Shown here piece after piece: positions 1 through 64,000 of a stretch of 64,000 bases of DNA (its first letter is position 1; each line of letters begins with the position of its first letter). The position numbers were made by a program, and so were the translations under genes. The notes beneath the pieces were generated by a model. It was not told where the DNA came from, searched no databases, and worked only from the letters and a program-made list of their open reading frames with translations. The DNA is from Desulfobacteraceae bacterium Eth-SRB1 (GTDB taxonomy: Bacteria > Desulfobacterota > Desulfobacteria > Desulfobacterales > ETH-SRB1). Where the stretch lies: NCBI GenBank assembly GCA_004193555.1, contig RPGP01000040.1, positions 501,127 through 565,126 on the forward strand, in the 5' to 3' direction.

Positions 1-1
1 C

Positions 2-580
2 AGCACAATTATCGCATCCTTTGGAGCCGGCGCGCCAGTGGCGTTTATGATGGCGCAGTTACTCCAGGTGCTGTTTGCCCCTATTCCCGGTGAAGCCTCC
101 GGTTTTATCGGCGGGTACTTGTTTGGAACGGCCCGGGGGTTTTTGTATTCAAGCATTGCCCTTGCGGCAGGGTCGTGGCTGAACTTTCTAATAGGCCGGT
201 TTCTGGGAAAACGTTATGTCAGGAAACTGATACCTGCCGTCCATCTTACAAAGTTCGACACTCTTCTTAAGCGCCAGGGAATAATTGTTATTTTTCTTTT
301 ATTTATCTTTCCCGGTTTCCCAAAAGACTATCTCTGCTTATTCCTTGGATTAAGCGCCATTCCCGCTAAGGTATTTATATTACTTGCCGCCATAGGACGC
401 ATGCCCGGGACATTTATGCTGAGTCTTCAGGGGGCATCAATTTCTGAGCAGAACTATCCGTTGTTTGCGCTCATTATCGGCATAAGTCTTGTCATTGCCT
501 TTTTTGCCTATCGTCATCGTGAATTTCTCTACCAATGGGTTGAAAGATTCAACAATAAATCTAACTGCTCAGGCGGATAG
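2..580 (+). CDS. VTT-domain (TVP38/TMEM64, DedA-like) membrane protein, 5' partial
   Basis: The frame is open to the left edge of the window, so the N terminus is missing; GTG at 38 is only an internal candidate start. The visible ~190 residues hold several hydrophobic segments. A GE..GFIGGYLFG stretch is followed by a glycine-rich SWLNFLIGRFLGKRYV segment, then FPGFPKDY and a second hydrophobic hairpin. This pattern fits the VTT domain of TVP38/DedA-type inner-membrane proteins, which are linked to lipid scrambling and membrane homeostasis. The last residues (SNCSGG) and the stop codon lie in the left arm of a palindromic repeat, so the natural C terminus may have been altered. Confidence 0.75.
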   Translation, partial: STIIASFGAGAPVAFMMAQLLQVLFAPIPGEASGFIGGYLFGTARGFLYSSIALAAGSWLNFLIGRFLGKRYVRKLIPAVHLTKFDTLLKRQGIIVIFLLFIFPGFPKDYLCLFLGLSAIPAKVFILLAAIGRMPGTFMLSLQGASISEQNYPLFALIIGISLVIAFFAYRHREFLYQWVERFNNKSNCSGG

Positions 581-708
581 GCTGAAGGCTGAAGACTGTT
601 AGGAAAAAGTGCATTCTGAAGCCATGCTTGCCGCAAGAATCAGACATTTCCGCCAAAGTACGACAATCGTGCTCTTATGACCCCTTCAGCCTGACTACGT
701 GAGTAGTT
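563..708. repeat. palindromic repeat element, family D copy 1
   Basis: Inverted arms AACTGCTCAGGCGGATAGGC at the left and, reversed, AACTACTCACGTAGTCAGGC at the right continue into GGCTGAAGG on both sides. A 10-bp direct repeat, AACAATAAAT, lies at 551-560 and 709-718, as a target duplication would. The left arm supplies the stop codon of the upstream gene. A second copy of the arms lies at 1931-2032. Confidence 0.6.
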
Positions 709-763
709 AACAATAAATAATGTTTTTTGGCGGTTGACGGTTGCCTGAAATAATGATAGTTAA

Positions 764-845
764 ATTAAGGATTAAGGATTAAGGATTAAGGATTAAGGAT
801 TAAGGATTAAGGATTAAGGATTAAGGATTAAGGATTAAGGATTAA
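764..845. repeat. 7-bp tandem repeat (ATTAAGG)x11
   Basis: Eleven uninterrupted copies of ATTAAGG run from 764 to 840, and a partial twelfth copy runs into the ATG of the next gene. The array takes the place of a normal ribosome-binding region. Copy-number change by slippage could alter spacing to upstream signals. Confidence 0.95.
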
Positions 846-1930
846 TGTTAAGTGCTGGAGAAAAAAAGTTAGCATCCTGGAGTGTAAGGGAAGAACTCAG
901 CCAGTCAAGCAGATTAAGGCGCTCTTATTATGAACTTTTGAGGGATGAGCTTGATCAATTCCTGCTTAAGTATGCCCTTGTTGATTCATATAATAATTTT
1001 CTCGCAAAAAAACTACCTTATCCTTTTGTGGAAAAAAGGGAGCTAAAACCCAGGGCTCGCATTCCTGACGTGGAATATGAGACTCAGAATGCCTTTCTGG
1101 TGATTTTTGTTGAAGATACAATTCCCGCTGCCCACAAAAAGTACATAAGATTCTTTGATGTTAACAAGACAATAAAAAGCAATCTTCTCACTTCAAAGAG
1201 CCTGACCCTTTCAGGCAAATTCGACAGAAACCAGAAATATCTGAATTCAGTCCATTTTTTTAATTTTTTAAGCACTCTGTTACCTGTCGATTATGCTCTC
1301 CTTATTCAAAGGGATCCTGTGAGTAAAAAAAAGGACAGATACGATCTTTCACATTTTCATGTGCGGATCGACTGGCCCATTGCAGAGGCAGCCGAAGATC
1401 TGGCCAAAAGCCTTCGCTACATATCAAAAGATCTTTATGAAAAAGAGGATAAATACGCAGAAGATGTCCAGAAAAAATTTTTTGGTTATTACGGCCTTCC
1501 CGTAATGTCGGGAGGAAGGAGGACCGCCGCTATTGTGGCCGCCCAGTATTTGAAAAGAATCCCGTGTATTACAACGGTATATACAGGAAGCAGTGAATCA
1601 AGGGCGCTTATACGTATTTCCGAAAGAGGAACATCCAAGTCTGTTCTCATGAAATTTACAAACACGGAGATAAACCGGATTGCAGAAGACAATAATATTG
1701 CTCCTCAGACCTTTAAAAGAAACTATGTAGTTGCTAGCAAAAAGAAGGATGGCATCTGTATTTTCCAGACTACATATTCCTTTACAACACATTCCAGACC
1801 GCCCGATGACGGCAAACTGCGGGAAATTAATCCCGATCATTACTGGCTGACGGTTGGCGGGCAGTATATCCTTCCAAAGCCGGGCGTGTGGAAGCACCAT
1901 CCTGTTCCGTTAAATGTAATCTATTCATAG
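845..1930 (+). CDS. Conserved-looking hypothetical protein, 361 aa
   Basis: I do not recognise this protein. It is soluble, lysine-rich, and has no signal peptide or membrane segment. Visible landmarks are RRSYYELLRDELDQFLLKYA near residue 25, a hydrophobic VHFFNFLSTLLPVDYALLIQ near 140, and a glycine-rich YYGLPVMSGGRRTAAIV near 215. The start ATG sits in the end of a 7-bp tandem repeat with no ribosome-binding site in front of it, so the true start could be a later codon. It is flanked by palindromic elements on both sides and shares no operon. Confidence 0.6.
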   Translation: MLSAGEKKLASWSVREELSQSSRLRRSYYELLRDELDQFLLKYALVDSYNNFLAKKLPYPFVEKRELKPRARIPDVEYETQNAFLVIFVEDTIPAAHKKYIRFFDVNKTIKSNLLTSKSLTLSGKFDRNQKYLNSVHFFNFLSTLLPVDYALLIQRDPVSKKKDRYDLSHFHVRIDWPIAEAAEDLAKSLRYISKDLYEKEDKYAEDVQKKFFGYYGLPVMSGGRRTAAIVAAQYLKRIPCITTVYTGSSESRALIRISERGTSKSVLMKFTNTEINRIAEDNNIAPQTFKRNYVVASKKKDGICIFQTTYSFTTHSRPPDDGKLREINPDHYWLTVGGQYILPKPGVWKHHPVPLNVIYS

Positions 1931-2032
1931 CTGCTCAGGTTATTAGACTGTAGGCTATAGGATAGTGGCTGTGCTATTATCGAGTTTTATGAGTCTTTTC
2001 CCTAAAAGCCTTTAGTCTATCCACCTGAGTAG
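1931..2032. repeat. palindromic repeat element, family D copy 2
   Basis: Left arm CTGCTCAGGTTATTAGACTG and right arm, reversed, CTACTCAGGTGGATAGACTA pair over about 25 bp with few mismatches. The element fills the gap between two convergent genes and probably acts as a two-way terminator. The stop codon of the acetyltransferase gene lies at its right end. Confidence 0.65.
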
Positions 2033-2491
2033 TTACTCAATCTTTTTCATCATTGCTATTTCGTCACAGTCAGGAAATTTAACACACAGCAGACAGTCCC
2101 CCCAGATCTTAAGCGGAAGTTTCGATCTGTCGATGTGTACAAAACCGTATTTCTCAAAAAATTCCGGCAGGTAGGTAAGAGCGAATACTCTTTTTATATT
2201 AAATGATTTTGCTTCAGAAAGAGCCGCTTCTAAAAGCCCTGATCCTATTTTTTTTCCCAGATGATCGGGATGTACCGCCAACGATCGTATTTCTGCAAGG
2301 TCTTCCCAGCAAAACTGCAAGGCACAACAACCTGTAACGTTATCATCCTTATCATCCACAAACACCGAGAAATCTCTTAAATGATCGTAAAGCTGGGTTA
2401 GCGGACGGGGAAGAAGTTCACCTTTATTGCCGTATTCCTGAAGAAGCCAGTGTATTGCTTTAATGTCTTTTATTGCAGCTTTTCGAACCAT
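2033..2491 (-). CDS. GNAT acetyltransferase, short ArgA-like (N-acetylglutamate synthase type)
   Basis: Compact single-domain GNAT protein. Acetyl-CoA binding is shown by AEIRSLAVHPDHLGKKIGSGLLEAAL, whose core is the V-x-P-x-x-x-G-x-G-x-G/S loop. EYGNKGELLPRPL near the N terminus and EFFEKYGFVHIDRSKLPLKIW near the C terminus match the short N-acetylglutamate synthases that make the first arginine precursor in many Desulfobacterota and related bacteria. GGAGAT seven bases before MVRKAAIKD decides the start at 2491; the frame extends six codons further upstream. No arg genes lie next to it, so the substrate is inferred from sequence pattern only. Confidence 0.75.
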   Translation of the reverse strand: MVRKAAIKDIKAIHWLLQEYGNKGELLPRPLTQLYDHLRDFSVFVDDKDDNVTGCCALQFCWEDLAEIRSLAVHPDHLGKKIGSGLLEAALSEAKSFNIKRVFALTYLPEFFEKYGFVHIDRSKLPLKIWGDCLLCVKFPDCDEIAMMKKIE

Positions 2492-2535
2492 AATATATCT
2501 CCATACCATTTACGAAACGTATTAAGTGTTAAGTG

Positions 2536-3294
2536 TTAAGGGCCTGCCCGCCGTCCCTTTGGCGGGCTATGGTAAAACACATATCCAATAGACCTAAGAC
2601 TTTTGAAGTGGACAGGTTCCTTAGGATTATCCTCAAAATATTTCCGAAAACGCACAATGAAATTGTCAACTGTCCGGGATGTAGTGCCGACTGAATATCC
2701 CCACCCTGTTTCCAGCAGCTTGCTCCGGGAAAGAGGCTTCCCCTCATTTACAATAAACAGCTTTAAAAGCCTGACCTCCTGTTCGGTCAGTATAACCTTG
2801 CCGCATTTGCAATGGGCGGTTGAGGTGTCGAAATCTATCCGGTTGCCGCCGAATGTATAGAAAGGCACCGATGATGCGGAATCGACTCTGTTTAAATCTA
2901 CTCCTTCATTATACCAGGACTTCCTGACTAAAAGTCGCTCCACACGCAGCAAAAACTCCTCAAGGTTAAAAGGTTTTGAGAGATAGTCGTCCACTCCATA
3001 AGAAAGACCCTTTATTCTATCATTGGGAGCCCCCTTGGCCGACAAAATCAGAATAGGTATACGCTCATCCTCAAGACGAATATTTCTCAGCACAGACAAC
3101 CCATCAATACCCGGCAGCATGATGTCCAGAACAATCAGATCGGGCTGCCATTCTTTCCATTTTTGTATGCCTGAAATGCCGTCTGACGTAATCATCACAT
3201 CATACCCCTGAAGAGACAGGTTTAATTTCAAACCTTCCGCAATATGCATCTCATCCTCTATAACAAGGATACGTTTTTTACATGAATTCATCAT
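2536..3294 (-). CDS. OmpR/PhoB-family response regulator
   Basis: N-terminal receiver domain: acidic pair near D14, phospho-acceptor D57 in VLDIMLPGIDG, and the switch lysine in YLSKPF. A linker of about 35 residues leads to a C-terminal winged helix (LTEQEVRLLKLFIVNEGKPLSR through TVDNFIVRFRKYFEDNP), which is the DNA-binding effector of this family. It overlaps the histidine kinase gene by 4 bp (ATGA), so the two are translationally coupled. The regulon cannot be read from the neighbours. The C-terminal tail (HSPPKGRRAGP) runs into a low-complexity intergenic stretch. Confidence 0.92.
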   Translation of the reverse strand: MMNSCKKRILVIEDEMHIAEGLKLNLSLQGYDVMITSDGISGIQKWKEWQPDLIVLDIMLPGIDGLSVLRNIRLEDERIPILILSAKGAPNDRIKGLSYGVDDYLSKPFNLEEFLLRVERLLVRKSWYNEGVDLNRVDSASSVPFYTFGGNRIDFDTSTAHCKCGKVILTEQEVRLLKLFIVNEGKPLSRSKLLETGWGYSVGTTSRTVDNFIVRFRKYFEDNPKEPVHFKSLRSIGYVFYHSPPKGRRAGP

Positions 3295-4259
3295 GCACTG
3301 ACACCTGATTCCCTATAAGGTAAAATAATAGTGAAAGTCGATCCCTTTCCGATTCCCATGCTTTCAGCTACCACCTTTCCTTTGTGAATACGCGCAATAT
3401 TTCGCGCCAGATAGAGACCAATACCGCTGCCCTTAACCAACATATTATCCGATTGACCGACCTGGTAAAACTTTCTGAAAATTTTTTTGATTTCAGTCTT
3501 CTCAAGCCCTTTGCCGTTATCTTTAAAAATGATGTGTAATTTATGCTTTTTCACCTCAAATGAAATATCAACACGCGGCTTATCAGATTCATTATATTTG
3601 ACGGCGTTAGTCAGCAAATTCATTAACAGCATTTCAAATAACGACGGATTAATACGGCATAAAATAGAACTGCCGGAAGAATTATGTATATTGATTTCAC
3701 AATCGCCGAAAAGATGGATGTTGTCTTTAATAAACTCCTCGACGGTTTGAACAAGATCGGATATTATAAATTCTCCACCATAATTCCTGCTCTCAATCCT
3801 GGCAAGATTTAAAACCTGGTTGATATTGTCCGACAGCCTGCTTACATCCTGAATCATGTAACCAATATATTTTAGCCGGTCATCTCTGGAAAGCTCGTGT
3901 TTTTTGAACGTTTCAAGATATAGCCTCAATGAAGTTACGGGCGTTTTCAACTCATGGGTAAAGCTATCGATGAAATTACGCTGCATCCGGTAGAGTTGAA
4001 CAGTTTTTTGATTATATACAAAAATAATAAATATCCCCATCAAAATGATCCCGACAAGTATCGAAAGGATCAATACAACCACCCATGTCTGAGATTCCAG
4101 AATCTGGCCGGAATCAAGATTTAATTCAAGAACAAGTTTTTTAAGACCGGCGCTGACTTCTATATACCAGTAAATATACAGGAATAACGACATAGCGAGG
4201 GCCGCTATGGAAAAAACCAAAATAAGGATGGGATGAAAAAACCGTCTTAATTCATTCAT
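3291..4259 (-). CDS. Membrane sensor histidine kinase
   Basis: Two hydrophobic segments near the N terminus (PILILVFSIAALAMSLFLYI and WVVVLILSILVGIILMGIFI) enclose a short periplasmic loop of about 35 residues. The phospho-acceptor histidine lies in SFTHELKTPVTSLRLYLETF (HisKA). The HATPase_c domain follows, with N box LLTNAVKYNESDK, G1 box DNGKGL and G2 box KGSGIGLYLARNI. The start at MNELRRFF (4259) puts the first membrane segment at the very N terminus; an in-frame ATG 33 bp upstream is less likely. The sensing loop is too short for a PAS or Cache fold, so the signal is unknown. Confidence 0.92.
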   Translation of the reverse strand: MNELRRFFHPILILVFSIAALAMSLFLYIYWYIEVSAGLKKLVLELNLDSGQILESQTWVVVLILSILVGIILMGIFIIFVYNQKTVQLYRMQRNFIDSFTHELKTPVTSLRLYLETFKKHELSRDDRLKYIGYMIQDVSRLSDNINQVLNLARIESRNYGGEFIISDLVQTVEEFIKDNIHLFGDCEINIHNSSGSSILCRINPSLFEMLLMNLLTNAVKYNESDKPRVDISFEVKKHKLHIIFKDNGKGLEKTEIKKIFRKFYQVGQSDNMLVKGSGIGLYLARNIARIHKGKVVAESMGIGKGSTFTIILPYRESGVSA

Positions 4260-4496
4260 ATAACACCTGAGGTAACCGTTACCACTTAACACAAATCAAA
4301 CAACATAATCAACAATTTCAAACTTTTCATCCCGATTTCCGCCCTCTTTAGATTGATGATTGTTGATTGATCGACAATCATCAATCCAAAGCCCTGCTTT
4401 GTAAAACTTTTGTAAAACAGGAAAACAATCCTGTTATTAATAGGCATTTTCCATTATACTTGAAAAGTATCCTCTAAAGGTTCTCAAGCATAACTA

Positions 4497-4520
4497 ATTT
4501 TAAAACAGCTAAAGTATTAC
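4497..4520. repeat. solo end of family A element
   Basis: ATTTTAAAACAGCTAAAGTA followed by TTAC matches the right terminus of the 6476-6755 element with one mismatch. No matching left end with a target duplication was found, so this is an orphan end lying in the promoter region of the 632-aa gene. Confidence 0.6.
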
Positions 4521-4569
4521 AAAAAATTCATAACCACTTAATTTTTTACCGCAGAGTATAGAGAAAATT

Positions 4570-6468
4570 ATGCAAAATTATTACCACACCTTTCATATTC
4601 CGGTTATGGGCACAGGACACTCTGTTGACACACCTATTCGGGTAGCGCCGCTTGGCATAACATCCGTAATTTCCCTTGTTGATGATATTTTGCTTGAAAA
4701 AATTCGGAAATATTACTGTGAAAAGTTTTGCCTGCCCTATTCCAGGATACAAAGAAATGCCTTTGACGGCAGAGCAAAAAGAACCACCGCCTATCTTGAT
4801 ATGGCACACAAAATCGTTCAGACTAAAATGGAAAATATCAGGAAACAACCTTTTTTCGAAAAAAACGATAAAAGTAAATATTTTGATCTTCTGCCTGATG
4901 AAGCTCCACTGAAAATAAAATATAATAAATTTATCAATATGAAAAGCGGATCTGCAAGAGACGCCATGGCAAAGGAACTAACAAATAAAATGCTCCCCGG
5001 CTCCATCGACGTCAATATAATGGTCAAGCTTGACAGCATCCATTATGATAAAAACGGCAACCCTTTTGATGATGAATTCAGTGATGCAAAAGCAGCCCTT
5101 AGAGGATATGCCAACAGCAGTCTCAGATCCTGCATCGTATTTTCTGCCGGAATCAATCAACGCTTATTCAATTATATGACACGGTTTAAAGACTTTTACA
5201 GGGACAAGACAGGCAAAATAAAAAAAAGAATAATCCTCAAAGTAAGTGATTTCCGCTCCGCTATTATCCAGGGGAAATTTTTAGCTAAAAAAGGGTTGGA
5301 GGTATATGAATTCCGTATCGAGTCTGGACTAAATTGCGGAGGGCATGCGTTTGCCTCAAACGGCATTTTGCTCCCGAGCCTTTTAAAGGAATTTAAGGAA
5401 AAACGTGAGAGCCTGTCAGCTATGTTTCAACCGCTGATACAGAAGTATTATAAGAAAATGAACTGGGAATATCCTGAGCCGGCCACTGAGCCTGCCAATG
5501 AGCCTGCATTGATGAGCCGTCCCTTTATAACTGTGCAGGGAGGAATCGGCAACCATGGCGAAGCGCTCAGACTTATGAAAAAATACAATATGGATCTAAC
5601 GGGATGGGCATCCCCTTTTCTGCTTGTCCCGGAAACCACATGTGTAGATGACTCTACACGTGAACTTTTAAAACAGGCCGGGGAAAAAGAGCTTTACCTG
5701 AGCGACATATCGCCCATTGGAATCCCTTTTAATAATATCCGCAAATCAGGATCCGAGATCTGGACTAACAAGCAAATTGCAAATGCCAAACCAGGTTCCA
5801 TGTGTCCCAAAGGCTTCCTGGTATCCAATACCGAGTTTTCCGAACTGCCTATCTGTCTTGCCTCCAGAGAATATCAAAAAAGGAAGCTGGAAGATATTAA
5901 TAATGCGGATTTTTCATTCAACGAAAAAGAAAGGCTTTGCCAGGCAGTTGTAAGAAAAACCTGTATCTGCGACCATCTGGCGAACGGAGCCCTGATCAAC
6001 CTTGGAATAGCCGAAGAGAAGAACTCTCCACAGTCAATATGTCCTGGCCCAAATATTGCGTGGTTTAACAAATTATACACACTTCAGGAAATGGTTGATC
6101 ATATATACGGAAGATGCCCATCCCTTGTTTCATCCCGTCGCCCACATATGTTTGCCAATGAAATAGTAATGTATGTAGACTATTTTGAAAAACTTACATG
6201 CCATACCGTTTACACACTTAGTGAAATCAATACTCTTCGGGAATTCTATAAAAATCTTGAGGAAGGCATGGACCTTTGCCTTGAAATTGCAGAAGAAAAG
6301 CCGTCTCCCGGTGAAAACCTTGACTCAATTCCTATATGTGTTAAAAAACAAAGGGAGCGCCTGAGATCCATTTATGCCATTTTTGCAAATAACGCTGAAA
6401 TCAAACCTAAAAAGCATGAAACCAGCGCTCAGGTGATGATGGCTGCGAAATTAGAAATTGGAAATTAG
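4570..6468 (+). CDS. Conserved protein of unknown function, 632 aa, TIM-barrel/FMN-enzyme-like
   Basis: No named family is assigned. The N terminus (GTGHSVDTPIRVAPLGITSVISLVDD, about 14-40) looks like the opening of a barrel. GLNCGGHAF (253-261) and VQGGIGNHGEA (322-332) resemble the substrate and phosphate-binding loops of nitronate-monooxygenase or glutamate-synthase-like FMN barrels. The C-terminal half has clustered cysteines: CPKG (412), PIC (429), CIC (465-467) and CPGPNIAW (491-498), which could bind metal or an Fe-S cluster. No membrane segment is present. A small EPATEPANEPA repeat at 303-313 marks a linker. It precedes a glycosyltransferase-HAD-DUF89 operon but is separated from it by a MITE-like element. 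The fold is inferred from motif resemblance only. Confidence 0.6.
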   Translation: MQNYYHTFHIPVMGTGHSVDTPIRVAPLGITSVISLVDDILLEKIRKYYCEKFCLPYSRIQRNAFDGRAKRTTAYLDMAHKIVQTKMENIRKQPFFEKNDKSKYFDLLPDEAPLKIKYNKFINMKSGSARDAMAKELTNKMLPGSIDVNIMVKLDSIHYDKNGNPFDDEFSDAKAALRGYANSSLRSCIVFSAGINQRLFNYMTRFKDFYRDKTGKIKKRIILKVSDFRSAIIQGKFLAKKGLEVYEFRIESGLNCGGHAFASNGILLPSLLKEFKEKRESLSAMFQPLIQKYYKKMNWEYPEPATEPANEPALMSRPFITVQGGIGNHGEALRLMKKYNMDLTGWASPFLLVPETTCVDDSTRELLKQAGEKELYLSDISPIGIPFNNIRKSGSEIWTNKQIANAKPGSMCPKGFLVSNTEFSELPICLASREYQKRKLEDINNADFSFNEKERLCQAVVRKTCICDHLANGALINLGIAEEKNSPQSICPGPNIAWFNKLYTLQEMVDHIYGRCPSLVSSRRPHMFANEIVMYVDYFEKLTCHTVYTLSEINTLREFYKNLEEGMDLCLEIAEEKPSPGENLDSIPICVKKQRERLRSIYAIFANNAEIKPKKHETSAQVMMAAKLEIGN

Positions 6469-6475
6469 AAATTGG

Positions 6476-6755
6476 GTAACATTTTAGCTTTTTGAAAAAT
6501 ATTTTCTAAGATTCCTCAAGCATCAGCGATTTAAGGTTTTTTCAGGAAGGAGATATCTTTATCATTTTGCACAGCATTTTGTCGCAGTCCAATATTTGTG
6601 ATTTATAGCACAAAAAATTTATCATTTTCCCCGAACGTGCTCAAATCATAAATATTGGACTGCTTTCCCGGATATTATTGATATCGACTGGATGAAAAAG
6701 CCTTAAACCGCTGATGCGTGAGCCGTAACAAATTTTAAAACAGCTAAAGTTTTAC
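6476..6755. mobile_element. MITE-like element, family A, with 8-bp target duplication
   Basis: Left end GTAACATTTTAGCTTTTTGA and right end (reversed) GTAAAACTTTAGCTGTTTTA form imperfect terminal inverted repeats. A perfect 8-bp direct repeat GAAATTGG flanks it at 6468-6475 and 6756-6763. Inside lie two nested inverted repeats: GCATCAGCG..TTTAAGG near 6520 with its partner near 6700, and CAGTCCAATATTTGTGATTT near 6585 with its partner near 6645. No open frame is present, so it must rely on a transposase in trans. GTAA termini with 8-bp duplications recall IS66-type elements. Confidence 0.75.
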
Positions 6756-6890
6756 GAAATTGGAAATTTGGTCTCCATGTTTTTGTACTGTTCTTCCCAA
6801 TTTCCAATTTTTATTTTAATCTCTCCCAAATTTCTACTTTCCAATTTCAAGTCTCAAACCGTTCAGCTTTCAACAGTTTAACCGTGAACC

Positions 6891-8303
6891 GTGAAAATAG
6901 CCTATATCCATTATCATCTCAAAACAGGCGGTGTCACAACTGTTTTAAGGCATCAGATTAAAGCTGTCAAAAACAGTTGCGAACCCCTTGTGATTACAGG
7001 CAGCCCTCCTGAATCACCCTTCCCAGCCGATTTTGTGCATATCCCCGGTCTTGGTTACTATGACGGTTTGTCAGGAAAAGTATTTGAGCCGGAAAATGTC
7101 GCTGAAGCCATAACAGCGGCAATTTTTTCCAGGTGGAAGGATGGATGCGACATTTTACATGTTCACAATCCCACGCTTGCTAAAAACATAAATTTTTTAA
7201 AAATTCTTAAAGAGCTGCAAAAAAGAAAAATAAAACTTTTCCTCCAGATCCATGATTTTGCGGAAGACGGCCGGCCGTCAGCATACTTTCATGAAGAATA
7301 TCTTTCCGACTGCCATTATGGAGTAATCAACTCCCGCGATTATAATATACTGCTAAAAACAGGTCTAAAAAAAGAGGGCCTGCATAAAATTTTCAACACA
7401 ATAAAGCCGTTCGATCTCAAACAGAAAAATCCCGGCTCTAAAGAATATGTGCTGTATCCCATACGCGCTATCAGGAGAAAAAATATCGGAGAAGCAATCC
7501 TTTTATCCAGGTTTTTCAGCAACAATGCAGACCTTGTTATTACTCAACCGCCAAACAGCCCGGCTGATATAATAAGTTATAAGGGCTGGAAAAAGTATGT
7601 AAAAGAAAAAAACCTGAATGTGGAGTTTGAAGCAGGATTAAAAAGAGATTTTAAAGAGCTTGTATACTCTGCCAAATTTCTTATTACAACAAGCATAACC
7701 GAAGGGTTCGGTTTTTCATTTCTTGAACCATGGACTGCCGATAAAATTCTTTACGGAAGAAAGCTTGATGATATATGCTGTGATTTTGAACAGAAAGGCA
7801 TAAAACTTGATCACCTTTATACAAAGCTTCTTGTACCGGTAAAATGGATAGGAAAGGAAAACCTGTATGAAAAATTGAAATCATCCATTCTAAAAGCCGG
7901 CTCTCTTTTCAATTACAGTCTAACCAGGAAAAATATAGACAGATTTTATCTTGCAGTCACAAAAAACAGCAATATCGACTTTGGCCTGCTTGATGAAGCC
8001 TTTCAAAAACAGGTTCTATCCCGCATCTTGTCAAGCAAAAAGGATATGGACAGTCTGATAATGCTTAATCCATATATTTCACATCTCGGAGATTTGCCGA
8101 ATAAAGATGAATTAATACAGAAAAACAGGAGGGCGGTACTGGATAACTACAATGAAAAAATATATAAGCAAACACTTCTTAAGATTTACTCCAGAGTAAT
8201 AAAAAAGCCGGTTTGCCAGAGCATAGACAAGAATATTCTCCTTTCAGAGTTTTTGAATCCAGACAATTTCAGCCTGCTGAAATGGGCCGATTATGTTGAA
8301 TAA
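6891..8303 (+). CDS. GT-B fold glycosyltransferase (GT4-like)
   Basis: The N-terminal domain opens with MKIAYIHYHLKTGGVTTVLRH, the usual GT4 start with a glycine-rich acceptor loop. CDILHVHNP near residue 90 fits the family. The C-terminal Rossmann domain carries LITTSITEGFGFSFLEPW, an E-x7-E signature that binds the nucleotide-sugar donor. The last ~150 residues are an extra helical extension without a recognised domain. The GTG start at 6891 is the only good candidate. It overlaps the HAD gene by 11 bp, so the two are translationally coupled. The sugar donor and acceptor cannot be read from sequence. Confidence 0.8.
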   Translation: MKIAYIHYHLKTGGVTTVLRHQIKAVKNSCEPLVITGSPPESPFPADFVHIPGLGYYDGLSGKVFEPENVAEAITAAIFSRWKDGCDILHVHNPTLAKNINFLKILKELQKRKIKLFLQIHDFAEDGRPSAYFHEEYLSDCHYGVINSRDYNILLKTGLKKEGLHKIFNTIKPFDLKQKNPGSKEYVLYPIRAIRRKNIGEAILLSRFFSNNADLVITQPPNSPADIISYKGWKKYVKEKNLNVEFEAGLKRDFKELVYSAKFLITTSITEGFGFSFLEPWTADKILYGRKLDDICCDFEQKGIKLDHLYTKLLVPVKWIGKENLYEKLKSSILKAGSLFNYSLTRKNIDRFYLAVTKNSNIDFGLLDEAFQKQVLSRILSSKKDMDSLIMLNPYISHLGDLPNKDELIQKNRRAVLDNYNEKIYKQTLLKIYSRVIKKPVCQSIDKNILLSEFLNPDNFSLLKWADYVE

Positions 8304-9135
8304 GAGCATTATATCAGAATATATTACCCCCCTTTACCCGATCTCCACCCCTTTAAAACGCAGCGGCAATTTAAAAGAAAAGATTAAATGTATTCTGTTT
8401 GATATTTACGGCACACTTTTTATCAGCGGTTCAGGCGATATAGGCGCTGCAAAAAAGGAACCGCAAAAAGCAGGAAAAATTGAGCTATTGCTGCAAAAAT
8501 ACCGGATAAACAAAACCCCTGAAGCTGTTTTAAAAGATCTGTTCACTGCTATTGAAAACAAACATAAAATAATGAAGAAAAACGGGATAGATTTTCCGGA
8601 AATTGAGATAGACCGCATATGGATGGGTGTTCTTGAAAATAATAATCTGGACACGGCAAGGAACTTTGCGATAGAATATGAACTGATCACAAACCCTGTA
8701 TATCCTATGCCAAATTTAAAAGAGCTGATTTCCTCATGTACGGAAAAAAAGATATTGATGGGTATCATCTCAAATGCACAGTTCTATACATCATATCTTT
8801 TTGAATGGTTTCTGAATTCGAAATTAGAGGATCTTGGATTTAATCCTGATCTCTGTTTCTTCTCATACAGGCTGGGCAGGGCAAAACCTTCGCCATTTAT
8901 GTTCAAGACCGCTTCCGGAAAACTTAAAGAGATCAGTGTGCCGGCAAACTTAACCCTGTATGTAGGAAACGACATGTTAAACGATATCTATCCCGCAAAA
9001 CAGGCTGGACTTAATACAGCTCTCTTTGCAGGCGATGCAAGGTCTTTAAGACTTAGAGAAGATGCTCCGGAATGTAAAAATCTATCCGCCGATCTTGTTA
9101 TAACCGATCTTATACAACTTCTTGAGTTTATATAG
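8293..9135 (+). CDS. HAD-superfamily hydrolase
   Basis: Motif I is CILFDIYGTLF (about residue 37): the nucleophile Asp is present but the usual second Asp is Tyr, as in DxYGT haloacid-dehalogenase-like members. Motif II is GIISNAQ, motif III the lysine in LGRAKPSPFMF, and motif IV YVGNDMLNDIYPAKQAG. Between motifs I and II is a helical cap of about 110 residues (C1 type). It probably dephosphorylates a small sugar-phosphate made or used by the upstream glycosyltransferase or the downstream DUF89 protein; this comes from operon context only. The ATG overlaps the glycosyltransferase stop. Confidence 0.82.
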   Translation: MLNKSIISEYITPLYPISTPLKRSGNLKEKIKCILFDIYGTLFISGSGDIGAAKKEPQKAGKIELLLQKYRINKTPEAVLKDLFTAIENKHKIMKKNGIDFPEIEIDRIWMGVLENNNLDTARNFAIEYELITNPVYPMPNLKELISSCTEKKILMGIISNAQFYTSYLFEWFLNSKLEDLGFNPDLCFFSYRLGRAKPSPFMFKTASGKLKEISVPANLTLYVGNDMLNDIYPAKQAGLNTALFAGDARSLRLREDAPECKNLSADLVITDLIQLLEFI

Positions 9136-9189
9136 AAAAATGCAAAGCGATTAACCTCTGAACCGTGAACCGCATAATAAGGACACAAT

Positions 9190-10968
9190 ATGCATGAATT
9201 AGATAATAAAACCCGCCAGTTGCCGGATGAAAGCCCTGAAATGGATGCCTGGCTGACCACCTTCTTTATCGAAAACCATCTTGATTACTATGCCTACCCG
9301 GATCATGTGTCTTCTCCTGAACAGATCAGGTTTATTGTCTATACGGAAGAAGAAAAACGATATTATCCGTGTTCAGACCGCATGTTTGAAGCAATCATGA
9401 ACAAAAACAGTTCGGCCTTCATGCAAAAGAAATATAATGAGGTTCTTCAGAAAGTATTGAAGCTTATTGAAGAAAAAATTGAGAATGAAAAGGAAAAAGC
9501 CTATCTTGAATCCCTTATAATAACCAAGTATAAGCACGAAACAAGAGATGAAATAATGATACCGTCCCGCCTGGAAAAGCGCCTCCTCGGAATCTTTTTA
9601 AACCGCACCCAAATTGAAGACCCCTGCATTTGTGATAAAAATCTGCGAAATAGCAGGGCAGGCAAAGCATTAAGCTCAAAAGCCTTTGTCAGGGCCATGA
9701 ACCATGCGGATGCCTCATATATGAAAACGCTTCCTGACACACTTTCAGAGATAAGAAAGATCGTGCATCATCTCGAACTAAAAAGGCTGTTTTCCCTGTC
9801 AATAGAAAGATCTCTCTGGGAATCTGATAAAGCAACGGGCTACACAAAGGATGACTATTTATCCATTTTTAAGCGCCGGTTCTCCGGAAACGGTTTTGAA
9901 CCCCTGCTTCATTTCCTTGGAATACAGGAGAATAAAGGGTCCGGGCCAAAAAGGATACTCTGGCTTGCTGACGAAGCCGGGGAAATAATTGTAGATTTTA
10001 CCATAATCGGGTATCTAACAAAGCTTGGACATAAAATCATTATTGCGTTCAAAGAGGGGCCGCTTTTTACAAAAATAGATTTTAAGAATGCTATTGGAGA
10101 CGAAATATTGGGCAGCTACCTTGAAGAAGCATTATTTGTTCACGAAAAAACCCTCGGCAAAAAAGAATTAGCCGCTCTGCTGAGAAGCGATAAAAATATC
10201 ATAGCCATATCAGACGGAACCCGTGAAAATCTCAACTTTATTCTTGCATCTACGACATTTGCCAGAATTTTCAAAGAGGTTGACGGCGTTATATCCAGGG
10301 GAAACGATCAACGGCGGCGGTTCTTTGATACACATTTTCAATTTACCCAGGACATCTATAATATCTCGGCAGGCGATGAGGATTCGGTTCTGATAAGTTT
10401 TAAGCCCAGGCATCCGGCAGTAATCAAATTTACTCATCATGACCTTGAAAAGAAAGCAAAAACAATTATTGATCAAATGGAAGATGCAAAGGAAAAGGGC
10501 ATGACAGTAATATTTTACAGCGGGATTGTCGGTTCAATCCCCGGAAAGATAGAAATGGCAAAAAACATTATGTCTGTTTCCATAAACTATCTGAAGCGGC
10601 AGCTTGACATGACATTTATAATAAACCCGTCTGAATATTATGAATCCGGAATGGATGCGGATGACCTGATGTATATGTGGGAAATTGTCCAGAGAAGCGG
10701 CTTAATCGACATATGGCGGTTTCAGGCTTATGATGATATTGTCCATGCATTTCAGACCATGGATAAAAAGGTACCTCCTGAATGGGTGGGTAAAGACGCG
10801 ACATTCAGCACCGGATGCACAAAGGAGATGAAAGTCGCCCTTGAAGTCCAGCAAAGACATCCTGAAATGCAGATTATAGGGCCTGCCAGAGAAAGGTTCC
10901 TGAGGCGTGATAAATACGGCATCGGCAAAATGTACGATCAAAGGCTGAGCGAAATCTGCCGGCAGTAG
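9190..10968 (+). CDS. DUF89/ARMT1-like metal-dependent phosphatase, 592 aa
   Basis: The C-terminal two thirds match the DUF89 damage-control phosphatase fold. Metal-site residues lie in LWLADEAGEIIVDF (D261, E265). SDGTRENLNF follows near 342, then a basic GVISRGNDQRRRF loop near 366 corresponding to the phosphate-binding region. The N-terminal 200 residues are helical and lack a named domain. DUF89 enzymes remove phosphate from overflow or damaged sugar-phosphates such as fructose-1-phosphate. Lying 54 bp after the HAD gene in the same direction, it probably belongs to the same operon. It is longer than stand-alone bacterial DUF89 proteins (about 280-300 aa). Confidence 0.75.
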   Translation: MHELDNKTRQLPDESPEMDAWLTTFFIENHLDYYAYPDHVSSPEQIRFIVYTEEEKRYYPCSDRMFEAIMNKNSSAFMQKKYNEVLQKVLKLIEEKIENEKEKAYLESLIITKYKHETRDEIMIPSRLEKRLLGIFLNRTQIEDPCICDKNLRNSRAGKALSSKAFVRAMNHADASYMKTLPDTLSEIRKIVHHLELKRLFSLSIERSLWESDKATGYTKDDYLSIFKRRFSGNGFEPLLHFLGIQENKGSGPKRILWLADEAGEIIVDFTIIGYLTKLGHKIIIAFKEGPLFTKIDFKNAIGDEILGSYLEEALFVHEKTLGKKELAALLRSDKNIIAISDGTRENLNFILASTTFARIFKEVDGVISRGNDQRRRFFDTHFQFTQDIYNISAGDEDSVLISFKPRHPAVIKFTHHDLEKKAKTIIDQMEDAKEKGMTVIFYSGIVGSIPGKIEMAKNIMSVSINYLKRQLDMTFIINPSEYYESGMDADDLMYMWEIVQRSGLIDIWRFQAYDDIVHAFQTMDKKVPPEWVGKDATFSTGCTKEMKVALEVQQRHPEMQIIGPARERFLRRDKYGIGKMYDQRLSEICRQ

Positions 10969-11135
10969 GCAGAGGTCGGAAATCGGAAACCAGAAGTAGG
11001 GGCTGGCCCCTGTGCCTGCCCAATTCACGTGCCACGGATCGGAGATCAGAGGTCGGAGTAAGGATTTATGTTCGTCGATTGAAAAGGTAGAGCGAAGCGA
11101 CATCATTATTCGACGTTCATCTTTCAAAACAACTC
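10969..11135. repeat. dispersed repeat block (GAGGTCGGA-type plus GCGACATCATTATTCGACG)
   Basis: Contains AGAGGTCGGA-type heptads. GGGGCTGGCCCCTGTGCCTG (10999 onward) recurs in inverted orientation near 35322-35352. GCGACATCATTATTCGACG (about 11097) recurs at 14650. No coding potential is seen. The rest of the gap to 11229 holds only TTAACACCTAACAC-type repeats. Confidence 0.7.
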
Positions 11136-11228
11136 CGTATGGTATAAATGCAACCTGTGAACGTTTACAGAACAACTTGGGCGCTTAACTTAACACCTAA
11201 CACTTAACACCTAACACATTTTATTAAA

Positions 11229-12248
11229 TTGGAACCCTCAATACTCATTAAAATAATCATAATATTTCTTCTGCTGCTTTTTTCCGGCTTCTTTTCAGGG
11301 TCTGAGACCGCTATCTTTTCCCTCTCCCTTATGCAGCGCGAACGTATAAGAAGAAGCGGAAATAAACGGGCAGGTCTAATAGAAAAACTTCTATCACAGC
11401 CAAAACGGCTGATTATAACAATACTTATGGGCAACGACCTGGTCAATATCGCTGCATCGGTTGTCGCAACCTGCCTGTTTGTATCCCTTGTCGGCGAATA
11501 CGGCAAATGGGCTACGATTGCAATTATGACACCTGCAACCCTTATATTTGCAGAAATTATACCAAAAACTTTTTGTGTCGCCCACAATGAGCGTGTCGCC
11601 CCTCTTGTATCCGGCCCTCTTTACCTGTTTTCAAAACTAATTGCCCCTTTGCGCTGGATTTTCAATGAGTCGGCGAATTTAATAATCAAATTTTCAGGCT
11701 TTGAAAAACGAAAAGCTCCAGCCGCAATCATGGAGGATGATTTCCGGGACATGGTTGACTTAAGCCACGAAGACGGGGAGCTGAAAAAGATGGAAAAGGA
11801 GCTTATCCATAATGTTTTTGAATTCAGCGATACTAATCTCTTTGAAGTCATGACCCCGCTGGATAAAATGTTCTGCCTGACTGAAGACATGGATATTGAA
11901 ACAATTATAAGACGTGTAAAAGATAGCCATTTTTCCAGGATCCCTGTTTGCAAAGAAAATATTAATAACATTACAGGCATTCTGTATGTAAAGGACCTGC
12001 TAAAGATTAAAATTAAGAAAATAAGCTTCAAAACAAAACCGCTGCCGAAGATATGCAGGAAACCGTTTTTCATCCCGGAAACAACAAAGGTTGATGAACT
12101 CTTTTATATCCTGAAGCAGAAACACACACATATAGCAATTTGCCTGAATAAACAGGGAAAGGTTGCCGGACTTGTTACAATGGAAGATCTGCTGGAAGAA
12201 CTGTTTGGTGAAATCTACGACGAACATGACATGGAGGGTGCAGGATGA
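11229..12248 (+). CDS. CNNM/HlyC-CorC family membrane protein (DUF21 + CBS pair)
   Basis: The N-terminal DUF21 region (about 1-190) has four hydrophobic segments, starting ILIKIIIIFLLLLFSGFFSGSETAIFSLS; the SGFFSGSETA motif is diagnostic. A CBS pair follows (VMTPLDKMFCLTEDMDIETII through GLVTMEDLLEELFGEIYDE). The C-terminal CorC_HlyC domain is missing, so the protein ends right after the second CBS motif. Members are implicated in Mg2+/Co2+ transport. The start is TTG at 11229 without a clear ribosome-binding site, so it is uncertain. It overlaps the next, longer paralogue by 4 bp (ATGA). Confidence 0.85.
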   Translation: MEPSILIKIIIIFLLLLFSGFFSGSETAIFSLSLMQRERIRRSGNKRAGLIEKLLSQPKRLIITILMGNDLVNIAASVVATCLFVSLVGEYGKWATIAIMTPATLIFAEIIPKTFCVAHNERVAPLVSGPLYLFSKLIAPLRWIFNESANLIIKFSGFEKRKAPAAIMEDDFRDMVDLSHEDGELKKMEKELIHNVFEFSDTNLFEVMTPLDKMFCLTEDMDIETIIRRVKDSHFSRIPVCKENINNITGILYVKDLLKIKIKKISFKTKPLPKICRKPFFIPETTKVDELFYILKQKHTHIAICLNKQGKVAGLVTMEDLLEELFGEIYDEHDMEGAG

Positions 12249-13477
12249 CAATTTTAAGCATCATTATAATCATCCTCTGCATCCTTATGCAGGCTTTTTT
12301 TTCCGGCTCTGAGATGGTGCTGATAGCATCCAGCAAGCTGGGGCTCAGGCAAAAGATCGCAAAAGGGTCAAAAGGAGCAAAACTTGCCCTGGATATGATC
12401 AATAACCGGCAATGGTTTCTCGCTACGACAAGCACAGGAACAAATATGTTTGTGATAATATCCTCTGTTACCGCTGCAGTCTTGTTTCATCGTATTTTCG
12501 GAACATATGGAGAACTTCTCACAATTATCATCATTTCTCCCGTGCTGCTTATGTTCGGAGAAATAATTCCAAGAACACTATTCCAGCAAAAGGCAACTGA
12601 AATCGCCCCAAAAATTGCCCGCACATTACAGTTTGCTTCCAGGATTATCGCCCCTGTCACACACCTGGTTTTTTGGACAAGCAAACTCATCTATGGCCGT
12701 CTGGTACAGGAAGCCTTTAAAAAACAACATCTAATAACCAGAGAGGATCTGGCCCTGATGTTAAGTATCCCAGGCGAAGACAGCGATATGTCAGGGAAGG
12801 AAAAGAAGCTTGTTCGCAGGGTTTTTCACCTTGCCAGATCGGATGTTGCAGATGTAATGGTTCCCCTTATTAATGTTACCGCCATACCCGAAACAGCCTC
12901 TGTAAAAGATGCAATAGCTATAATAGGCCGAACCGGGCATTCAAGGCTCCCGGTTTTTAAAGAAAGAATCGACAACTTAACAGGCACGATATATGCTAAA
13001 GATCTGCTTGATGTACATGATATACAGATGCATATCGGTCAATATATACGGAAGCCGATTTATGTTCCGGAATTTAAAAGGGCGGACGAGCTTCTGGTCT
13101 TATTCCAAAAAACCCGCAACTCCATTGCAATCGTTGTTGACGAATACGGAGGAGCTGCCGGAATCATAACAATTGAGGATATCCTCGAAGAGGTAGTAGG
13201 GGAAATCCGTGATGAATATGATATGGAAACAAGTCAGCTTGTCATGCTTGACAAAAACCGGTTCCTTGTAAACGCCGGAATGGAAATTGAGAGCGCCAAT
13301 GAAAAAATGAACCTGAACCTGCCGAAAGAGGACTATGAAACCATCGGGGGATTCCTGCTGAAACATCTGGGAAAGATACCTCAAAAAGGGGAAACATTCA
13401 TATACAAAAATATAAAGTTCACAGTCATGCAATCCGGTAAAAGAGCAATCCGTGAAATTATTATAGAAAAAAAGTAA
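12245..13477 (+). CDS. CNNM/HlyC-CorC family membrane protein (full length)
   Basis: Paralogue of the gene before it: DUF21 segment with [18 protein letters not shown], then CBS motifs ([44 protein letters not shown]) and a C-terminal CorC_HlyC domain ([21 protein letters not shown] through IIIEKK). The two genes are translationally coupled, and the shorter partner lacks the last domain, so a heteromeric membrane complex is plausible. Role: Mg2+/Co2+ efflux or its regulation, known for the family but not shown here. Confidence 0.87.
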
Positions 13478-13645
13478 CTATTCAGCTACAGACTTGTCCG
13501 CCTATCTTTGAAGGATTCACACAGACTAATTAATAGATAAACGTTCATCTTTTCCAGTTTCTATTTTCTAATTTCAGCGTTCCGTGAACGCTTACAGATT
13601 TTTTCTGTACTCTCCGTGGGCTCTGTGGTATAAAATAAACTTTTT

Positions 13646-14611
13646 ATGAATAAAATAATTACCCAGATTTATGAGGTGCAAACCCCTTCTGAGGCTGAAA
13701 AGCTTATAGAGCTTGGAGTGGATCATATCGGCAGTGTCGTTGTTTCCAGGAAGAAATGGAAACACCCATTAATAAAAGACACAATAAATCTAATCGATTC
13801 TTCAACCTCAAAAAGTAGCCTTATTTTGCTTTTTAATGATCCTGATACTGTTTTTCGCACTCTGGATTATTATCAGCCCGATATCGTGCATTTTTGTGAA
13901 GCTTTAATAGACAACAGCGGTATTTCCAGAATCTGTATCGATTTGCTTGACCTGCAAAAAAATGTTAAAGAAAAATTTCCTGTAATCAAAATAATGAGGT
14001 CTATTCCAATATCTGAACCAGGCATCAGCCCAGACTTCGGCATTGTTCCTTCAATTGAACTTGCCCGTATATTCGAGCCGGCAAGCGATTATTTTTTAAC
14101 AGACACCCTGCTTGTTAAAAAAAACGGAAATTCTATTGACTGTCAGCCGGTTAAAGGTTTTGTGGGGATAACCGGTCAGACATGCGACTGGAATACAGCG
14201 GCAAAACTTGTTGAATCGAGCAGCATACCGGTAATTTTAGCGGGCGGAATCACGCCGGATAATGTCTATGCCGGCATAATGCATGTTCACCCTGCAGGTG
14301 TTGACAGTTGCACCGGAACAAATGCAATAGACCAGAAAGGACACGCCATAAGGTTTAAAAAAGACTTTGACAGGGTCAAACGGTTTGTTGAAGAGGCGCG
14401 CAGGGCGGAAGGCAGAGGTCGGAGGACAGAGGTCGGAGGTCGGAGGTCGGAGGACAGAGGGCGGAAGGCAGAGGTCGGAGGACAGAGGTCGGAGGTCGGA
14501 GGTCGGAGGTCGGAGGACAGAGGTCGGAGGACAGAGGTCGGAGGACAGAGGTCGGAGAAGAGAAAAGATGAACATCGAACATCGAACGTCCAACATCGAA
14601 TGATGAATTAG
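13646..14611 (+). CDS. TrpF-like (phosphoribosylanthranilate isomerase family) protein with repeat-encoded tail
   Basis: Residues 1-245 form a TIM barrel of the TrpF type: GVDHIGSVVVS, KIMRSIPIS, GFVGITGQTCDWNTAAKLV and the phosphate loop LAGGITPDNV..AGVDSCTG. The KxCG motif that holds the catalytic cysteine in true TrpF is replaced by TQIYEVQT, and no other trp gene is nearby, so the function is probably different. From about residue 250 the frame runs into a 7-bp-unit DNA repeat and encodes an Arg/Gly/Glu-rich tail (RRSEDRGRK and similar). The natural end was probably near FVEEARRA; the tail looks acquired. Confidence 0.7.
   Translation: MNKIITQIYEVQTPSEAEKLIELGVDHIGSVVVSRKKWKHPLIKDTINLIDSSTSKSSLILLFNDPDTVFRTLDYYQPDIVHFCEALIDNSGISRICIDLLDLQKNVKEKFPVIKIMRSIPISEPGISPDFGIVPSIELARIFEPASDYFLTDTLLVKKNGNSIDCQPVKGFVGITGQTCDWNTAAKLVESSSIPVILAGGITPDNVYAGIMHVHPAGVDSCTGTNAIDQKGHAIRFKKDFDRVKRFVEEARRAEGRGRRTEVGGRRSEDRGRKAEVGGQRSEVGGRRSEDRGRRTEVGGQRSEKRKDEHRTSNVQHRMMN
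14397..14560. repeat. heptad tandem repeat (GGAGGTC/GGAGGAC/AGAGGTC)
   Basis: About 23 copies of related 7-bp units make a GA-rich strand-biased array inside the 3' end of the TrpF-like frame. All three + frames stay open, which creates several false ORFs. Similar units lie at 10969-11060 and 35340-35520. Confidence 0.92.
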
Positions 14612-14730
14612 GAATTCTGCAAATTTATAAACTGGCGGAGCGGAGCGACATCATTATTCGACGTTGGACGTTCGATGTTGGACGTTCGTCTTTTAATATC
14701 TTCGATGTTGGACGTTCATCTTTTAAACAG
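14568..14730. repeat. palindromic repeat (AACATCGAACGTCC arms)
   Basis: Left arm GAACATCGAACATCGAACGT (14570 onward) pairs with GACGTTGGACGTTCGATGTT (14662 onward). The core GCGACATCATTATTCGACG is shared with 11097. It lies directly upstream of efp and may terminate upstream transcription. Confidence 0.75.
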
Positions 14731-14748
14731 AAAAAGGAATAATAAACC

Positions 14749-15312
14749 ATGTATGAAAGCGGAGACTTGAGAAAAGGGCTTAAAATCGAAATCGATGGTG
14801 AGCCCTTTGTTATTGTGCAGTTTAACTTTGTAAAGCCGGGCAAGGGCCACTCCCTGTATAAATGCAAATTAAAAAACATGCTCACAGGAGTTCAATTTGA
14901 TAAGACATTCAGATCCAGCGAAAAATTTAATGAAGCAAACCTGGAAGAACTCGAAATGGAATATCTATATTCAGAAGACGATAATTATTGTTTTATGAAT
15001 ACATCCACCTATGAACAGGAGTTTCTTCCAGAAAACCAGATTGAAGAGTCAAAGAAATTTTTAAAGGAAAACACGGTTTGCAATGTTTTAATGTTTGAAG
15101 AAAAACCGATAGGCATTTCCCTGCCTAATTTCGTTAATCTCAATATCGTTGAAACCGACCCATGGGTAAAGGGTGATACAGCAGCCGGAAGCACAAAGCC
15201 GGCAACGCTTGAAACAGGCTATGTTGTTCAGGTGCCGCCCTTTATAGAAAAAGAAGAACTTGTACGGATTGATACCAGAACGGGCGAATATGTTGAGCGG
15301 GTGAAAAAATAA
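14749..15312 (+). CDS. efp: Elongation factor P
   Basis: 187 residues, normal EF-P length, with three domains. The KOW-like N-terminal domain carries the modifiable lysine K32 in FVKPGKGHS. The OB domains contain EFLPENQI and NVLMFEEKPIGISLPNFVNL, and the C terminus has DTAAGSTKPATLETGYVVQVPPFIEKEELVRIDTRTGEY (quoted by landmarks around 140-180). EF-P rescues ribosomes stalled at polyproline. No lysyl-modification enzymes (EpmA/B) are in the window. Start ATG at 14749 follows AAAGGAATAATAAACC. Confidence 0.96.
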   Translation: MYESGDLRKGLKIEIDGEPFVIVQFNFVKPGKGHSLYKCKLKNMLTGVQFDKTFRSSEKFNEANLEELEMEYLYSEDDNYCFMNTSTYEQEFLPENQIEESKKFLKENTVCNVLMFEEKPIGISLPNFVNLNIVETDPWVKGDTAAGSTKPATLETGYVVQVPPFIEKEELVRIDTRTGEYVERVKK

Positions 15313-15315
15313 TTG

Positions 15316-15388
15316 AATCACGAAAGTACGAAAACACGAAAACCCTGATCTTTTTTCGTGCTTTCAATGTTTCGTGCTTTCGTGATTA
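15316..15388. terminator. hairpin repeat, CACGAAAG type, after efp
   Basis: AATCACGAAAGTACGAAAAC and, reversed, AATCACGAAAGCACGAAAC form a long stem with a T-rich loop. It probably ends efp transcription. Related CACGAAG hairpin arms sit in the element at 57877-58088. Confidence 0.6.
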
Positions 15389-15425
15389 ATTTCAAATTGA
15401 GTTATTACTTTAAACGAGGCTATCC

Positions 15426-16955
15426 ATGATATTGATAATAGATTTTGGCTCACAGTATAACCAGCTTATAGCGCGCCGCGTTCGTGAATGTAGTGTTTAC
15501 TGCCGTATAGATCCGCCTGATGCTGGTCTTGATTATATAAAATCGCTCAATCCAAAAGGCATAATATTATCAGGCGGGCCTTCCAGCATATATGAAAAAA
15601 ACAGCCCTGAAATTGACAGGAAAATTTTTGATTTGAAAATTCCTGTGCTTGGGATCTGCTACGGCATGCAGTTTATGATCGATGCTCTCGGCGGAACCGT
15701 AAAAAAGGCTGCAAAACGAGAATACGGCCTTGCTGATCTCCAAATAAAACAGCAGGCATGGCTTTTCAAAAAGGTGGACAAAAAAACAAAATGCTGGATG
15801 AGCCACGGCGATTCAATCGAAAAGCTCCCGCGCGGGTTTAAAATAACAGCTTCAACAAAAAACACAAAAATAGCCGCAACCGCTGATATTGTAAAAAATC
15901 TTTACGGCCTCCAGTTCCATCCTGAAGTTCAACACACACCCTGCGGCAAAAAAATGCTTCGCAACTTTCTTTTTGATGTATGCAAATGCAAACGCACATG
16001 GACAATGAAATCCTTTGCAAAAGATTCAATCGCTCAGATCAAAGAGACCGTCAAAGACAAAAAGGTTATCCTCGGTTTAAGCGGCGGGGTTGATTCCTCT
16101 GTAGCCGCCATGCTTATCCACAGGGCCTTAGGAAAAAACCTTACCTGTATATTTGTGGATAACGGAGTTATGCGAAAAGATGAAGCAAAAAAGCTGAAAA
16201 AAACTTTAAAGCAATATATGGGGCTTAATATACGTTTTATAAATGCGGCGAACAAATTTTTAAAGGCTCTGGCAGGTGTGACAGATCCTGAAAAAAAGAG
16301 AAAAATTATCGGCCGCATTTTTATTGAGGTTTTTGAATCTGAAGCAAAAAAAATAAAAGGCGCCGATTATTTAGCCCAGGGAACGCTGTATCCTGATGTT
16401 ATCGAATCAATATCCGCATTTGGAGGACCCTCAGCGGTTATAAAATCACATCATAATGTAGGCGGCCTCCCCAAAAAAATGAAATTAAAGCTTCTGGAGC
16501 CGTTAAAATATCTGTTCAAGGATGAAGTCCGCCTTCTTGGCAGAGAAATCGGCCTTCCGGAAGAATTAATATGGCGCCAGCCTTTTCCCGGGCCTGGTCT
16601 TGCCGTCAGGATAATAGGAGAAATAACAAAAAAACGGCTTTCAATACTGAGAGAAGCTGATGACATTTTGCTTGAAGAAATAAAAAATAGCGGCTATTAT
16701 AAAAAATTGTGGCAGTCTTTTGCGGTTCTTTTGCCGATTAAAAGTGTCGGCGTAATGGGAGATATGAGAACCTATGAAAATATTCTGGCAATCAGGGCGG
16801 TCACAAGCAAAGATGCAATGACCGCTGACTGGGCTAAACTGCCTCACAAATTATTAGGCAATATTTCAAACAGGATAATAAATGAAACATCCGGTATAAA
16901 CAGGGTTGTTTATGATATCAGCTCAAAGCCGCCAAGCACAATTGAATGGGAATAG
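15426..16955 (+). CDS. guaA: GMP synthase (glutamine-hydrolysing)
   Basis: Full length, 509 aa. The class I glutamine amidotransferase domain carries SGGPSSIY, the nucleophile cysteine in LGICYGMQ and the His-Glu pair in LQFHPEV. The ATP-pyrophosphatase domain has the P-loop LGLSGGVDSSVAA. The dimerisation domain ends with PFPGPGLAVRI and the conserved IVYDISSKPPSTIEWE terminus. It converts XMP to GMP. guaB is not in the window. The gene is followed by a coiled-coil membrane protein and kdsB, possibly one operon. Confidence 0.97.
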   Translation: MILIIDFGSQYNQLIARRVRECSVYCRIDPPDAGLDYIKSLNPKGIILSGGPSSIYEKNSPEIDRKIFDLKIPVLGICYGMQFMIDALGGTVKKAAKREYGLADLQIKQQAWLFKKVDKKTKCWMSHGDSIEKLPRGFKITASTKNTKIAATADIVKNLYGLQFHPEVQHTPCGKKMLRNFLFDVCKCKRTWTMKSFAKDSIAQIKETVKDKKVILGLSGGVDSSVAAMLIHRALGKNLTCIFVDNGVMRKDEAKKLKKTLKQYMGLNIRFINAANKFLKALAGVTDPEKKRKIIGRIFIEVFESEAKKIKGADYLAQGTLYPDVIESISAFGGPSAVIKSHHNVGGLPKKMKLKLLEPLKYLFKDEVRLLGREIGLPEELIWRQPFPGPGLAVRIIGEITKKRLSILREADDILLEEIKNSGYYKKLWQSFAVLLPIKSVGVMGDMRTYENILAIRAVTSKDAMTADWAKLPHKLLGNISNRIINETSGINRVVYDISSKPPSTIEWE

Positions 16956-17025
16956 AAGAGCAGATGTCGGATGTCAGCTATAATTAAAAAAATAATTCTT
17001 TGCGTGCTTGCGGTGAAAATAAAAA

Positions 17026-17844
17026 ATGACAGATAACGAAAATTCCAGATTTAAGATACGCCTTGACGACGAAACTCCGGATTCCGGGTTTCAGGAAGAG
17101 CTTGAGGATCAGCGGCTAAAAAAATTAAGCCGCAGGATTACACTTGTTTCAATACTAATCCCATGCCTTATATGCGTTATACTTTTTGTCGCTTACCTCG
17201 ACATAAAAAAAAGGATCGACGGTATGCACAACACAGGGGAGACCCTTTCTCAGGATCTTGGCGCGAGGGTATCGTCCATGTCTGCAAAACATGCAAAACT
17301 GGATGAGTCGATTAATAAAACAACATCCTCCATGCAAAAAGAATTAAATGAGGCGACAACAGCTATAAAATATATCAGATCCGCAAGAAAAGTCGATAAT
17401 AAAAAATTCAACAACTCAACAGATAAAATCGAAAAAAAACTGGAAAACGCTTACAAAGATCTTGAAATTGCCGCATCAAAGATCAAGATACTGGATTCGG
17501 GTTTTAAAAAGGAACTGACAGATCTTAACAAAGGGCTCAATAAGGCAAAGCAAGAGTTAAGCAAATTGCAGGCAGATATTGCTGCCCTGTCATCTGCAAA
17601 AATAGACAAAAAAATATTTGATATTGTGCTTAAAAAGGAACAGAAGGTTTTTCAGCAGAAGCTGGACAAAACAGCAAGGGACCTTGAAGATAAGATTAAA
17701 TCCATCCAAAACAGCTTAAAAAAAGTTAAAAAAACTGCCACTTCAAGCCAGCCGTCATCAAAGCCTGCGCCTTCCAAAAAGCCTGCCTCTGAAACCGCGC
17801 CTCTAAAACCAGGGGATATTATTGAGCATAATATCAAAGAATAG
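17026..17844 (+). CDS. Coiled-coil single-pass membrane protein, unknown function
   Basis: A charged cytoplasmic N terminus of about 42 residues is followed by one membrane helix (LVSILIPCLICVILFVAYL, about 44-62). A long heptad-rich, Lys/Glu-rich coiled coil then runs to about residue 235, ending in a Ser/Pro/Lys-rich tail (SSKPAPSKKPASETAPL). No enzymatic motif is visible. It ends 8 bp before kdsB, so it is probably cotranscribed with it, but a link to lipopolysaccharide is only positional. Confidence 0.72.
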   Translation: MTDNENSRFKIRLDDETPDSGFQEELEDQRLKKLSRRITLVSILIPCLICVILFVAYLDIKKRIDGMHNTGETLSQDLGARVSSMSAKHAKLDESINKTTSSMQKELNEATTAIKYIRSARKVDNKKFNNSTDKIEKKLENAYKDLEIAASKIKILDSGFKKELTDLNKGLNKAKQELSKLQADIAALSSAKIDKKIFDIVLKKEQKVFQQKLDKTARDLEDKIKSIQNSLKKVKKTATSSQPSSKPAPSKKPASETAPLKPGDIIEHNIKE

Positions 17845-17852
17845 GATTCCAG

Positions 17853-18608
17853 ATGAAGATTGTAGTAATTATCCCTTCAAGATACGCCTCATCAAGGTTT
17901 GACGGCAAACCGCTTGCCCTTATTGCCGGAAAGCCCATGATACAGCTTGTATATGAAAGATCGGCTCAGGCAGAAAAAATATCGGACGTTATTGTAGCCA
18001 CTGATGACATGCGGATTTTCGATGCTGTTCAGAATTTCGGAGGCAATGCCGTCATGACCTCGAAAGAAAACAGATCAGGCAGCGACAGAGTTGCGGAAGC
18101 AGCAAAGAAAATCGGCCTTGGCCTTGATGATATTGTTGTAAACGTCCAGGGTGACCAGCCGCTTCTCGATCCCCGCTGCCTTAATGAGCTTGTAGATCCT
18201 TTTTTTTCTGACGCCAATCTCGGAATGAGCACACTTGCCTTCAAAATTGTTAATAAGGAGGAAATAACAAACCCAAAGGATGTTAAGGTGACATTCGACA
18301 ATCAGGGCTTTGCCATGTATTTCTCAAGGTCGCCGATACCGTGCGGTCGTGACTCTTCCACACGTTTTAATACATACAAGCATTTAGGTGTTTATGCCTA
18401 TACCAGACGTTTTTTAGAGATATTCGGAAAACTGCCTGAAGGAAAGCTTGAAAGAATTGAAAAACTGGAACAGCTTAGAGCGCTTGAATGCGGCCATAGA
18501 ATCATGGTGGTTGTAACACCTTATGACTCTCCTGAAGTAGATCTGCCGGAAGATATTGCAAGAATCGAAAATTTGCTGAAAGACTCAACATCCTGTAAAA
18601 AAATGTAG
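17853..18608 (+). CDS. kdsB: 3-deoxy-manno-octulosonate cytidylyltransferase
   Basis: 251 aa, family length. The nucleotide-binding N terminus is IIPSRYASSRFDGKPLALI, with RSGSDRVAEAA and VNVQGDQPLLDP for CTP and Mg2+ binding, and YFSRSPIPCGRD plus HLGVYAYTRRFLE later. It activates KDO as CMP-KDO for lipid A-core synthesis, which marks the host as having a lipopolysaccharide outer membrane. Start ATG is preceded by a weak AGG eight bases upstream. Confidence 0.96.
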   Translation: MKIVVIIPSRYASSRFDGKPLALIAGKPMIQLVYERSAQAEKISDVIVATDDMRIFDAVQNFGGNAVMTSKENRSGSDRVAEAAKKIGLGLDDIVVNVQGDQPLLDPRCLNELVDPFFSDANLGMSTLAFKIVNKEEITNPKDVKVTFDNQGFAMYFSRSPIPCGRDSSTRFNTYKHLGVYAYTRRFLEIFGKLPEGKLERIEKLEQLRALECGHRIMVVVTPYDSPEVDLPEDIARIENLLKDSTSCKKM

Positions 18609-18618
18609 AGCCAAGCTT

Positions 18619-18676
18619 GATGAACTCGTAAAAAGTCGGATTTCTACCTTTTTGTCATTCCCGCGAAAGCGGGAAT
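18619..18676. repeat. family C half-element with REP-like hairpin
   Basis: GATGAACTCGTAAAAAGTC (18619-18637) matches the terminal arm of the 50883-51026 element. The short palindrome GTCATTCCCGCGAAAGCGGG (18654-18673) follows; it is also present inside the 30492-30646 element. The right arm is missing. The rest of the gap to larB holds TTAACACCTAACAC-type repeats. Confidence 0.7.
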
Positions 18677-18816
18677 CTAATAAATTCAAATAGTTGTCTC
18701 TGTGCGCTCTGTGGTAAATTGTACTTTTTACAAAACGTGTTAAGTGTCAGGTGTTAAGAACCTGATATAACAATTAAATTGTTTTATCTTAACACCTAAC
18801 ACCTAACACTTTAATA

Positions 18817-19566
18817 ATGAATATCGAAACACTAAACAAACTTCTTTCCTCTGTCGCCGCAGGCAAAACATCTGTCGAAGATGCCGCCGCAAAACTCACC
18901 CATATATCATTCGAAGATATTGACTATGCACATATAGACCATAACCGTTCCCTTCGTAAGGGGTTTCCTGAAGTAATATTCGGACAGGGCAAAAGCGCGG
19001 ATCAGATTATCGGTATCATGGAAAGGATAACTCTTCAGGAAACCGTTGTTCTAATTACGCGAATCGACAAACAAAATGCCGGCAAAGTAGTTTCACACTT
19101 TCCGGATTCAATATATCATAAAGATGCCAGGATGGTGATCTGGGAAAAAGACAAAATGCCAAACCAGGGCAAAGGAACGATAGCCGTCATCTCAGCAGGA
19201 ACATCCGACATTCCGGTTGCAAAAGAGGCGCACCTTACGGCACAAGTTATGGGTAATGATGTAAAATCGGTTTTTGACGTCGGCGTTGCCGGTATTCACA
19301 GACTGTTTGCCCATAAAAAACTCATTGAACAGGCATCAGTTCTAATCGTTGTTGCCGGTATGGAAGGGGCGCTGCCAAGTGTGGTGGCAGGCATGGTAAA
19401 AAGCCCTGTAATAGCCGTTCCCACAAGCATAGGTTACGGCGTCAGCCTTGGCGGTCTGACAGCTCTTTTTGCCATGTTAAACAGTTGCAGTTCAAATGTC
19501 GCGGTAGTGAATATAGATAACGGATTCGGAGCGGGTTATATGGCTTCTGCGATAAACAGGGTATGA
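18817..19566 (+). CDS. larB: Nickel-pincer cofactor biosynthesis protein LarB
   Basis: 249 aa. The N-terminal part contains IDHNRSLRKGFPEVIFGQGK. The C-terminal half is a PurE-like domain (TIAVISAGTSDIPVAKEA, VGVAGIHRLFAH, VVAGMEGALPSVVAGMV, VPTSIGYGVSLGG). LarB carboxylates and hydrolyses nicotinic acid adenine dinucleotide to start synthesis of the nickel-pincer cofactor of lactate racemase-type enzymes. The larC, larE and larA partners are not in the window. It stands alone, bounded by repeat-rich gaps. Confidence 0.93.
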   Translation: MNIETLNKLLSSVAAGKTSVEDAAAKLTHISFEDIDYAHIDHNRSLRKGFPEVIFGQGKSADQIIGIMERITLQETVVLITRIDKQNAGKVVSHFPDSIYHKDARMVIWEKDKMPNQGKGTIAVISAGTSDIPVAKEAHLTAQVMGNDVKSVFDVGVAGIHRLFAHKKLIEQASVLIVVAGMEGALPSVVAGMVKSPVIAVPTSIGYGVSLGGLTALFAMLNSCSSNVAVVNIDNGFGAGYMASAINRV

Positions 19567-19598
19567 AATACAACCATACAGCCTGTACACCTGTTTTC

Positions 19599-19712
19599 CA
19601 CTATTTTGAAACTTAATGTCAGATTCTCACGCAAAGGCGCCAAGCTCGCAAAGAAAAAAATAAAACTTAGCGTCCTGGCGCCTTAGCGTGAGGCAATATT
19701 TTTAAAATAGTG
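19599..19712. repeat. nested palindromic repeat (ACGCAAAGGCGCC type)
   Basis: Inner arms TCTCACGCAAAGGCGCCAAG and, reversed, CTCACGCTAAGGCGCCAGGA are wrapped by outer arms CACTATTTTGAAA (19599) and TTTAAAATAGTG (ending 19712). It sits between the convergent larB and HIT genes and probably terminates both. A half copy of the inner arm lies near 44920. Confidence 0.7.
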
Positions 19713-20057
19713 TTATTCCCATCCGCCCAAGAGGTGAAGATGCAAGTGAAAAATGACCTGCCCACCTCCCTTTTCAACATTAAAAAGGAGTTTAAACCCG
19801 GATTCTGAAATACCCTCCTTCTTTGCCATGTCCCTTCCGGTCATGACTATTTCAGATACAATCTCCCTGTCCTCTTCAGTCAGATTATTTATGCATCTAA
19901 TATGTTTTCTTGGAACAATCAAAAGGTGAGTAGGAGCTTCTGGATTAATATCCTTAAAAACCACCAGTGTGTCATTCTCAAATAAAAATTTTGTCGGTGT
20001 TTCTCCATTTACAATCTTGCAAAATATACAGTCTTTTTCCATATCGGATATCCTCAT
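19713..20057 (-). CDS. HIT-family (Hint-like) nucleotide hydrolase
   Basis: 114 aa. It opens with CIFCKIVNGETPTK, and FKDINPEAPTHLLIVPRKHI is typical of the family. The catalytic triad region is IFHLHLHLLGG, the HxHxHxx motif. HINT proteins hydrolyse adenosine phosphoramidates and similar nucleotide conjugates. An in-frame ATG five codons into the protein (MEKDC) is an equally good start. It is monocistronic, in a repeat-rich setting. Confidence 0.93.
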   Translation of the reverse strand: MRISDMEKDCIFCKIVNGETPTKFLFENDTLVVFKDINPEAPTHLLIVPRKHIRCINNLTEEDREIVSEIVMTGRDMAKKEGISESGFKLLFNVEKGGGQVIFHLHLHLLGGWE

Positions 20058-20240
20058 ATTTATGATTTTAAATCTTTACCACAGAGTTCACAGAAAAAAC
20101 TCTTCTTTGCCTAACCACATTCGGTTTGATAACTCCTAAAAATAACGCGACAAATCAATAGTTAATATTTAAGATTTGTCACGTTAAACGTCCTTGCTTT
20201 TTAACTGGGATAGACCCTGTTTTGCTCACATGATGTCGAC

Positions 20241-20573
20241 TCAGGATGAAGACGCGGCCATCATGCCGGCCCTGTATTTTGTAAAGCTTCTGATTAATTC
20301 CTCAAAACTTTTTGGCTTGAACTTTTCGAAACTCTCCTCATCCACAAAAATATAATCATATTTGACAGCAGATTGAGCTTTGTTAATATCAACACACCAC
20401 TGTTTCAACCTTTCCATTTTTAAAGGCACGTCAAGGTCTTCAAGCCCTTTGGTTTCAACAATAAAGACTTCTTTCTCTGATTTCTTGACGATAAAATCCG
20501 GGTAATAGTTGGATATTTCACCATTTGCATTGACGTAATCAATCTTGAAATGAACCGCCATAAAGTTTTTCAC
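20241..20573 (-). pseudogene. C-terminal remnant of a type III restriction (Res) subunit
   Basis: Only about 100 residues remain. SNYYPDFIVKKSEKEVFIVE followed by TKGLEDLDVPLKMERLKQWC is the PD-(D/E)xK-containing end of type III Res proteins; the helicase domains are absent. The frame restarts at a GTG that overlaps the stop of the truncated kilA-N gene by GTGA, as a deletion joining two genes would leave. It could still be translated by coupling but cannot be a functional restriction enzyme. Confidence 0.75.
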
Positions 20574-21103
20574 AGCGGAATCAGATTTCCTTTAATGGCA
20601 TCGGTATGAATACGATAATTAATTTTTGCCAGATTGCGTTTAATATCCCAGCCAAGTTGCTTACGTTCATTTTCTTCTTCCTTTAAGCGTTGAAACTCCT
20701 TTATTAAATAGAGCTTGAATTCCGCTGAAATCCAGGATGCAAATTCAAAAGCAATATCTTTATGGGCATAAGTTCCGCCGCCATATCTCCCTGATTTTGA
20801 AACAATGCCAACTGCCTGAGTGAGCTTTATCCACTTGGATGGCGTAAGGACAAAGGTATTGCTGCCGGCTTCATTTTTAACCGTGTCGAATTCGACACGG
20901 TTAAAACCGGGGTTATTGATTACTTCCCAAATACCCAAGAATTCAACAGTGGAACGGGTTTTCATCCAGTTCTGAATAACAAAACGTGGATCATCACTAT
21001 TTTTGTATTTTGCGATATCGGTTAAAGAAATATAGTCTTCCTCTTCTTGCGAAAAAAAATTGACATTGATATTTTTTACAACAAGCTCTGCTTTCCTGCT
21101 CAT
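20570..21103 (-). pseudogene. KilA-N domain protein, C-terminally truncated
   Basis: Residues 1-150 are a KilA-N DNA-binding domain: EEDYISLTDIAKYKNSDDPRFVIQNW (by landmarks), TPSKWIKLTQAVGI and GGTYAHKDIAFEFASWISAEF. Relatives of this type continue well beyond IHTDAIKGNLIP, usually to about 280 aa, but here the frame stops one residue later and the res remnant begins. KilA-N genes are often found between mod and res in such loci. It overlaps the mod remnant by ATGA. Its DNA-binding part may still be made. Confidence 0.7.
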
Positions 21104-21861
21104 GCTGAAACCTCAATAATTTTCATTGTATCATTGCCGAAAATATCCACCACTTTCACTGCGATCTTGCGCCGTCCTGGCGGGTATTCCCTGAACACGC
21201 TTTTCAGCTCAATCGACCGGTCTTTTTTGGTGCGGAAGGACTGCCACTCGTTTTCAAATACATAATCGCCTGTCCATACTTCTTCATAATCGCCTAACTT
21301 CAGTTGAACCGGATTTGTGCTGCCATCAAGATGTACCTGTGCATCGGGTTCTCTTTTTACTCGCACAATCTCCCGCTTGGATTCAAAGTCAAAATCCACG
21401 GCCCAGTAGTCTATCCAGTCTGTCCAATTCTGCGTCAACACCTCGCGGCTGACAATGCCGTTTTTGTCTTTGCTGATCTTGACCACCTGGCCCTTGTCAA
21501 CGATCACCTTGCTCTTCCCTTTCTTCAGGCTTTCATCAGCCCCCTTGGCATCCTGTGAATAAAAGACGGAAAAATCGGTTAATTCCACGGCAATGCTGTG
21601 TTTGTTTTTACCTTTGCCAAAATGCGGTTTAACTTCAATGAACGAAACATCATGAAACACCACCTGATTTTTCTCCACTGCCCGCTTGTCAAACACATCT
21701 CGTGGTATGTATTTCATCGCCAGATCAATCCCCTTGGCTTTGGCTTCGTCCAAGATGTTGGGAAACAGCCCCATCTCAAACTCAAACCCGAGAATATCCA
21801 CCCGGGTGATATGCTTCTGACGGCATTCCAGAATGATTTCTTCCACAAACAGACGGGTAAC
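21100..21861 (-). pseudogene. C-terminal remnant of a type III-like DNA methyltransferase (mod')
   Basis: Residues from VTRLFVEEIILECRQKH to the end match the C-terminal half of site-specific adenine methyltransferases paired with type III Res proteins: GFEFEMGLFPNILDEAKAKG, KYIPRDVFDKRAVEKNQVVF, NWTDWIDYWAVDFDFESKRE and FENEWQSFRTKKDRS. The catalytic DPPY and FxGxG motifs are missing. The homology begins at the right boundary (GTTACCC) of an attC site. The open frame continues back to 22011 only because the attC and the preceding cassette happen to lack stops in this frame. Confidence 0.72.
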
Positions 21862-21920
21862 CCGGGCTAACAGGTGCCCGGCGTCTTTTCCGGGCATCCT
21901 TGTTGAGCCCGATGTTATAT
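21855..21920 (-). other. attC site d (end of nuclease-like cassette)
   Basis: On the minus strand: R' ATATAAC, arms CGGGCTCAACAAGGATGCCC and (reversed right arm) CGGGCTAACAGGTGCCC, then GTTACCC. Two unpaired bases (C and A) sit on the left arm, the polarity and spacing typical of attC extrahelical bases. R' pairs with the cassette start GTTATAT. The stop codon of the 157-aa gene lies within R'. Confidence 0.88.
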
Positions 21921-22388
21921 TCGGCGGACTCCATGCTCCGATACTAAGAAACACTCCATCTTTAGAATATCTTTCACCCTGTTTGGAATCTTTGAAATTT
22001 GAAATTCCCATTTCTTTTGATCCGGGACTGCTATTGCGAAAGTTAAGTTTGATTCATTCCTTTCCATTTGGCGAATAACCTGCCCTAAAGCTGAATAGAT
22101 AGCTAGATCTTTTTGTTTTGACGATTTACCTTCTGCCTCAATAATATAAACACCATATTTTGGGTGAGAGGCTACGACATCAACTCGACCATAAATTGGA
22201 TGAGTACCAATTTTTGCACCAAGACCAATAATCCCTTTTTCTGCAATTTTTGCCCGTTCTATTTTCTCTGGTTTTTGTTGGTTGCCTTTTCCTTTCTCCA
22301 TCGCATCAATATCGACAAGCACATTCCAGCCATTTTTAGGATGGAACATGTTTTCGATAAGGTATTTTTTAACTTCTAATTGGTACAT
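21915..22388 (-). CDS. Cassette-encoded nuclease-like hypothetical protein, 157 aa
   Basis: I do not recognise a named family. YGRVDVVASHPKYGVYIIEAEGKSSKQKDL (by landmarks near residue 65-95) has the D-x(n)-E-x-E-G-K layout of a PD-(D/E)xK nuclease-like core, followed by helix AIYSALGQVIRQM. MYQLEVKKYLIENMFHPKNGW opens the protein. The ATG lies seven bases inside the cassette (after GTTATAT), without a Shine-Dalgarno, and the stop TAA is in the attC R' box, so the gene fits its cassette exactly. A defence-related role is possible but not shown. Confidence 0.7.
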   Translation of the reverse strand: MYQLEVKKYLIENMFHPKNGWNVLVDIDAMEKGKGNQQKPEKIERAKIAEKGIIGLGAKIGTHPIYGRVDVVASHPKYGVYIIEAEGKSSKQKDLAIYSALGQVIRQMERNESNLTFAIAVPDQKKWEFQISKIPNRVKDILKMECFLVSEHGVRRI

Positions 22389-22394
22389 ATTTGA

Positions 22395-22455
22395 ATATAA
22401 CGTTTGCTAATTAGCCGCGCGGTTTTTGGCGTCGGCTGCATTAGCATGGTTCGCC
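22395..22455 (-). other. attC site c (end of Abi cassette)
   Basis: Minus strand: R' GGCGAAC, left arm CATGCTAATGCAGCCGACGC, loop CAAAAAC, right arm GCGGCTAATTAGCAAAC, R'' GTTATAT; 61 bp. AGCCG-A-CGCC with an unpaired A closely resembles the core of the aadA-type attC. R' pairs exactly with the Abi cassette start GTTCGCC. It begins eight bases after the Abi stop codon. Confidence 0.92.
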
Positions 22456-22462
22456 GCCTTTA

Positions 22463-23233
22463 TCAAGTTTGACCTGGACCTCTTAGCATGTCCTTGTATG
22501 CCCGGGTTAGGAAAAGCGTCACTGATCCAGCGGCGTGGACACACAGACTGGCTATCGATAGCTCTGTTATTCTTTCACCTTCCGCCAACCCATGCCTGTC
22601 ACCGGCAGCATTGCTAATAGCGGCTGTGCCTTCAATGACCTGGGTTAGGCCGTTGATAATCTGGTGTACCGCTTGTGATACACCTCGTGTGGGGTCAATG
22701 CCCAGACGGATTCGTGTCTGCTTATAAAGCTTGCCGAGGTCTCCAGACCTGTCCGGAGATTCACCAAGCTCCTGCAAGATTGTCTTGCAGGTCGTTTCTA
22801 ACAAGGCCCGTGCAGCTGTAATTGCCGAAGCTGGCGATTCAGGGAGCCGTGAGGCAGCAGTAAACCACTGATTCCTCAAGCCACGAAGTGTCAGCTCTGA
22901 GAGCGATACGCCGAGGGGGGAGTGGCCGTCCCCTTGCATAAGATGAACAAGCAGATCCCGTCTGGCTTCCTCGCTGGGCATCGGGTGTTGAGCCGGGGGA
23001 GGATCATCACAGAGGTCGTAAAGAGCTTGCCGTTGGTTCTCTGGGGTTAGCGAGACAACGCACTCGAGAAAGGCGGATCCTTTTGTAGTTCCGTGCTGCA
23101 ATGAATGAAGAGATGGCACATTGGCTTGATATTGTGCGAAATAGTCGAGAAGTTCCTGGAGAGACAGACCATTTCTTCCATATGCGAAAGAACTGGCGAA
23201 TTTTTGAACCGTATTTGGATGGACTGGTCTCAT
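22463..23233 (-). CDS. Abortive-infection C-terminal domain (Abi_C) protein, cassette-encoded
   Basis: 256 aa. The C-terminal half matches the Abi_C domain: AITAARALLETTCKTILQEL, GDLGKLYKQTRIRLGIDP, INGLTQVIEGTAAISNAAGD and RHG, then an alanine-rich helix (ASLCVHAAGSVTLFLTRAY). The N-terminal 110 residues are helical without a named domain (LLDYFAQYQANVPSL, LYDLCDD). Proteins with this domain are linked to phage-triggered growth arrest. The gene starts 10 bases inside its cassette (GTTCGCC-GTGAGGAAAA-ATG) with a good GAGG ribosome-binding site, and stops just before attC c. Confidence 0.8.
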   Translation of the reverse strand: MRPVHPNTVQKFASSFAYGRNGLSLQELLDYFAQYQANVPSLHSLQHGTTKGSAFLECVVSLTPENQRQALYDLCDDPPPAQHPMPSEEARRDLLVHLMQGDGHSPLGVSLSELTLRGLRNQWFTAASRLPESPASAITAARALLETTCKTILQELGESPDRSGDLGKLYKQTRIRLGIDPTRGVSQAVHQIINGLTQVIEGTAAISNAAGDRHGLAEGERITELSIASLCVHAAGSVTLFLTRAYKDMLRGPGQT

Positions 23234-23243
23234 TTTTCCTCAC

Positions 23244-23369
23244 GGCGAACGATGAGTTCACTGGTTGCAGGGGTTTCCAGAGAACTTGATCGTGATAATA
23301 AAAATTGTTAAAGCAAGATTTTTCAAAGCGGCTGAGACCCCTGCAATCCAGTGAAACGGCTGGTTCTGC
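23244..23369 (-). other. attC site b (end of phd-txe cassette)
   Basis: Minus strand: R' GCAGAAC and R'' GTTCGCC, 126 bp. Left arm GTTTCACTGGATTGCAGGGG pairs with the right arm, reversed GTTCACTGGTTGCAGGGG, with extra T and A on the left arm only. R' pairs exactly with GTTCTGC, the first bases of the phd-txe cassette. It begins three bases after the txe stop. Confidence 0.9.
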
Positions 23370-23371
23370 TT

Positions 23372-23638
23372 TTATTCATAATGTGTCCACATGCGAATAA
23401 TTTTTACTATTTTTTCATCATCTATAATCTGATAAACAATTCTGTGTTGAATATTTAAGCGTCTTGAATAAGCACCAGCTAAATCTCCGATAAGTTTTTC
23501 ATAAGGTGGTGGAGTTTGAAATGGGTTCTGACGTAAAATTTTGATAATTTTCTCTGCTTTTGGTTTAAGATTAGAAGCAGATACTTTTTTAGCATCTTTT
23601 TGAGCTTGTTTCGTATAAACAATTCTCCAATTCACCAA
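23372..23638 (-). CDS. Txe/YoeB-family toxin (RelE superfamily mRNA endonuclease)
   Basis: 88 aa. VNWRIVYTKQAQKDAKKVS opens the protein; PYEKLIGDLAGAYSRRLNIQ and HRIVYQI followed by the C-terminal KIIRMWTHYE are the YoeB/Txe signature, with the terminal His-Tyr at the active site. It cleaves ribosome-bound mRNA and is neutralised by the Phd-type antitoxin whose gene overlaps its start by 7 bp. As part of an integron cassette, the pair probably stabilises the array by addiction. Confidence 0.93.
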   Translation of the reverse strand: MVNWRIVYTKQAQKDAKKVSASNLKPKAEKIIKILRQNPFQTPPPYEKLIGDLAGAYSRRLNIQHRIVYQIIDDEKIVKIIRMWTHYE

Positions 23639-23874
23639 GCCAGTTCCTCTTTGCAGTCCTCAATTGGAGTTGCCAGACCTTCACGGATAGACTCGCGCAT
23701 ATTTGGAATATTTAAAAGATACATGGTCTCTTGAATTGAACGCCAATCATCTTCAGATATTAGAACTGCATTACCTCTTTTCCCAGTGATAACAATAGGT
23801 TCATGTGAAAGAAATGCCTGATCAATGAGTCTGTATAGTTTTGTGCGTGCCTCTGTAGCTGACAATGTTGGCAT
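23632..23874 (-). CDS. Phd/YefM-family antitoxin
   Basis: 80 aa. MPTLSATEARTKLYRLIDQA is the Phd DNA-binding fold, followed by EPIVITGKRGNAVLISEDDW. The C-terminal segment (MRESIREGLATPIEDCKEELAW) is the toxin-binding tail. GAAGGAGAATGAACA places a strong ribosome-binding site before the ATG. It would repress its own promoter at 23900-23928, which contains a palindromic ACGTACGT. Confidence 0.93.
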   Translation of the reverse strand: MPTLSATEARTKLYRLIDQAFLSHEPIVITGKRGNAVLISEDDWRSIQETMYLLNIPNMRESIREGLATPIEDCKEELAW

Positions 23875-23899
23875 TGTTCATTCTCCTTCTTTTTTATTT

Positions 23900-23928
23900 A
23901 CAGTACGCCATAACGTACGTATTGTCAA
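23900..23928 (-). promoter_or_regulatory. sigma70-type promoter of the phd-txe cassette
   Basis: Minus strand -35 TTGACA (23923-23928) and -10 TACTGT (23900-23905) are separated by exactly 17 bp. The spacer contains the palindrome TACGTACGT, a plausible Phd operator. Toxin-antitoxin cassettes commonly carry their own promoter, unlike most integron cassettes. Confidence 0.75.
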
Positions 23929-23940
23929 GTTTTTTCTTGA

Positions 23941-24070
23941 GCAGAACGTTTTGGCTAACCTGCCGCAGGGTTGCGGGGCACAAACATTGATTAACCAATA
24001 AACTTGATTCGGATTGCAAAACTTCAAAAACCGCACAGCCCCTGCGGTCAGGTTGAGCCATTGGTTAGCC
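23941..24070 (-). other. attC site a (end of a cassette carrying the res 3' end)
   Basis: Minus strand: R' GGCTAAC, R'' GTTCTGC, 130 bp. Left arm GGCTCAACCTGACCGCAGGG pairs with the right arm, reversed GGCTAACCTGCCGCAGGG, with extra C and A six bases apart on the left arm, as in the other attC sites. The last codons of res (LTNGST-stop) are encoded inside the left arm. The expected cassette start GTTAGCC was not found at a gene boundary upstream. Confidence 0.85.
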
Positions 24071-26585
24071 CATTTTTTTCTAACTCCGCATCAAGTTTTG
24101 AACTAAAATTAAATTTACCGTTTCTCAAATAATCGAAATAATAGTCATAGTCTTCTGGTGTCAAAAAGTTAAAATAGTATTTTAATTTATCTTGCTGTTC
24201 GTTGAGCGTTTTAAAATGATTTATAGCGGCCTTATATTTTGCTTTATTTTCATCAGACGGATCTCTAATTTCTTCATCACCTTTTATTTCTATAACTAAA
24301 ATATTGTCTTTTATTTTGATAAAGAAGTCGGGATTAAATCTCCCACGTTTGGGATGTTCACCTTTTTTCCAGGAATATTCAATTGGATAAAAATCCTGAT
24401 CAGTAGATTTTACCCATGAGTCATAGGTTTTGGAATTCTCATCCTTAACAAGCCTTCGAATAAATAGACGTTCTGGTTTATGATCAGAAACAGCCAGATT
24501 CATTGGCGTTTTAAAATTAAACGTGTTATTGATCTTTTCCAATGCTGACACAGGTCTGGTTTCATCCGCTTCAAGATCATTGATAAAATTTAGACTTTCT
24601 TCATCGCTAAATTTATTGGTCAAATCATCAATAAAAAGAGTTGCATCACCACGTTTTATTGCGGCATAGCCGACACTGTTTCTTTTTCGATCTTTTGTAT
24701 TGACCTCAACCAACGCCTTTGGGGTCATCCGATATCGGACTACCTTTGCGGCGGCACGATGAATTACCCCGAAAGCCTGATATATTTTCTGGCGGTTTTC
24801 GTCACTAACCTGATCCTCGTTTTCACCAATCTTATCTAAAGACCTGCGAATCAGTTTTTTTAGCCATTCCAAGGCATATTTTTTCGTATAATTGGTTGGA
24901 TTTTCTGTATCTGCTGTTTCCATATCAATGGATTTAAAACGGTTATGTAGTTGTTCTGCAATCTCATCAATGGAAAACATTTTGTATTTTACCAACGTTT
25001 TTTTCCTGCGGCTTTCCCCTGTTGTTGCCCGGACGTATTCTGTTTCCCGCTCCAATGCTGGCGACTGACGAATAAGTTTTATAAATCCTTTTGTAAATTC
25101 ATATTCCTTTTTCTGTTTATATTCTTCGGTTTCGGTAAATTTAGCGTAATCAATATTGTGAATGGTAAAATGATAACCCTGTTCTTTTTTAACAGGGTAT
25201 GAATAAACACGTTTTTCGATCTCCAACACTTCGTCAACAAGATGCTTGATTCTGCCAGACCAGCGGTCATGGTTAAATACGGTAACCACGGGCTTCTGCC
25301 CTAAATAAACTTCGGGTATCCGCAACCCCCTGCCAAGAACTTGGGCAATCAGCAATTTGCTGTCGAACGCCCGCTCTTCGTGTGGAACGATTTGGAATAC
25401 ATTCTTGACATCCCACCCCTCGGTCAACATACTTACGGATGTGATCCACTCTACAGGGCTGTCTTTCCTGTCCACATCTTTTAGTTTGCGGACATTCTCT
25501 TTGTGTTTTGGGGATGACGTCACCCCCAATACTTTTTTAGCGGCATCATCTTCTGAAATGTCTTCTATTTCGGCCAAAAATCGAATGAGATCATTGGTCA
25601 GTTTATTACAGACCCGAATGTCTTTGGTTATTAGAATGGTTAACGGTCTGACCAAACGATATTTTGTGTTTTTATTTTCGATATGGTTATCATAGATTTT
25701 TTGAAGCTTTTCATCCTGCGTATTAGATGAATCTTCGGCAACGTAATCGATAATTTTTACAAAACCCTGTTCAATGGCTTCCCGTAGCGAATATCGGCTA
25801 ATGACATCGGTAAAATATTCATCTTTGTTATAACATGTGCCCGAAAGGCCCACGATATAATTGAATCCAAAATCTTCATCAACCAGAAACTCTTTCCATT
25901 TTTTAAATGATTTACCTGTCTGGTTGAACACGTGATGAGTTTCATCATTGATAACCAGCGTCCTGTTGCCTTTCTCTGCCAGACTCTCACGGATTGATGA
26001 CTTGACATGTTCATAAAGTGCGTGGCAGTTTTCAACACAGATGGTTCCTATGGTAATGCTTTCGGTGGCATTGATGATATGAGGATTTTTGATAAGCGCA
26101 TCATCAGGCAATAGATTTCTCAAAGTATCATCACCTGAAAGCAGTTTGAACTTTTCCATAAGACCGTCTTCAATGGTTGTTGACGGGCAGACAACCAGCA
26201 CATAATCCACTGCGCCTTCAGCCAGCAGAATGCGGGCAATGCCGTAAATGACATAACTCTTGCCCGTTCCTGTTGCCAAATCAAGTGAACAGGAAAATTT
26301 ATTGGGAAACTGCAAATGCTTTTTGAACTGCTCAAATGAGCCGTATAAGGTTTGCAGCGTTTCATTATTATGATAATTTTCCTCTGCCAAATCACTGCAA
26401 TCTTTATAATTGCCGCCCAACAAGTAAAAGAGTGTATTCCGAATAGACGTTTTTTGATATTCTCTCTCACCACACAGGGCGTCTAAAAATCCTTCATATT
26501 TGTTTATTTCAAAAACGGCAGGATTCACATTCTTGCTGACTTTTAAGACAAGGTCCTGGTTGAGAAAGCGTTGATGATCCAGCAT
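24048..26585 (-). CDS. Type III restriction endonuclease, Res subunit
   Basis: 845 aa, typical length. Superfamily 2 helicase: Walker A SLDLATGTGKSYVIYGIARI, motif II VINDETHHVF, motif III IVGLSGTCYN, motif VI-like IAQVLGRGLRIPE. The C-terminal endonuclease core is NPDFFIKIKDNILVIEIKGD, that is PD-x(n)-E-x-K. It cuts DNA after ATP-driven sliding when sites are unmethylated, in complex with the Mod subunit encoded one base upstream. It looks intact. Its stop codon lies within an attC site, so this end has been joined to the cassette array. Confidence 0.93.
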   Translation of the reverse strand: MLDHQRFLNQDLVLKVSKNVNPAVFEINKYEGFLDALCGEREYQKTSIRNTLFYLLGGNYKDCSDLAEENYHNNETLQTLYGSFEQFKKHLQFPNKFSCSLDLATGTGKSYVIYGIARILLAEGAVDYVLVVCPSTTIEDGLMEKFKLLSGDDTLRNLLPDDALIKNPHIINATESITIGTICVENCHALYEHVKSSIRESLAEKGNRTLVINDETHHVFNQTGKSFKKWKEFLVDEDFGFNYIVGLSGTCYNKDEYFTDVISRYSLREAIEQGFVKIIDYVAEDSSNTQDEKLQKIYDNHIENKNTKYRLVRPLTILITKDIRVCNKLTNDLIRFLAEIEDISEDDAAKKVLGVTSSPKHKENVRKLKDVDRKDSPVEWITSVSMLTEGWDVKNVFQIVPHEERAFDSKLLIAQVLGRGLRIPEVYLGQKPVVTVFNHDRWSGRIKHLVDEVLEIEKRVYSYPVKKEQGYHFTIHNIDYAKFTETEEYKQKKEYEFTKGFIKLIRQSPALERETEYVRATTGESRRKKTLVKYKMFSIDEIAEQLHNRFKSIDMETADTENPTNYTKKYALEWLKKLIRRSLDKIGENEDQVSDENRQKIYQAFGVIHRAAAKVVRYRMTPKALVEVNTKDRKRNSVGYAAIKRGDATLFIDDLTNKFSDEESLNFINDLEADETRPVSALEKINNTFNFKTPMNLAVSDHKPERLFIRRLVKDENSKTYDSWVKSTDQDFYPIEYSWKKGEHPKRGRFNPDFFIKIKDNILVIEIKGDEEIRDPSDENKAKYKAAINHFKTLNEQQDKLKYYFNFLTPEDYDYYFDYLRNGKFNFSSKLDAELEKNGLTNGST

Positions 26586-26586
26586 A

Positions 26587-28482
26587 TCACTTGCCTCCTC
26601 TCTTAACCTTTTTTGAACTGGTAAAATCCTGTAATGTCTTTATCTCCCGATATTCGTTACCGTAAATATCCAGATAAATGATCATGATCTGTTTTTTAAT
26701 CTCTTCTTTAGGTAAAAATACCTTCCATTTATTTTTCTCAATATCGCTGGCGTAAAAAACTTTGTCCAGATTGAATACATCGCCATCATAGTCAAAATCG
26801 ATCATGATTGTGGAGAGGCTTTCCCGATTGGCTAACTGGCTGGCACCTTTGAGCATGGCTTCACTCTTGAATGTTTTGATTTTAACCACCGCATATCCAA
26901 GTAGTTGATCTTTGGGTTTTTCAATGGAGTAGACGCATTTAACCTTGGGTTGACGAATAAAATCGAATCCAACGGCATCCACCGTATCATTGACCTGGCT
27001 TTCATCTATGGGTTGCTTGATGGCTTCAAAATCTTTACTGTGCAGTTCATTGATGATGGAATAGGGGATACGCAGGATGTAGTAGCGCACTGAACCTTTA
27101 TCGATATAATCCTCCAGAAAGGTTACGCTGGCGGCAGGGGCAATGAGGAAAAAATGACTGCCTAACTTGGAACCGATCATCGAATGCAGGTCATCAATAA
27201 AGCCGTAATCCAGCACCACACCGCCATCTTTTTGATAATCAAATACCAGCACATCGGAACGGCCCTTGTAGCCGTCCAGTTCAATTCCTGAAACGGTGTG
27301 CCTGCTGTCTCTGCAATTGAACAGCAACAGAGCAAACTTGCGCCATTCCGTCCAGGGCAGTTTTTTGAGTTTGGGAAAGTCATACAATCCAGCATGATAA
27401 AGGGTGAAGGGTTTTGGCTTTAGTTTTTTGCCTTTATTGCCGATTTCGGTTTTTAGATTGAGCATGCGCTTTTGCATGGTATAAATGGCAAGTTTGCCGC
27501 AATCTATCCCTATCCAGCGGCGGTTTAATTTTTCGGCAACTGCTAATGTTGTGCCTGAACCGGCAAAAACATCTATTGCTAAATCATTTTCTTTTGTAGC
27601 GGACTTGATAACCCATTTTAATACTTTCTCAGGCTTTTGAGTAGGATAGTCTATTCTCTCTTTGGCGGTTGCTCCGATGTATGGCAACTTCCAGACATCA
27701 TCAACTTTTTCATCATAGATTGTAATTTTTTGAGTTTTCCCATTTTCATCTTTAATATTTTGAATCCTTCCTAATTCCTTATCCCACCCTTTCTTTAATA
27801 GTTTCTTTGGCTCTTTTAGCTTATATGTAATTGAATAAAAGTTGTAATTAGGTGTTTTGGAGTATATTAGTAAGCGGTCTGAATTTTTAACAAATCTATT
27901 CATTTTTCTCATTTGAAATTTGACATATTTCCATATAATTTCATTTAAAAAATTAGATTCCCCAAAAACTTCATCCATTATTACTTTTATATAGTGCCCT
28001 TTTTTTTGATCCAGATGTACGTAAATCAAACCATCATTAGCAAGTAATTCTCTTAAAAAGACCAGCCTCTTTCTTAAAAATTCTACAAACTGCGCACCTG
28101 CTATCTTATCCTGATAAGCCTTCTGATCCTGACTTCCTCTAAATTCTTGTTTTGTCGCAAAAGGCGGATCAATATAAATAAGTTTCACCTGTCCTTTTAC
28201 TTCAGGGTCATCCAGCAGTGATTTCATGACCTGCAGGTTGTCGCCGAAAATCAGTTTATTTGTCCAGACGTTGCCGTTTACGCCAAAGGTTTTAATCGGC
28301 TGCAAGGGCACTGCCATGGTATCGGCTAAAATATCCTCCTCCCGCTCCTTGCCTGCATATACCAATTCATATTCTTTTTTTTCAGGCGGAAAGAGAATAT
28401 GTTTATAATCCAAAGGCAGGTCTTCGCCTGTTTCCAGTAATTTAATGATTCGTTCTCTATCTCGTTTGTTCAAAGTCGCCAC
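26587..28482 (-). CDS. Type III DNA methyltransferase, Mod subunit
   Basis: 631 aa. Motif IV KLIYIDPPFATKQEF comes before motif I AIDVFAGSGTTLAVAEKLNRR, the beta-class order of type III Mod proteins that make N6-methyladenine. The region between (FLNEIIWKYVKFQMRKMNRF, NYNFYSITYKLKEPKKLL) is the likely target-recognition domain and is more AT-rich than its surroundings, as is usual for swapped specificity domains. It is followed after one base by res. No phase-variable repeat tract was seen in the N terminus. Confidence 0.92.
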   Translation of the reverse strand: MATLNKRDRERIIKLLETGEDLPLDYKHILFPPEKKEYELVYAGKEREEDILADTMAVPLQPIKTFGVNGNVWTNKLIFGDNLQVMKSLLDDPEVKGQVKLIYIDPPFATKQEFRGSQDQKAYQDKIAGAQFVEFLRKRLVFLRELLANDGLIYVHLDQKKGHYIKVIMDEVFGESNFLNEIIWKYVKFQMRKMNRFVKNSDRLLIYSKTPNYNFYSITYKLKEPKKLLKKGWDKELGRIQNIKDENGKTQKITIYDEKVDDVWKLPYIGATAKERIDYPTQKPEKVLKWVIKSATKENDLAIDVFAGSGTTLAVAEKLNRRWIGIDCGKLAIYTMQKRMLNLKTEIGNKGKKLKPKPFTLYHAGLYDFPKLKKLPWTEWRKFALLLFNCRDSRHTVSGIELDGYKGRSDVLVFDYQKDGGVVLDYGFIDDLHSMIGSKLGSHFFLIAPAASVTFLEDYIDKGSVRYYILRIPYSIINELHSKDFEAIKQPIDESQVNDTVDAVGFDFIRQPKVKCVYSIEKPKDQLLGYAVVKIKTFKSEAMLKGASQLANRESLSTIMIDFDYDGDVFNLDKVFYASDIEKNKWKVFLPKEEIKKQIMIIYLDIYGNEYREIKTLQDFTSSKKVKRGGK

Positions 28483-28499
28483 AGATTAACTCCTCATAA

Positions 28500-29234
28500 T
28501 TATTTTGTTGCCTCTATTTCATATTCTTCAATCAACCCTTCATCAGCAAAACAAAAATACGCATTTTCTCCGATGATTATATGATCAAAAATCCGCAATT
28601 CCATTGCCAAAGACGCCTTTACCAAATCCTTGGTTAATTGTTTATCCGCCTCGCTTGGCTCAATATTTCCAGACGGATGATTATGCGCTAATATCATGGC
28701 AGGCGATTGATGCGTTAAAGCCGTCATTAAAATATCCCGCACAGACGGATTTACTCGGTCTATAGTGCCCATATCAATATCAATTACTTCAGAAATCCGA
28801 TTGCCTTTATCCAGCAATAGTGTTTTGAACAACTCCTTTTTTAAATCCCGCATCAATGGCATCAGAAATTCCACCACATCAGCAGATGATTTTACCACGC
28901 CATGAAACGCCTTTTCTTCACTCATCATCCGCCGCCCCAATTCAATCGCAGCTTTTATTTGGGCGATTTTAGCATCCTTCAACCCGCAAATTTCTTTAAA
29001 CTCCGATATGTCAACCCCGCTCATCGAACGTAATGATTTGAATTTAGTCAGCAACTCTCGTCCCAAATCAATAGCGCTTTTACCAGTGGTACCAGTCCTG
29101 ATTAAAATAGCTAGCAATTCGGCGTTGCTTAAAGCATGTTCACCATACTTTAATAATTTTTCCCTCGGCCGATCATCTTCAGGCCAGTTACGGATGGATA
29201 AAGGATATTTTTTAAGTTCCGTTTTATCACTCAT
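28500..29234 (-). CDS. radC: RadC-family JAB/MPN-domain protein
   Basis: 244 aa. The N-terminal helix-hairpin-helix part (KLLKYGEHALSNAELLAILI) is followed by an MPN domain with the metal-binding motif ILAHNHPSGNIEPSEAD; the upstream Glu is in the SEVIDIDMGT region. RadC-like genes are frequent in mobile and defence regions, where their function is unresolved. It lies 17 bp before mod and reads in the same direction, so a radC-mod-res operon is likely. Confidence 0.9.
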   Translation of the reverse strand: MSDKTELKKYPLSIRNWPEDDRPREKLLKYGEHALSNAELLAILIRTGTTGKSAIDLGRELLTKFKSLRSMSGVDISEFKEICGLKDAKIAQIKAAIELGRRMMSEEKAFHGVVKSSADVVEFLMPLMRDLKKELFKTLLLDKGNRISEVIDIDMGTIDRVNPSVRDILMTALTHQSPAMILAHNHPSGNIEPSEADKQLTKDLVKASLAMELRIFDHIIIGENAYFCFADEGLIEEYEIEATK

Positions 29235-29248
29235 GTTATTTTATAGTG

Positions 29249-29307
29249 GGTTCGTCAGCATAAGGCGCGGCGGCTTTTTGCCGTCGCACTTAATGCTATT
29301 GTTCTGC
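29249..29307 (-). other. degenerate attC-like palindrome upstream of radC
   Basis: Minus strand: GCAGAAC box, arm AATAGCATTAAGTGCGACGG, AAAAA loop, arm CCGCCGCGCCTTATGCTGAC, then GAACCCA where GTT is expected. The R' box equals that of attC b, but the R'' box is not GTT, so it is either decayed or recombined with a non-cassette sequence. The rest of the gap to 29583 holds no gene I can support. Confidence 0.5.
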
Positions 29308-29582
29308 CTTTGTTAAATAAAGGTAACTCTGGTTGTTATTCTTTTTTAACCAACGCAGATATCCCTCCAATTCGGAATATATGGGACGTTCCTCAGTTTA
29401 TAAGTTTATATCGTTAAAAAGTAACTATTGATTTTATTTTGCGATTTTTTCATCGCATTTAACAGATAAACTCACGGCGGGTTGGGATAATTTCAGTATA
29501 CGTTCATCCGTTTGTTCTCAGGCAAGTCGTTATACTGCAACAGGAGTAAAAGTAAAAATGCGGACATGCCATCTGGATTTTC

Positions 29583-30077
29583 TTACACCCTGTTTTTGTA
29601 AATGCCTTTCTGAACCATTTCTATAACATTGCCTTTCAAATACAATCCGGCTGCTTTCAAGGCTTCCACAGATTTTTGAAATGACTCTACTTTACCTTGT
29701 TTTGCTGCTCTTGCAATTATACTCAGCGTGCCGTAAGCTTTGATGCCTATGGCAAAGGCGGCTCGCCTTGCGGCCCGATCATCCATTAGAACTGCACAAT
29801 GCTGTTGCAACCGAGCATACTCAATTACTTCTGATTCTCCTCGCCCCAATTGCCAACTCCCTATCGGCGACAGTGGCGGATCAATCCGAACATGCTCCAA
29901 CCATTCTATTTTAGAGATCAACCCCCGCATCGGATCGTCCAAAGGCCCTGCAAGAATTTCTTCAACTACAGCTTGAGGCACAACAATTTCTGAGAATTGT
30001 TTTGGCAGCAACTCAAGCAAATCTGCCTTTGCCAAAACAATGAGTGGCGAAGCATCACAAATGATTTTATCCATCAA
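29583..30077 (-). CDS. PIN-domain toxin of the DUF3368 type
   Basis: 164 aa. IICDASPLIVLAKADLLELL has the first PIN acidic residue; VEEIL and LGRGESEVIEYARLQQHCAV give the next, and LMDDRAARRAA the last acidic cluster. DUF3368 proteins are VapC-like RNases paired with UPF0175 antitoxins. Here the UPF0175 gene lies 3 bp upstream, so this is a complete toxin-antitoxin pair. Confidence 0.87.
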   Translation of the reverse strand: MMDKIICDASPLIVLAKADLLELLPKQFSEIVVPQAVVEEILAGPLDDPMRGLISKIEWLEHVRIDPPLSPIGSWQLGRGESEVIEYARLQQHCAVLMDDRAARRAAFAIGIKAYGTLSIIARAAKQGKVESFQKSVEALKAAGLYLKGNVIEMVQKGIYKNRV

Positions 30078-30080
30078 GGG

Positions 30081-30332
30081 TTATCCCTCCAGGTTTTCAA
30101 GAATTTCCTCCGCTGTCTCCTGAAACGGTGAAACCTTAAAACGGCTCAATCCATTTATGAATTCTGCCCTGCTCAGCCCCGCAACTTCAGCGGCCTTCCC
30201 CTGGCTTAACATGCCAAGTTCGTACCACTTGACCGCTGCGGCAATGCGCATTTCTTTTGCCAGATCTTTCGGGTCCTTCTGCATAGCCAGAAACACATCC
30301 TCTGACAGCTCTATTTCTATCATCTGACTCAT
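30081..30332 (-). CDS. UPF0175-family antitoxin
   Basis: IEIELSEDVFLAMQKDPKDLAKEMRIAAAV (landmarks in the first 40 residues) followed by KWYELGMLSQGKAAEVAGLSRAEFI is the UPF0175 helix-turn-helix pattern. GGAGATGAGGTT before MSQMIEIEL favours the start at 30332; the frame extends ten codons upstream. It partners the DUF3368 PIN protein. Confidence 0.87.
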   Translation of the reverse strand: MSQMIEIELSEDVFLAMQKDPKDLAKEMRIAAAVKWYELGMLSQGKAAEVAGLSRAEFINGLSRFKVSPFQETAEEILENLEG

Positions 30333-30491
30333 AACCTCATCTCCATCTATGCTGGTGAACATTAATTTTTTTTAAAAAGAAACCTTCTTTTTGTCACGAG
30401 CTTGCTCAAATCACTTTATACACCAAGTTCCACTTCAATACAACAAAATCAAATTATCTTTAAAAAAATTATATGGTTATAGCGAAAAACC

Positions 30492-30646
30492 GTAACTTCT
30501 CAATAAATTCCGGCAATTTTGAAAGTTCGGTGTCATATTCACAAGTGTCATTCCCGCGAAAGCGGGAATCCATCGGTTTTACGGGTTTTCTGGATTCCCG
30601 TTTTCACGGGAATGACGTTTACTGCCAGAGGTTATTGAGAAGTTAC
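30492..30646. mobile_element. MITE-like element, family B copy 1, with perfect 8-bp target duplication
   Basis: Perfect 15-bp terminal inverted repeats GTAACTTCTCAATAA. A perfect 8-bp direct repeat GAAAAACC flanks it at 30484-30491 and 30647-30654. Inside is the REP-like hairpin TCATTCCCGCGAAAGCGGGA and its inverted partner ATTCCCGTTTTCACGGGAAT. It is non-coding. Confidence 0.88.
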
Positions 30647-30654
30647 GAAAAACC

Positions 30655-31141
30655 TCAGAATTTTTAAGTAGTACTCCCGCTATTCCACGATAAGCTATCA
30701 AATACTCGTCATCCACACTTAAACTGTACCGTCATGATACAATTTATTATGATCTTTTAAATACCCCATCCGCTTGCGGCGGGAAGCTTCATTCTATTCC
30801 TTCAATATGGAGGGTTAACCATTAAATGTTAAGAACATAAATCAGTAATATTTGATATTAACAGATCGTTTCTTGATTGTTATAATAGCTTAATATTGCA
30901 CTGTTTTTAATGAAAAGGCAAGAATTATATAATCCTGAGCGATATGGAGGGAGCGAACCTTCAAGTAGTTGAGCAGATGGCTGATATCCCTGCCGGAGTG
31001 TTCAGTATTTATCTAATTTGTAGGATTTTTTCCTGATGCATCCTTTTAATCGCAAGCCTTATTTTTTTTTGGATCAACCATATCAAAAAAGCCAAACATG
31101 ACTTTGCCATTAAAGATTGTAAATCTTTCTGAGATTACCGA
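30655..31141. other. intergenic stretch with no supported gene
   Basis: AT-rich sequence with many stops in all frames. No hairpin repeat, ORF or promoter that I can defend; probably debris of earlier insertions. Confidence 0.6.
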
Positions 31142-31309
31142 TTATTTCTGAAAAAAAGTAGCCGTAAATTCAATATCCAGATCTTTTGTTGCTCTGAAAT
31201 TAAGACCCATGCTTTCCATCGCTAAATCACATGCAGTTCCACCAATCAGAATATATTTATCCGTATAATCCTTGAAATAATCCCGGAAAAGATCAAGTCC
31301 TCTTACCAT
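31142..31309 (-). pseudogene. N-terminal fragment of an AbiEii-type nucleotidyltransferase
   Basis: A 55-residue frame: VRGLDLFRDYFKDYTDKYIL, then IGGTACDLAMESMGLNFRAT and KDLDIEF. The GGTA and ATKDLDI pieces are the start of AbiEii/nucleotidyltransferase toxins, but the frame stops right after the first acidic motif, so the protein is truncated. Its ATG overlaps the end of the upstream 150-aa gene by seven bases, as an intact pair would. Confidence 0.7.
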
Positions 31310-31755
31310 TCAATGCCTTCCATCATCTTTTCTAAGGCGGATTCAACACGTTCATCCTTAATATCTTTTAAACTTAGATATAGAGAAAATGAATCAACTA
31401 TTTTACCATTTGCAAATAAACCCGGAGAGTAGCTCCAGATCTCCAGCTCATATCCTGCCTCATCCGGATAAGAAATAATGTCATGAAGATATTTACGCTT
31501 TATGGCTTTCCATTCTTTTGCGGAAGCTGCATAAACCTGTTTTTTGGGCGGAGTCAACATTGAATAGCATGCCAAGGCTGTTAAGCCGGCTTCACGAACT
31601 GACAACTCATCAATCATAGTTTTCAGCCATATGTTTTCTCTTACCGGCGTTTTCAAATGAGGAAGCGATCCCACATTCGCTGGTTTCGACAACGTGACAG
31701 TTATACCAAGCGTATCCGATAAATATCTTTTAAAACGATTAACTAAATCTTTCAT
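31303..31755 (-). CDS. Hypothetical protein paired with the AbiEii-type fragment
   Basis: 150 aa from MKDLVNRFKRYLSDTLGITV. The start is set by an ATGA overlap with the stop of the ParB-like remnant. KPANVGSLPHLKTPVRENIW, LTALACYSMLTPPKKQVYAASAKEWKAIKRKYLHDI and the C-terminal LSLKDIKDERVESALEKMMEGIEW are visible landmarks. Similar proteins precede AbiEii-like nucleotidyltransferases and may be the cognate antitoxin; I cannot name a family. Confidence 0.6.
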   Translation of the reverse strand: MKDLVNRFKRYLSDTLGITVTLSKPANVGSLPHLKTPVRENIWLKTMIDELSVREAGLTALACYSMLTPPKKQVYAASAKEWKAIKRKYLHDIISYPDEAGYELEIWSYSPGLFANGKIVDSFSLYLSLKDIKDERVESALEKMMEGIEW

Positions 31756-31967
31756 CCCGATATTTCTCTTAATGTTAAAGTGTTTTTTGCACAGTAACAC
31801 ACATTGGGCAATTCTGCCATTTTTGCCAAATGGTCATGGATTATCTCCCTGCTTTGTCCCAATCTCTTTGCGATCCTGTCTTGTGGAATGCCAAGGCGGT
31901 TCATGCGAAATATCTTGAGGTCGATGCCAAGTGTCACGGCTTTGAGGTTGGCTATGTATGAGTCCAC
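31752..31967 (-). pseudogene. helix-turn-helix (ParB-like) gene fragment
   Basis: ALRKAIGYAKRTVDSYIANL and LGIPQDRIAKRLGQSREIIH form an HTH resembling the central part of ParB-type or chromosome-partition-like regulators. The frame is open back to about 32025 without a start codon, so only a middle piece of a larger gene survives. Confidence 0.5.
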
Positions 31968-32055
31968 TGTTCGTTTCGCGTAGCCGATGGCCTTACGTAA
32001 TGCAAAAGTATTAGTGTTTTTTAATTCAAAACTAAGAATTCAAAATTTAGAATTG

Positions 32056-32721
32056 TTATCCCCACCGGCCTCTTTTAGTCGGCGCTTCCAACAATTGTTC
32101 AAGCTCACATAAAAACTGCTCTCTCGGTATCTCTTTGGCCCCAAAACGAACTAAGTGCTCTGAGGAAATCTGGCAGTCTATCATATCAAATGACAGTGAT
32201 TTAAGGTACTCCACGAGAAAGACAAAAGCCACATTTGAAGCATTGCTGATTCGTGTAAACATCGATTCTCCGAAAAAACATCTTCCAAGGGAAACACCAT
32301 ATAATCCTCCGGCCAGCTCCCCTTCATGCCATGCCTCCACTGAATGCGCAAAACCTGATTCATGAAGCTTGCAGTAAGCTTTGATCATATCCTTATCGAT
32401 CCAGGTTCCTTCATTATTCTGCAACCGAATCCGGGCGCAGGATGTTATAACCTGACTAAAAGCCTGGTCAACTGTTATATGAAATATATCCTTTTGTATA
32501 ATTTTTTTTAATGTTTTTGAAATCTTTATGTCATCAGGATAAAGTACAAAACGCGGATCAGGGGACCACCACAAAACAGGCTCTGAATCTGAATACCATG
32601 GGAAAATACCCATTTTATAGGCAAGCAAAAGACGATCCTGACTTAAATCACCACCAACCGCTAACAAACCGTCCTTTTGAGCAAGATGAGGCGGGGGAAA
32701 CTTTATTTCATCAATATACAA
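32056..32721 (-). CDS. aat: Leucyl/phenylalanyl-tRNA-protein transferase
   Basis: 221 aa. FPPPHLAQKDGLLAVGGDLS, GIFPWYSDSEPVLWWSPDPR, then EAWHEGELAGGLYGVSLGRC and FFGESMF are the family signatures. The enzyme adds Leu or Phe to N-terminal Arg/Lys, creating N-degrons for ClpS-ClpAP. It overlaps the end of clpA by 11 bp, so clpS-clpA-aat form an N-degron operon here. Confidence 0.97.
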   Translation of the reverse strand: MYIDEIKFPPPHLAQKDGLLAVGGDLSQDRLLLAYKMGIFPWYSDSEPVLWWSPDPRFVLYPDDIKISKTLKKIIQKDIFHITVDQAFSQVITSCARIRLQNNEGTWIDKDMIKAYCKLHESGFAHSVEAWHEGELAGGLYGVSLGRCFFGESMFTRISNASNVAFVFLVEYLKSLSFDMIDCQISSEHLVRFGAKEIPREQFLCELEQLLEAPTKRGRWG

Positions 32722-34942
32722 AACTCAACCTGTTCTCTTCGAGATCGATAGAAACCTTGCCGCCTTTTTCAAGCCGGCCAAAAAGAATCTGTTCGGAAAG
32801 TATATCCTTTATTTCTGTCTGCAACAATCTGGAAAGCGGCCTTGCTCCATATTGCGGATCATATCCTTTTTTTGCCAGCCATGTCCTGGCTCTGGAAGAA
32901 ATGGCTAAAAAAACCTTTTTGGCGGCAAGCTGCTCGTTAATCTCGGCCATGAATTTATCAACAACCTTTTTCATAATTTCAGGCGTTAATGAATTAAAAT
33001 GAATTATTCCGTCAAGACGATTCCTGAATTCCGGGTTGAAAAATTTTTCAACCGCCTTTCTGCCTTTGGATTCATCATCAAACTCCGATTCGCCAAAACC
33101 GATTGTCTTAACACCCATCTCCCTCGTGCCGACATTTGAAGTCATGATAATAATTACTTTTCTGAAATCGGCCTTTTTCCCGCTATTATCTGTCAGGGTC
33201 GCGTGGTCAAGAACCTGGAGTAATATATTATACATATCCTGATGAGCCTTCTCAATTTCATCAAGAAGTAAAACGCTGTAGGGATGCTTCCTTATACCGT
33301 CTGTGAGAAGTCCTCCCTGTTCAAAACCCACATAACCAGGAGGAGCGCCTATAAGCCTGGCAACAGCATGCTTTTCCATGTATTCACTCATGTCAAAACG
33401 TAAAAACCGGACACCGAGAACCTTTGCGACCTGTTTGGCTGTTTCTGTTTTTCCAACACCGGTAGGACCTGTAAACATAAACGATCCAATAGGATTGTCA
33501 GGAACGCCAAGGCCTGCGCGAGAACGTTTTATTGAAGTGGCAAGGGATTTAATGGCGGCATCCTGCCCGAAAACCACCTGTTTCAACCTGTCTTCAAGAT
33601 TCTCTAATGTTGCCTTATCAGATGTCGACACACTCATGGCCGGCACTTTCGCCATTTTGGCAACAATTTTTTCAATATCAGACGGATTGATCCTTTTTCG
33701 CCTGGAATGGCCGGAAAGCCTCACAAACGCCCCTGCCTCGTCTATCACATCTATTGCCTTGTCCGGCAGAAAACGGTCATTAATATATTTGGCAGACAAC
33801 TCAGCAGCGGCTTTAAGAGCCTGGTCTGTATAAAGAATGCCGTGGTGCTGCTCATAAACGGATCTCAGGCCTTTTAATATTTTACAGGTTTCTGAAACAG
33901 TCGGCTCTGCAATTTCAACCTTCTCAAAACGTCGGGATAAGGCGCGGTCTTTTTCAAAATGATTCTTGAACTCCTCATAAGTTGTAGAGCCGATGCAGCG
34001 CAGCTCACCTGTTACAAGAGCCGGTTTCAATATATTTGACGCATCCATGGAACCGCTGCTTGTGGCCCCGGCCCCGACAATAGTATGAATCTCATCAATA
34101 AATAAAATGGCGTTCTTTTTCTTCTTCAGCGCCGCGAGAACCCCCTTTAAACGCTGCTCAAAGTCGCCGCGGAACTTAGTTCCGGCCAGAAGTCCCCCAA
34201 GATCTAATGAAAAAATACTGACATCTTTGAGCAGGTCAGGAACAGAACCCTCATGTACCTTTATAGCCAGCCCCTCAACCATTGCGGTTTTTCCAACGCC
34301 CGGTTCTCCTACATATACAGGATTGTTCTTCCGTCTTCTACAGAGAACCTGAACGGTGCGTTCGAGTTCAAGTTCACGGCCGATAAGTGGATCTAACTTC
34401 CCGAGGGAGGCGCTTTTTACAAGATCTATCGTAAAAGCCTCAAGGGGATCTATCTTTTTCTTTTCCCTCTTGCCGGTTTTGACAAATCCGCCGGGTTTGT
34501 CCTGAAAAGGCGCGCTGTAAATATCATGGGAAATATAACTTAAAACATCAAGACGTGTAATCCCTTCTTTTGTCAGGAAATATGCGGCATGGGAATCCTT
34601 TTCCTGAAAAATGGAAGCCAGCATGTCTCCAACAGCAACCTCCTGCTTATCTGCTGAACGCACGTGATTAACCGCTCTCTGGATTATTCTTTGAAAGCCG
34701 TTTGTCTGCTGGAGCACATATTCTGTTCCTTCGGAAATGCTTTTCAACTGCTTGCTGAAAAACTTCTCAAGTGAATTGTTCAGGTTTTCGATGCTGCCGC
34801 CGCAACTCTCAATAATTTCAGCGCCGGCGCTATCGTACAAAATAGCAAAAAGAACATGTTCTACACATACATATTCATGACGCCTTGCCTTGGCTTCTCT
34901 GATCGCAAAACCGAGAGTTGCGCTTAGTTCTTTACTTATCAT
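32711..34942 (-). CDS. clpA: ATP-dependent Clp protease ATPase subunit ClpA
   Basis: 743 aa. N-terminal Clp_N repeat domain (about 1-145) for ClpS docking. First AAA+ domain: Walker A GEPGVGKTAMVEGLA, Walker B ILFIDEIHTIVGAGA. Second AAA+ domain: GPTGVGKTETAKQVA and VLLLDEIEKAH, with sensor NRLDGIIHF. The C-terminal D2-small domain ends in ARPLSRLLQTEIKD. It unfolds substrates for ClpP, which is not in the window. It lies 3 bp after clpS. Confidence 0.97.
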   Translation of the reverse strand: MISKELSATLGFAIREAKARRHEYVCVEHVLFAILYDSAGAEIIESCGGSIENLNNSLEKFFSKQLKSISEGTEYVLQQTNGFQRIIQRAVNHVRSADKQEVAVGDMLASIFQEKDSHAAYFLTKEGITRLDVLSYISHDIYSAPFQDKPGGFVKTGKREKKKIDPLEAFTIDLVKSASLGKLDPLIGRELELERTVQVLCRRRKNNPVYVGEPGVGKTAMVEGLAIKVHEGSVPDLLKDVSIFSLDLGGLLAGTKFRGDFEQRLKGVLAALKKKKNAILFIDEIHTIVGAGATSSGSMDASNILKPALVTGELRCIGSTTYEEFKNHFEKDRALSRRFEKVEIAEPTVSETCKILKGLRSVYEQHHGILYTDQALKAAAELSAKYINDRFLPDKAIDVIDEAGAFVRLSGHSRRKRINPSDIEKIVAKMAKVPAMSVSTSDKATLENLEDRLKQVVFGQDAAIKSLATSIKRSRAGLGVPDNPIGSFMFTGPTGVGKTETAKQVAKVLGVRFLRFDMSEYMEKHAVARLIGAPPGYVGFEQGGLLTDGIRKHPYSVLLLDEIEKAHQDMYNILLQVLDHATLTDNSGKKADFRKVIIIMTSNVGTREMGVKTIGFGESEFDDESKGRKAVEKFFNPEFRNRLDGIIHFNSLTPEIMKKVVDKFMAEINEQLAAKKVFLAISSRARTWLAKKGYDPQYGARPLSRLLQTEIKDILSEQILFGRLEKGGKVSIDLEENRLSFVY

Positions 34943-34945
34943 AGC

Positions 34946-35260
34946 CTAATCTCTCTCCATGGAACATTTAAGCGGAAAACCATTTCCCCTTGCCAGCGTC
35001 TCAACCGTACCAACCTTTGTTTCAGCAACATCATATATATAAACACCGCAAAGTCCGATCTCTTCCCTGTGGACTTTCAGCATAATATTTATAGCATCTT
35101 CAAGCGGTTTATTAAATACCGATACAAGGATTTCAACAACAAACTCCATAGAGGTATAATCATCATTATGAATCAACACCCTGTACATGGATGGCTCTTT
35201 GATCTCATCCAGGGTTTCTGAAAATACGCTTTCATCTGCTTCAGAACTGCATTTACCCAT
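34946..35260 (-). CDS. clpS: ClpS adaptor
   Basis: 104 aa. EPSMYRVLIHNDDYTSMEFV is the N-degron-binding signature, with the Asn-Asp pair of the pocket. The rest (VLVSVFNKPLEDAINIMLKV, HREEIGLCGVYIYDVAETKV) matches the family. It delivers N-end-rule substrates to ClpA. Confidence 0.96.
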   Translation of the reverse strand: MGKCSSEADESVFSETLDEIKEPSMYRVLIHNDDYTSMEFVVEILVSVFNKPLEDAINIMLKVHREEIGLCGVYIYDVAETKVGTVETLARGNGFPLKCSMERD

Positions 35261-35321
35261 AGCTTTGTACTGGCTGGTTTTAAACCCGCCTCTATCCTCT
35301 TTCTAACTTCCAATCCCTGAA

Positions 35322-35520
35322 TTGGGCAGGCACGGGGACCAGCCCCTACCTCCGACCTCCGACCTCCGACCTCCTAACCTTCTAACCTTCTAACCTTCTA
35401 ACCTTCTTTTTCTTCCGACTTCTAACCTTCTGACCTTCTTTTTCTTCCGACTTCTAACCTTCTAACCTTCTTTTTCTTCCGACCTCTGACCTCTGACCCC
35501 TGACTTCTGTTGTCTATCCT
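35322..35520. repeat. tandem repeats (CCGACCT heptads and CTAACCTT octads)
   Basis: Contains TGAATTGGGCAGGCACGGGG, an inverted copy of the block near 11000, then CCTCCGACCTCCGACC heptads and several runs of TAACCTTC units separated by TTTTTCTTCCGAC. It is the opposite-strand counterpart of the GAGGTCGGA arrays elsewhere. It lies between secA and clpS. Confidence 0.85.
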
Positions 35521-35529
35521 CCCTGCTCC

Positions 35530-38052
35530 CTATCTTCCGCAGCATTTTTTATATTTCTTTCCGCTTCCACATGGGCACGGGCTGTTTCTACCAATCTTTT
35601 TTTCAGCTCGCTTGACCGGTTTTTTCTTTACATCATCCCCGCTTGAAAATACAAGTTTCTGCTCCTCCGGCCGCCTTAAATCATCTATACTTTCAGGCTC
35701 TGTTATCTGAATTCTGAACAAGATCCCAACAGTCTCTTTCTTAATCCTGGAGATCATGTCCTGAAACATCTCAAATCCTTCTTTTTTATAAACAATCAGA
35801 GGATCCTGTTGAGCATAGCCTCTTAAGCCAATGCCCTCTTTCAGATGATCCATGCTAAGGAGGTGATCCTTCCACAGGTTGTCCACAGTCTGCAACACGA
35901 CAACCCTCTCCAGATTCCTGAAATCTTCAGCCCCTATCTGAGCCTCCCTTTTATCATATACGCTGGTGGCTGCGTCTGAAATCAACTGAGCCAGTCCCTC
36001 CCTGGTCAATCCATCCAATGTATCATCATCAATCTTATTAAGAAAAAAGTTGAACTGTTTAAACACAGATTCATTAATCCCTTCCATATCCCATTCTTCA
36101 GGCAAAGTCTTTTCATCCGCAAAAATATCTGCAATATTTTCGGCCTGTTCGCAAATCATATCCAAAATGGAATTCTTCAGGTTTTTCCCTTCAAGGGCTT
36201 CACGGCGCTGCCTGTATATAACCTCCCTCTGCTGGTTCATAACATCATCATATTCTATAAGCTGCTTCCGAATATCAAAGTTGTGTCCCTCAACCTTTGC
36301 CTGCGCATTTTCAATTGCCCTGCTGATCAGGTTATGTTCAATAGGCTCCCCCTCTTCCATGCCCAGTTTTTCCATAATCCCTGTCATCCGCTCTCCGCCG
36401 AATATCCGCAAAAGGTCGTCCTCAAGTGAAAGATAAAAACGGGATGATCCAGGGTCTCCCTGTCTTCCGGACCGGCCTCTGAGCTGGTTGTCGATACGCC
36501 TGCTTTCATGTCTTTCCGTGCCGATTATATGGAGTCCTCCAAGTTCAGTTACACTCTCGCCAAGAACTATGTCGGTTCCTCGGCCGGCCATGTTGGTCGA
36601 AATAGTAACCGACCCTCTCTGGCCTGCCATGGTAATAATCTCGGCCTCCTTTTCATGGTTTTTTGCATTGAGCACTGTATGTTTGATGCCTTTCTTTTTC
36701 AATTTTTTGCTGAAATCTTCCGAAACATCAATGGAAATTGTACCCACCAGTACCGGCTGCCCTTTTTCATTCAGTTCTATTATCTCATTCATCACTGCTT
36801 CAAATTTTTCTTTCCTGGTCTTGTATATAACATCCGGAAAATCGGTCCTTATCATGGGCTGGTTTGTGGGCACAACAACCACATCAAGATTATAAATCTT
36901 TTTAAATTCAGACGCTTCAGTATCAGCCGTGCCCGTCATCCCTGCAAGTTTATTATACATTCGAAAATAATTTTGAAAGGTGACCGTGGCAAGTGTCTGA
37001 TTCTCGTTTTCTATCTTTACGCCTTCCTTCGCTTCCAGCGCCTGGTGCAATCCTTCACTGTAACGACGTCCCGGCATCAAACGGCCTGTAAATTCATCTA
37101 CGATAATCACCTCTCCATCCTTGACAATATAGTCGACATCTCTCTTGAAAAGGGTATGGGCTTTTAAAGCCTGATTAGTATGATGGAGAAGTTCTATACA
37201 TTTAGGGTCATACAGGTTGTCGACCTTAAGCGCCTTTTCAGCTTTTGCCGTTCCCTCATCGGTCAGAACCGCTGTTCTGGCCTTCTCATCAATTTTATAA
37301 TCTTCTTCACGCGTAAGTTTCGGTATTATCCTATTGATCTGGTAATAAAGATCGGTCGATTTTTCGGCTGGACCGGATATGATAAGCGGTGTTCTTGCCT
37401 CATCAATCAATATACTGTCCACCTCATCTACTATCGCAAAGTTGAGTTCACGCTGGACAATTGAGCTCTTGTCAAATTTCATGTTATCTCGTAAATAGTC
37501 AAAGCCGAACTCATTATTTGTTCCATAAGTAATATCTGCGTTATAAGCCTTTTTGTGCTCTGCGTCATCCATGCCATGCAGTAGGCTGTCGACCGAAAGA
37601 CCAAGAAAATTATAAATTTGCCCCATCCATTCAGTATCACGCCTTGCGAGGTAGTCATTCACCGTAACAATATGCGCTCCTCTGCCTGAAAGAGCATTTA
37701 AATATACCGGAAGTGTGGCTGCTAAAGTTTTCCCCTCACCTGTTTTCATCTCAGCAATCTTGCCGCTGTGAAGAACCATCCCGCCAATAAGCTGCGCATC
37801 AAAATGCCGCATTTTGAGTGTGCGCACCGATGCTTCTCTGACCGTTGCAAAGGCTTCCGGCAAAATATCTTCAAGGGACTCGCCTTTTTCAATGCGTTCT
37901 TTGAACAATAAGGTCTGGCCTTCAAGTTGTTCATCGCTCATTGCCTGCATGGCCGGCTCCAGGGAGTTAATCCTTTCGACTATGGGTTGAAACTTTTTCA
38001 ACTCCCGTTCGTTTTTACTTCCAAAAACCTTTGTTAAAAAACTGAAAACCAT
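35530..38052 (-). CDS. secA: Preprotein translocase ATPase SecA
   Basis: 840 aa. NBD1 has Walker [19 protein letters not shown] and Walker [21 protein letters not shown]2 has [13 protein letters not shown] and [20 protein letters not shown]. The C terminus carries the SecB/zinc-binding motif [19 protein letters not shown]. It drives export through SecYEG. The gene stands alone between repeat blocks. Confidence 0.98.
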
Positions 38053-38333
38053 ATTACGATTATTCCTCTTTGGTAATTATGATAATCGGCAACCTGTAGC
38101 CTGGGTGGTAAAAAGGCGCCATCATCATACAGCCTATTTTTATTCCGCTGGATCACATTGCAGGAAAATTTTAGATTGCGGATTGCGGATTTGTTGTTTC
38201 GCCTAAAGCCTGAAATCAAATATTTACAAAAATATGATTTCAAAAAGGCAGAACCCAACAAATCATTATTTTGGCTTTTCGTTCAAATATCGATTAAGAA
38301 TACAACAAGGAAAGAAAAAGTGCAAAAGAATAT

Positions 38334-39260
38334 TTAGTTGAGGATATATCTTTCAGGATTCACGGGAATTCCGTTAAGACGAACCTCATAATGAAGATGG
38401 GGGCCTGTGCTTCGTCCTGTATTACCGACCAGCGCAATGGTATCTCCCCTCTTTACAGACTCGCCACATTTTTTTAATGTTTTTTCAAGGTGGGCATATC
38501 TGGTAACCATTCCATGGCCATGATCAATTACAATCAACCTGCCCATTAAGCCTTTAACCCCGGCAAATGTTACAATTCCATCAGCCGTCGCAATTATAGA
38601 CGTACCTTTTCTGGTAGCGATATCAAGCCCTCTATGAAATTCGCGAAGACCTGTAAACGGGGATTTACGGTACCCGAATCTGGATGATGTCCATCCCTTT
38701 ACCGGGCGGATTGCGGGAGTAGAAGCCAGAAGGTTGCGTTGATCTTCAAGATGTTTCAATAAAGACTCAAACCCTTCCTCTTGAACTGTTGATGCAACCT
38801 TAAACTGCTTTGTATGCTCATGCATCTCTCGCAGCAGGCTGTTATGTTTTTCTGTAAGGGGAACATTTGTGTCAAGATCTTCCGGTATTGACCCGCCAAC
38901 GCCGAAAAGACTGTCCTGGTCATCGTTTTTTTCAATATTAGCAATAATTCGTATCTTCTTTTCAAAACTATTTAATTCAACCAGTTTTGTCTTTAAATAA
39001 TTTATCTCATCCGCAAACTTATTAATCTGTTTGCGCTGATTAGCGATTTCATTCGTTCGACTTACAATATCGCTCTCAATACCTCTGATATTTATTAATG
39101 TTTTTTTAACATTATAATAATCACAAACAACAAAACTAAAAAATATCATGCAGGCTGAAGCAAAAATGCCCAAAAATCCTAAAAAAGACTTTGAAACAGT
39201 TTTCTGCTTAACAGGAGAACCTGAAGCGCCCAATATGAAAAAAGTTATTTTTCTCCGCAT
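38334..39260 (-). CDS. M23-family (LytM) metallopeptidase, membrane-anchored
   Basis: 308 aa. One N-terminal membrane helix (FLGFLGIFASACMIFFSFVV, about 28-47), then a coiled coil (about 50-110) and a C-terminal LytM domain. Zinc ligands lie in EFHRGLDIATRKG (H and D) and in GPHLHYEVRLNG (HxH). It cleaves peptidoglycan cross-links, or activates amidases if inactive; all expected ligands are present, so activity is likely. It lies next to secA but 280 bp away. Confidence 0.92.
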   Translation of the reverse strand: MRRKITFFILGASGSPVKQKTVSKSFLGFLGIFASACMIFFSFVVCDYYNVKKTLINIRGIESDIVSRTNEIANQRKQINKFADEINYLKTKLVELNSFEKKIRIIANIEKNDDQDSLFGVGGSIPEDLDTNVPLTEKHNSLLREMHEHTKQFKVASTVQEEGFESLLKHLEDQRNLLASTPAIRPVKGWTSSRFGYRKSPFTGLREFHRGLDIATRKGTSIIATADGIVTFAGVKGLMGRLIVIDHGHGMVTRYAHLEKTLKKCGESVKRGDTIALVGNTGRSTGPHLHYEVRLNGIPVNPERYILN

Positions 39261-39388
39261 AATTAACTACCTTAAAAATTTATGATAATTATTGATAAAT
39301 TCGATTTTTTTACGAATTCATCAGATGTTAGGTGTCAACAACTTATTTTTTTGTTAGCATACACTTTATGCTGCTGTCAATACAGATT

Positions 39389-40636
39389 TTACATGGGCCA
39401 GTTTGGATTGATGATTGATGATTGCTCCGACTTCTGCTTACTGCCTACTGACCTCCTGCCCATGACACTTTGATGCAATCTCTTCCTTACTTTCCGGGTC
39501 TCGTATTTGTACCATGAACTGCCTAAAGTCTTTATCAAAAACAACCGGTATGTGTTGTACGCTAACACGCCAATTCTAAAAAATACCGCATTTGCATAGC
39601 TTTTTCCGCAAGGCATCCTTTCCATACCAAAACCGACCTTAAGGTCATTTATCCGTTTTTCAATGCTTTCGCTGCGCATATTATACCATTTCAATGTTTT
39701 TATAGCTGAGCCTTTTATATTTGTTGCAATTGCATTATACTTTACTTCAATATTTTCTTTTTCAAACATCTTCCTCTGATATGGCCTGCGTTCTACGATA
39801 AGCCGAAATGCTTCTTCTGCCGTGTTCGTGGAATGTGTTGTGCTGGCAATAGATCCATCCTTATAAGAACTCCATCTCGACTCCGGTATAGAATGTATTA
39901 CCCTTAAAACAGATTCATCAATATAACATCCTATAGCAAACCCGATATTCTCTTTTTTGCAAAAGTTTATAATATCTGCCTGGCAGGAAGCTCTGTCCGC
40001 TCTGAACCGTCCAACCCTTTTACCTCCCGGCATTTGTTTTATGCAGTGTTTAATAAACTCAAGATTTCCTTCACCTATCTGCACATCCCCTTCTCGAAAT
40101 TCATCACCTATCAGCAAACCGTTTTCCGCTAAGCAACCAAGTGCCGGAATATACCCCTTGAATCCTTTATATGTGATCTTTGCCGATTCCTTTTCCGCTT
40201 CAATAACCGTAGCCTCAATATCCAATGTATAGTTATTTATATTGACATATTTCAGGCAGCGCTTTATCAGCTTACTATTTGTCCGCTCAAGCCCTGATAA
40301 ACCTCCGGCATTTCCCACTTTTCTCAGCCATTCTCCGATTCTATCTGACGACGGCACCCTCTTCAAAGGCAATGTCTCTCGCAACCCTGCACAATCCCGG
40401 ATAATCCTTATATCTTCCAGGCTGCGGCCACCACCGCTTAGCATTAAAATCAATGGAAAAATATATTCGCTTGCTTTGTAACCCGCGCCGCTGCCGGGCT
40501 TCGGCAAATACCTGTCAACCCAATCGTTAACGCCCAGGCCGATGCAGAATTCACCTAACAGGGCAAGGTCGGCATGAAAAGGCGCTTTGTCTTTACCGGC
40601 TTCGAACTTGAAAGGAAGAGATGTTTGTCGTGTCAT
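39389..40636 (-). mobile_element. IS1380-family transposase, C-terminally altered
   Basis: 415 aa. MTRQTSLPFKFEAGKDKAPF, SGGGRSLEDIRIIRDC, YTLDIEATVIEAEKESA and NMRSESIEKRINDLKVGFGM fit IS1380 DDE transposases, with the acidic residue in LDIEATVIE and another in RFRADRAS. After KYETRKVRKRL the frame runs into a repeat (GGTCAGTAGGCAGTAAGCAG type), so the last 20 residues (GRRSVGSKQKSEQSSI) are not native and the true end is lost. Terminal inverted repeats could not be placed. Confidence 0.78.
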
Positions 40637-40902
40637 TTGGAATTAAATAGCGGAAACAGGGCCCGCTCTCCCGCTTTTGCAGTAGAATTAATACTTTTCA
40701 AACAGACTCTTAAAAACACTTAAACCGGAATATTTCATATATTTGCCTGTCCATTTCAAGGCATCATGAATAAAAAACTGTAATAAAAAAAGGAAGTTAT
40801 GGAATATATTAAAATATCAAACAACCACAGGAGTGTCAAGCTGATTGTGCCTGTTTGCGGGGAGCCAGAACTCAGCGATCGGGGGGGGCAAGGGTTTTAA
40901 AA

Positions 40903-41232
40903 TCAATCATTTTTTGAGCCGGATTTTACCCTGACATCATTTAAGTACTGATCCCATTCCATGGGAAGAAGCTGCTTTTTACTGTTGTTGCATTCTTTGC
41001 ATGATGGAACCAGGTTACCTTTTGTGCTCCTTCCTCCGCGGGCTATAGGAACAATATGGTCCATGGTCAGATCCTTTGGCGGGACAGAACGCCCGCAATA
41101 GTAGCATACTCCTTTTGCGCAGCGGCGTTTCCACCACTGGGATGCTCTGAGTTCTCTTGCCTTGCTCCGTTCCCTCTTTATGTCATTCTCTTCCAGATCG
41201 ATTGCAAATGGTTTCACAGGCTCTTTATCCAT
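40903..41232 (-). CDS. HNH endonuclease-domain protein
   Basis: 109 aa. The C-terminal HNH/zinc motif is CYYCGRSVPPKDLTMDHIVP, then GRSTKGNLVPSCKECNNSKK, with two CxxC zinc knuckles around the DH..N core. Its basic N terminus (KRERSKARELRASQWWKRRC) may bind DNA. It overlaps the ATP-grasp gene by 19 bp, suggesting cotranslation. Function is unknown; such small HNH proteins occur in housekeeping and mobile settings. Confidence 0.85.
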   Translation of the reverse strand: MDKEPVKPFAIDLEENDIKRERSKARELRASQWWKRRCAKGVCYYCGRSVPPKDLTMDHIVPIARGGRSTKGNLVPSCKECNNSKKQLLPMEWDQYLNDVRVKSGSKND

Positions 41233-42044
41233 GCTCTTATTTCCGGAATTAGCAATTCATAATATTTTTCAGATCCACCCAGACCCTTCCTGCCAAAGAA
41301 ATAATTAATCTCTAAAAAAAGAGGTTTTATAATTTTCGCCTCTGATGAAAAGATAATATCAAAACCAGCCAGATTTATCCCTGTCTTCCCGCAAAATTCC
41401 CTGACCGAAGTTACAGCGGCCTCCTGCAGATCAGGATCAGAATCAAAATCTATAACAGCTCCTTTTGATAAGTTGGAACAAAAAGCTTCAGCGCTTTTCT
41501 GTACGCGCCAGTAGGAAATAAGCTTCCGATCTATAACAACAACCCTGAGGGTCCTGTTTTGAGAAGGAATATATTTCTGCAATAAAAATCCTGCCTGACC
41601 TGTGCTTTCATAGATAGCTGCTTTTCGCAAAACACTCTGAAACTCTTCAAGCGACTTTATTAAATAAACGGTCTCACCTTCTCCTCCCCAGTCAAACTTG
41701 AACACAAAGGGAAGATCAAAAGGAAATTGGCCTGAGAATTCTCCGTAATGATAAAAATAAGTTTCGGTCGAAGAAAATGTTTCGGTTTTCGGGTAAGCAA
41801 CAGCTTTTTTTTGAAACAGCTTAATCTGACCGATTTTACCAGGATAGTTAAATTTTGCATCATAATCAGGGAAGACATTTGCGCAGTTACCACGCGCCAT
41901 TTCGTACAGGGATTTATAGCAACCCTGGGGCAGGATTACCGCATCAGCGGCCTTTATAGCGGCAAGATCATCAGCATCAGGACTACGCCCGGCGCATATT
42001 ATATTCTTATCCGCTACAAAGCACGGATGAAATGACAAAATCAT
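41214..42044 (-). CDS. ATP-grasp domain protein
   Basis: 276 aa. A pre-ATP-grasp Rossmann part (SFHPCFVADKNIICAGRSPD) is followed by PFVFKFDWGGEGETVYLI (ATP lysine and glycine loop), FLLQKYIPSQNRTLRVVVID, and the metal ligands in PLFLEINYFFGRKGLGG (E and N). It resembles RimK/glutathione-synthetase-type ligases. It overlaps the end of era by a few bases. The substrate is unknown. Confidence 0.82.
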   Translation of the reverse strand: MILSFHPCFVADKNIICAGRSPDADDLAAIKAADAVILPQGCYKSLYEMARGNCANVFPDYDAKFNYPGKIGQIKLFQKKAVAYPKTETFSSTETYFYHYGEFSGQFPFDLPFVFKFDWGGEGETVYLIKSLEEFQSVLRKAAIYESTGQAGFLLQKYIPSQNRTLRVVVIDRKLISYWRVQKSAEAFCSNLSKGAVIDFDSDPDLQEAAVTSVREFCGKTGINLAGFDIIFSSEAKIIKPLFLEINYFFGRKGLGGSEKYYELLIPEIRAWIKSL

Positions 42045-42949
42045 CAGTAACCAAAAGTCCTCAGCGCCTTGGTGTCTTTGCTCCAGTCTTTTTGCACATG
42101 TACAAAAAGCTTCAGAAACACCTTGGCTCCAGCAATTCGTTCTATCTCTTTCCTGGCGCTTTCACCAATCTTTTTAAGCTTGGTCCCGCCTTTCCCGATT
42201 ATGATTCCTTTCTGGGATGCACGCTCAACATGAATAGTAGCATTGATTATTACAAGCGCTCCCTTCTTCTTTTTTGAAAATGAATCTATTGTAACTGCTG
42301 TGGAATAAGGTATTTCCTGGCCTGTAAGACGAAAAACTTTTTCCCGAATCATTTCTGCGGCAATAAACCGTTCCGGCATATCGGTTAAAGTATCTTCCGG
42401 GAATAAAGGCTGTCCCTCCGGCAAAAGTCTTTCCATAGACTCAAGAAGTTCTTCAACCTGGTCACCATGTTTTGCGGAAATCGGCACTACAGCATCAAAA
42501 GGATAGGCCTTTGCCCATTTATCTATTACAGCAAGGAGTACGGATTTGTTAACAAGATCTATTTTGTTAAGAGCAAGGATAACTCCCCTTTTCTTCTTCT
42601 TAAGCCTCTTTACAATAAAACTCTCAGACTCCGGATCCGGATTTGATACATCCACAAGAATAAGTGCTACATCAACATCGCCAAGGGCTGAAAGGGCTGT
42701 ATCCACGATCCTGATGTTTAACTTTGTTGTTGCCCTGTGTACGCCAGGCGTATCGATAAAAACTATCTGCGAGGACGGCCTGTGCACAACCCCGATTATC
42801 CGGTTGCGCGTGGTCTGTGGCTTTTGGGAAGTAATGGATATCTTTTCGCCAAGCACATGGTTTAAAAGGGTCGATTTGCCTGCATTTGGAGCGCCGACTA
42901 TTGCTGCAAATCCGGATTTAAACTCAGAACTCTTCTCATTTATATCCAT
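42044..42949 (-). CDS. era: GTPase Era
   Basis: 301 aa. G1 GAPNAGKSTLLN, G2 SQKPQTTRNR, G3 DTPG, G4 NKID, then a C-terminal KH domain (GIIIGKGGTKLKKIGESARK) that binds the 3' end of 16S rRNA. It acts in 30S assembly. It is followed by the ATP-grasp gene and preceded, after a hairpin, by engB. Confidence 0.97.
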   Translation of the reverse strand: MDINEKSSEFKSGFAAIVGAPNAGKSTLLNHVLGEKISITSQKPQTTRNRIIGVVHRPSSQIVFIDTPGVHRATTKLNIRIVDTALSALGDVDVALILVDVSNPDPESESFIVKRLKKKKRGVILALNKIDLVNKSVLLAVIDKWAKAYPFDAVVPISAKHGDQVEELLESMERLLPEGQPLFPEDTLTDMPERFIAAEMIREKVFRLTGQEIPYSTAVTIDSFSKKKKGALVIINATIHVERASQKGIIIGKGGTKLKKIGESARKEIERIAGAKVFLKLFVHVQKDWSKDTKALRTFGY

Positions 42950-42981
42950 CTATACTCCATACTACTCTTCTACTCATCTGC

Positions 42982-43021
42982 TTAGAAGCTGTTTCAAAAC
43001 GGGTTTTGAAATAGCTTCTAA
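42982..43021. terminator. near-perfect palindrome between engB and era
   Basis: TTAGAAGCTGTTTCAAAACG and GGTTTTGAAATAGCTTCTAA make a 40-bp hairpin with a tiny loop. It sits three bases after the engB stop and could attenuate transcription into era. Confidence 0.7.
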
Positions 43022-43023
43022 CA

Positions 43024-43602
43024 TCATAATAATTTCTCAACCGCATCCCAGACATAATCTTTTCCACGGCCTGTTTTCATAGAAAAAAGGATCAGACTAT
43101 CTTTATCCACATTAAGTATTTCTGCTATGGCAAGCCGCTGCTTTATCTGTTTTGTCTTTGGAAGTTTGTCGGTCTTTGTCAGTATCAGGATCGGCGGAAT
43201 ACCAAAACGGCTGAGCCAGGCAATAAATTCCAATTCTTCTATACCGGGTGTGCGCCGAATGTCCATGATCAGCACAACACCTTTTAATGTCTCCCTGGTC
43301 AAAAGGTATGTTTCAATCATAGGGCCCCAGCTTTTTTTTACAGATACCGGAACCTTTGCGTATCCATAGCCCGGAAGATCAACAAACGATATAATATTGT
43401 TTATGGCAAAAAAGTTAATCAGCCTGGTGCGCCCCGGTGTTGAGCTGGTTTTTACCAGACGTTTCCGGTTTAAGAGAGTATTAATCAGAGAGGATTTACC
43501 GACATTGGAACGCCCTGAAAAAGCTATTTCCGGCAAAACCGGAGGAGGATACTGGGACGGTTTAACAGCGCTTTTAACAAATTCGGCAGACTTTATTTTC
43601 AT
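43024..43602 (-). CDS. engB: Ribosome-biogenesis GTPase EngB/YsxC
   Basis: 192 aa. G1 GRSNVGKSSLINTLL, G2 SSTPGRTR, G3 DLPGYGYA, G4 LTKTDKL and the family-specific FSMKTGRGKDYVWDAVEKLL terminus. It acts in 50S assembly. It is separated from era by a palindrome. Confidence 0.96.
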   Translation of the reverse strand: MKIKSAEFVKSAVKPSQYPPPVLPEIAFSGRSNVGKSSLINTLLNRKRLVKTSSTPGRTRLINFFAINNIISFVDLPGYGYAKVPVSVKKSWGPMIETYLLTRETLKGVVLIMDIRRTPGIEELEFIAWLSRFGIPPILILTKTDKLPKTKQIKQRLAIAEILNVDKDSLILFSMKTGRGKDYVWDAVEKLL

Positions 43603-43625
43603 ATTAAATAAGAAGTGCCATTTTA

Positions 43626-43715
43626 ACCACAGAGATCACAGAGATCACAGAGTCCGCCAAAGTACGGTGGCGGATGATAAAAAATCTCAGTGTGCTCTGT
43701 GATCTCTGTGGTAAG
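43626..43715. terminator. hairpin repeat, CCACAGAGATCACAGAG type
   Basis: AACCACAGAGATCACAGAGA and, reversed, ACCACAGAGATCACAGAGCA form a long stem. It lies between the aminotransferase and engB. Variants of CACAGAG occur elsewhere in the window near gene ends. Confidence 0.7.
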
Positions 43716-43723
43716 ATTTTTTT

Positions 43724-44896
43724 TTACATTAGATATTTTTCCAGCCTGTCCATTCCTTCGGCGATGTTTTCCATGGAATTTGCATATGAAAATCTGAGAT
43801 ATCCTTCACCGTTTTCGCCAAAATCAATCCCTGGAGTCACGCCTACGTGCGCCTTTTCCAGGATATCAAAAGCAAGCTTGTATGAATCACCGGATATGTG
43901 CTTTGCGTTGGCAAAAACATAAAAGGCTCCTGTCGGCTCTACCGCGATTCCTAAACCTATCTCTTTAAGGCGGCGGATCATATATTTTCTTCTCTCATTA
44001 TAGATATGCTTCATGCGCTCTATATCCTTACCTGCCTCCTTGAGGGCGGTGATGCCCGCCATCTGGATCATTGAATTGGCGGAAATAAAAAAGTTCTGCT
44101 GAACCTTTTGTATTGGTCGAATAAACGGTTTTGGCGCAATCAGGTATCCAAGCCTGAGCCCTGTCATGGCATAGAGTTTTGAAAAACCGTTTAACACAAA
44201 GGCTTTGTCCGTAAATTCCAAGATTGAATGCTCTTTCCCTTCATAAACCAGTCCATGATAAATTTCATCCGAGATAATATAGGAACCTGGTTTAATAAGA
44301 TCGGCAATAGCCTTCATGCGGTTTTCCGATAAAAGGTTTCCGGTAGGATTTGACGGGGAGTTTATAAATATCCCCTTTGTCTTTTTTGTTATCTTTTCCT
44401 TTATGGCTTCGGGTCTGTATTGAAAGCCGTCTTCTTCGTAAACAGGAATACGCACAGGTTCGCCTTGCACAAACCTGATAAAATTGGGATAGCATGCATA
44501 ATTGGGATAGCATGCATAATGCGGATCTGAGATAATAACCTGATCGCCATTCTCTAACAACGCTGAAAACATTAAAAACATGGCAGGAGAAGTGCCCGAA
44601 GATACCACGATCTGGTTAGGATCTATTGATACTTTGTATGCCTCAAAATAATGTTCGCATATAGCTTCCCTGAGCTCTAACAGGCCAAGGCTGTGAGTAT
44701 AATGTGTATGCCCCTCATTAAGAGCTTTGCAGGCAGCCTCCTTTATGCACGCAGGAGTATCAAAGTCAGGCTCTCCAACTTCGAGGTGAATTATATGGAT
44801 CCCCTGTCGTTCCATCTCATTAGCCTTTTCCAGGACATCCATGACAATAAAGGAGGTCATCTCTTGTGTTCGCTTTGAAATCATTTTTTTCATCAA
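43724..44896 (-). CDS. Class I/II PLP-dependent aminotransferase
   Basis: 390 aa. VGEPDFDTPACIKEAACKAL, SPSNPTGNLLSE, DEIYHGLVYEG and the PLP lysine in LNGFSKLYAMTGLRLGYL are class I aminotransferase signatures; the C terminus has GFLRFSYANSMENI-type residues (GEGYLRFSYANS). It is probably an aspartate/aromatic aminotransferase, but the substrate is not decided. An in-frame 18-bp tandem duplication (6 codons, YACYPN twice) follows DPH at about residue 133, adjacent to the active-site entrance; relatives have it once. A longer frame begins 4 codons earlier; MKKMISKRTQ is equally possible. Confidence 0.9.
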   Translation of the reverse strand: MMKKMISKRTQEMTSFIVMDVLEKANEMERQGIHIIHLEVGEPDFDTPACIKEAACKALNEGHTHYTHSLGLLELREAICEHYFEAYKVSIDPNQIVVSSGTSPAMFLMFSALLENGDQVIISDPHYACYPNYACYPNFIRFVQGEPVRIPVYEEDGFQYRPEAIKEKITKKTKGIFINSPSNPTGNLLSENRMKAIADLIKPGSYIISDEIYHGLVYEGKEHSILEFTDKAFVLNGFSKLYAMTGLRLGYLIAPKPFIRPIQKVQQNFFISANSMIQMAGITALKEAGKDIERMKHIYNERRKYMIRRLKEIGLGIAVEPTGAFYVFANAKHISGDSYKLAFDILEKAHVGVTPGIDFGENGEGYLRFSYANSMENIAEGMDRLEKYLM

Positions 44897-45086
44897 TCCC
44901 TAATCCATGCTCCAAAATGTCTCACGCAAAGGCGCAAAGACGCAAAGATTTTAAAACTATAACCCATTGACTATTGAAGACCTTTGAAAAATGCTCAATG
45001 ACTTTAGGCACTTTAATTCACTTAACACCTAACACCTTAATCCCTTCCTAATAGCCTAATAGCCTTCAGCCTAATAAGCTAATCCC

Positions 45087-45962
45087 CTATACCACCTTAT
45101 TTAACGGATATTCTATAATACCTTCGGCGCCGCTTTTTAACAGTTTTGGAATAAGCTCCCTTACTGTGTCTGAACTAACCACGGTCTCAACCGAAAACCA
45201 TTCTGACTGGTAAAGAGGAGAGACCGTTGGAGCATTAAGACTCGGAAGCAATGACACTACCTTTTCAAGAAGCGTTTCAGGAACATTCATCTTAAGTCCA
45301 ACTAATTTTTCACCTAAAAGAGCTCCTTTAAGTAGAAGAGCAATCTGTTCAAGTTTTTCTCTCTTTTTAGTGTCCTTCCAGACATCGTGATTTGCTATAA
45401 GCTGGGTATTTGTCTGCATCAATTCATGGATAATTTGAAGGCCGTGCGCCTTTATGGTGGTTTCGGTTTCTGTAACCTCAACAATTGCGTCCGCAAGCCC
45501 GGAAACAACCTTTGCCTCGGTCGCTCCCCACGAAAATTCAACGGTTATATCGATCCCACGCTCTTTAAAATATCTTCTTGTAAATTCCACCAGCTCAGTC
45601 GCTATCTTCTTTCCTTGAAGATCCTCAATTGTCTTGATTGGAGAATCATAAGGAACCGCAAGAACCCACCGCGCAGGCCGAGCGCTTACCTTAGAATAAA
45701 CAAGGTCGCATATAACGTGAACATCGGAACTGTTTTCCGCTATCCAGTCCTTGCCGGTAAGCCCTGCATCAAGGGTTCCGCTCTCGACATAACGTGACAT
45801 TTCCTGAGCCCTGCATATGGCGCATTCTATTGTATCATCGTTGATTTCCGGAAAATAGCTCCTGCCGTTAACATTAATCTTCCAACCTGAGCGCTTGAAA
45901 AGCGCAATTGTAGCGTTTTGCAGGCTCCCCTTGGGAATGCCTAATTTTAATTTTGTTTTCAT
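45087..45962 (-). CDS. hisG: ATP phosphoribosyltransferase, long form
   Basis: 291 aa. [37 protein letters not shown], and [20 protein letters not shown] with the PRPP-binding ETET segment. The C-terminal ACT-like regulatory domain (about 215-291) marks the HisG-long type, which needs no HisZ and is feedback-inhibited by histidine. It overlaps hisI by 4 bp. Confidence 0.96.
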
Positions 45963-46336
45963 TTTTTATATACCTCTTTCGGGTCAAATACAGGCTTTCC
46001 AATAATTCTGATCGACCCATGTTCAATCTTTTTAAAGAAACAGCTCCTGTATCCCATGTGACACGCAGCTCCGCCGATCTGCTCAACTTTTAAAAGCACG
46101 GTATCATTATCACAATCGATTCTGATTTCCTTTACAATCTGGATATTTCCTGATGTTTTGCCCTTTACCCATAATTCCTTACGGCTGCGGCTGTAATAAG
46201 TAGCCTTGCCTGTCGAAAGGGTGGTTTCCCATGCTTCTTCATTCATAAAGGCAAGCATCAGTACTTCGTCTGTTTTATAATCCTGAACTATAGCCGGCAA
46301 AAGACCGCCCAGCTTATTAAAATCAAGTTTGATCAT
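45959..46336 (-). CDS. hisI: Phosphoribosyl-AMP cyclohydrolase
   Basis: 125 aa. [40 protein letters not shown], then [29 protein letters not shown] (by landmarks), with the Asp and Cys zinc/magnesium ligands of HisI. No HisE domain is fused. It is coupled to hisG by ATGA. This split hisI-hisG pair is outside any larger his operon here. Confidence 0.96.
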
Positions 46337-46463
46337 AAGATATTTTTCCTTTACGTGAAAGTGTTACAAAAAAATCAAACTTGTAAAATAACTTCGATAT
46401 GAAACAATGTCAACAGTATCAAAATAATAATAACAGTTCACAGTTAACGGTTTACAGCATTTT

Positions 46464-46561
46464 GTAGGTTGGGTTGAGGTACGAAACCCAACGATTATAT
46501 AACGATTATATAAGGAATTGGCCTAAATTTGTTGGGTTTCGCTTCGCTCAACCCAACCTAC
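46464..46561. terminator. hairpin repeat, GTAGGTTGGGTTGAGG type
   Basis: GTAGGTTGGGTTGAGGTACG and, reversed, GTAGGTTGGGTTGAGCGAAG form the stem, with an AACGATTATAT direct repeat in the loop. Such repeats are widely scattered in bacterial genomes. It lies between hisI and the polysaccharide cluster. Confidence 0.7.
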
Positions 46562-46601
46562 GCCTTGATCAATTTCCATAATTAGAATTGCTGAAATAAA
46601 A

Positions 46602-47744
46602 TCAGCGATTACGGCCTGAATATTCTGCGATAGATACTATTATGGTAACTAAAAATGCTTGAACAACGAGGAGCACGCCATCTATCGGCCTTGCATAGCG
46701 AAGGGTTATAGCGCTGATACCGAGTGTCGCGCACAAAAAATATATAAATAAAACTGCCTTTCTCTTATCGCCGAGAAGGCTATATAACCGGTGATGGATA
46801 TGGTCGGTGCCAACATAATCGATCCATTCCTTAAGACTCTTCACCTTGCCGGTCACTATCCTTTCCAGGGTAATGTAAGCCATATCATATATAAGAATCC
46901 AGAAAATCAGCACAGGCGCTGAAAAGGATACGATCCGGCTGTTGTCCGCCCAGTCTCCCTTGATGGCCAGGACAGCCAGCGTAAAACCGATAAAAGTACT
47001 CCCCGCGTCACCGAGATATATGGAAGCAGGCCTCTTTAACCCGAAATTAAAAGGGAGAAAACCGAGGCAGCTTCCCATCATGGCTATGGCAAGCCACGCC
47101 ATAAAGTGCTGGCCGGTCTGAAATGCCACCATCCCCATGAACATGGCTATGATAGCGCCTATTCCCGATGCCAGTCCATCCATGCCGTCAATGAAATTCA
47201 TGGCGTTTGTTATCCCGATAATCCAGAGGATCGTAAATAAAACATTAAACCAGTATCCCCATACGGTCTGCGGAAACAGATTCAATACAATTCCAGAGTG
47301 AATCAAAACAAGAACAACAAGAATCTGGACAAACAGCTTTAACCTGGCCGACACACCGCGCCAATCATCCACCAGCCCCATCAGGGCAACAACAACCCCT
47401 CCACAGAGCAGTAAAACAACATCCCTTTCCAGAACCATATTCGCCAGAAGTGCAGCAATGAAGGCCACAACGATTGCGACACCTCCCAGAAGGGGCGTAG
47501 GTTTTTCATGGATCTTCCGTCCCCCGGGCACATCAACAATCTTTAATTTCAGGGCAATAAGCCGCATCATCGGAGTCAATATAGCTGAAGCAGAAAAAGA
47601 AAACAGAAGGATATAGAGCCATCTCAGACCCAAATCAGTAAAATGGCTGCGAGACCACGGAAGAAAAAGCGCGGCAAAAGTAACAAGAGAAACACACCAG
47701 ACAATGCGCCTGAATGATATCCCTGGAAAATCAGAATCAAACAT
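46602..47744 (-). CDS. WecA/MraY-family undecaprenyl-phosphate sugar-1-phosphate transferase
   Basis: 380 aa with about ten membrane helices. DVPGGRKIHEKPTPLLGG is the cytoplasmic signature; DDWRGVS, NAMNFIDGMDGLASG and IYLGDAGSTFIGF are the Mg2+ and nucleotide-sugar sites. It starts lipid-linked polysaccharide synthesis (O-antigen or exopolysaccharide) at the membrane. It is last in the minus-strand polysaccharide cluster. Confidence 0.93.
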   Translation of the reverse strand: MFDSDFPGISFRRIVWCVSLVTFAALFLPWSRSHFTDLGLRWLYILLFSFSASAILTPMMRLIALKLKIVDVPGGRKIHEKPTPLLGGVAIVVAFIAALLANMVLERDVVLLLCGGVVVALMGLVDDWRGVSARLKLFVQILVVLVLIHSGIVLNLFPQTVWGYWFNVLFTILWIIGITNAMNFIDGMDGLASGIGAIIAMFMGMVAFQTGQHFMAWLAIAMMGSCLGFLPFNFGLKRPASIYLGDAGSTFIGFTLAVLAIKGDWADNSRIVSFSAPVLIFWILIYDMAYITLERIVTGKVKSLKEWIDYVGTDHIHHRLYSLLGDKRKAVLFIYFLCATLGISAITLRYARPIDGVLLVVQAFLVTIIVSIAEYSGRNR

Positions 47745-47860
47745 CGCCCTTCCCTTTCAGCTTTGAGCTCGTTTTTTTCTTTTCTCTTTCCTCTTTTGCT
47801 CTTTCAACTTTGACTTCATTTTTCACTTTGCTCCTCGCTCTTTGCTCTATGCTCTCCGCT

Positions 47861-48922
47861 CTATGCTCTTCGCTCTCCGCTTTCATCTTTCAGCCTGTCC
47901 ACGATGCCGCCGGCAATTTTGCGCGCCTCTTCATCTTTCAACGAAGGATAAAGCGGGATGGATACCGTCCGAGCCATCGCCTCCTCGGTACCAGGGTATC
48001 CGGACAGGCCGAGATATTCGTGCAGCGGCTTGAACACAGGCCTTCTGCACCCAATCTCCAGATTCAGCATCTCTTTCATAAATCCGGATGAATCTTTAAG
48101 AGACAAGACGTACCTGTAATATATATGTTCTCTGCCTTCCGGAATTGCGGCAACCGGAAAGGAGATATCTCTAAGGCTTCCGTCATAAAGACCGGCAATC
48201 TTTTTTCTTCTCTCAATAAAAGATGGAAGCTTTTTCAACTGGCTTATGCCCAGCGCCGCCTGCATATCGGTCAGCTTGTAGTTATATCTCACCGAATAGC
48301 CGTCTTTTTCGTCATAGTCCCGCAAATCCCTTACAATCCCGGCAAGCCTGTCATCATCCGACAAAATCATCCCCCCCTCGCCGGTTGCAAGCATTTTGGT
48401 GGCATAAAAAGAAAATATGGAACAGACACCGAAACTGCCGGTATATCGGCCCCGGTATTTCGCCCCCGCGGATTGGGCGCAATCCTCAATGACAGGGATA
48501 CCCAGCGACACAATCTCATCGATATCCGCCGGAAGGCCGAACATGTGGGGAACAATGATCGCCTTTGTCCTTTTTGTTATCCTCTTTTTCAGATCATCGA
48601 CATCGATATTGAACGTGGATCGGTCAATATCCACAACAACCGGCACGGCATTTACATACATGACCGCATTTAGAAGGGCGGAACAGACATAACTCGGGAT
48701 AATAATCTCATCGCCCTTCCCTGCTCCAAGGGCAAGAAGTGAAAGATGGAGGGCCGCCGTGCCGGAACTGACGGCAACACCACTTTTGACGCCGATAAAA
48801 GAGGAAAGAGCATCCTCAAACCCCGCGACCTGTTCGCCCTGAACAAGCCGGCCCGATTCCAGGACATCCATAACGCTCCTGTAATCATCTATGTCCAGAG
48901 TTGGTTTTGAGTGAGTAATCAT
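47861..48922 (-). CDS. DegT/DnrJ/EryC1/StrS-family sugar aminotransferase
   Basis: 353 aa. VSSGTAALHLSLLALGAGKG, PHMFGLPADIDEI, VIEDCAQSAGAKYRG and the PLP lysine in FYATKMLATGEGG. It transaminates a nucleotide keto-sugar for the surface polysaccharide. The last residues (DESGERRA) and the stop lie in a GAGAGC-rich repeat, so the natural end may have been a few residues different. Confidence 0.92.
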   Translation of the reverse strand: MITHSKPTLDIDDYRSVMDVLESGRLVQGEQVAGFEDALSSFIGVKSGVAVSSGTAALHLSLLALGAGKGDEIIIPSYVCSALLNAVMYVNAVPVVVDIDRSTFNIDVDDLKKRITKRTKAIIVPHMFGLPADIDEIVSLGIPVIEDCAQSAGAKYRGRYTGSFGVCSIFSFYATKMLATGEGGMILSDDDRLAGIVRDLRDYDEKDGYSVRYNYKLTDMQAALGISQLKKLPSFIERRKKIAGLYDGSLRDISFPVAAIPEGREHIYYRYVLSLKDSSGFMKEMLNLEIGCRRPVFKPLHEYLGLSGYPGTEEAMARTVSIPLYPSLKDEEARKIAGGIVDRLKDESGERRA

Positions 48923-48999
48923 ATTTCCATAACCAATCGAGGCAACTATCTCTTGTGTTTCTTCGAAGAGTAATCCGTGTAACCTGCGAAATCTGTGGA

Positions 49000-49617
49000 T
49001 TAAATATTCATAAACAACCGAAGCGGTACGAACCCCTCCGCAAGATGAACCCTTCCCTGAATTCCCCTGAAGACCGCCGTGGATCTCGCGGCATCAACTA
49101 TGGACAATCCCTCAATATTTGTCTTTGCAACTTGCGATTCGTGGGCCAGCAGAACGTCTATTTTACCATCTATTGTACTTCCGATATCTACAAACACGGA
49201 GGGCAAAAAATTCTGAGTGGTTGGCACTTCATAAAAAAGGACATTCCTTATGTATCGTGAAGCGGAGACAGCGGCTTTGGATAGCGCCCTGTGATCCTGA
49301 TGGCTGTCGTCACCATAATTAACAAAAAAGAAGTCAGGCTTTATTTTCTTTAAAAGCTTTTCAATATCAGCAACCATATCATTCATGCGGGGCGTAAGCT
49401 GTGTGTCTTCATACCCGCCCCAGATCAGATCCGTGGCCTTCAGAATCTCCGCGGACCTGATCTGCTCCGCCTTTCTTATTTCTGTCTCCCCCCCTTTTCC
49501 ACCCATCGTCATAACCATGAGATACAGATCATCGCCGGAACCGGTGTATTTCAAAAAATTGCCCGCGCAACCAATTTCAATATCATCGGGATGAGACCCT
49601 ACGGCAAGAATTTTCAT
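49000..49617 (-). CDS. PIG-L (LmbE-like) deacetylase
   Basis: 205 aa. AVGSHPDDIEIGCAGNFLKY holds the zinc ligands (H, DD), and DDSHQDHRALSKAAV the third. It removes N-acetyl groups from sugar precursors; in a polysaccharide cluster the substrate is probably a lipid-linked or nucleotide sugar. Confidence 0.92.
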   Translation of the reverse strand: MKILAVGSHPDDIEIGCAGNFLKYTGSGDDLYLMVMTMGGKGGETEIRKAEQIRSAEILKATDLIWGGYEDTQLTPRMNDMVADIEKLLKKIKPDFFFVNYGDDSHQDHRALSKAAVSASRYIRNVLFYEVPTTQNFLPSVFVDIGSTIDGKIDVLLAHESQVAKTNIEGLSIVDAARSTAVFRGIQGRVHLAEGFVPLRLFMNI

Positions 49618-49695
49618 GATTCACCTTTATCTGTTTTATCAAGCTGTTAACACTTAACACTGTAACTTCTCAAAAAGTCACGAATTTAATTATAG

Positions 49696-49821
49696 ATGGC
49701 TAAGTAAAAAGTTTCATATACAAGGCGTAGTGATTTTTCAGGATCGAAGGCATACATATAGTATGTTGAGAGTCTGAAAAATCACTGCAACGCAGTAGAT
49801 GGGACTTTTTACGACGCCATC
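49696..49821. repeat. palindromic repeat, family C copy 2
   Basis: Left AGATGGCTAAGTAAAAAGTT and right (reversed) TGATGGCGTCGTAAAAAGTC continue as pairing arms through GTGATTTTTCAG on each side. The right end supplies the last codons and stop of the WbqC gene (MAS-stop). A GTAACTTCTCAAAAAGTC solo end precedes it at 49672. Confidence 0.65.
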
Positions 49822-50489
49822 AATATTTCAAGACTCTTTTCTCCATGATTATAAATCAAATCAATAACCGACATAAACGGCTCAAATGCGCCAAAGAGCT
49901 GATCGTAAACGGGATGTTCATACTCCTGAAAAATGACCTTTATGCCATTTTGGGTGTATTTCTCCATATCCATGTATCCCTTTCCACCGCCTCCCGCCAG
50001 ATATGTATCTGCATTAAAATGCCTTGCCAGGGCAATCAGCCTTTCATCCGGATCTTCAGGAAATTCTCCAAGCTCGGAGGCAACACGTATGGGTGTCGTA
50101 ATGCCTAACAATTCGGCAAGCCTCTTCACCACGTGAATATTCAATTGAGAAATATACTGCCAGTTCGATAAAAATATTTCTTCAAAAAATTTTTCAAGCA
50201 AAAACCAGTATTGGGCCTTTTTGTAATTTGAGATTATCGCTTGCCTATGACGGTGCTGCCATTTATCTTTGTTGTTAATCTCCACCTCGTTTATCAATTG
50301 AGGATATTTGTACAAAACCGGAACAGTCAGCCATTGCCGGCCATTTGCAGTCTTAATCCTGTTCCGGTTCTGCCATTCATTCTTCTTAAATTGAACATTA
50401 TCCAGCAAAACAAAGATATCAGCTCTGTTGATCTTATCGAAATAGCCCAGCCACGGTAAATACTGCGGTTGATGCACCGCTACGATCAT
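49809..50489 (-). CDS. WbqC-family protein
   Basis: 226 aa. MIVAVHQPQYLPWLGYFDKI, RADIFVLLDNVQFKKNEWQN, RNRIKTANGRQWLTVPV and GGGKGYMDMEKYTQNGI are WbqC signatures. The family is found in O-antigen clusters, where it is thought to modify amino sugars; the reaction is not settled. A 5' fragment of a second copy lies at 60625-60774. Its stop codon comes from a repeat element. Confidence 0.92.
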   Translation of the reverse strand: MIVAVHQPQYLPWLGYFDKINRADIFVLLDNVQFKKNEWQNRNRIKTANGRQWLTVPVLYKYPQLINEVEINNKDKWQHRHRQAIISNYKKAQYWFLLEKFFEEIFLSNWQYISQLNIHVVKRLAELLGITTPIRVASELGEFPEDPDERLIALARHFNADTYLAGGGGKGYMDMEKYTQNGIKVIFQEYEHPVYDQLFGAFEPFMSVIDLIYNHGEKSLEILMAS

Positions 50490-50499
50490 AATGCCCGCC

Positions 50500-50838
50500 T
50501 TATTTTCTTAACTTCTCACCACTGTATTCAAGAGCCTCTTTGATATCCTGCTTAACCTGCGGATCGTTCAGAAATCCCTTAACCTCTTTCCTGGCAGTCT
50601 TTGCCACAAACTCAATGCCTTCCTTAACATTCTTTTTTACAGCAGTAATTGTGCAACAGTCAAAGGCAAGAGCTGCGCTCTCCTGAATTGATGCCTTTAC
50701 CGCGTATTGAACGCCTTCCTTTACCTGCTGCTTAATACCTGCCGCTGCTATAATTAACACTAAAAGAAAAATCAAACCCCACGGAATCGCCATAACAAGA
50801 TGTCTTATAAATATTTTCCCCAATCCATCATCGTTCAT
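50500..50838 (-). CDS. Small membrane-anchored hypothetical protein, 112 aa
   Basis: One N-terminal membrane helix (LVMAIPWGLIFLLVLIIAAA, about 14-33), followed by a basic helical tail with internally repeated phrases (VKEGVQYAVKAS, VKEGIEFVAKTA). No enzymatic motif. It lies 11 bp before the WbqC gene in the cluster and has a GAAAGGAGG ribosome-binding site. Confidence 0.65.
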   Translation of the reverse strand: MNDDGLGKIFIRHLVMAIPWGLIFLLVLIIAAAGIKQQVKEGVQYAVKASIQESAALAFDCCTITAVKKNVKEGIEFVAKTARKEVKGFLNDPQVKQDIKEALEYSGEKLRK

Positions 50839-50882
50839 TGCCAGACCCTCCTTTCTGAATTGTTTACTTCACTAACAATTAT

Positions 50883-51026
50883 GATGAATTCGTAAAAAGT
50901 CGAAGAACTTGTCATTGCGAGCGAAGCGAAGCAATCTCCTGCAAGATAACCGCCTGTATTTATTAGATTGCTTCGTCGTTGTACTCCTTGCAATGACTTA
51001 GTGTATGACTCTTTTGCGAGTTCATC
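50883..51026. mobile_element. MITE-like element, family C copy 1, with 6-bp duplication
   Basis: Ends GATGAATTCGTAAAAAGTC and (reversed) GATGAACTCGCAAAAGAGTC; a 6-bp direct repeat AATTAT flanks it at 50877-50882 and 51027-51032. The interior is the hairpin pair GTCATTGCGAGCGAAGCGAA...AGATTGCTTCG...TTGCAATGAC, a repeat common in many bacteria. It lies between the GT4 gene and the small membrane protein. Confidence 0.75.
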
Positions 51027-51053
51027 AATTATAGCTTTTATACTATATTTTTA

Positions 51054-52235
51054 TTATAACATTTCATGATACAATTGATCAATCTTTTTCACCATTAAGC
51101 CTGAACTGTAATTGACAGCTCGGTCCTTACCGCATTCCCCCATCTTTTCTCTTTTTTCCATACTTTCCAGTAGATTATTAATCTTAACAACCATGGTTTC
51201 AACATCTCCTGCTGGAACAAGAAAACCATTCTTCCCATCAACAACCAGATCTCTAATTCCACCCACATTACTCGCCACAATCGGCTTTCCCAGAGCCATC
51301 GCCTCAACAAGCACCCTTCCCATCCCTTCATTCAGCGAAGGCAGAACAAATATATCAAATATTGACATTACCTCTGCCACATCCGGCCGCCAACCCAAAA
51401 ATTTTACATTTTCCTCTATGCCAAGCATGGAGGTCATACTTTTGAGTTCGCCTGAAAGCTCACCATCGCCCAACAATACAAAGGTTGTATCCGGCCTGGA
51501 ACTAACAATTTTCTCTGCCGCCTCGATCAAGTATCTATGTCCTTTTACATGCGTGAGCCTGCCGGTTGTACCAACAACAAGATTGCCATCGGGAATCCCC
51601 AGCCTTCTTTTCATTGCCGCAGAATCAACAGAAGTATTGGAGAATCTATCCAGATCAACGCCACTGTGAACCACTGAAAACTTATCCTCAGAGGCAATAC
51701 GGAAATGAAGATGATCCTTTTTTTCCTGCTCTGTAAGCGCGATAATTTTATCTGTAATACAGGCCGTCAATCTTTCAAGAACAATATAGAATGAAGTCTT
51801 ACACCTGCCGGAGTAGCCCCAGAATACGTGGCCGTGTGGCGTGTGAACAATGACCGGAACTCTTGCAAAAAATGCCGCCCATCTTCCCAGAATGCCGGCC
51901 TTGGAGGTATGGGTATGGACGATATCTGGGCGCTCACGTCTCAGGATTTTAATCAGGGCGAAAAATGTCTTTAAATCATAAAAAGGGTGAATTCTCCTTA
52001 TAAGGCTTGGAATTGTTATGATGCTGATCCCTTCCCTTTTTGCCTCTCTTACGATTTCATCTACAGCCCTGGCTTCATCTTCCGCCATATTTGACTCAAC
52101 GGAAAGCCCTCTAACCAGAATGACATCATACATCTCTCTGCCAAGACCCCTCACAGTCAAAAGGGTATTCTCGGCAGACCCACCCTTATCCAGGCGAGTG
52201 ATGATATGTGCAACCTTTATCTTTTCCAACAACAT
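51054..52235 (-). CDS. GT4-family glycosyltransferase, copy 1
   Basis: KIKVAHIITRLDKGGSAENT opens a GT-B fold. HTHTSKAGILGRWAAFFA and VHTPHGHVFWGYSG follow, and LPSLNEGMGRVLVEAMALGK is the E-x7-E donor site. It transfers a sugar onto the lipid-linked repeat unit. It is a near-identical duplicate of the 62228-63424 gene over the first 300 residues, but the last 90 differ strongly. Upstream it carries the final 8 codons and stop of the asnB-like gene as a fossil, which the frame reads through as LVFQLYGRI. ATG at 52235 or TTG at 52229 are the likely starts. Confidence 0.92.
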   Translation of the reverse strand: MLLEKIKVAHIITRLDKGGSAENTLLTVRGLGREMYDVILVRGLSVESNMAEDEARAVDEIVREAKREGISIITIPSLIRRIHPFYDLKTFFALIKILRRERPDIVHTHTSKAGILGRWAAFFARVPVIVHTPHGHVFWGYSGRCKTSFYIVLERLTACITDKIIALTEQEKKDHLHFRIASEDKFSVVHSGVDLDRFSNTSVDSAAMKRRLGIPDGNLVVGTTGRLTHVKGHRYLIEAAEKIVSSRPDTTFVLLGDGELSGELKSMTSMLGIEENVKFLGWRPDVAEVMSIFDIFVLPSLNEGMGRVLVEAMALGKPIVASNVGGIRDLVVDGKNGFLVPAGDVETMVVKINNLLESMEKREKMGECGKDRAVNYSSGLMVKKIDQLYHEML

Positions 52236-52300
52236 TATCCTTCCATATAATTGGAATACCAGCAAATCGCTGGCTCATGTTATCCCTTATTAAGCAGTCC

Positions 52301-53101
52301 TTATTCCCCTCTAATCGCATTCACTGTCTCCGATATTCGATGGGCCAGTCTGTCAACTTTATACTTGCGAATATATTTCCAGGAACGTTTATCTTTGAAA
52401 AAGAGATATATTTTAGAAATCTTGGCTAAAAAGATATTGTGGTCATCATCATCAATTTGTATTCTTCCGATACCGGATAGACTGGAACGTTGATTTGTAG
52501 GGCACTGCGTAAAAACCGCCTGGAATTTCCTGGTTTTTAAAAAATCCCACAGAGGTTTTTTCGGTACTCCGGCCAGAAACGCACAGAATCGAACATCCCC
52601 ATTATAATTTTCCTTCATTATTTTCAATGAATTGAAGATGCTTTGTTTCACGGAGTCCTCATCATAACGACCCTTGATTCCTCTGCTTTCATAGGCCAGC
52701 AAACCTATCTCCATGCCGCTCTCTGCTATTTCATTTACTTCATCCCAATTTAAGCACGGTATAGACGTCCCTTTAATCTTCCTTTCACCACCGATACATT
52801 CGGGCATAATAAAAAATGTTGCATGAAAATTATGGGTTTTTAAAACAGGAAATACATCCGTGTAGGCATCTCGATACCCGCCATCAATAGTAAGTGCAAG
52901 AGATTTTGGAGGCAATTTATCACGCCCGGCAAGGTGGCCCAACGCTTGATCCAGCGTTACGATATTATAGTTATTTTCTGAAAAAAATTTCATCTGCTGC
53001 CTGAAAGTTTCAGGCAGCAGACCATCCTCCATCAAAACCTTCGGATAATTGCCAACATTATGGTACAGCAAAACAGGTATTTCTTTTATGATTCTCATCA
53101 T
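52301..53101 (-). CDS. NodB-like polysaccharide deacetylase, degenerate active site
   Basis: 266 aa. IPVLLYHNVGNYP, then LALTIDGGYRDAYTDVFPVL: the canonical TFDDGY has become TIDGGY, losing the metal-binding Asp. The second motif, usually SHTxxH, is LLAYESRG, without histidines. NodB fold landmarks (HNFHATFFIMPECIG, FCAFLAGVPKKPLWDFLK) remain. It is probably inactive as a deacetylase and may bind polysaccharide instead. It overlaps the next glycosyltransferase gene by 4 bp. Confidence 0.8.
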   Translation of the reverse strand: MMRIIKEIPVLLYHNVGNYPKVLMEDGLLPETFRQQMKFFSENNYNIVTLDQALGHLAGRDKLPPKSLALTIDGGYRDAYTDVFPVLKTHNFHATFFIMPECIGGERKIKGTSIPCLNWDEVNEIAESGMEIGLLAYESRGIKGRYDEDSVKQSIFNSLKIMKENYNGDVRFCAFLAGVPKKPLWDFLKTRKFQAVFTQCPTNQRSSLSGIGRIQIDDDDHNIFLAKISKIYLFFKDKRSWKYIRKYKVDRLAHRISETVNAIRGE

Positions 53102-54309
53102 GATGCAACTCCAGCGATTAATTTCTCCAAAAGATCAACATTCTTTTCCCAGGAATAATTCTCCTCCACAAACAACCTGCATTGCGAAGAAACATCCTGC
53201 CAGAGTTTGGGATTATCTTTAAATTCCTGACATGTCTTAATTATTAATTCCGCCATCGCCTCAGAACTTGTATCCTTAAAGAGATATCTTGGATTGAACC
53301 GACTCAAAATTTCAACCGTCCCGCCAACCGGTGTTCCTAAAACGGGAACACCTGATGCCAGTGCTTCAAGAGTAATCAAGCCAAACCCCTCTAATTCCAA
53401 TGTAGGAAGAATAAAAATATCGGCCATGCGATAATAATCAGGAAGTTCTGCTTCTGAGATAAAGCCGGCGAACCTGATAGACCAATCAAGTCTCAACTCT
53501 TTACTCAATGAAAAAAGACGCTCTTTGAGTGGACCATGCCCACCAATCACAAGGTAAGCGTCCGATATTTTTTCAACAACTTTTCGCATAGCATGGATCA
53601 GATTTTCCAATCCCATCCTATTCTCTAAATCTCTCAACGTAAACAAAATTACTCTATCTTCCGGAACATTCAAACGCTGCCTTATTTTTGTTCTTTCGGT
53701 AGATGGATGAAATCGCTCAAGATCAACTCCTCCAGGGATAATTGTAATTTTTGCGGAAGAAACATCATAGGCACGCTGCAATCGCTCCTTGGTAAACCGG
53801 CTGAGAACAACAATTCGATCTGATTCTTTCAAGACTCTTCTTTCAATAAATTTTCGTGCTTGAATATTCAAAAAACAGGGAATCCTTCTTGCAACACCCT
53901 CAGGCTTCGGATTTCTCGATTGATACTCTTCAAAAGAAAATGAATGGCACGTATAAACTTTTCTTATTTTTTTACTTAGAGGAGAACGAACTACGCCAAG
54001 AGCGGAAAAGGGCTGATGAAAATTTATTGCATCAAAGGAATATTGATTTTGAAGTGATTCAAAAAGTCTTTTGGAATTCAATAAAGTGGACTTGATAAAA
54101 GAAAAAGAATGGCTCTGATCAACATCGTATCTCCATTCATTAACTCCCTGAATAACCTGATGATCTGATTTATGTTCCGGTAATTTGCGGGTCAGGACAT
54201 GAACATCATGACCCCTCTTCTGCAAAATGGTACTCTGCTCAAACAGAACTCTTTCAGCCCCGCCAATTACCTCGGCGATAGAAACATCGGAAACAAATAA
54301 AATATTCAA
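53098..54309 (-). CDS. GT4-family glycosyltransferase
   Basis: 403 aa. MNILFVSDVSIAEVIGGAER, VVLSRFTKERLQRAYDV, TIIPGGVDLERFHPS and LPTLELEGFGLITLEALASG (E-x7-E). It is a retaining transferase for surface polysaccharide. It overlaps the NodB-like gene by ATGA. The 90 bp downstream of its 5' neighbour (54310-54400) hold a short coding-like tail (AFQLNEYYQKKLDRAVDGEEG), perhaps the end of a lost gene. Confidence 0.93.
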   Translation of the reverse strand: MNILFVSDVSIAEVIGGAERVLFEQSTILQKRGHDVHVLTRKLPEHKSDHQVIQGVNEWRYDVDQSHSFSFIKSTLLNSKRLFESLQNQYSFDAINFHQPFSALGVVRSPLSKKIRKVYTCHSFSFEEYQSRNPKPEGVARRIPCFLNIQARKFIERRVLKESDRIVVLSRFTKERLQRAYDVSSAKITIIPGGVDLERFHPSTERTKIRQRLNVPEDRVILFTLRDLENRMGLENLIHAMRKVVEKISDAYLVIGGHGPLKERLFSLSKELRLDWSIRFAGFISEAELPDYYRMADIFILPTLELEGFGLITLEALASGVPVLGTPVGGTVEILSRFNPRYLFKDTSSEAMAELIIKTCQEFKDNPKLWQDVSSQCRLFVEENYSWEKNVDLLEKLIAGVAS

Positions 54310-54400
54310 GATTTAGCCCTCTTCACCATCAACAGCCCGATCAAGCTTTTTTTGATAATACTCATTTAACTGGAATGCCCAACTAAAGCAGGTTAGCCGC

Positions 54401-54802
54401 TTACAGGGAAAATATTCTAATATCAGAAAAGTAAGATTTGTAGAAACCCCTGTCGCGTGTAAGAAAACGCTCTGCCTTGATCATAGCGTGAGCTCCAATA
54501 AGAAAATCTGTAATGATTCGTTTTCTTTTCCCACCAGACTTTCTATAAACTTTCCATCTTTCCCCGGCAAGAAATGCAACGTCCTTATCTATAGATGACA
54601 AGGACACACTTATGGTTGATAGAGTGCTGTCCAGCATGGATCTTTTCTCAAACTGAGGCACAAGTTCAGCATAAACTATATCGCAAATGACCAACGCCCC
54701 TTCGTCATATGCTGATTTTAAAAGTTCCGAAGAGCCTGAAGCAAATTTTTTGTCCGGCAGAAAGACATCTAAGAGAATGTTGGTATCAACAGCGGTAATC
54801 AT
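54401..54802 (-). CDS. PIN-domain (VapC-like) toxin
   Basis: 133 aa. ITAVDTNILLDVFLPDKKFA, YAELVPQFEKR, DFLIGAHAMIKAERFLTRDR and GFYKSYF give the four acidic PIN residues. It is an RNase toxin. It overlaps its AbrB-type antitoxin gene by 4 bp. Confidence 0.92.
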   Translation of the reverse strand: MITAVDTNILLDVFLPDKKFASGSSELLKSAYDEGALVICDIVYAELVPQFEKRSMLDSTLSTISVSLSSIDKDVAFLAGERWKVYRKSGGKRKRIITDFLIGAHAMIKAERFLTRDRGFYKSYFSDIRIFSL

Positions 54803-55014
54803 CTTCCCCTGACCTCTTCAATATATGTATCAGTATCAGATGGCCTTTTTAGAATTCCATATACCAAATCAACAGGATGTTTGCCACGGCTTTGTTTTTG
54901 GATTAGAATACCTTCTTTCGACGAAATCATTTGGATCTCAACATTCTTATACATACCAAATTGATTGCGAAGCTGCTTGGGTATAGTAATTTGCCCTCGT
55001 TCAGATATTTTCAT
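54799..55014 (-). CDS. AbrB/MazE-family antitoxin
   Basis: 71 aa. MKISERGQITIPKQLRNQFG is the swapped-hairpin AbrB DNA-binding domain, and the tail (PVDLVYGILKRPSDTDTYIE) binds the PIN toxin. The pair opens the toxin-antitoxin block that splits the polysaccharide cluster. Confidence 0.93.
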   Translation of the reverse strand: MKISERGQITIPKQLRNQFGMYKNVEIQMISSKEGILIQKQSRGKHPVDLVYGILKRPSDTDTYIEEVRGR

Positions 55015-55264
55015 ATTTTATACCTCCGTCTTTCTGAATAAGTAATTCATACCAATATAAAATTAATTTGTCAAATAATCTATTGTCGAACGGGAAAAAT
55101 TAGCTTCAAGCATTAACCACGGCTCGTTCTCCCGCGGTATTAAGAAATCGGTTTCCTTGCGAAGGACCCCACGGCAAGCCGCTGACTAATCAGTGTAATC
55201 TGCGAAATCTGTGGATTAAAAATAGAGATTTCCAGTGGCTTTGCAGTATGGACAATTTTTCATT

Positions 55265-55447
55265 CTAATTGGCTTTCAGGAGAGGCATATAAACCTTTTC
55301 AGTTTCTATAACCATTTTTTCAACGGAAAATTCCTGCTCAACTTTCTCTCTTGCTGATAATCCCATAGACCTTGCAAGCTTTTTGTCATTTAAAATTCTT
55401 ATGACAACCTTTGCCAAGGCAGACGGATCTTTTGGCTGGATCACCAA
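55265..55447 (-). pseudogene. C-terminal fragment of a GT4 glycosyltransferase
   Basis: PKDPSALAKVVIRILNDKKL and MGLSAREKVEQEFSVEKMVI are the C-terminal helices of a GT4 enzyme; the catalytic part is absent. Its 3' flank (AGAGATTTCCAGTGGCTTTG, 55212 onward) recurs near 56130 and 58437, so three copies of this gene tail are scattered here. Confidence 0.75.
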
Positions 55448-55476
55448 AATATCAATTGCAGAAAGTATCTCTTTTT

Positions 55477-55764
55477 TTAAATTTCATCCGGCAGTAGACG
55501 TGCGCCGTGAATGACCGCCAATACATCGATTTGACCCGGTTTAATCCGGTAAATGATCCGATATGGCATTTCGATCAGTTCCCGGATGTCCTCGGCTTCA
55601 TATTCCGGTACTTTGCGACCGGAGAGGGGATGAATAGCGATTTGTTAGGAACGTCGGGTGATTCTATCCACCATCCGTTTGCCATAGGTTGGAGAATTGA
55701 TGGCGATATATTCGTAAATATTAACAAGCTGCCCAATGGCGTTCTCTGTCCAGTGAACTCTCAC
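55477..55764 (-). pseudogene. ParE/RelE-family toxin, inactivated by a nonsense codon
   Basis: GTG start overlapping the antitoxin stop (GTGA). VHWTENAIGQLVNIYEYIAI and KRMVDRITRRS are normal, then TAA at 55645-55647 interrupts the frame where relatives have a sense codon, and QIAIHPLSGRKVPEYEAEDI, RELIEMPYRIIYRIKPGQID and VLAVIHGARLLP continue in the same frame. The toxin is lost while the antitoxin stays intact. Confidence 0.85.
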
Positions 55765-55949
55765 TTGGTCAGTCCAAATCTTTTGCGCACTTCCTTGACA
55801 TCGACTGTTCGGCCTTTATCGCTATCTTTTATTCCCGCTTCAATCGTCTGACGAACATAGATCTTATACATCAAATCATCCCATGTTGCTTTATCCGACA
55901 GATTGTCCAATATGCGATAGGCTTCCTGTTTCATACTCTCGGTTCGCAT
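55761..55949 (-). CDS. Antitoxin of a ParE-type module
   Basis: 62 aa. MKQEAYRILDNLSDKATWDD, LMYKIYVRQTIEAGIKDSDK and VDVKEVRKRFGL. Such short helical proteins precede RelE/ParE toxins. Its partner is a pseudogene, so it is probably an orphan antitoxin. Confidence 0.75.
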   Translation of the reverse strand: MRTESMKQEAYRILDNLSDKATWDDLMYKIYVRQTIEAGIKDSDKGRTVDVKEVRKRFGLTK

Positions 55950-56219
55950 GTGTAGAATCCCCTTGAATATCAGTTTGCTTTATTTTAATCTCCCTGGAAC
56001 TATGATCAAATATGCATTACCTGTTTCTATAATATAAGATTATATGCTCTAAAAAAGCAACTTTTTTGTTAGTCATATTGACGTCTTAATGCCCCGAACA
56101 CCGGTTATAGGTTCTTGAAAAAGTTTTAAAATAGAAATTTCAAGTGGCTTTGCAACAAGGACATTTTTTCATTTCAACCGGCTTTCAGGAGGGATAAAGG
56201 GGATGTCTTTTACAAGCCC

Positions 56220-57434
56220 CTAATATAAAAAACCGAACAACCACATGGGGATAATATTGCCAAAGCCCACGTCGATATCGTCTTTTACGATGTATGCATT
56301 TTCTTTTCCTGCTATCTGTTTTTTCCCCTTACGACGACCGCCTGCTTCAAATAGATACTTATCCTCTACCAAAAAATCGCCTCGACCCGGAATGCGCACT
56401 TGCAGGCCGGCGCTTATCAACTGATGCTGAATAAATGTTTCGCGCAGTGTTCCGACAGGGTCTTCCCTGCTCAATTCTCCTGCGATTGCTCTGAGCAGGT
56501 TTGTATTTTCAATATAAATTTTAACGGGTTTACGCACGAGCTTGAATCCGGAGCCTTCAGGCATAACACCTGATAAGAGACCTGCCCGCTCCAAATAGTC
56601 AAGGTATCCGTAAAGAGTTGGCTTTGAAACTCTCAGGTTATTGGAAATACGCACAAGATTCGGCTCAAATGGTTGAGATGTGGCGATCAGCCAGAGAATC
56701 CGTTTCAGCATCGGAACATTAGAAGATTTAATGTTGGATGTAGAGACAATGTCTTCGTAAAGTGTTTTTTCAATAATGTTTCTAAGTTTCGCAAGATATT
56801 CTTCTATTCCTTCCACAAAAAAAGGATAAACGCCATGCTCAAGGTAATCTCGAAAAAGTCCCAACACAGGCCCCTCAATAAGAATTTCTGATGCCAATCG
56901 CGCATGTTCATTTAATAGATTAGAAAGTGTGATAGCTGGAAGCTTAACATTTCCGGCCAATAGCAGGTATTCTCGAAAAGAGAGACCCGGCAAAGTATAA
57001 AAAACAGCGCGCCGCGACAGGTCGGCCTTTCCAAGTTGCAGTCCGAGAGTAGAACTGCCTGAAAAAAAGATTTTTGCTGTTGGAAACGAATCATAAAGAT
57101 TTTTTATTTCCCGCGGCCATCCGGCGTATTTGTGAATTTCATCAATGACAATGACCTCGCCGCCCATCCGAAAAAATTGTGATGCGATCTCATAAATACC
57201 GATGGCCTCAACCCGAATATTGTCTGCTGAAATATAAAGATATTTTGATGAATATGAACCTTTTTCGGCTAAATGCTGAAGCAACAGGGTAGTCTTCCCT
57301 GTCCCACGACCGCCAATGATTCCAATCAGACGATTTCCCCAGTTGATCCGTTCGTAAAGAGAGCGATGATTCTCTCTCGGGACCTGTTTAAGGAGAGCTT
57401 CCTGAATACTTAAAAATGGACTTAAATCAATCAT
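56220..57434 (-). CDS. AAA ATPase with DUF4143-type C-terminal domain
   Basis: 404 aa. Walker A IIGGRGTGKTTLLLQHL, Walker B VIVIDEIHKYAGWPREI and sensor IFFSGSSTLGLQLG lie in the first 150 residues. A winged helix (RISNNLRVSKPTLYGYLDYL) and a PD-(D/E)xK-like tail (GDFLVEDKYLFEAGGRRKGKKQI) follow. Function of this family is unknown. ATG at 57434 is chosen because a MITE-like element begins 6 bp upstream; the frame extends four codons into it (GTG at 57446). The element separates the gene from its original upstream region. Confidence 0.85.
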   Translation of the reverse strand: MIDLSPFLSIQEALLKQVPRENHRSLYERINWGNRLIGIIGGRGTGKTTLLLQHLAEKGSYSSKYLYISADNIRVEAIGIYEIASQFFRMGGEVIVIDEIHKYAGWPREIKNLYDSFPTAKIFFSGSSTLGLQLGKADLSRRAVFYTLPGLSFREYLLLAGNVKLPAITLSNLLNEHARLASEILIEGPVLGLFRDYLEHGVYPFFVEGIEEYLAKLRNIIEKTLYEDIVSTSNIKSSNVPMLKRILWLIATSQPFEPNLVRISNNLRVSKPTLYGYLDYLERAGLLSGVMPEGSGFKLVRKPVKIYIENTNLLRAIAGELSREDPVGTLRETFIQHQLISAGLQVRIPGRGDFLVEDKYLFEAGGRRKGKKQIAGKENAYIVKDDIDVGFGNIIPMWLFGFLY

Positions 57435-57439
57435 GAAAT

Positions 57440-57826
57440 GTAACACTTTAGATTTTTCAAAGAGACTTTTTTGACAGGATTAACAGGATGTTCAGGATTA
57501 AAATATCAAAACTCATCCTGTAAATCCTCATCAAAATCCCTTACTTTGCGTTTGATTTCAACTTTCCGTTCACCAAAATTAATAAAAAAACCATAACCCA
57601 TTCGATTGTAAACTCTGTATGTACAACCAATGATTTTCTCAGTCAATTCTCTGTGTTTCACTTATATGCCTTTCTCAGGATTATGACTTTATGATTTACT
57701 GGATAGCGCTAAAGGTTAGCGCTGTTGGACTTTTTACGACGCCATCAACCTTGTTTGTTCACTTGAAACAAAATCTTGTTTATCCTGTTATCCTGTCTGA
57801 TTTTTTTCAAATAGCTAAAGTGTTAC
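57440..57826. mobile_element. MITE-like element, family A, carrying a gene remnant
   Basis: Left end GTAACACTTTAGATTTTTCA and right end (reversed) GTAACACTTTAGCTATTTGA form terminal inverted repeats. The flanking direct repeat CATGAAAT/CATAAAAT (57432-57439, 57827-57834) matches 7 of 8. Next to the ends lies an inner inverted repeat (GACAGGATTAACAGGAT / ATCCTGTTATCCTGTC). Inside are a GxxExxY-type gene remnant and a family C arm (GACTTTTTACGACGCCATCA). Confidence 0.75.
57506..57661 (-). pseudogene. GxxExxY-family protein remnant with internal deletion
   Basis: VKHRELTEKIIGCTYRVYNR is the N-terminal part and FINFGERKVEIKRKVRDF the C-terminal part of a GxxExxY protein; the middle half, including most of the signature, is missing. 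It lies entirely within a MITE-like element. Confidence 0.65.
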
Positions 57827-57876
57827 CATAAAATTTAGTTGTGAAAACTACAGTTATTATTTCTGGATAATTCTGT

Positions 57877-58088
57877 GTAACTTCTCAAAAAACCCGAACA
57901 TGAGTTGTGCCTCAGGGTTGCGTGCAAACATTTCGTTATGGTTGTCTTACCACGAAGATCACGAAAGCCACGAAGAAATCCAATAAAAAACAGTAACTTC
58001 GTATTTCTTCGTGTACTTCGTGGTGAATAAACACTTGACGCCTGAGAATCAACCTGAAATTAACAACCTGGATTTATTGAGATGTTAC
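57877..58088. mobile_element. MITE-like element, family B copy 2, with perfect 8-bp target duplication
   Basis: Left GTAACTTCTCAAAAAA and right (reversed) GTAACATCTCAATAAATCC are the same termini as at 30492-30646. A perfect 8-bp direct repeat AATTCTGT flanks it at 57869-57876 and 58089-58096. The interior is a different hairpin, CCACGAAGATCACGAAAGCC / CTTCGTGTACTTCGTGG. It is non-coding. Confidence 0.88.
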
Positions 58089-58169
58089 AATTCTGTAAGG
58101 TAAACTTTACTTATAATCAGAAAAACTGTAAAGTCTATTTAACACATTCCATGTTATCGTGTCAAATGG

Positions 58170-58262
58170 AATCTTCACCTTTTTCTTGCAATCACCTCCA
58201 GCGAGGGGCCCCAAAGAACTCTTCTACCAGAAATTAAATCTGTTAATTTCCCCGCTGCTTCA
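58170..58262 (-). repeat. gene-tail fragment copy 1 (RVLWGPSLEVIARKR)
   Basis: In one frame it reads IEAAGKLTDLISGRRVLWGP and SLEVIARKR-stop. The same tail occurs at 59537-59629 with mainly silent changes, so it derives from a once-coding sequence. The parent family is not recognised. Between here and the HEPN gene only repeats (CTGTGGATTAAA type) and a third GT tail copy are seen. Confidence 0.65.
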
Positions 58263-58500
58263 ATTGATCTCGTGACAAAACTAAAAATGGGAAAGGAACT
58301 AAATGGACTACCGTGCTGCAATCCGTGCCTGCCCTGCCTGCCCCGTAGCTTCGGGAAATGGTACTGGGGGAGCTCCGGCAGATGGTACTGGGGTAATCTG
58401 CGTAATCCTCCAGAGGCGGACAGGTCTGTGGATTAAAATAGAAATTTCCAGCAGCTTTGCAGTATAAACAATTTTTCATCTGTAGTTTAATATAGCCGAC

Positions 58501-58974
58501 TCATTCTGTACTCTCCAGAAATTTTGCAAACGCCAAAAGCTCTCGCTCCGCTCTCAATAACGTCTCTTTCAAAGTTAAAATGAGGCGCTCTAGTTTTTCA
58601 GGATTAAGTTGATATGTATAAACATTACGTACAATATGCCGAAATCCCCTGTATTCTTCTAATGCTATGCGCAGTTCCGTTGAAATAACCGCTGGACGAA
58701 CACCAGAAACTTCGATATTCATCTGTCTGATCAGCTCCTGATGCCAATTTGAACCGGACGGAATGCTTTCATCCACCAATGAGGCTATTTTTTCAAATAT
58801 ATGTTCCAAGCCGGAATAAAAACCATGCAGATTCAATGCTACACCGTCTAAGTAATAGTCATCATGCTTGGTTTTCGCTTTTTTCCATCCTTGTTCAGCC
58901 CGATCAACCACACCGGCCAATTCCAATAGCTCATCACGAATACGTCCGGCTATCACTGCTCCGATTTTACTCAT
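58501..58974 (-). CDS. HEPN/HepT-like protein (toxin component of an MNT-HEPN pair)
   Basis: 157 aa from MSKIGAVIAGRIRDELLELA. The start is set by ATGA overlap with the nucleotidyltransferase stop. Four-helix HEPN fold: GFYSGLEHIFEKIASLVDES, then RIALEEYRGFRHIVRNVYTY, which holds the basic HEPN motif region, and LERLILTLKETLLRAERELL. HepT-type RNase toxins are neutralised by partner MntA nucleotidyltransferases through AMPylation. Confidence 0.85.
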   Translation of the reverse strand: MSKIGAVIAGRIRDELLELAGVVDRAEQGWKKAKTKHDDYYLDGVALNLHGFYSGLEHIFEKIASLVDESIPSGSNWHQELIRQMNIEVSGVRPAVISTELRIALEEYRGFRHIVRNVYTYQLNPEKLERLILTLKETLLRAERELLAFAKFLESTE

Positions 58975-59396
58975 AATTCGACTCCCTCCTTCAATATGGA
59001 ATGGCGAAGAGTCTCGCGACAATCTTCAGCATCCACCAGATCTACCCTCCACTCCTTGCTATACCCACTGGCAAATGCAACAGCCCGATAGAACTCCTTT
59101 GGGGGAATGCCCCAGACTGCCAGATCAATATCAGACTTCTTATGGATAACTCCTCGAGCTGCGGAACCAAAAAGCACAACTCTATGTGCTCCAAAGCGTT
59201 TTACAAGCTCTCGCGCAATGCTCGCTGCTACATTCCGTGCGCTATCCCGCTTGCGGATTAAAAGCATGGAATACTCACTGCCGCCTGCCATGAAGGGATG
59301 GTACCGCTTCCACTCAAAAGGAAATAAATCCAAAGCGGTTTTTGCCGCTTTTATCTTTCTTGTTTTTTTTAATAATTCCATTACACTACTCTGCAC
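58971..59396 (-). CDS. MNT-type nucleotidyltransferase (antitoxin of HEPN pair)
   Basis: 141 aa. HRVVLFGSAARGVIHKKSDI followed by DLAVWG is the GSx(n)DxD nucleotidyltransferase motif. The basic N terminus (LLKKTRKIKAAKTALDLFPF) is longer than usual. It forms an MntA/HepT pair with the overlapping downstream gene. Confidence 0.88.
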   Translation of the reverse strand: MQSSVMELLKKTRKIKAAKTALDLFPFEWKRYHPFMAGGSEYSMLLIRKRDSARNVAASIARELVKRFGAHRVVLFGSAARGVIHKKSDIDLAVWGIPPKEFYRAVAFASGYSKEWRVDLVDAEDCRETLRHSILKEGVEL

Positions 59397-59541
59397 CCAA
59401 TCTACTCAAAATCTTTTTCAAAAGGCTAAAACTATGTACTATGAACCGTGAATGATTATAAATCATATATCATCATTGTTTTTCAAGGACAAGGAACATT
59501 TCATGAGAGGAAAAAAGACGGTTCAATGCTAAACGGAATCT

Positions 59542-59760
59542 TCACCTTTTTCTTGCAATCACCTCCAGTGAAGGACCCCAAAGAACTCTTCCACCGGAAA
59601 GTAAATCTATCAATTTTGCCACTACTTCAATTACCTTAATCTGGTTAAAATATTTTTCTGCGTATTCTTTTGTGCAAACTTTGTAGAATTCCTCTTTATA
59701 TTCAGGGCATCTTGTTTCTATATTAAAATCATTAACTTCGTCAAAAAGGAAGGAGATGCA
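59542..59760 (-). pseudogene. HEPN-domain C-terminal remnant fused to the RVLWGPSLEVIARKR tail
   Basis: SFLFDEVNDFNIETRCPEYK and EEFYKVCTKEYAEKYFNQIK are the end of a HEPN-domain protein of the type paired with nucleotidyltransferases. The frame then continues into AKLIDLLSGGRVLWGPSLEV and IARKR-stop, the repeat tail also found at 58170. The 5' part is missing. Confidence 0.65.
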
Positions 59761-59797
59761 AGACTTTACACAGCAAAAGGGGATATAGGGGCGATTT

Positions 59798-60208
59798 CTA
59801 TTTCAATACGACTTTAAAATACTGCTTGCCTTTTATTCGATAAATATCGAAATCTCTATCAATCGTTGCAATTTTATCAATATTCAGCTTTTCTCCAAGA
59901 AATACAAGGCAGGCATCCGCAAAATCCATCGGTAAGTCTCGATATTTTACAGTCAATTCTTTTATTCTACTTAAATCATCATTGTCTATAGGTTCAATAC
60001 TTACAGCGCCTTCATTTAACCAACTCAGAAAATCAATTTGAGCATTACGATTAAAGTCCAAAAGGTGGAGAGTTTCAGTTATAGAAGCTAATGTCGTTAT
60101 TAATTCGCTTGTATTATTTTTTATAAATTCCACAGCTTTTTGGTGATATTTATCGTTTCCATCAAAAAGGGCTATTAGTGGGCCGGAATCAATTAGAATT
60201 TTCTTCAT
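59798..60208 (-). CDS. PIN-domain toxin
   Basis: 136 aa. KKILIDSGPLIALFDGNDKY, TETLHLL, DLPMDFADACLVFLGEKLNI and ATIDRDF provide the acidic PIN residues. It overlaps its ribbon-helix-helix antitoxin gene by 4 bp. Confidence 0.92.
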   Translation of the reverse strand: MKKILIDSGPLIALFDGNDKYHQKAVEFIKNNTSELITTLASITETLHLLDFNRNAQIDFLSWLNEGAVSIEPIDNDDLSRIKELTVKYRDLPMDFADACLVFLGEKLNIDKIATIDRDFDIYRIKGKQYFKVVLK

Positions 60209-60447
60209 CTTCTTTTGGCCTTAATTCTCTCTTTCAAAAGCGCCTTTCTGTCCTTTGAAAGATTACCCTTTCCACTTGAATATCTCCCAAACATATTACA
60301 GCCAAGTTCCCACGCATTGGCTTTTTCAAGTTTGTTAAGATACTGAGCAATGCTCTTTCGAATCAATTCAGATTTGGTGATTCCCATTAACATTGCGGTA
60401 TGTTGAATATTATTTTCTAATTTTGGATCAAGCCTAAGCGTAATCAT
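60205..60447 (-). CDS. Ribbon-helix-helix (CopG-type) antitoxin
   Basis: 80 aa. MITLRLDPKLENNIQHTAML plus MGITKSELIRKSIAQYLNKL is the RHH DNA-binding domain, with a basic C-terminal tail that binds the PIN toxin. GGAGGTGC lies just upstream of the start. Confidence 0.92.
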   Translation of the reverse strand: MITLRLDPKLENNIQHTAMLMGITKSELIRKSIAQYLNKLEKANAWELGCNMFGRYSSGKGNLSKDRKALLKERIKAKRR

Positions 60448-60624
60448 TTTGCACCTCCGTAATACATTATGTATTACCTAAAGAATAAAATGTCAACTAT
60501 TCTCTGGCCATCGTATAAGAGATCCGATTGCAATTTTATATTATAGTTACGCATAACAACAAATAAACACAAAACGCATAAACTCATAACATCCTGGTTT
60601 TACGTTCATTGTCCCATAAGACGT

Positions 60625-60774
60625 TTACAGTCTTAATCCTGCCCTGTTCCTGTTCTGCCATTCATTTTTCTTAAATTGAACATTATCCAGCAAAACAAAG
60701 ATATCCGCCCTGTCGATTTTCTCGAAATAACCAAGCCACGGCAGATATTGAGGCTGATGTACGGAAATGATCAT
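60625..60774 (-). pseudogene. 5' fragment of a second wbqC gene
   Basis: MIISVHQPQYLPWLGYFEKI and DRADIFVLLDNVQFKKNEWQ match the WbqC gene at 49809-50489 almost residue for residue. After NRNR a 5-bp insertion shifts the frame, and only a few homologous bases (AGGATTAAGACT) follow before it ends. It starts 4 bp after the PHP gene, the position expected for a cluster copy of wbqC. Confidence 0.9.
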
Positions 60775-60777
60775 GGT

Positions 60778-62226
60778 TTATCCCTCAAACCTCACAAAGA
60801 TTGGATTGGAAACGAGTGTACCACAGCCGCGCATATCCATCCTGTAATATATCCTTTCGCCGGGCTGAAAATACCTGTCCTCATAATCGATCCGCATGGG
60901 CAGCACTCCTTCAAAAATCTTAACCAATTTCCCCGACCTTATCAACCGCACTTTTACCTTTCTCTCTGAGACCTCTGCGGCTGAAAGGGAGATCCTGATT
61001 CTTGGGCTCTCTTTTAATGAGATTTCGTCCCCTGAAATGCCTTTGTTTTTACCGTCGGATGAACGGACAGAAAATTCATCAAGCCTGACGAACTGCGGGT
61101 ATCCACCCCTGTACGCATACATTTTCCCATTTTTCAGCGCTTCCATAACGCCTTTTCTGCTTTTTTCCCGAACAAAGAAAACAGTCGGAAAATTCCCTAA
61201 TTTTTCCCCGGCCCCGCCTTCCTCATGAAAATCCGCCGTGGATATTCCCCAGACCGGTCTGCTTCTTGTCCCCCTGCAATATGCAGTCAAGACTCTATCC
61301 CATACATTCCCCGGCTCTGTGACAGTTATGTTGTCCCCGTAAAGAGCGGCAAACCCCGTATAACCTTCAGACTCCTCCAGCACTTCCGGATGAGGGGGTG
61401 TGCTAACAAAAATCGGGCCCATTTTTCTGACACCGGAGTTCGTTTCCGGATAGTTCCAGAAGGTCAGTCCCCCTCTCGAATTCACGTAATCCGTCAAAAG
61501 CCGGTAAGGGGCCGTCCCCTGGTCGCCATGATACTGATCAAAGGGGGAACTCCTGAATGGATTGCTGTTAATAATAAAAGCTGCACCCAAAATCAGGGAA
61601 ATTACACCGCATGCTCTGCAAAACCCCCTTTTTCTGACAAGAAAAATTGAAGCCAGAATAAAGACCAGCCCCGGCAGTACCCCGAAAACAGCGGCGCGCA
61701 TATACTGAGTGGAAAAGCCATTGTGCAGGATGGGAAGATTTTCGTAATCTTCAGGGTTTTTCATCCCTATGGTCAGAATTCGTTTTTCATGGTCATGAGC
61801 GGTAAGATTTTTTTTGAAATAGGAACCGGTCCAGTAATAAAAAGCAGCCGTCTCCGAACCGGGAATGATGACCATATCACTGTACTTTTCCTGCACCCTT
61901 TTGATTGAATCAAGATAAGCCTTTGCGCCATTTTTGTTTATGGAAGGCAGATCTACCCTTTTTCTGAGTATATTCCTGAAAGGGGGCAAGCCATATTCCA
62001 TAGCCATCCTGTCGTGGTCATTGATAACAATGACCTCAAATCCCCTGTCCTTTGCCATTTGAGCAAGGGTTTCTATATCATAAGCGCCATCACTGAACGT
62101 ACTGCGAAGATCAATAAGGCCGGCAACCTGCTGATATGAAGCCCCGTGGGAGGCAACAGGCAAAAGCAACAATGCAACGATCGAAAAAATGAGGAGGTAT
62201 TTTTTTGTTTTGAAAGGTTTTTCCAT
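60778..62226 (-). CDS. PHP-domain-like protein with membrane segments
   Basis: 482 aa. Signal anchor (KYLLIFSIVALLLLPVASHG), then GLIDLRSTFSDGAYDIETLA and VIVINDHDRMAMEYG. The PHP fold is clear, but the usual HxH of motif I is R-S here, so metal binding is altered. Two central membrane helices (AAVFGVLPGLVFILASIFLV, ACGVISLILGAAFII) split the domain; GISTADFHEEGGAGE is the later PHP motif. Similar proteins occur in exopolysaccharide clusters; activity is unknown. Confidence 0.8.
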   Translation of the reverse strand: MEKPFKTKKYLLIFSIVALLLLPVASHGASYQQVAGLIDLRSTFSDGAYDIETLAQMAKDRGFEVIVINDHDRMAMEYGLPPFRNILRKRVDLPSINKNGAKAYLDSIKRVQEKYSDMVIIPGSETAAFYYWTGSYFKKNLTAHDHEKRILTIGMKNPEDYENLPILHNGFSTQYMRAAVFGVLPGLVFILASIFLVRKRGFCRACGVISLILGAAFIINSNPFRSSPFDQYHGDQGTAPYRLLTDYVNSRGGLTFWNYPETNSGVRKMGPIFVSTPPHPEVLEESEGYTGFAALYGDNITVTEPGNVWDRVLTAYCRGTRSRPVWGISTADFHEEGGAGEKLGNFPTVFFVREKSRKGVMEALKNGKMYAYRGGYPQFVRLDEFSVRSSDGKNKGISGDEISLKESPRIRISLSAAEVSERKVKVRLIRSGKLVKIFEGVLPMRIDYEDRYFQPGERIYYRMDMRGCGTLVSNPIFVRFEG

Positions 62227-62227
62227 A

Positions 62228-63424
62228 TCAGATCGCTATATCCTTTTCCTGCAACAACTCATGGTATAACTGATCAATTTTTTGTACCATCACATCCGCA
62301 CCGTAATCGATGGCTATCTTTCCCCCGTATTCCCCCATTTCTTCTCTTTTCCCGGGATCATCAAGAAGTTCTTTTATTCTCGCGGCCAGGGCATCTACAT
62401 CACCAACAGGAACCAGATACCCGTTTTCGCCATCAACAACAAGATCGGGGATCCCGCCTATATTACTCGCCACAATCGGCTTCCCTAATGCCATGGCTTC
62501 GACAAGCACCCGCCCCATTCCCTCATTAAGCGATGGGAGCACAAATATGTCAAATATTGACATTACTTCAGCCACATCCGGCCGCCAGCCCAAAAACTTT
62601 ACATTCTCCTCTATGCCCAACCTGGAAGTCATATTTTTGAGCTCATCTGAAAGTTCACCATCGCCCAAAAATACAAAGGTTGTATCCGGCCTGGAACTAA
62701 CAATTTTCCCTGCCGCCTCAATCAGGTATCTGTGCCCCTTTACATGTGTGAGCCTGCCGGCTGTATCAACAACAAGATTGCCTTCGGGAATCCCCAGCCT
62801 TCTTTTCATTGCCGCAGAATCAACAGAAGTATTGGAGAACCTATCCAGATCAACGCCACTATGAACCACTGAAAACTTATCCTCAGAGGCAATACGGAAA
62901 TGAAGATGATCCTTTTTTTCCTGCTCTGTAAGCGCGATAATCTTATCCGTAATACAGGCCGTCAATCTTTCAAGAACAATATAGAATGAAGTCCTACACC
63001 TGCCGGAGTAGCCCCAGAATACATGGCCGTGCGGGGTATGAATAATTACAGGAACTCGGGCAAAAAATGCCGCCCATCTACCTAATATTCCAGCTTTGGA
63101 AGTATGGGTATGAACGATATCGGGGCGCTCATGTCGCAGTATTTTAATCAGGGCGAAAAATGTCTTTAAATCATAAAAAGGGTGAATTCTCCTTATAAGG
63201 CTTGGAATTGTTATGATGCTGATCCCTTCCCTTTTTGCCTCTCTTACGATTTCCTCTACAGCCCTGGCTTCATCTTCCGCCATATTTGACTCAACGGAAA
63301 GCCCTCTAACCAGAATGATATCATACATCTCCCTGCCAAGACCCCTCACAGTCAAAAGGGTATTCTCGGCAGAACCGCCTTTATCCAGACGGGTAATGAT
63401 ATGTGCAACCTTTATCTTTTCCAA
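62228..63424 (-). CDS. GT4-family glycosyltransferase, copy 2 (probable parent copy)
   Basis: Same architecture as the gene at 51054-52235 (HTHTSKAGILGRWAAFFARV, EGMGRVLVEAMALGK). Over the first 300 residues only about 15 differ; the last 90 differ strongly (DLVVDGENGYLVPVGDVDAL, AARIKELLDDPGKREEMGEY). It starts at TTG 63424, five bases after the asnB-like stop, so it is in its native operon position. Confidence 0.92.
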   Translation of the reverse strand: MEKIKVAHIITRLDKGGSAENTLLTVRGLGREMYDIILVRGLSVESNMAEDEARAVEEIVREAKREGISIITIPSLIRRIHPFYDLKTFFALIKILRHERPDIVHTHTSKAGILGRWAAFFARVPVIIHTPHGHVFWGYSGRCRTSFYIVLERLTACITDKIIALTEQEKKDHLHFRIASEDKFSVVHSGVDLDRFSNTSVDSAAMKRRLGIPEGNLVVDTAGRLTHVKGHRYLIEAAGKIVSSRPDTTFVFLGDGELSDELKNMTSRLGIEENVKFLGWRPDVAEVMSIFDIFVLPSLNEGMGRVLVEAMALGKPIVASNIGGIPDLVVDGENGYLVPVGDVDALAARIKELLDDPGKREEMGEYGGKIAIDYGADVMVQKIDQLYHELLQEKDIAI

Positions 63425-63429
63425 TAATA

Positions 63430-64000
63430 TTACCCTTCCATATAATTGGAATACCAGACCTGGAAGACTATCAGGTTCCAGACCTGCCAGGATGTATCAG
63501 AATGATTTGAAATAAGATTGCTGATCATATTTTCAATAACATTATAATCAAAAATTCCTTGCTTAACAATCAAATCTCTCGACAGATATTCGTCAATCAA
63601 GTATTTCAAGTCAGACTTCAGCCACTTGCTGATCGGCATTTCAAATCCCCATTTAGGTCTGTTATGCAAAGATTTCGGCAAAATATCCTTAAAGGTTTCC
63701 AGTAGAATATATTTCCCCTTACCATTTTTGATCTTCCAGCGTCCGCCAATGGAAAAGGCCAGCTCACATACCCGATGATCCAGAAAAGGAACCCTGACCT
63801 CAAGGGAATTAAGCATGCTCATGGCGTCCACTTTTTTCAACATATCTCCGGGAAGCGATTCCTTTACATCCGCATAGAGCATCCGGTTAATGTCATCGGC
63901 ATCTATCTCGTTTAACCTTTCCGACAGTATCTTCTTTCCGAGGTCGTGGTTAACTTCCGCTGTTCCAACAAAAATGCTTTTTCTCAAATCCCGGGAAAAT
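63430..64000 (-). CDS. Asparagine-synthase-like protein (asnB), 5' partial
   Basis: The C-terminal part of the AsnB synthetase domain is visible: MLKKVDAMSMLNSLEVRVPF, LDHRVCELAFSIGGRWKIKN, NRPKWGFEMPISKWLKSDLK. The N-terminal glutaminase part lies beyond the window edge. In polysaccharide clusters such proteins amidate sugars or peptides. Its last 8 codons (WYSNYMEG-stop) are duplicated upstream of GT4 copy 1. Confidence 0.88.
   Translation of the reverse strand, partial: FSRDLRKSIFVGTAEVNHDLGKKILSERLNEIDADDINRMLYADVKESLPGDMLKKVDAMSMLNSLEVRVPFLDHRVCELAFSIGGRWKIKNGKGKYILLETFKDILPKSLHNRPKWGFEMPISKWLKSDLKYLIDEYLSRDLIVKQGIFDYNVIENMISNLISNHSDTSWQVWNLIVFQVWYSNYMEG

Follow-up and report, generated by a model that had tools for sequence, protein, structure and literature searches.

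Short IS66-type elements with varied REP-type hairpin cores in Desulfobacteraceae bacterium Eth-SRB1 and related genomes

Background

Insertion sequences of the IS66 family are characterized by ends that begin with GTAA and by 8-bp direct repeats. This agrees with passages of the papers describing ISDge4, a member of the ISBst12 group of the family with GTAAC..CTCA.CA ends, an 8-bp direct repeat and a single transposase gene (PMC12898284), and IS66 members of Paracoccus, for which 8-bp repeats are given (PMC3281130). Among short elements, BrickBuilt is described, in a passage of the paper that reports it, as housing a minisatellite, a repeat of another class (PMC4596501).

The stretch of DNA analysed here (the window, 64,000 nucleotides of contig RPGP01000040.1) contains two elements, copy 1 and copy 2, which are short, lack genes and possess inverted ends and 8-bp duplications. 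Both are non-autonomous elements of the IS66 type (MITEs).

Elements of the window

Copy 1 is a 155-bp non-autonomous IS66-type element on the plus strand (30492..30646) that no ORF of at least 100 aa overlaps. Its left terminal inverted repeat (30492..30506, plus strand, GTAACTTCTCAATAA) matches the right one at 15/15 positions, the latter (30632..30646, minus strand) being its exact reverse complement, and the target duplication GAAAAACC is found on both sides (30484..30491 and 30647..30654, 8/8). The perfect 15-bp inverted ends and perfect 8-bp duplication of the preliminary description were thus borne out at 30484-30654. The core (30546..30617) was found to consist of two REP hairpins in inverted orientation (REPIN-like), with the REP TCATTCCCGCGAAAGCGGGAATCC at 30548-30571 and an inverted copy with two mismatches at 30592-30615. 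The strand folds with z = -8.8 relative to shuffles. The REP-like hairpin previously noted in the interior also stands, as an inverted REP pair.

An unoccupied paralogous target of copy 1 was identified in the same genome (G000:C1, near 308.9 kb), where ...TTATATGGTTATAGCGAAAACCTGCAAAATTTT is uninterrupted by the element. Aligned to the joined flanks of copy 1, this site agrees well over the left side and the target, and on the right over only about a dozen bases; the left flank of copy 1 is part of another dispersed repeat. Both flanks (30358-30488 and 30821-30955) were observed to be dispersed repeats with copies in the source genome and relatives. No orthologous unoccupied site was found among the relatives, the best of which (G002) has an alignment that stops at window position 30345, before the element begins.

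Copy 2 (57877..58088, plus strand) is a 212-bp element with a CACGAAG hairpin core (fold z = -4.2), again with no ORF of at least 100 aa overlapping. Its left end (57877-57891, plus strand, GTAACTTCTCAAAAA) and right end (58074-58088, minus strand, GTAACATCTCAATAA) match each other at 13/15 positions, and the element is bracketed by the duplication AATTCTGT (57869..57876 and 58089..58096, 8/8). Of the earlier claim that copy 2 has the same ends as copy 1 around a CACGAAG-type hairpin, the hairpin was confirmed, and the ends proved imperfect (13/15).

A solitary end (L012, GTAACTTCTCAAAAA), absent from the preliminary description, lies at 49662..49676 on the plus strand, with no partner within 900 bp. 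The target TTAACACT precedes three ends, namely those of L006 (G000:C29:95371) and L017 (G000:C40:683635) and the window end that follows 49647-49661, and a similar target without an element is present in the window near 2527 (minus strand). L006 and L017 have in common a right end shortened by 3 nt (GTAACTCAA), yet their cores differ. The shared target could mean a hot spot, or else a single old insertion with a core that has since changed. A second inverted-repeat family was also observed in the window, consisting of CGTAAAAAGTC with TTTTTACGANNNCATCA nearby (18618-18637, 49803-49822, 50882-50901 and 57728-57747).

Ends and target duplications in the genome and its relatives

Within the window, the number of ends proves nothing because it does not exceed that of shuffled sequence: five end matches were found with up to three mismatches, and 14 of 100 shuffles reached five. 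Evidence beyond chance comes from the complete set of 52 contigs (3.34 Mb), in which the motif GTAACWTCTCAA occurs 24 times versus two for the reversed pattern. The 15-mer end with three mismatches was not above its control genome-wide (350 versus 437), and near-exact ends alone were therefore used. The motif was present in 24 of the 38 genomes searched, with 97 exact copies and none for the control in G037, where many belong to elements of 65-70 bp that have almost no core. The ends of relatives are a sample, as part of the motif places was used.

Pairing of ends by script in the source genome and relatives gave 79 elements of 41-314 bp and left 90 ends unpaired, through location at a contig end, decay of the partner or a partner more than 700 bp away. 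Of the 24 ends of the source genome, 15 belong to nine elements, three of which have a variant as their second end, and nine are unpaired. Duplications of 7-8/8 occur in six of the nine elements, of which two (L006 and L017) were accepted with the aid of the duplication.

Statistics on duplications were confined to 74 pairs formed by their ends only, with L006, L017, L190, L196 and L250 excluded as having been accepted partly by duplication. Among the 74, duplications of 7-8/8 were found in 52 (33 at 8/8), while five pairs match at 6 positions and 17 at no more than 5, the last group including L021 and L023 of the source genome. The chance level for 7-8/8, from mismatched pairings, is 0.34%. 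Across the source genome and its relatives, it is thus not the case that all copies lack duplications (52/74) or that all have one and the same core, either of which had been named beforehand as speaking against a mobile shell.

Transposases between matching ends

The only PF03050 protein of the source genome belongs to a three-gene IS66 element (tnpA-tnpB-tnpC) at G000:C40, with ends GTAAGCGCTCAATAAACC. As a parent of the MITEs this resident element was rejected, its ends differing at positions 5-7 and its flanks having no duplication (1/8), and a parent was therefore sought in relatives. Using the ends, PF03050 proteins were identified in a 2648-bp transposon of G006 (C463:640-3287), which has 25-bp perfect ends and no duplication, and in a 1689-bp element of G017 (C93) with an 8/8 duplication and a single 530-aa frame. 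The right end of copy 1 together with its adjoining bases (CCTCTGGCA) is identical to the end of the 2648-bp transposon. PF03050 scores for the two proteins (48.7 and 62.4 bits) were over the cut-off, with the match covering only positions 147-281, and for NCBIfam NF033517 the scores, 107.6 and 110.3, fall below the cut-off of 180, which makes the transposase a putative member of IS66 in the strict sense.

When 96 genomes of the order were searched with the G017 transposase as protein query, 20 yielded matches, weak ones included, and neither the source genome nor G037 yielded any. The assembly of G037 consists of approximately 380 contigs, so a collapsed transposase copy is possible there. 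Near-full-length homologues of at least 55% identity were all (5/5) flanked by GTAACWTCTCAA ends, and 8/8 duplications were present in four; one of the five is the query itself. Two homologues at 31-33% identity showed no such ends, and partial copies had one end or none.

A wider scan yielded 80 named loci, mainly of Desulfobacterota and other Proteobacteria, with some from Acidobacteria, Spirochaetes, Planctomycetes and archaea. The 62 loci examined comprise 60 of these (20 partial or duplicate loci being dropped) and two of 226 plasmid records, all located by protein and independently of the ends. A bracketing inverted pair was found in 41 of the 62, with both ends matching GTAACTTCTCAA at 10/12 or better in 40 and at 12/12 in 25. 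In the 36 loci at which a duplication could be tested, 15 had one of 8/8 and one of 7/8, with 20 lacking one of 7-8/8. At least five of the 62 (L329, L332, L339, L344 and L381) are elements already counted above, and the two surveys are not independent. When 146 MITE ends were compared with 12 transposon ends, the majority bases agreed at 20 of the 22 outermost positions; agreement over the initial 12 of one end results from selection, and that over the remainder does not. The search for an IS66-like transposase with matching ends, suggested by the preliminary description, was thus successful in relatives only, where PF03050 proteins are enclosed by the same ends and 8-bp duplications accompany several of them. 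Another single-gene element of the IS66 type, with 8/8 duplications and GTAACCATTCAGC / GTAACTATTCAGC ends, was observed in G037 (L139:196-1913) and G026 (L140).

DruA in longer transposons

DruA is also known from the Druantia defence system, to whose components it belongs. Its domain, DUF4338, is described as GNAT-like acetyltransferase in a passage of PMC10853773, and passages of a paper on Xylella give Druantia as absent there. A homologue was observed inside the ends, as second gene, in 13 of 15 bracketed transposons of 2.1-2.8 kb, in none of 25 shorter ones, and not in the single longer element (41 in total). The loci are L086:698-1588 (G006), L331, L339, L340, L343, L345, L346, L353, L354, L355, L358, L360, L363 and L368, with ends similar to GTAACTTCTCAA. 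In the two cases scanned with Pfam, the protein was assigned to DruA. Only two of 11 testable forms with DruA had an 8/8 duplication. The occurrence of DruA as second gene of longer transposons provides a lead on the origin of DruA.

Hairpin cores

The 57 elements of at least 100 bp fall into 13 core clusters. With shuffles of single bases and each cluster represented by one element, folding at z < -3 was found for eight of the 13 representatives versus none of 26 flanking controls; the five that miss this level include L063, a deletion form that represents the largest cluster. The REP of copy 1 is found at 41 places in the genome, four of them inside three MITEs, and is therefore itself a dispersed repeat. 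The cores are mostly REP-type hairpins, several of which are dispersed repeats independently of the MITEs.

Fourteen Y1_Tnp matches, 13 of them over the cut-off, were identified. At one of these 14 loci (L267) the REP of copy 1 lies approximately 1.1 kb away; no cognate RAYT was established for this REP. A RAYT-like (Y1) gene of 180 aa at G000:C40:679801-680343 (L266:1270-1812) has GGAGCAAGGCATC / GCCGACATGGTCGGC repeats on both sides, the repeat that also forms the cores of L003, L015 and L017.

Turnover of the cores

It had been proposed from copies 1 and 2 that a mobile shell swaps its core. A swap between these two was rejected, their likeness being limited to 12-17 bp at each end, and the comparison gives no evidence of swapping because any two derivatives of this transposon would share such ends; the two may be separate derivatives. 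What stood of the proposal is that ends are fixed and interiors varied, with approximately four cases of unrelated cores in the same shell.

These cases come from the 1596 pairs that can be formed of elements of at least 100 bp, in which 131 pairs share a shell with 30 bp or more at each end. Collinearity through at least 90% was found in 108 of the 131, and shell and core therefore usually move together. Of the remainder, 21 have residual cores of at least 25 bp on both sides (17 unrelated, four related) and two are too short for a judgement. The 17 pairs, with cores no more alike than shuffles, reduce to L098/L219 versus L231, copy 1 (L010) versus L253 of G014, L079 versus the 270-bp class of G037, and the central 32-47 bp of L090. 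Within the shell of L253 lies an inverted-repeat element of approximately 131 bp bracketed by a 10-bp direct repeat (AGTCCGGTGT), and the core change seen here is, from this arrangement, a nested insertion. At a locus shared with the nearest relative, G001 (L023/L073), a 106-bp hairpin core is present in G001 and missing in the source genome, with neither copy having a target duplication. Core turnover is hence real and uncommon, and is explained by nested insertion and deletion, which suffice without machinery for swapping.

Probable origin and movement of the elements

The MITEs very probably derive from the single-gene, ISBst12-like branch of IS66 and are moved in trans, with cores that came to differ through separate births, nested insertion and deletion. 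The comparison establishes the ends, the duplications, the unoccupied paralogous target and the presence of a transposase clade between the same ends in relatives. Transposition itself, we infer, would involve a DDE transposase supplied in trans that recognises approximately 22 bp at each end (similar to GTAACTTCTCAAWAAGTYCGGG), the element being inserted with duplication of 8 bp of target. A transposase of this clade would have moved the copies of the source genome, and may have come from outside or since been lost, because none was detected in that genome. Differences between cores would have arisen partly when miniature elements were born separately and partly in situ, through nested insertion of other small elements and through deletion, after which complete units of shell and core could have spread. 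Points against this reading are the lack of a transposase match in the source genome and in G037, the 90 unpaired ends, the 17 of 74 pairs with poor duplications, the 20 of 36 transposons lacking one of 7-8/8, the missing ends at the homologues of 31-33% identity, the short right-hand match of the unoccupied target, and the partial Pfam and below-cut-off NCBIfam matches.

If cores had differed through separate births only, transposon ends having bracketed different stretches with REP hairpins and no core having changed within an existing shell, then copies 1 and 2 should be alike at their ends alone, as they are, and the collinearity of 108 of the 131 shell-sharing pairs through at least 90% would also be expected. 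Against this are the 17 same-shell pairs (approximately four cases) with unrelated cores, the L023/L073 pair that differs by 106 bp at the same locus, and the element nested inside L253, and this explanation is considered unlikely. A dedicated exchange, by recombination or template switching between palindromes, could instead swap hairpins within a shell, and the replacement in L098/L219 versus L231 does retain the tips (CAGTCATTGC, GAAAAATCA) of what seems to be an older hairpin. As the cases are few and are accounted for by nested insertion and deletion, such an exchange is highly improbable.

Movement of the entire element by REP/RAYT (HUH) transposition, with the 8-bp duplications incidental, would fit the presence of RAYT-like genes and the REP-like nature of the cores. 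It scarcely deserves credence, however, given that duplications are far above chance, that the conserved ends are common to a DDE transposon clade, and that elements of 41-81 bp with little or no core still keep these ends. Under the preferred reading of derivation from IS66 with movement in trans, a partnership of two transposases can be imagined, in which the DDE-moved IS66-type shell repeatedly takes in REP hairpins dispersed by RAYT and carries REP families to new genomes. This is a speculative extension that is probably wrong; if true, it would place two unrelated transposition systems in one mobile unit. Hairpins may even be favoured as cargo by bringing the ends together or by slowing replication.

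Comparison with known systems

Among the closest described systems is the ISBst12 group, with a similar form of end, an 8-bp direct repeat and, as in the transposons of the partner clade, a single transposase gene. The lack of TnpA and TnpB that is a trait of this group was found in the 1689-bp element, and the two-gene forms carry DruA instead. Differences lie in the ends, which are GTAACTTCTCAAWAA here, in the transposase (approximately 525 aa versus 449) and in the elements themselves, which are without genes. In the same comparison, the 471-aa proteins of G026, one of which has GTAACTATTCAGC ends and 8/8 duplications, were only 24% identical. Classical IS66, as represented by the resident copy, shares GTAA and CTCAATAA of its ends (GTAAGCGCTCAATAAACC) with the elements, but possesses three genes, differs at positions 5-7 and shows no duplication (1/8).

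From the passages of the respective papers, MITEPsy1/2 (PMC3189936) and BrickBuilt (PMC4596501) are similar to the present elements in being short and gene-less with inverted ends; they differ in that the ends here come from an IS66-type clade and the cores are several REP-type hairpins. The core of copy 1, an inverted REP pair whose REP is also dispersed elsewhere, resembles a REPIN as described in PMC3116915, the difference being that this pair lies inside the shell of a DDE transposon with target duplications. No such element is described in the passages of the IS66 and MITE/REP literature considered, which does not imply that it is unreported. The novelty is in the varied REP-type cores, and the element is otherwise of a known kind, a MITE of a probable IS66 (ISBst12-like) branch.

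A family of short repeats in genomes related to Desulfobacterales is hereby tied to a single transposase clade, since DNA and protein searches led independently to the same ends, and the sharing of these ends makes mobilisation in trans directly testable. Set beside the systems above, the elements indicate that REP hairpins and the ends of a DDE transposon can combine in one unit.
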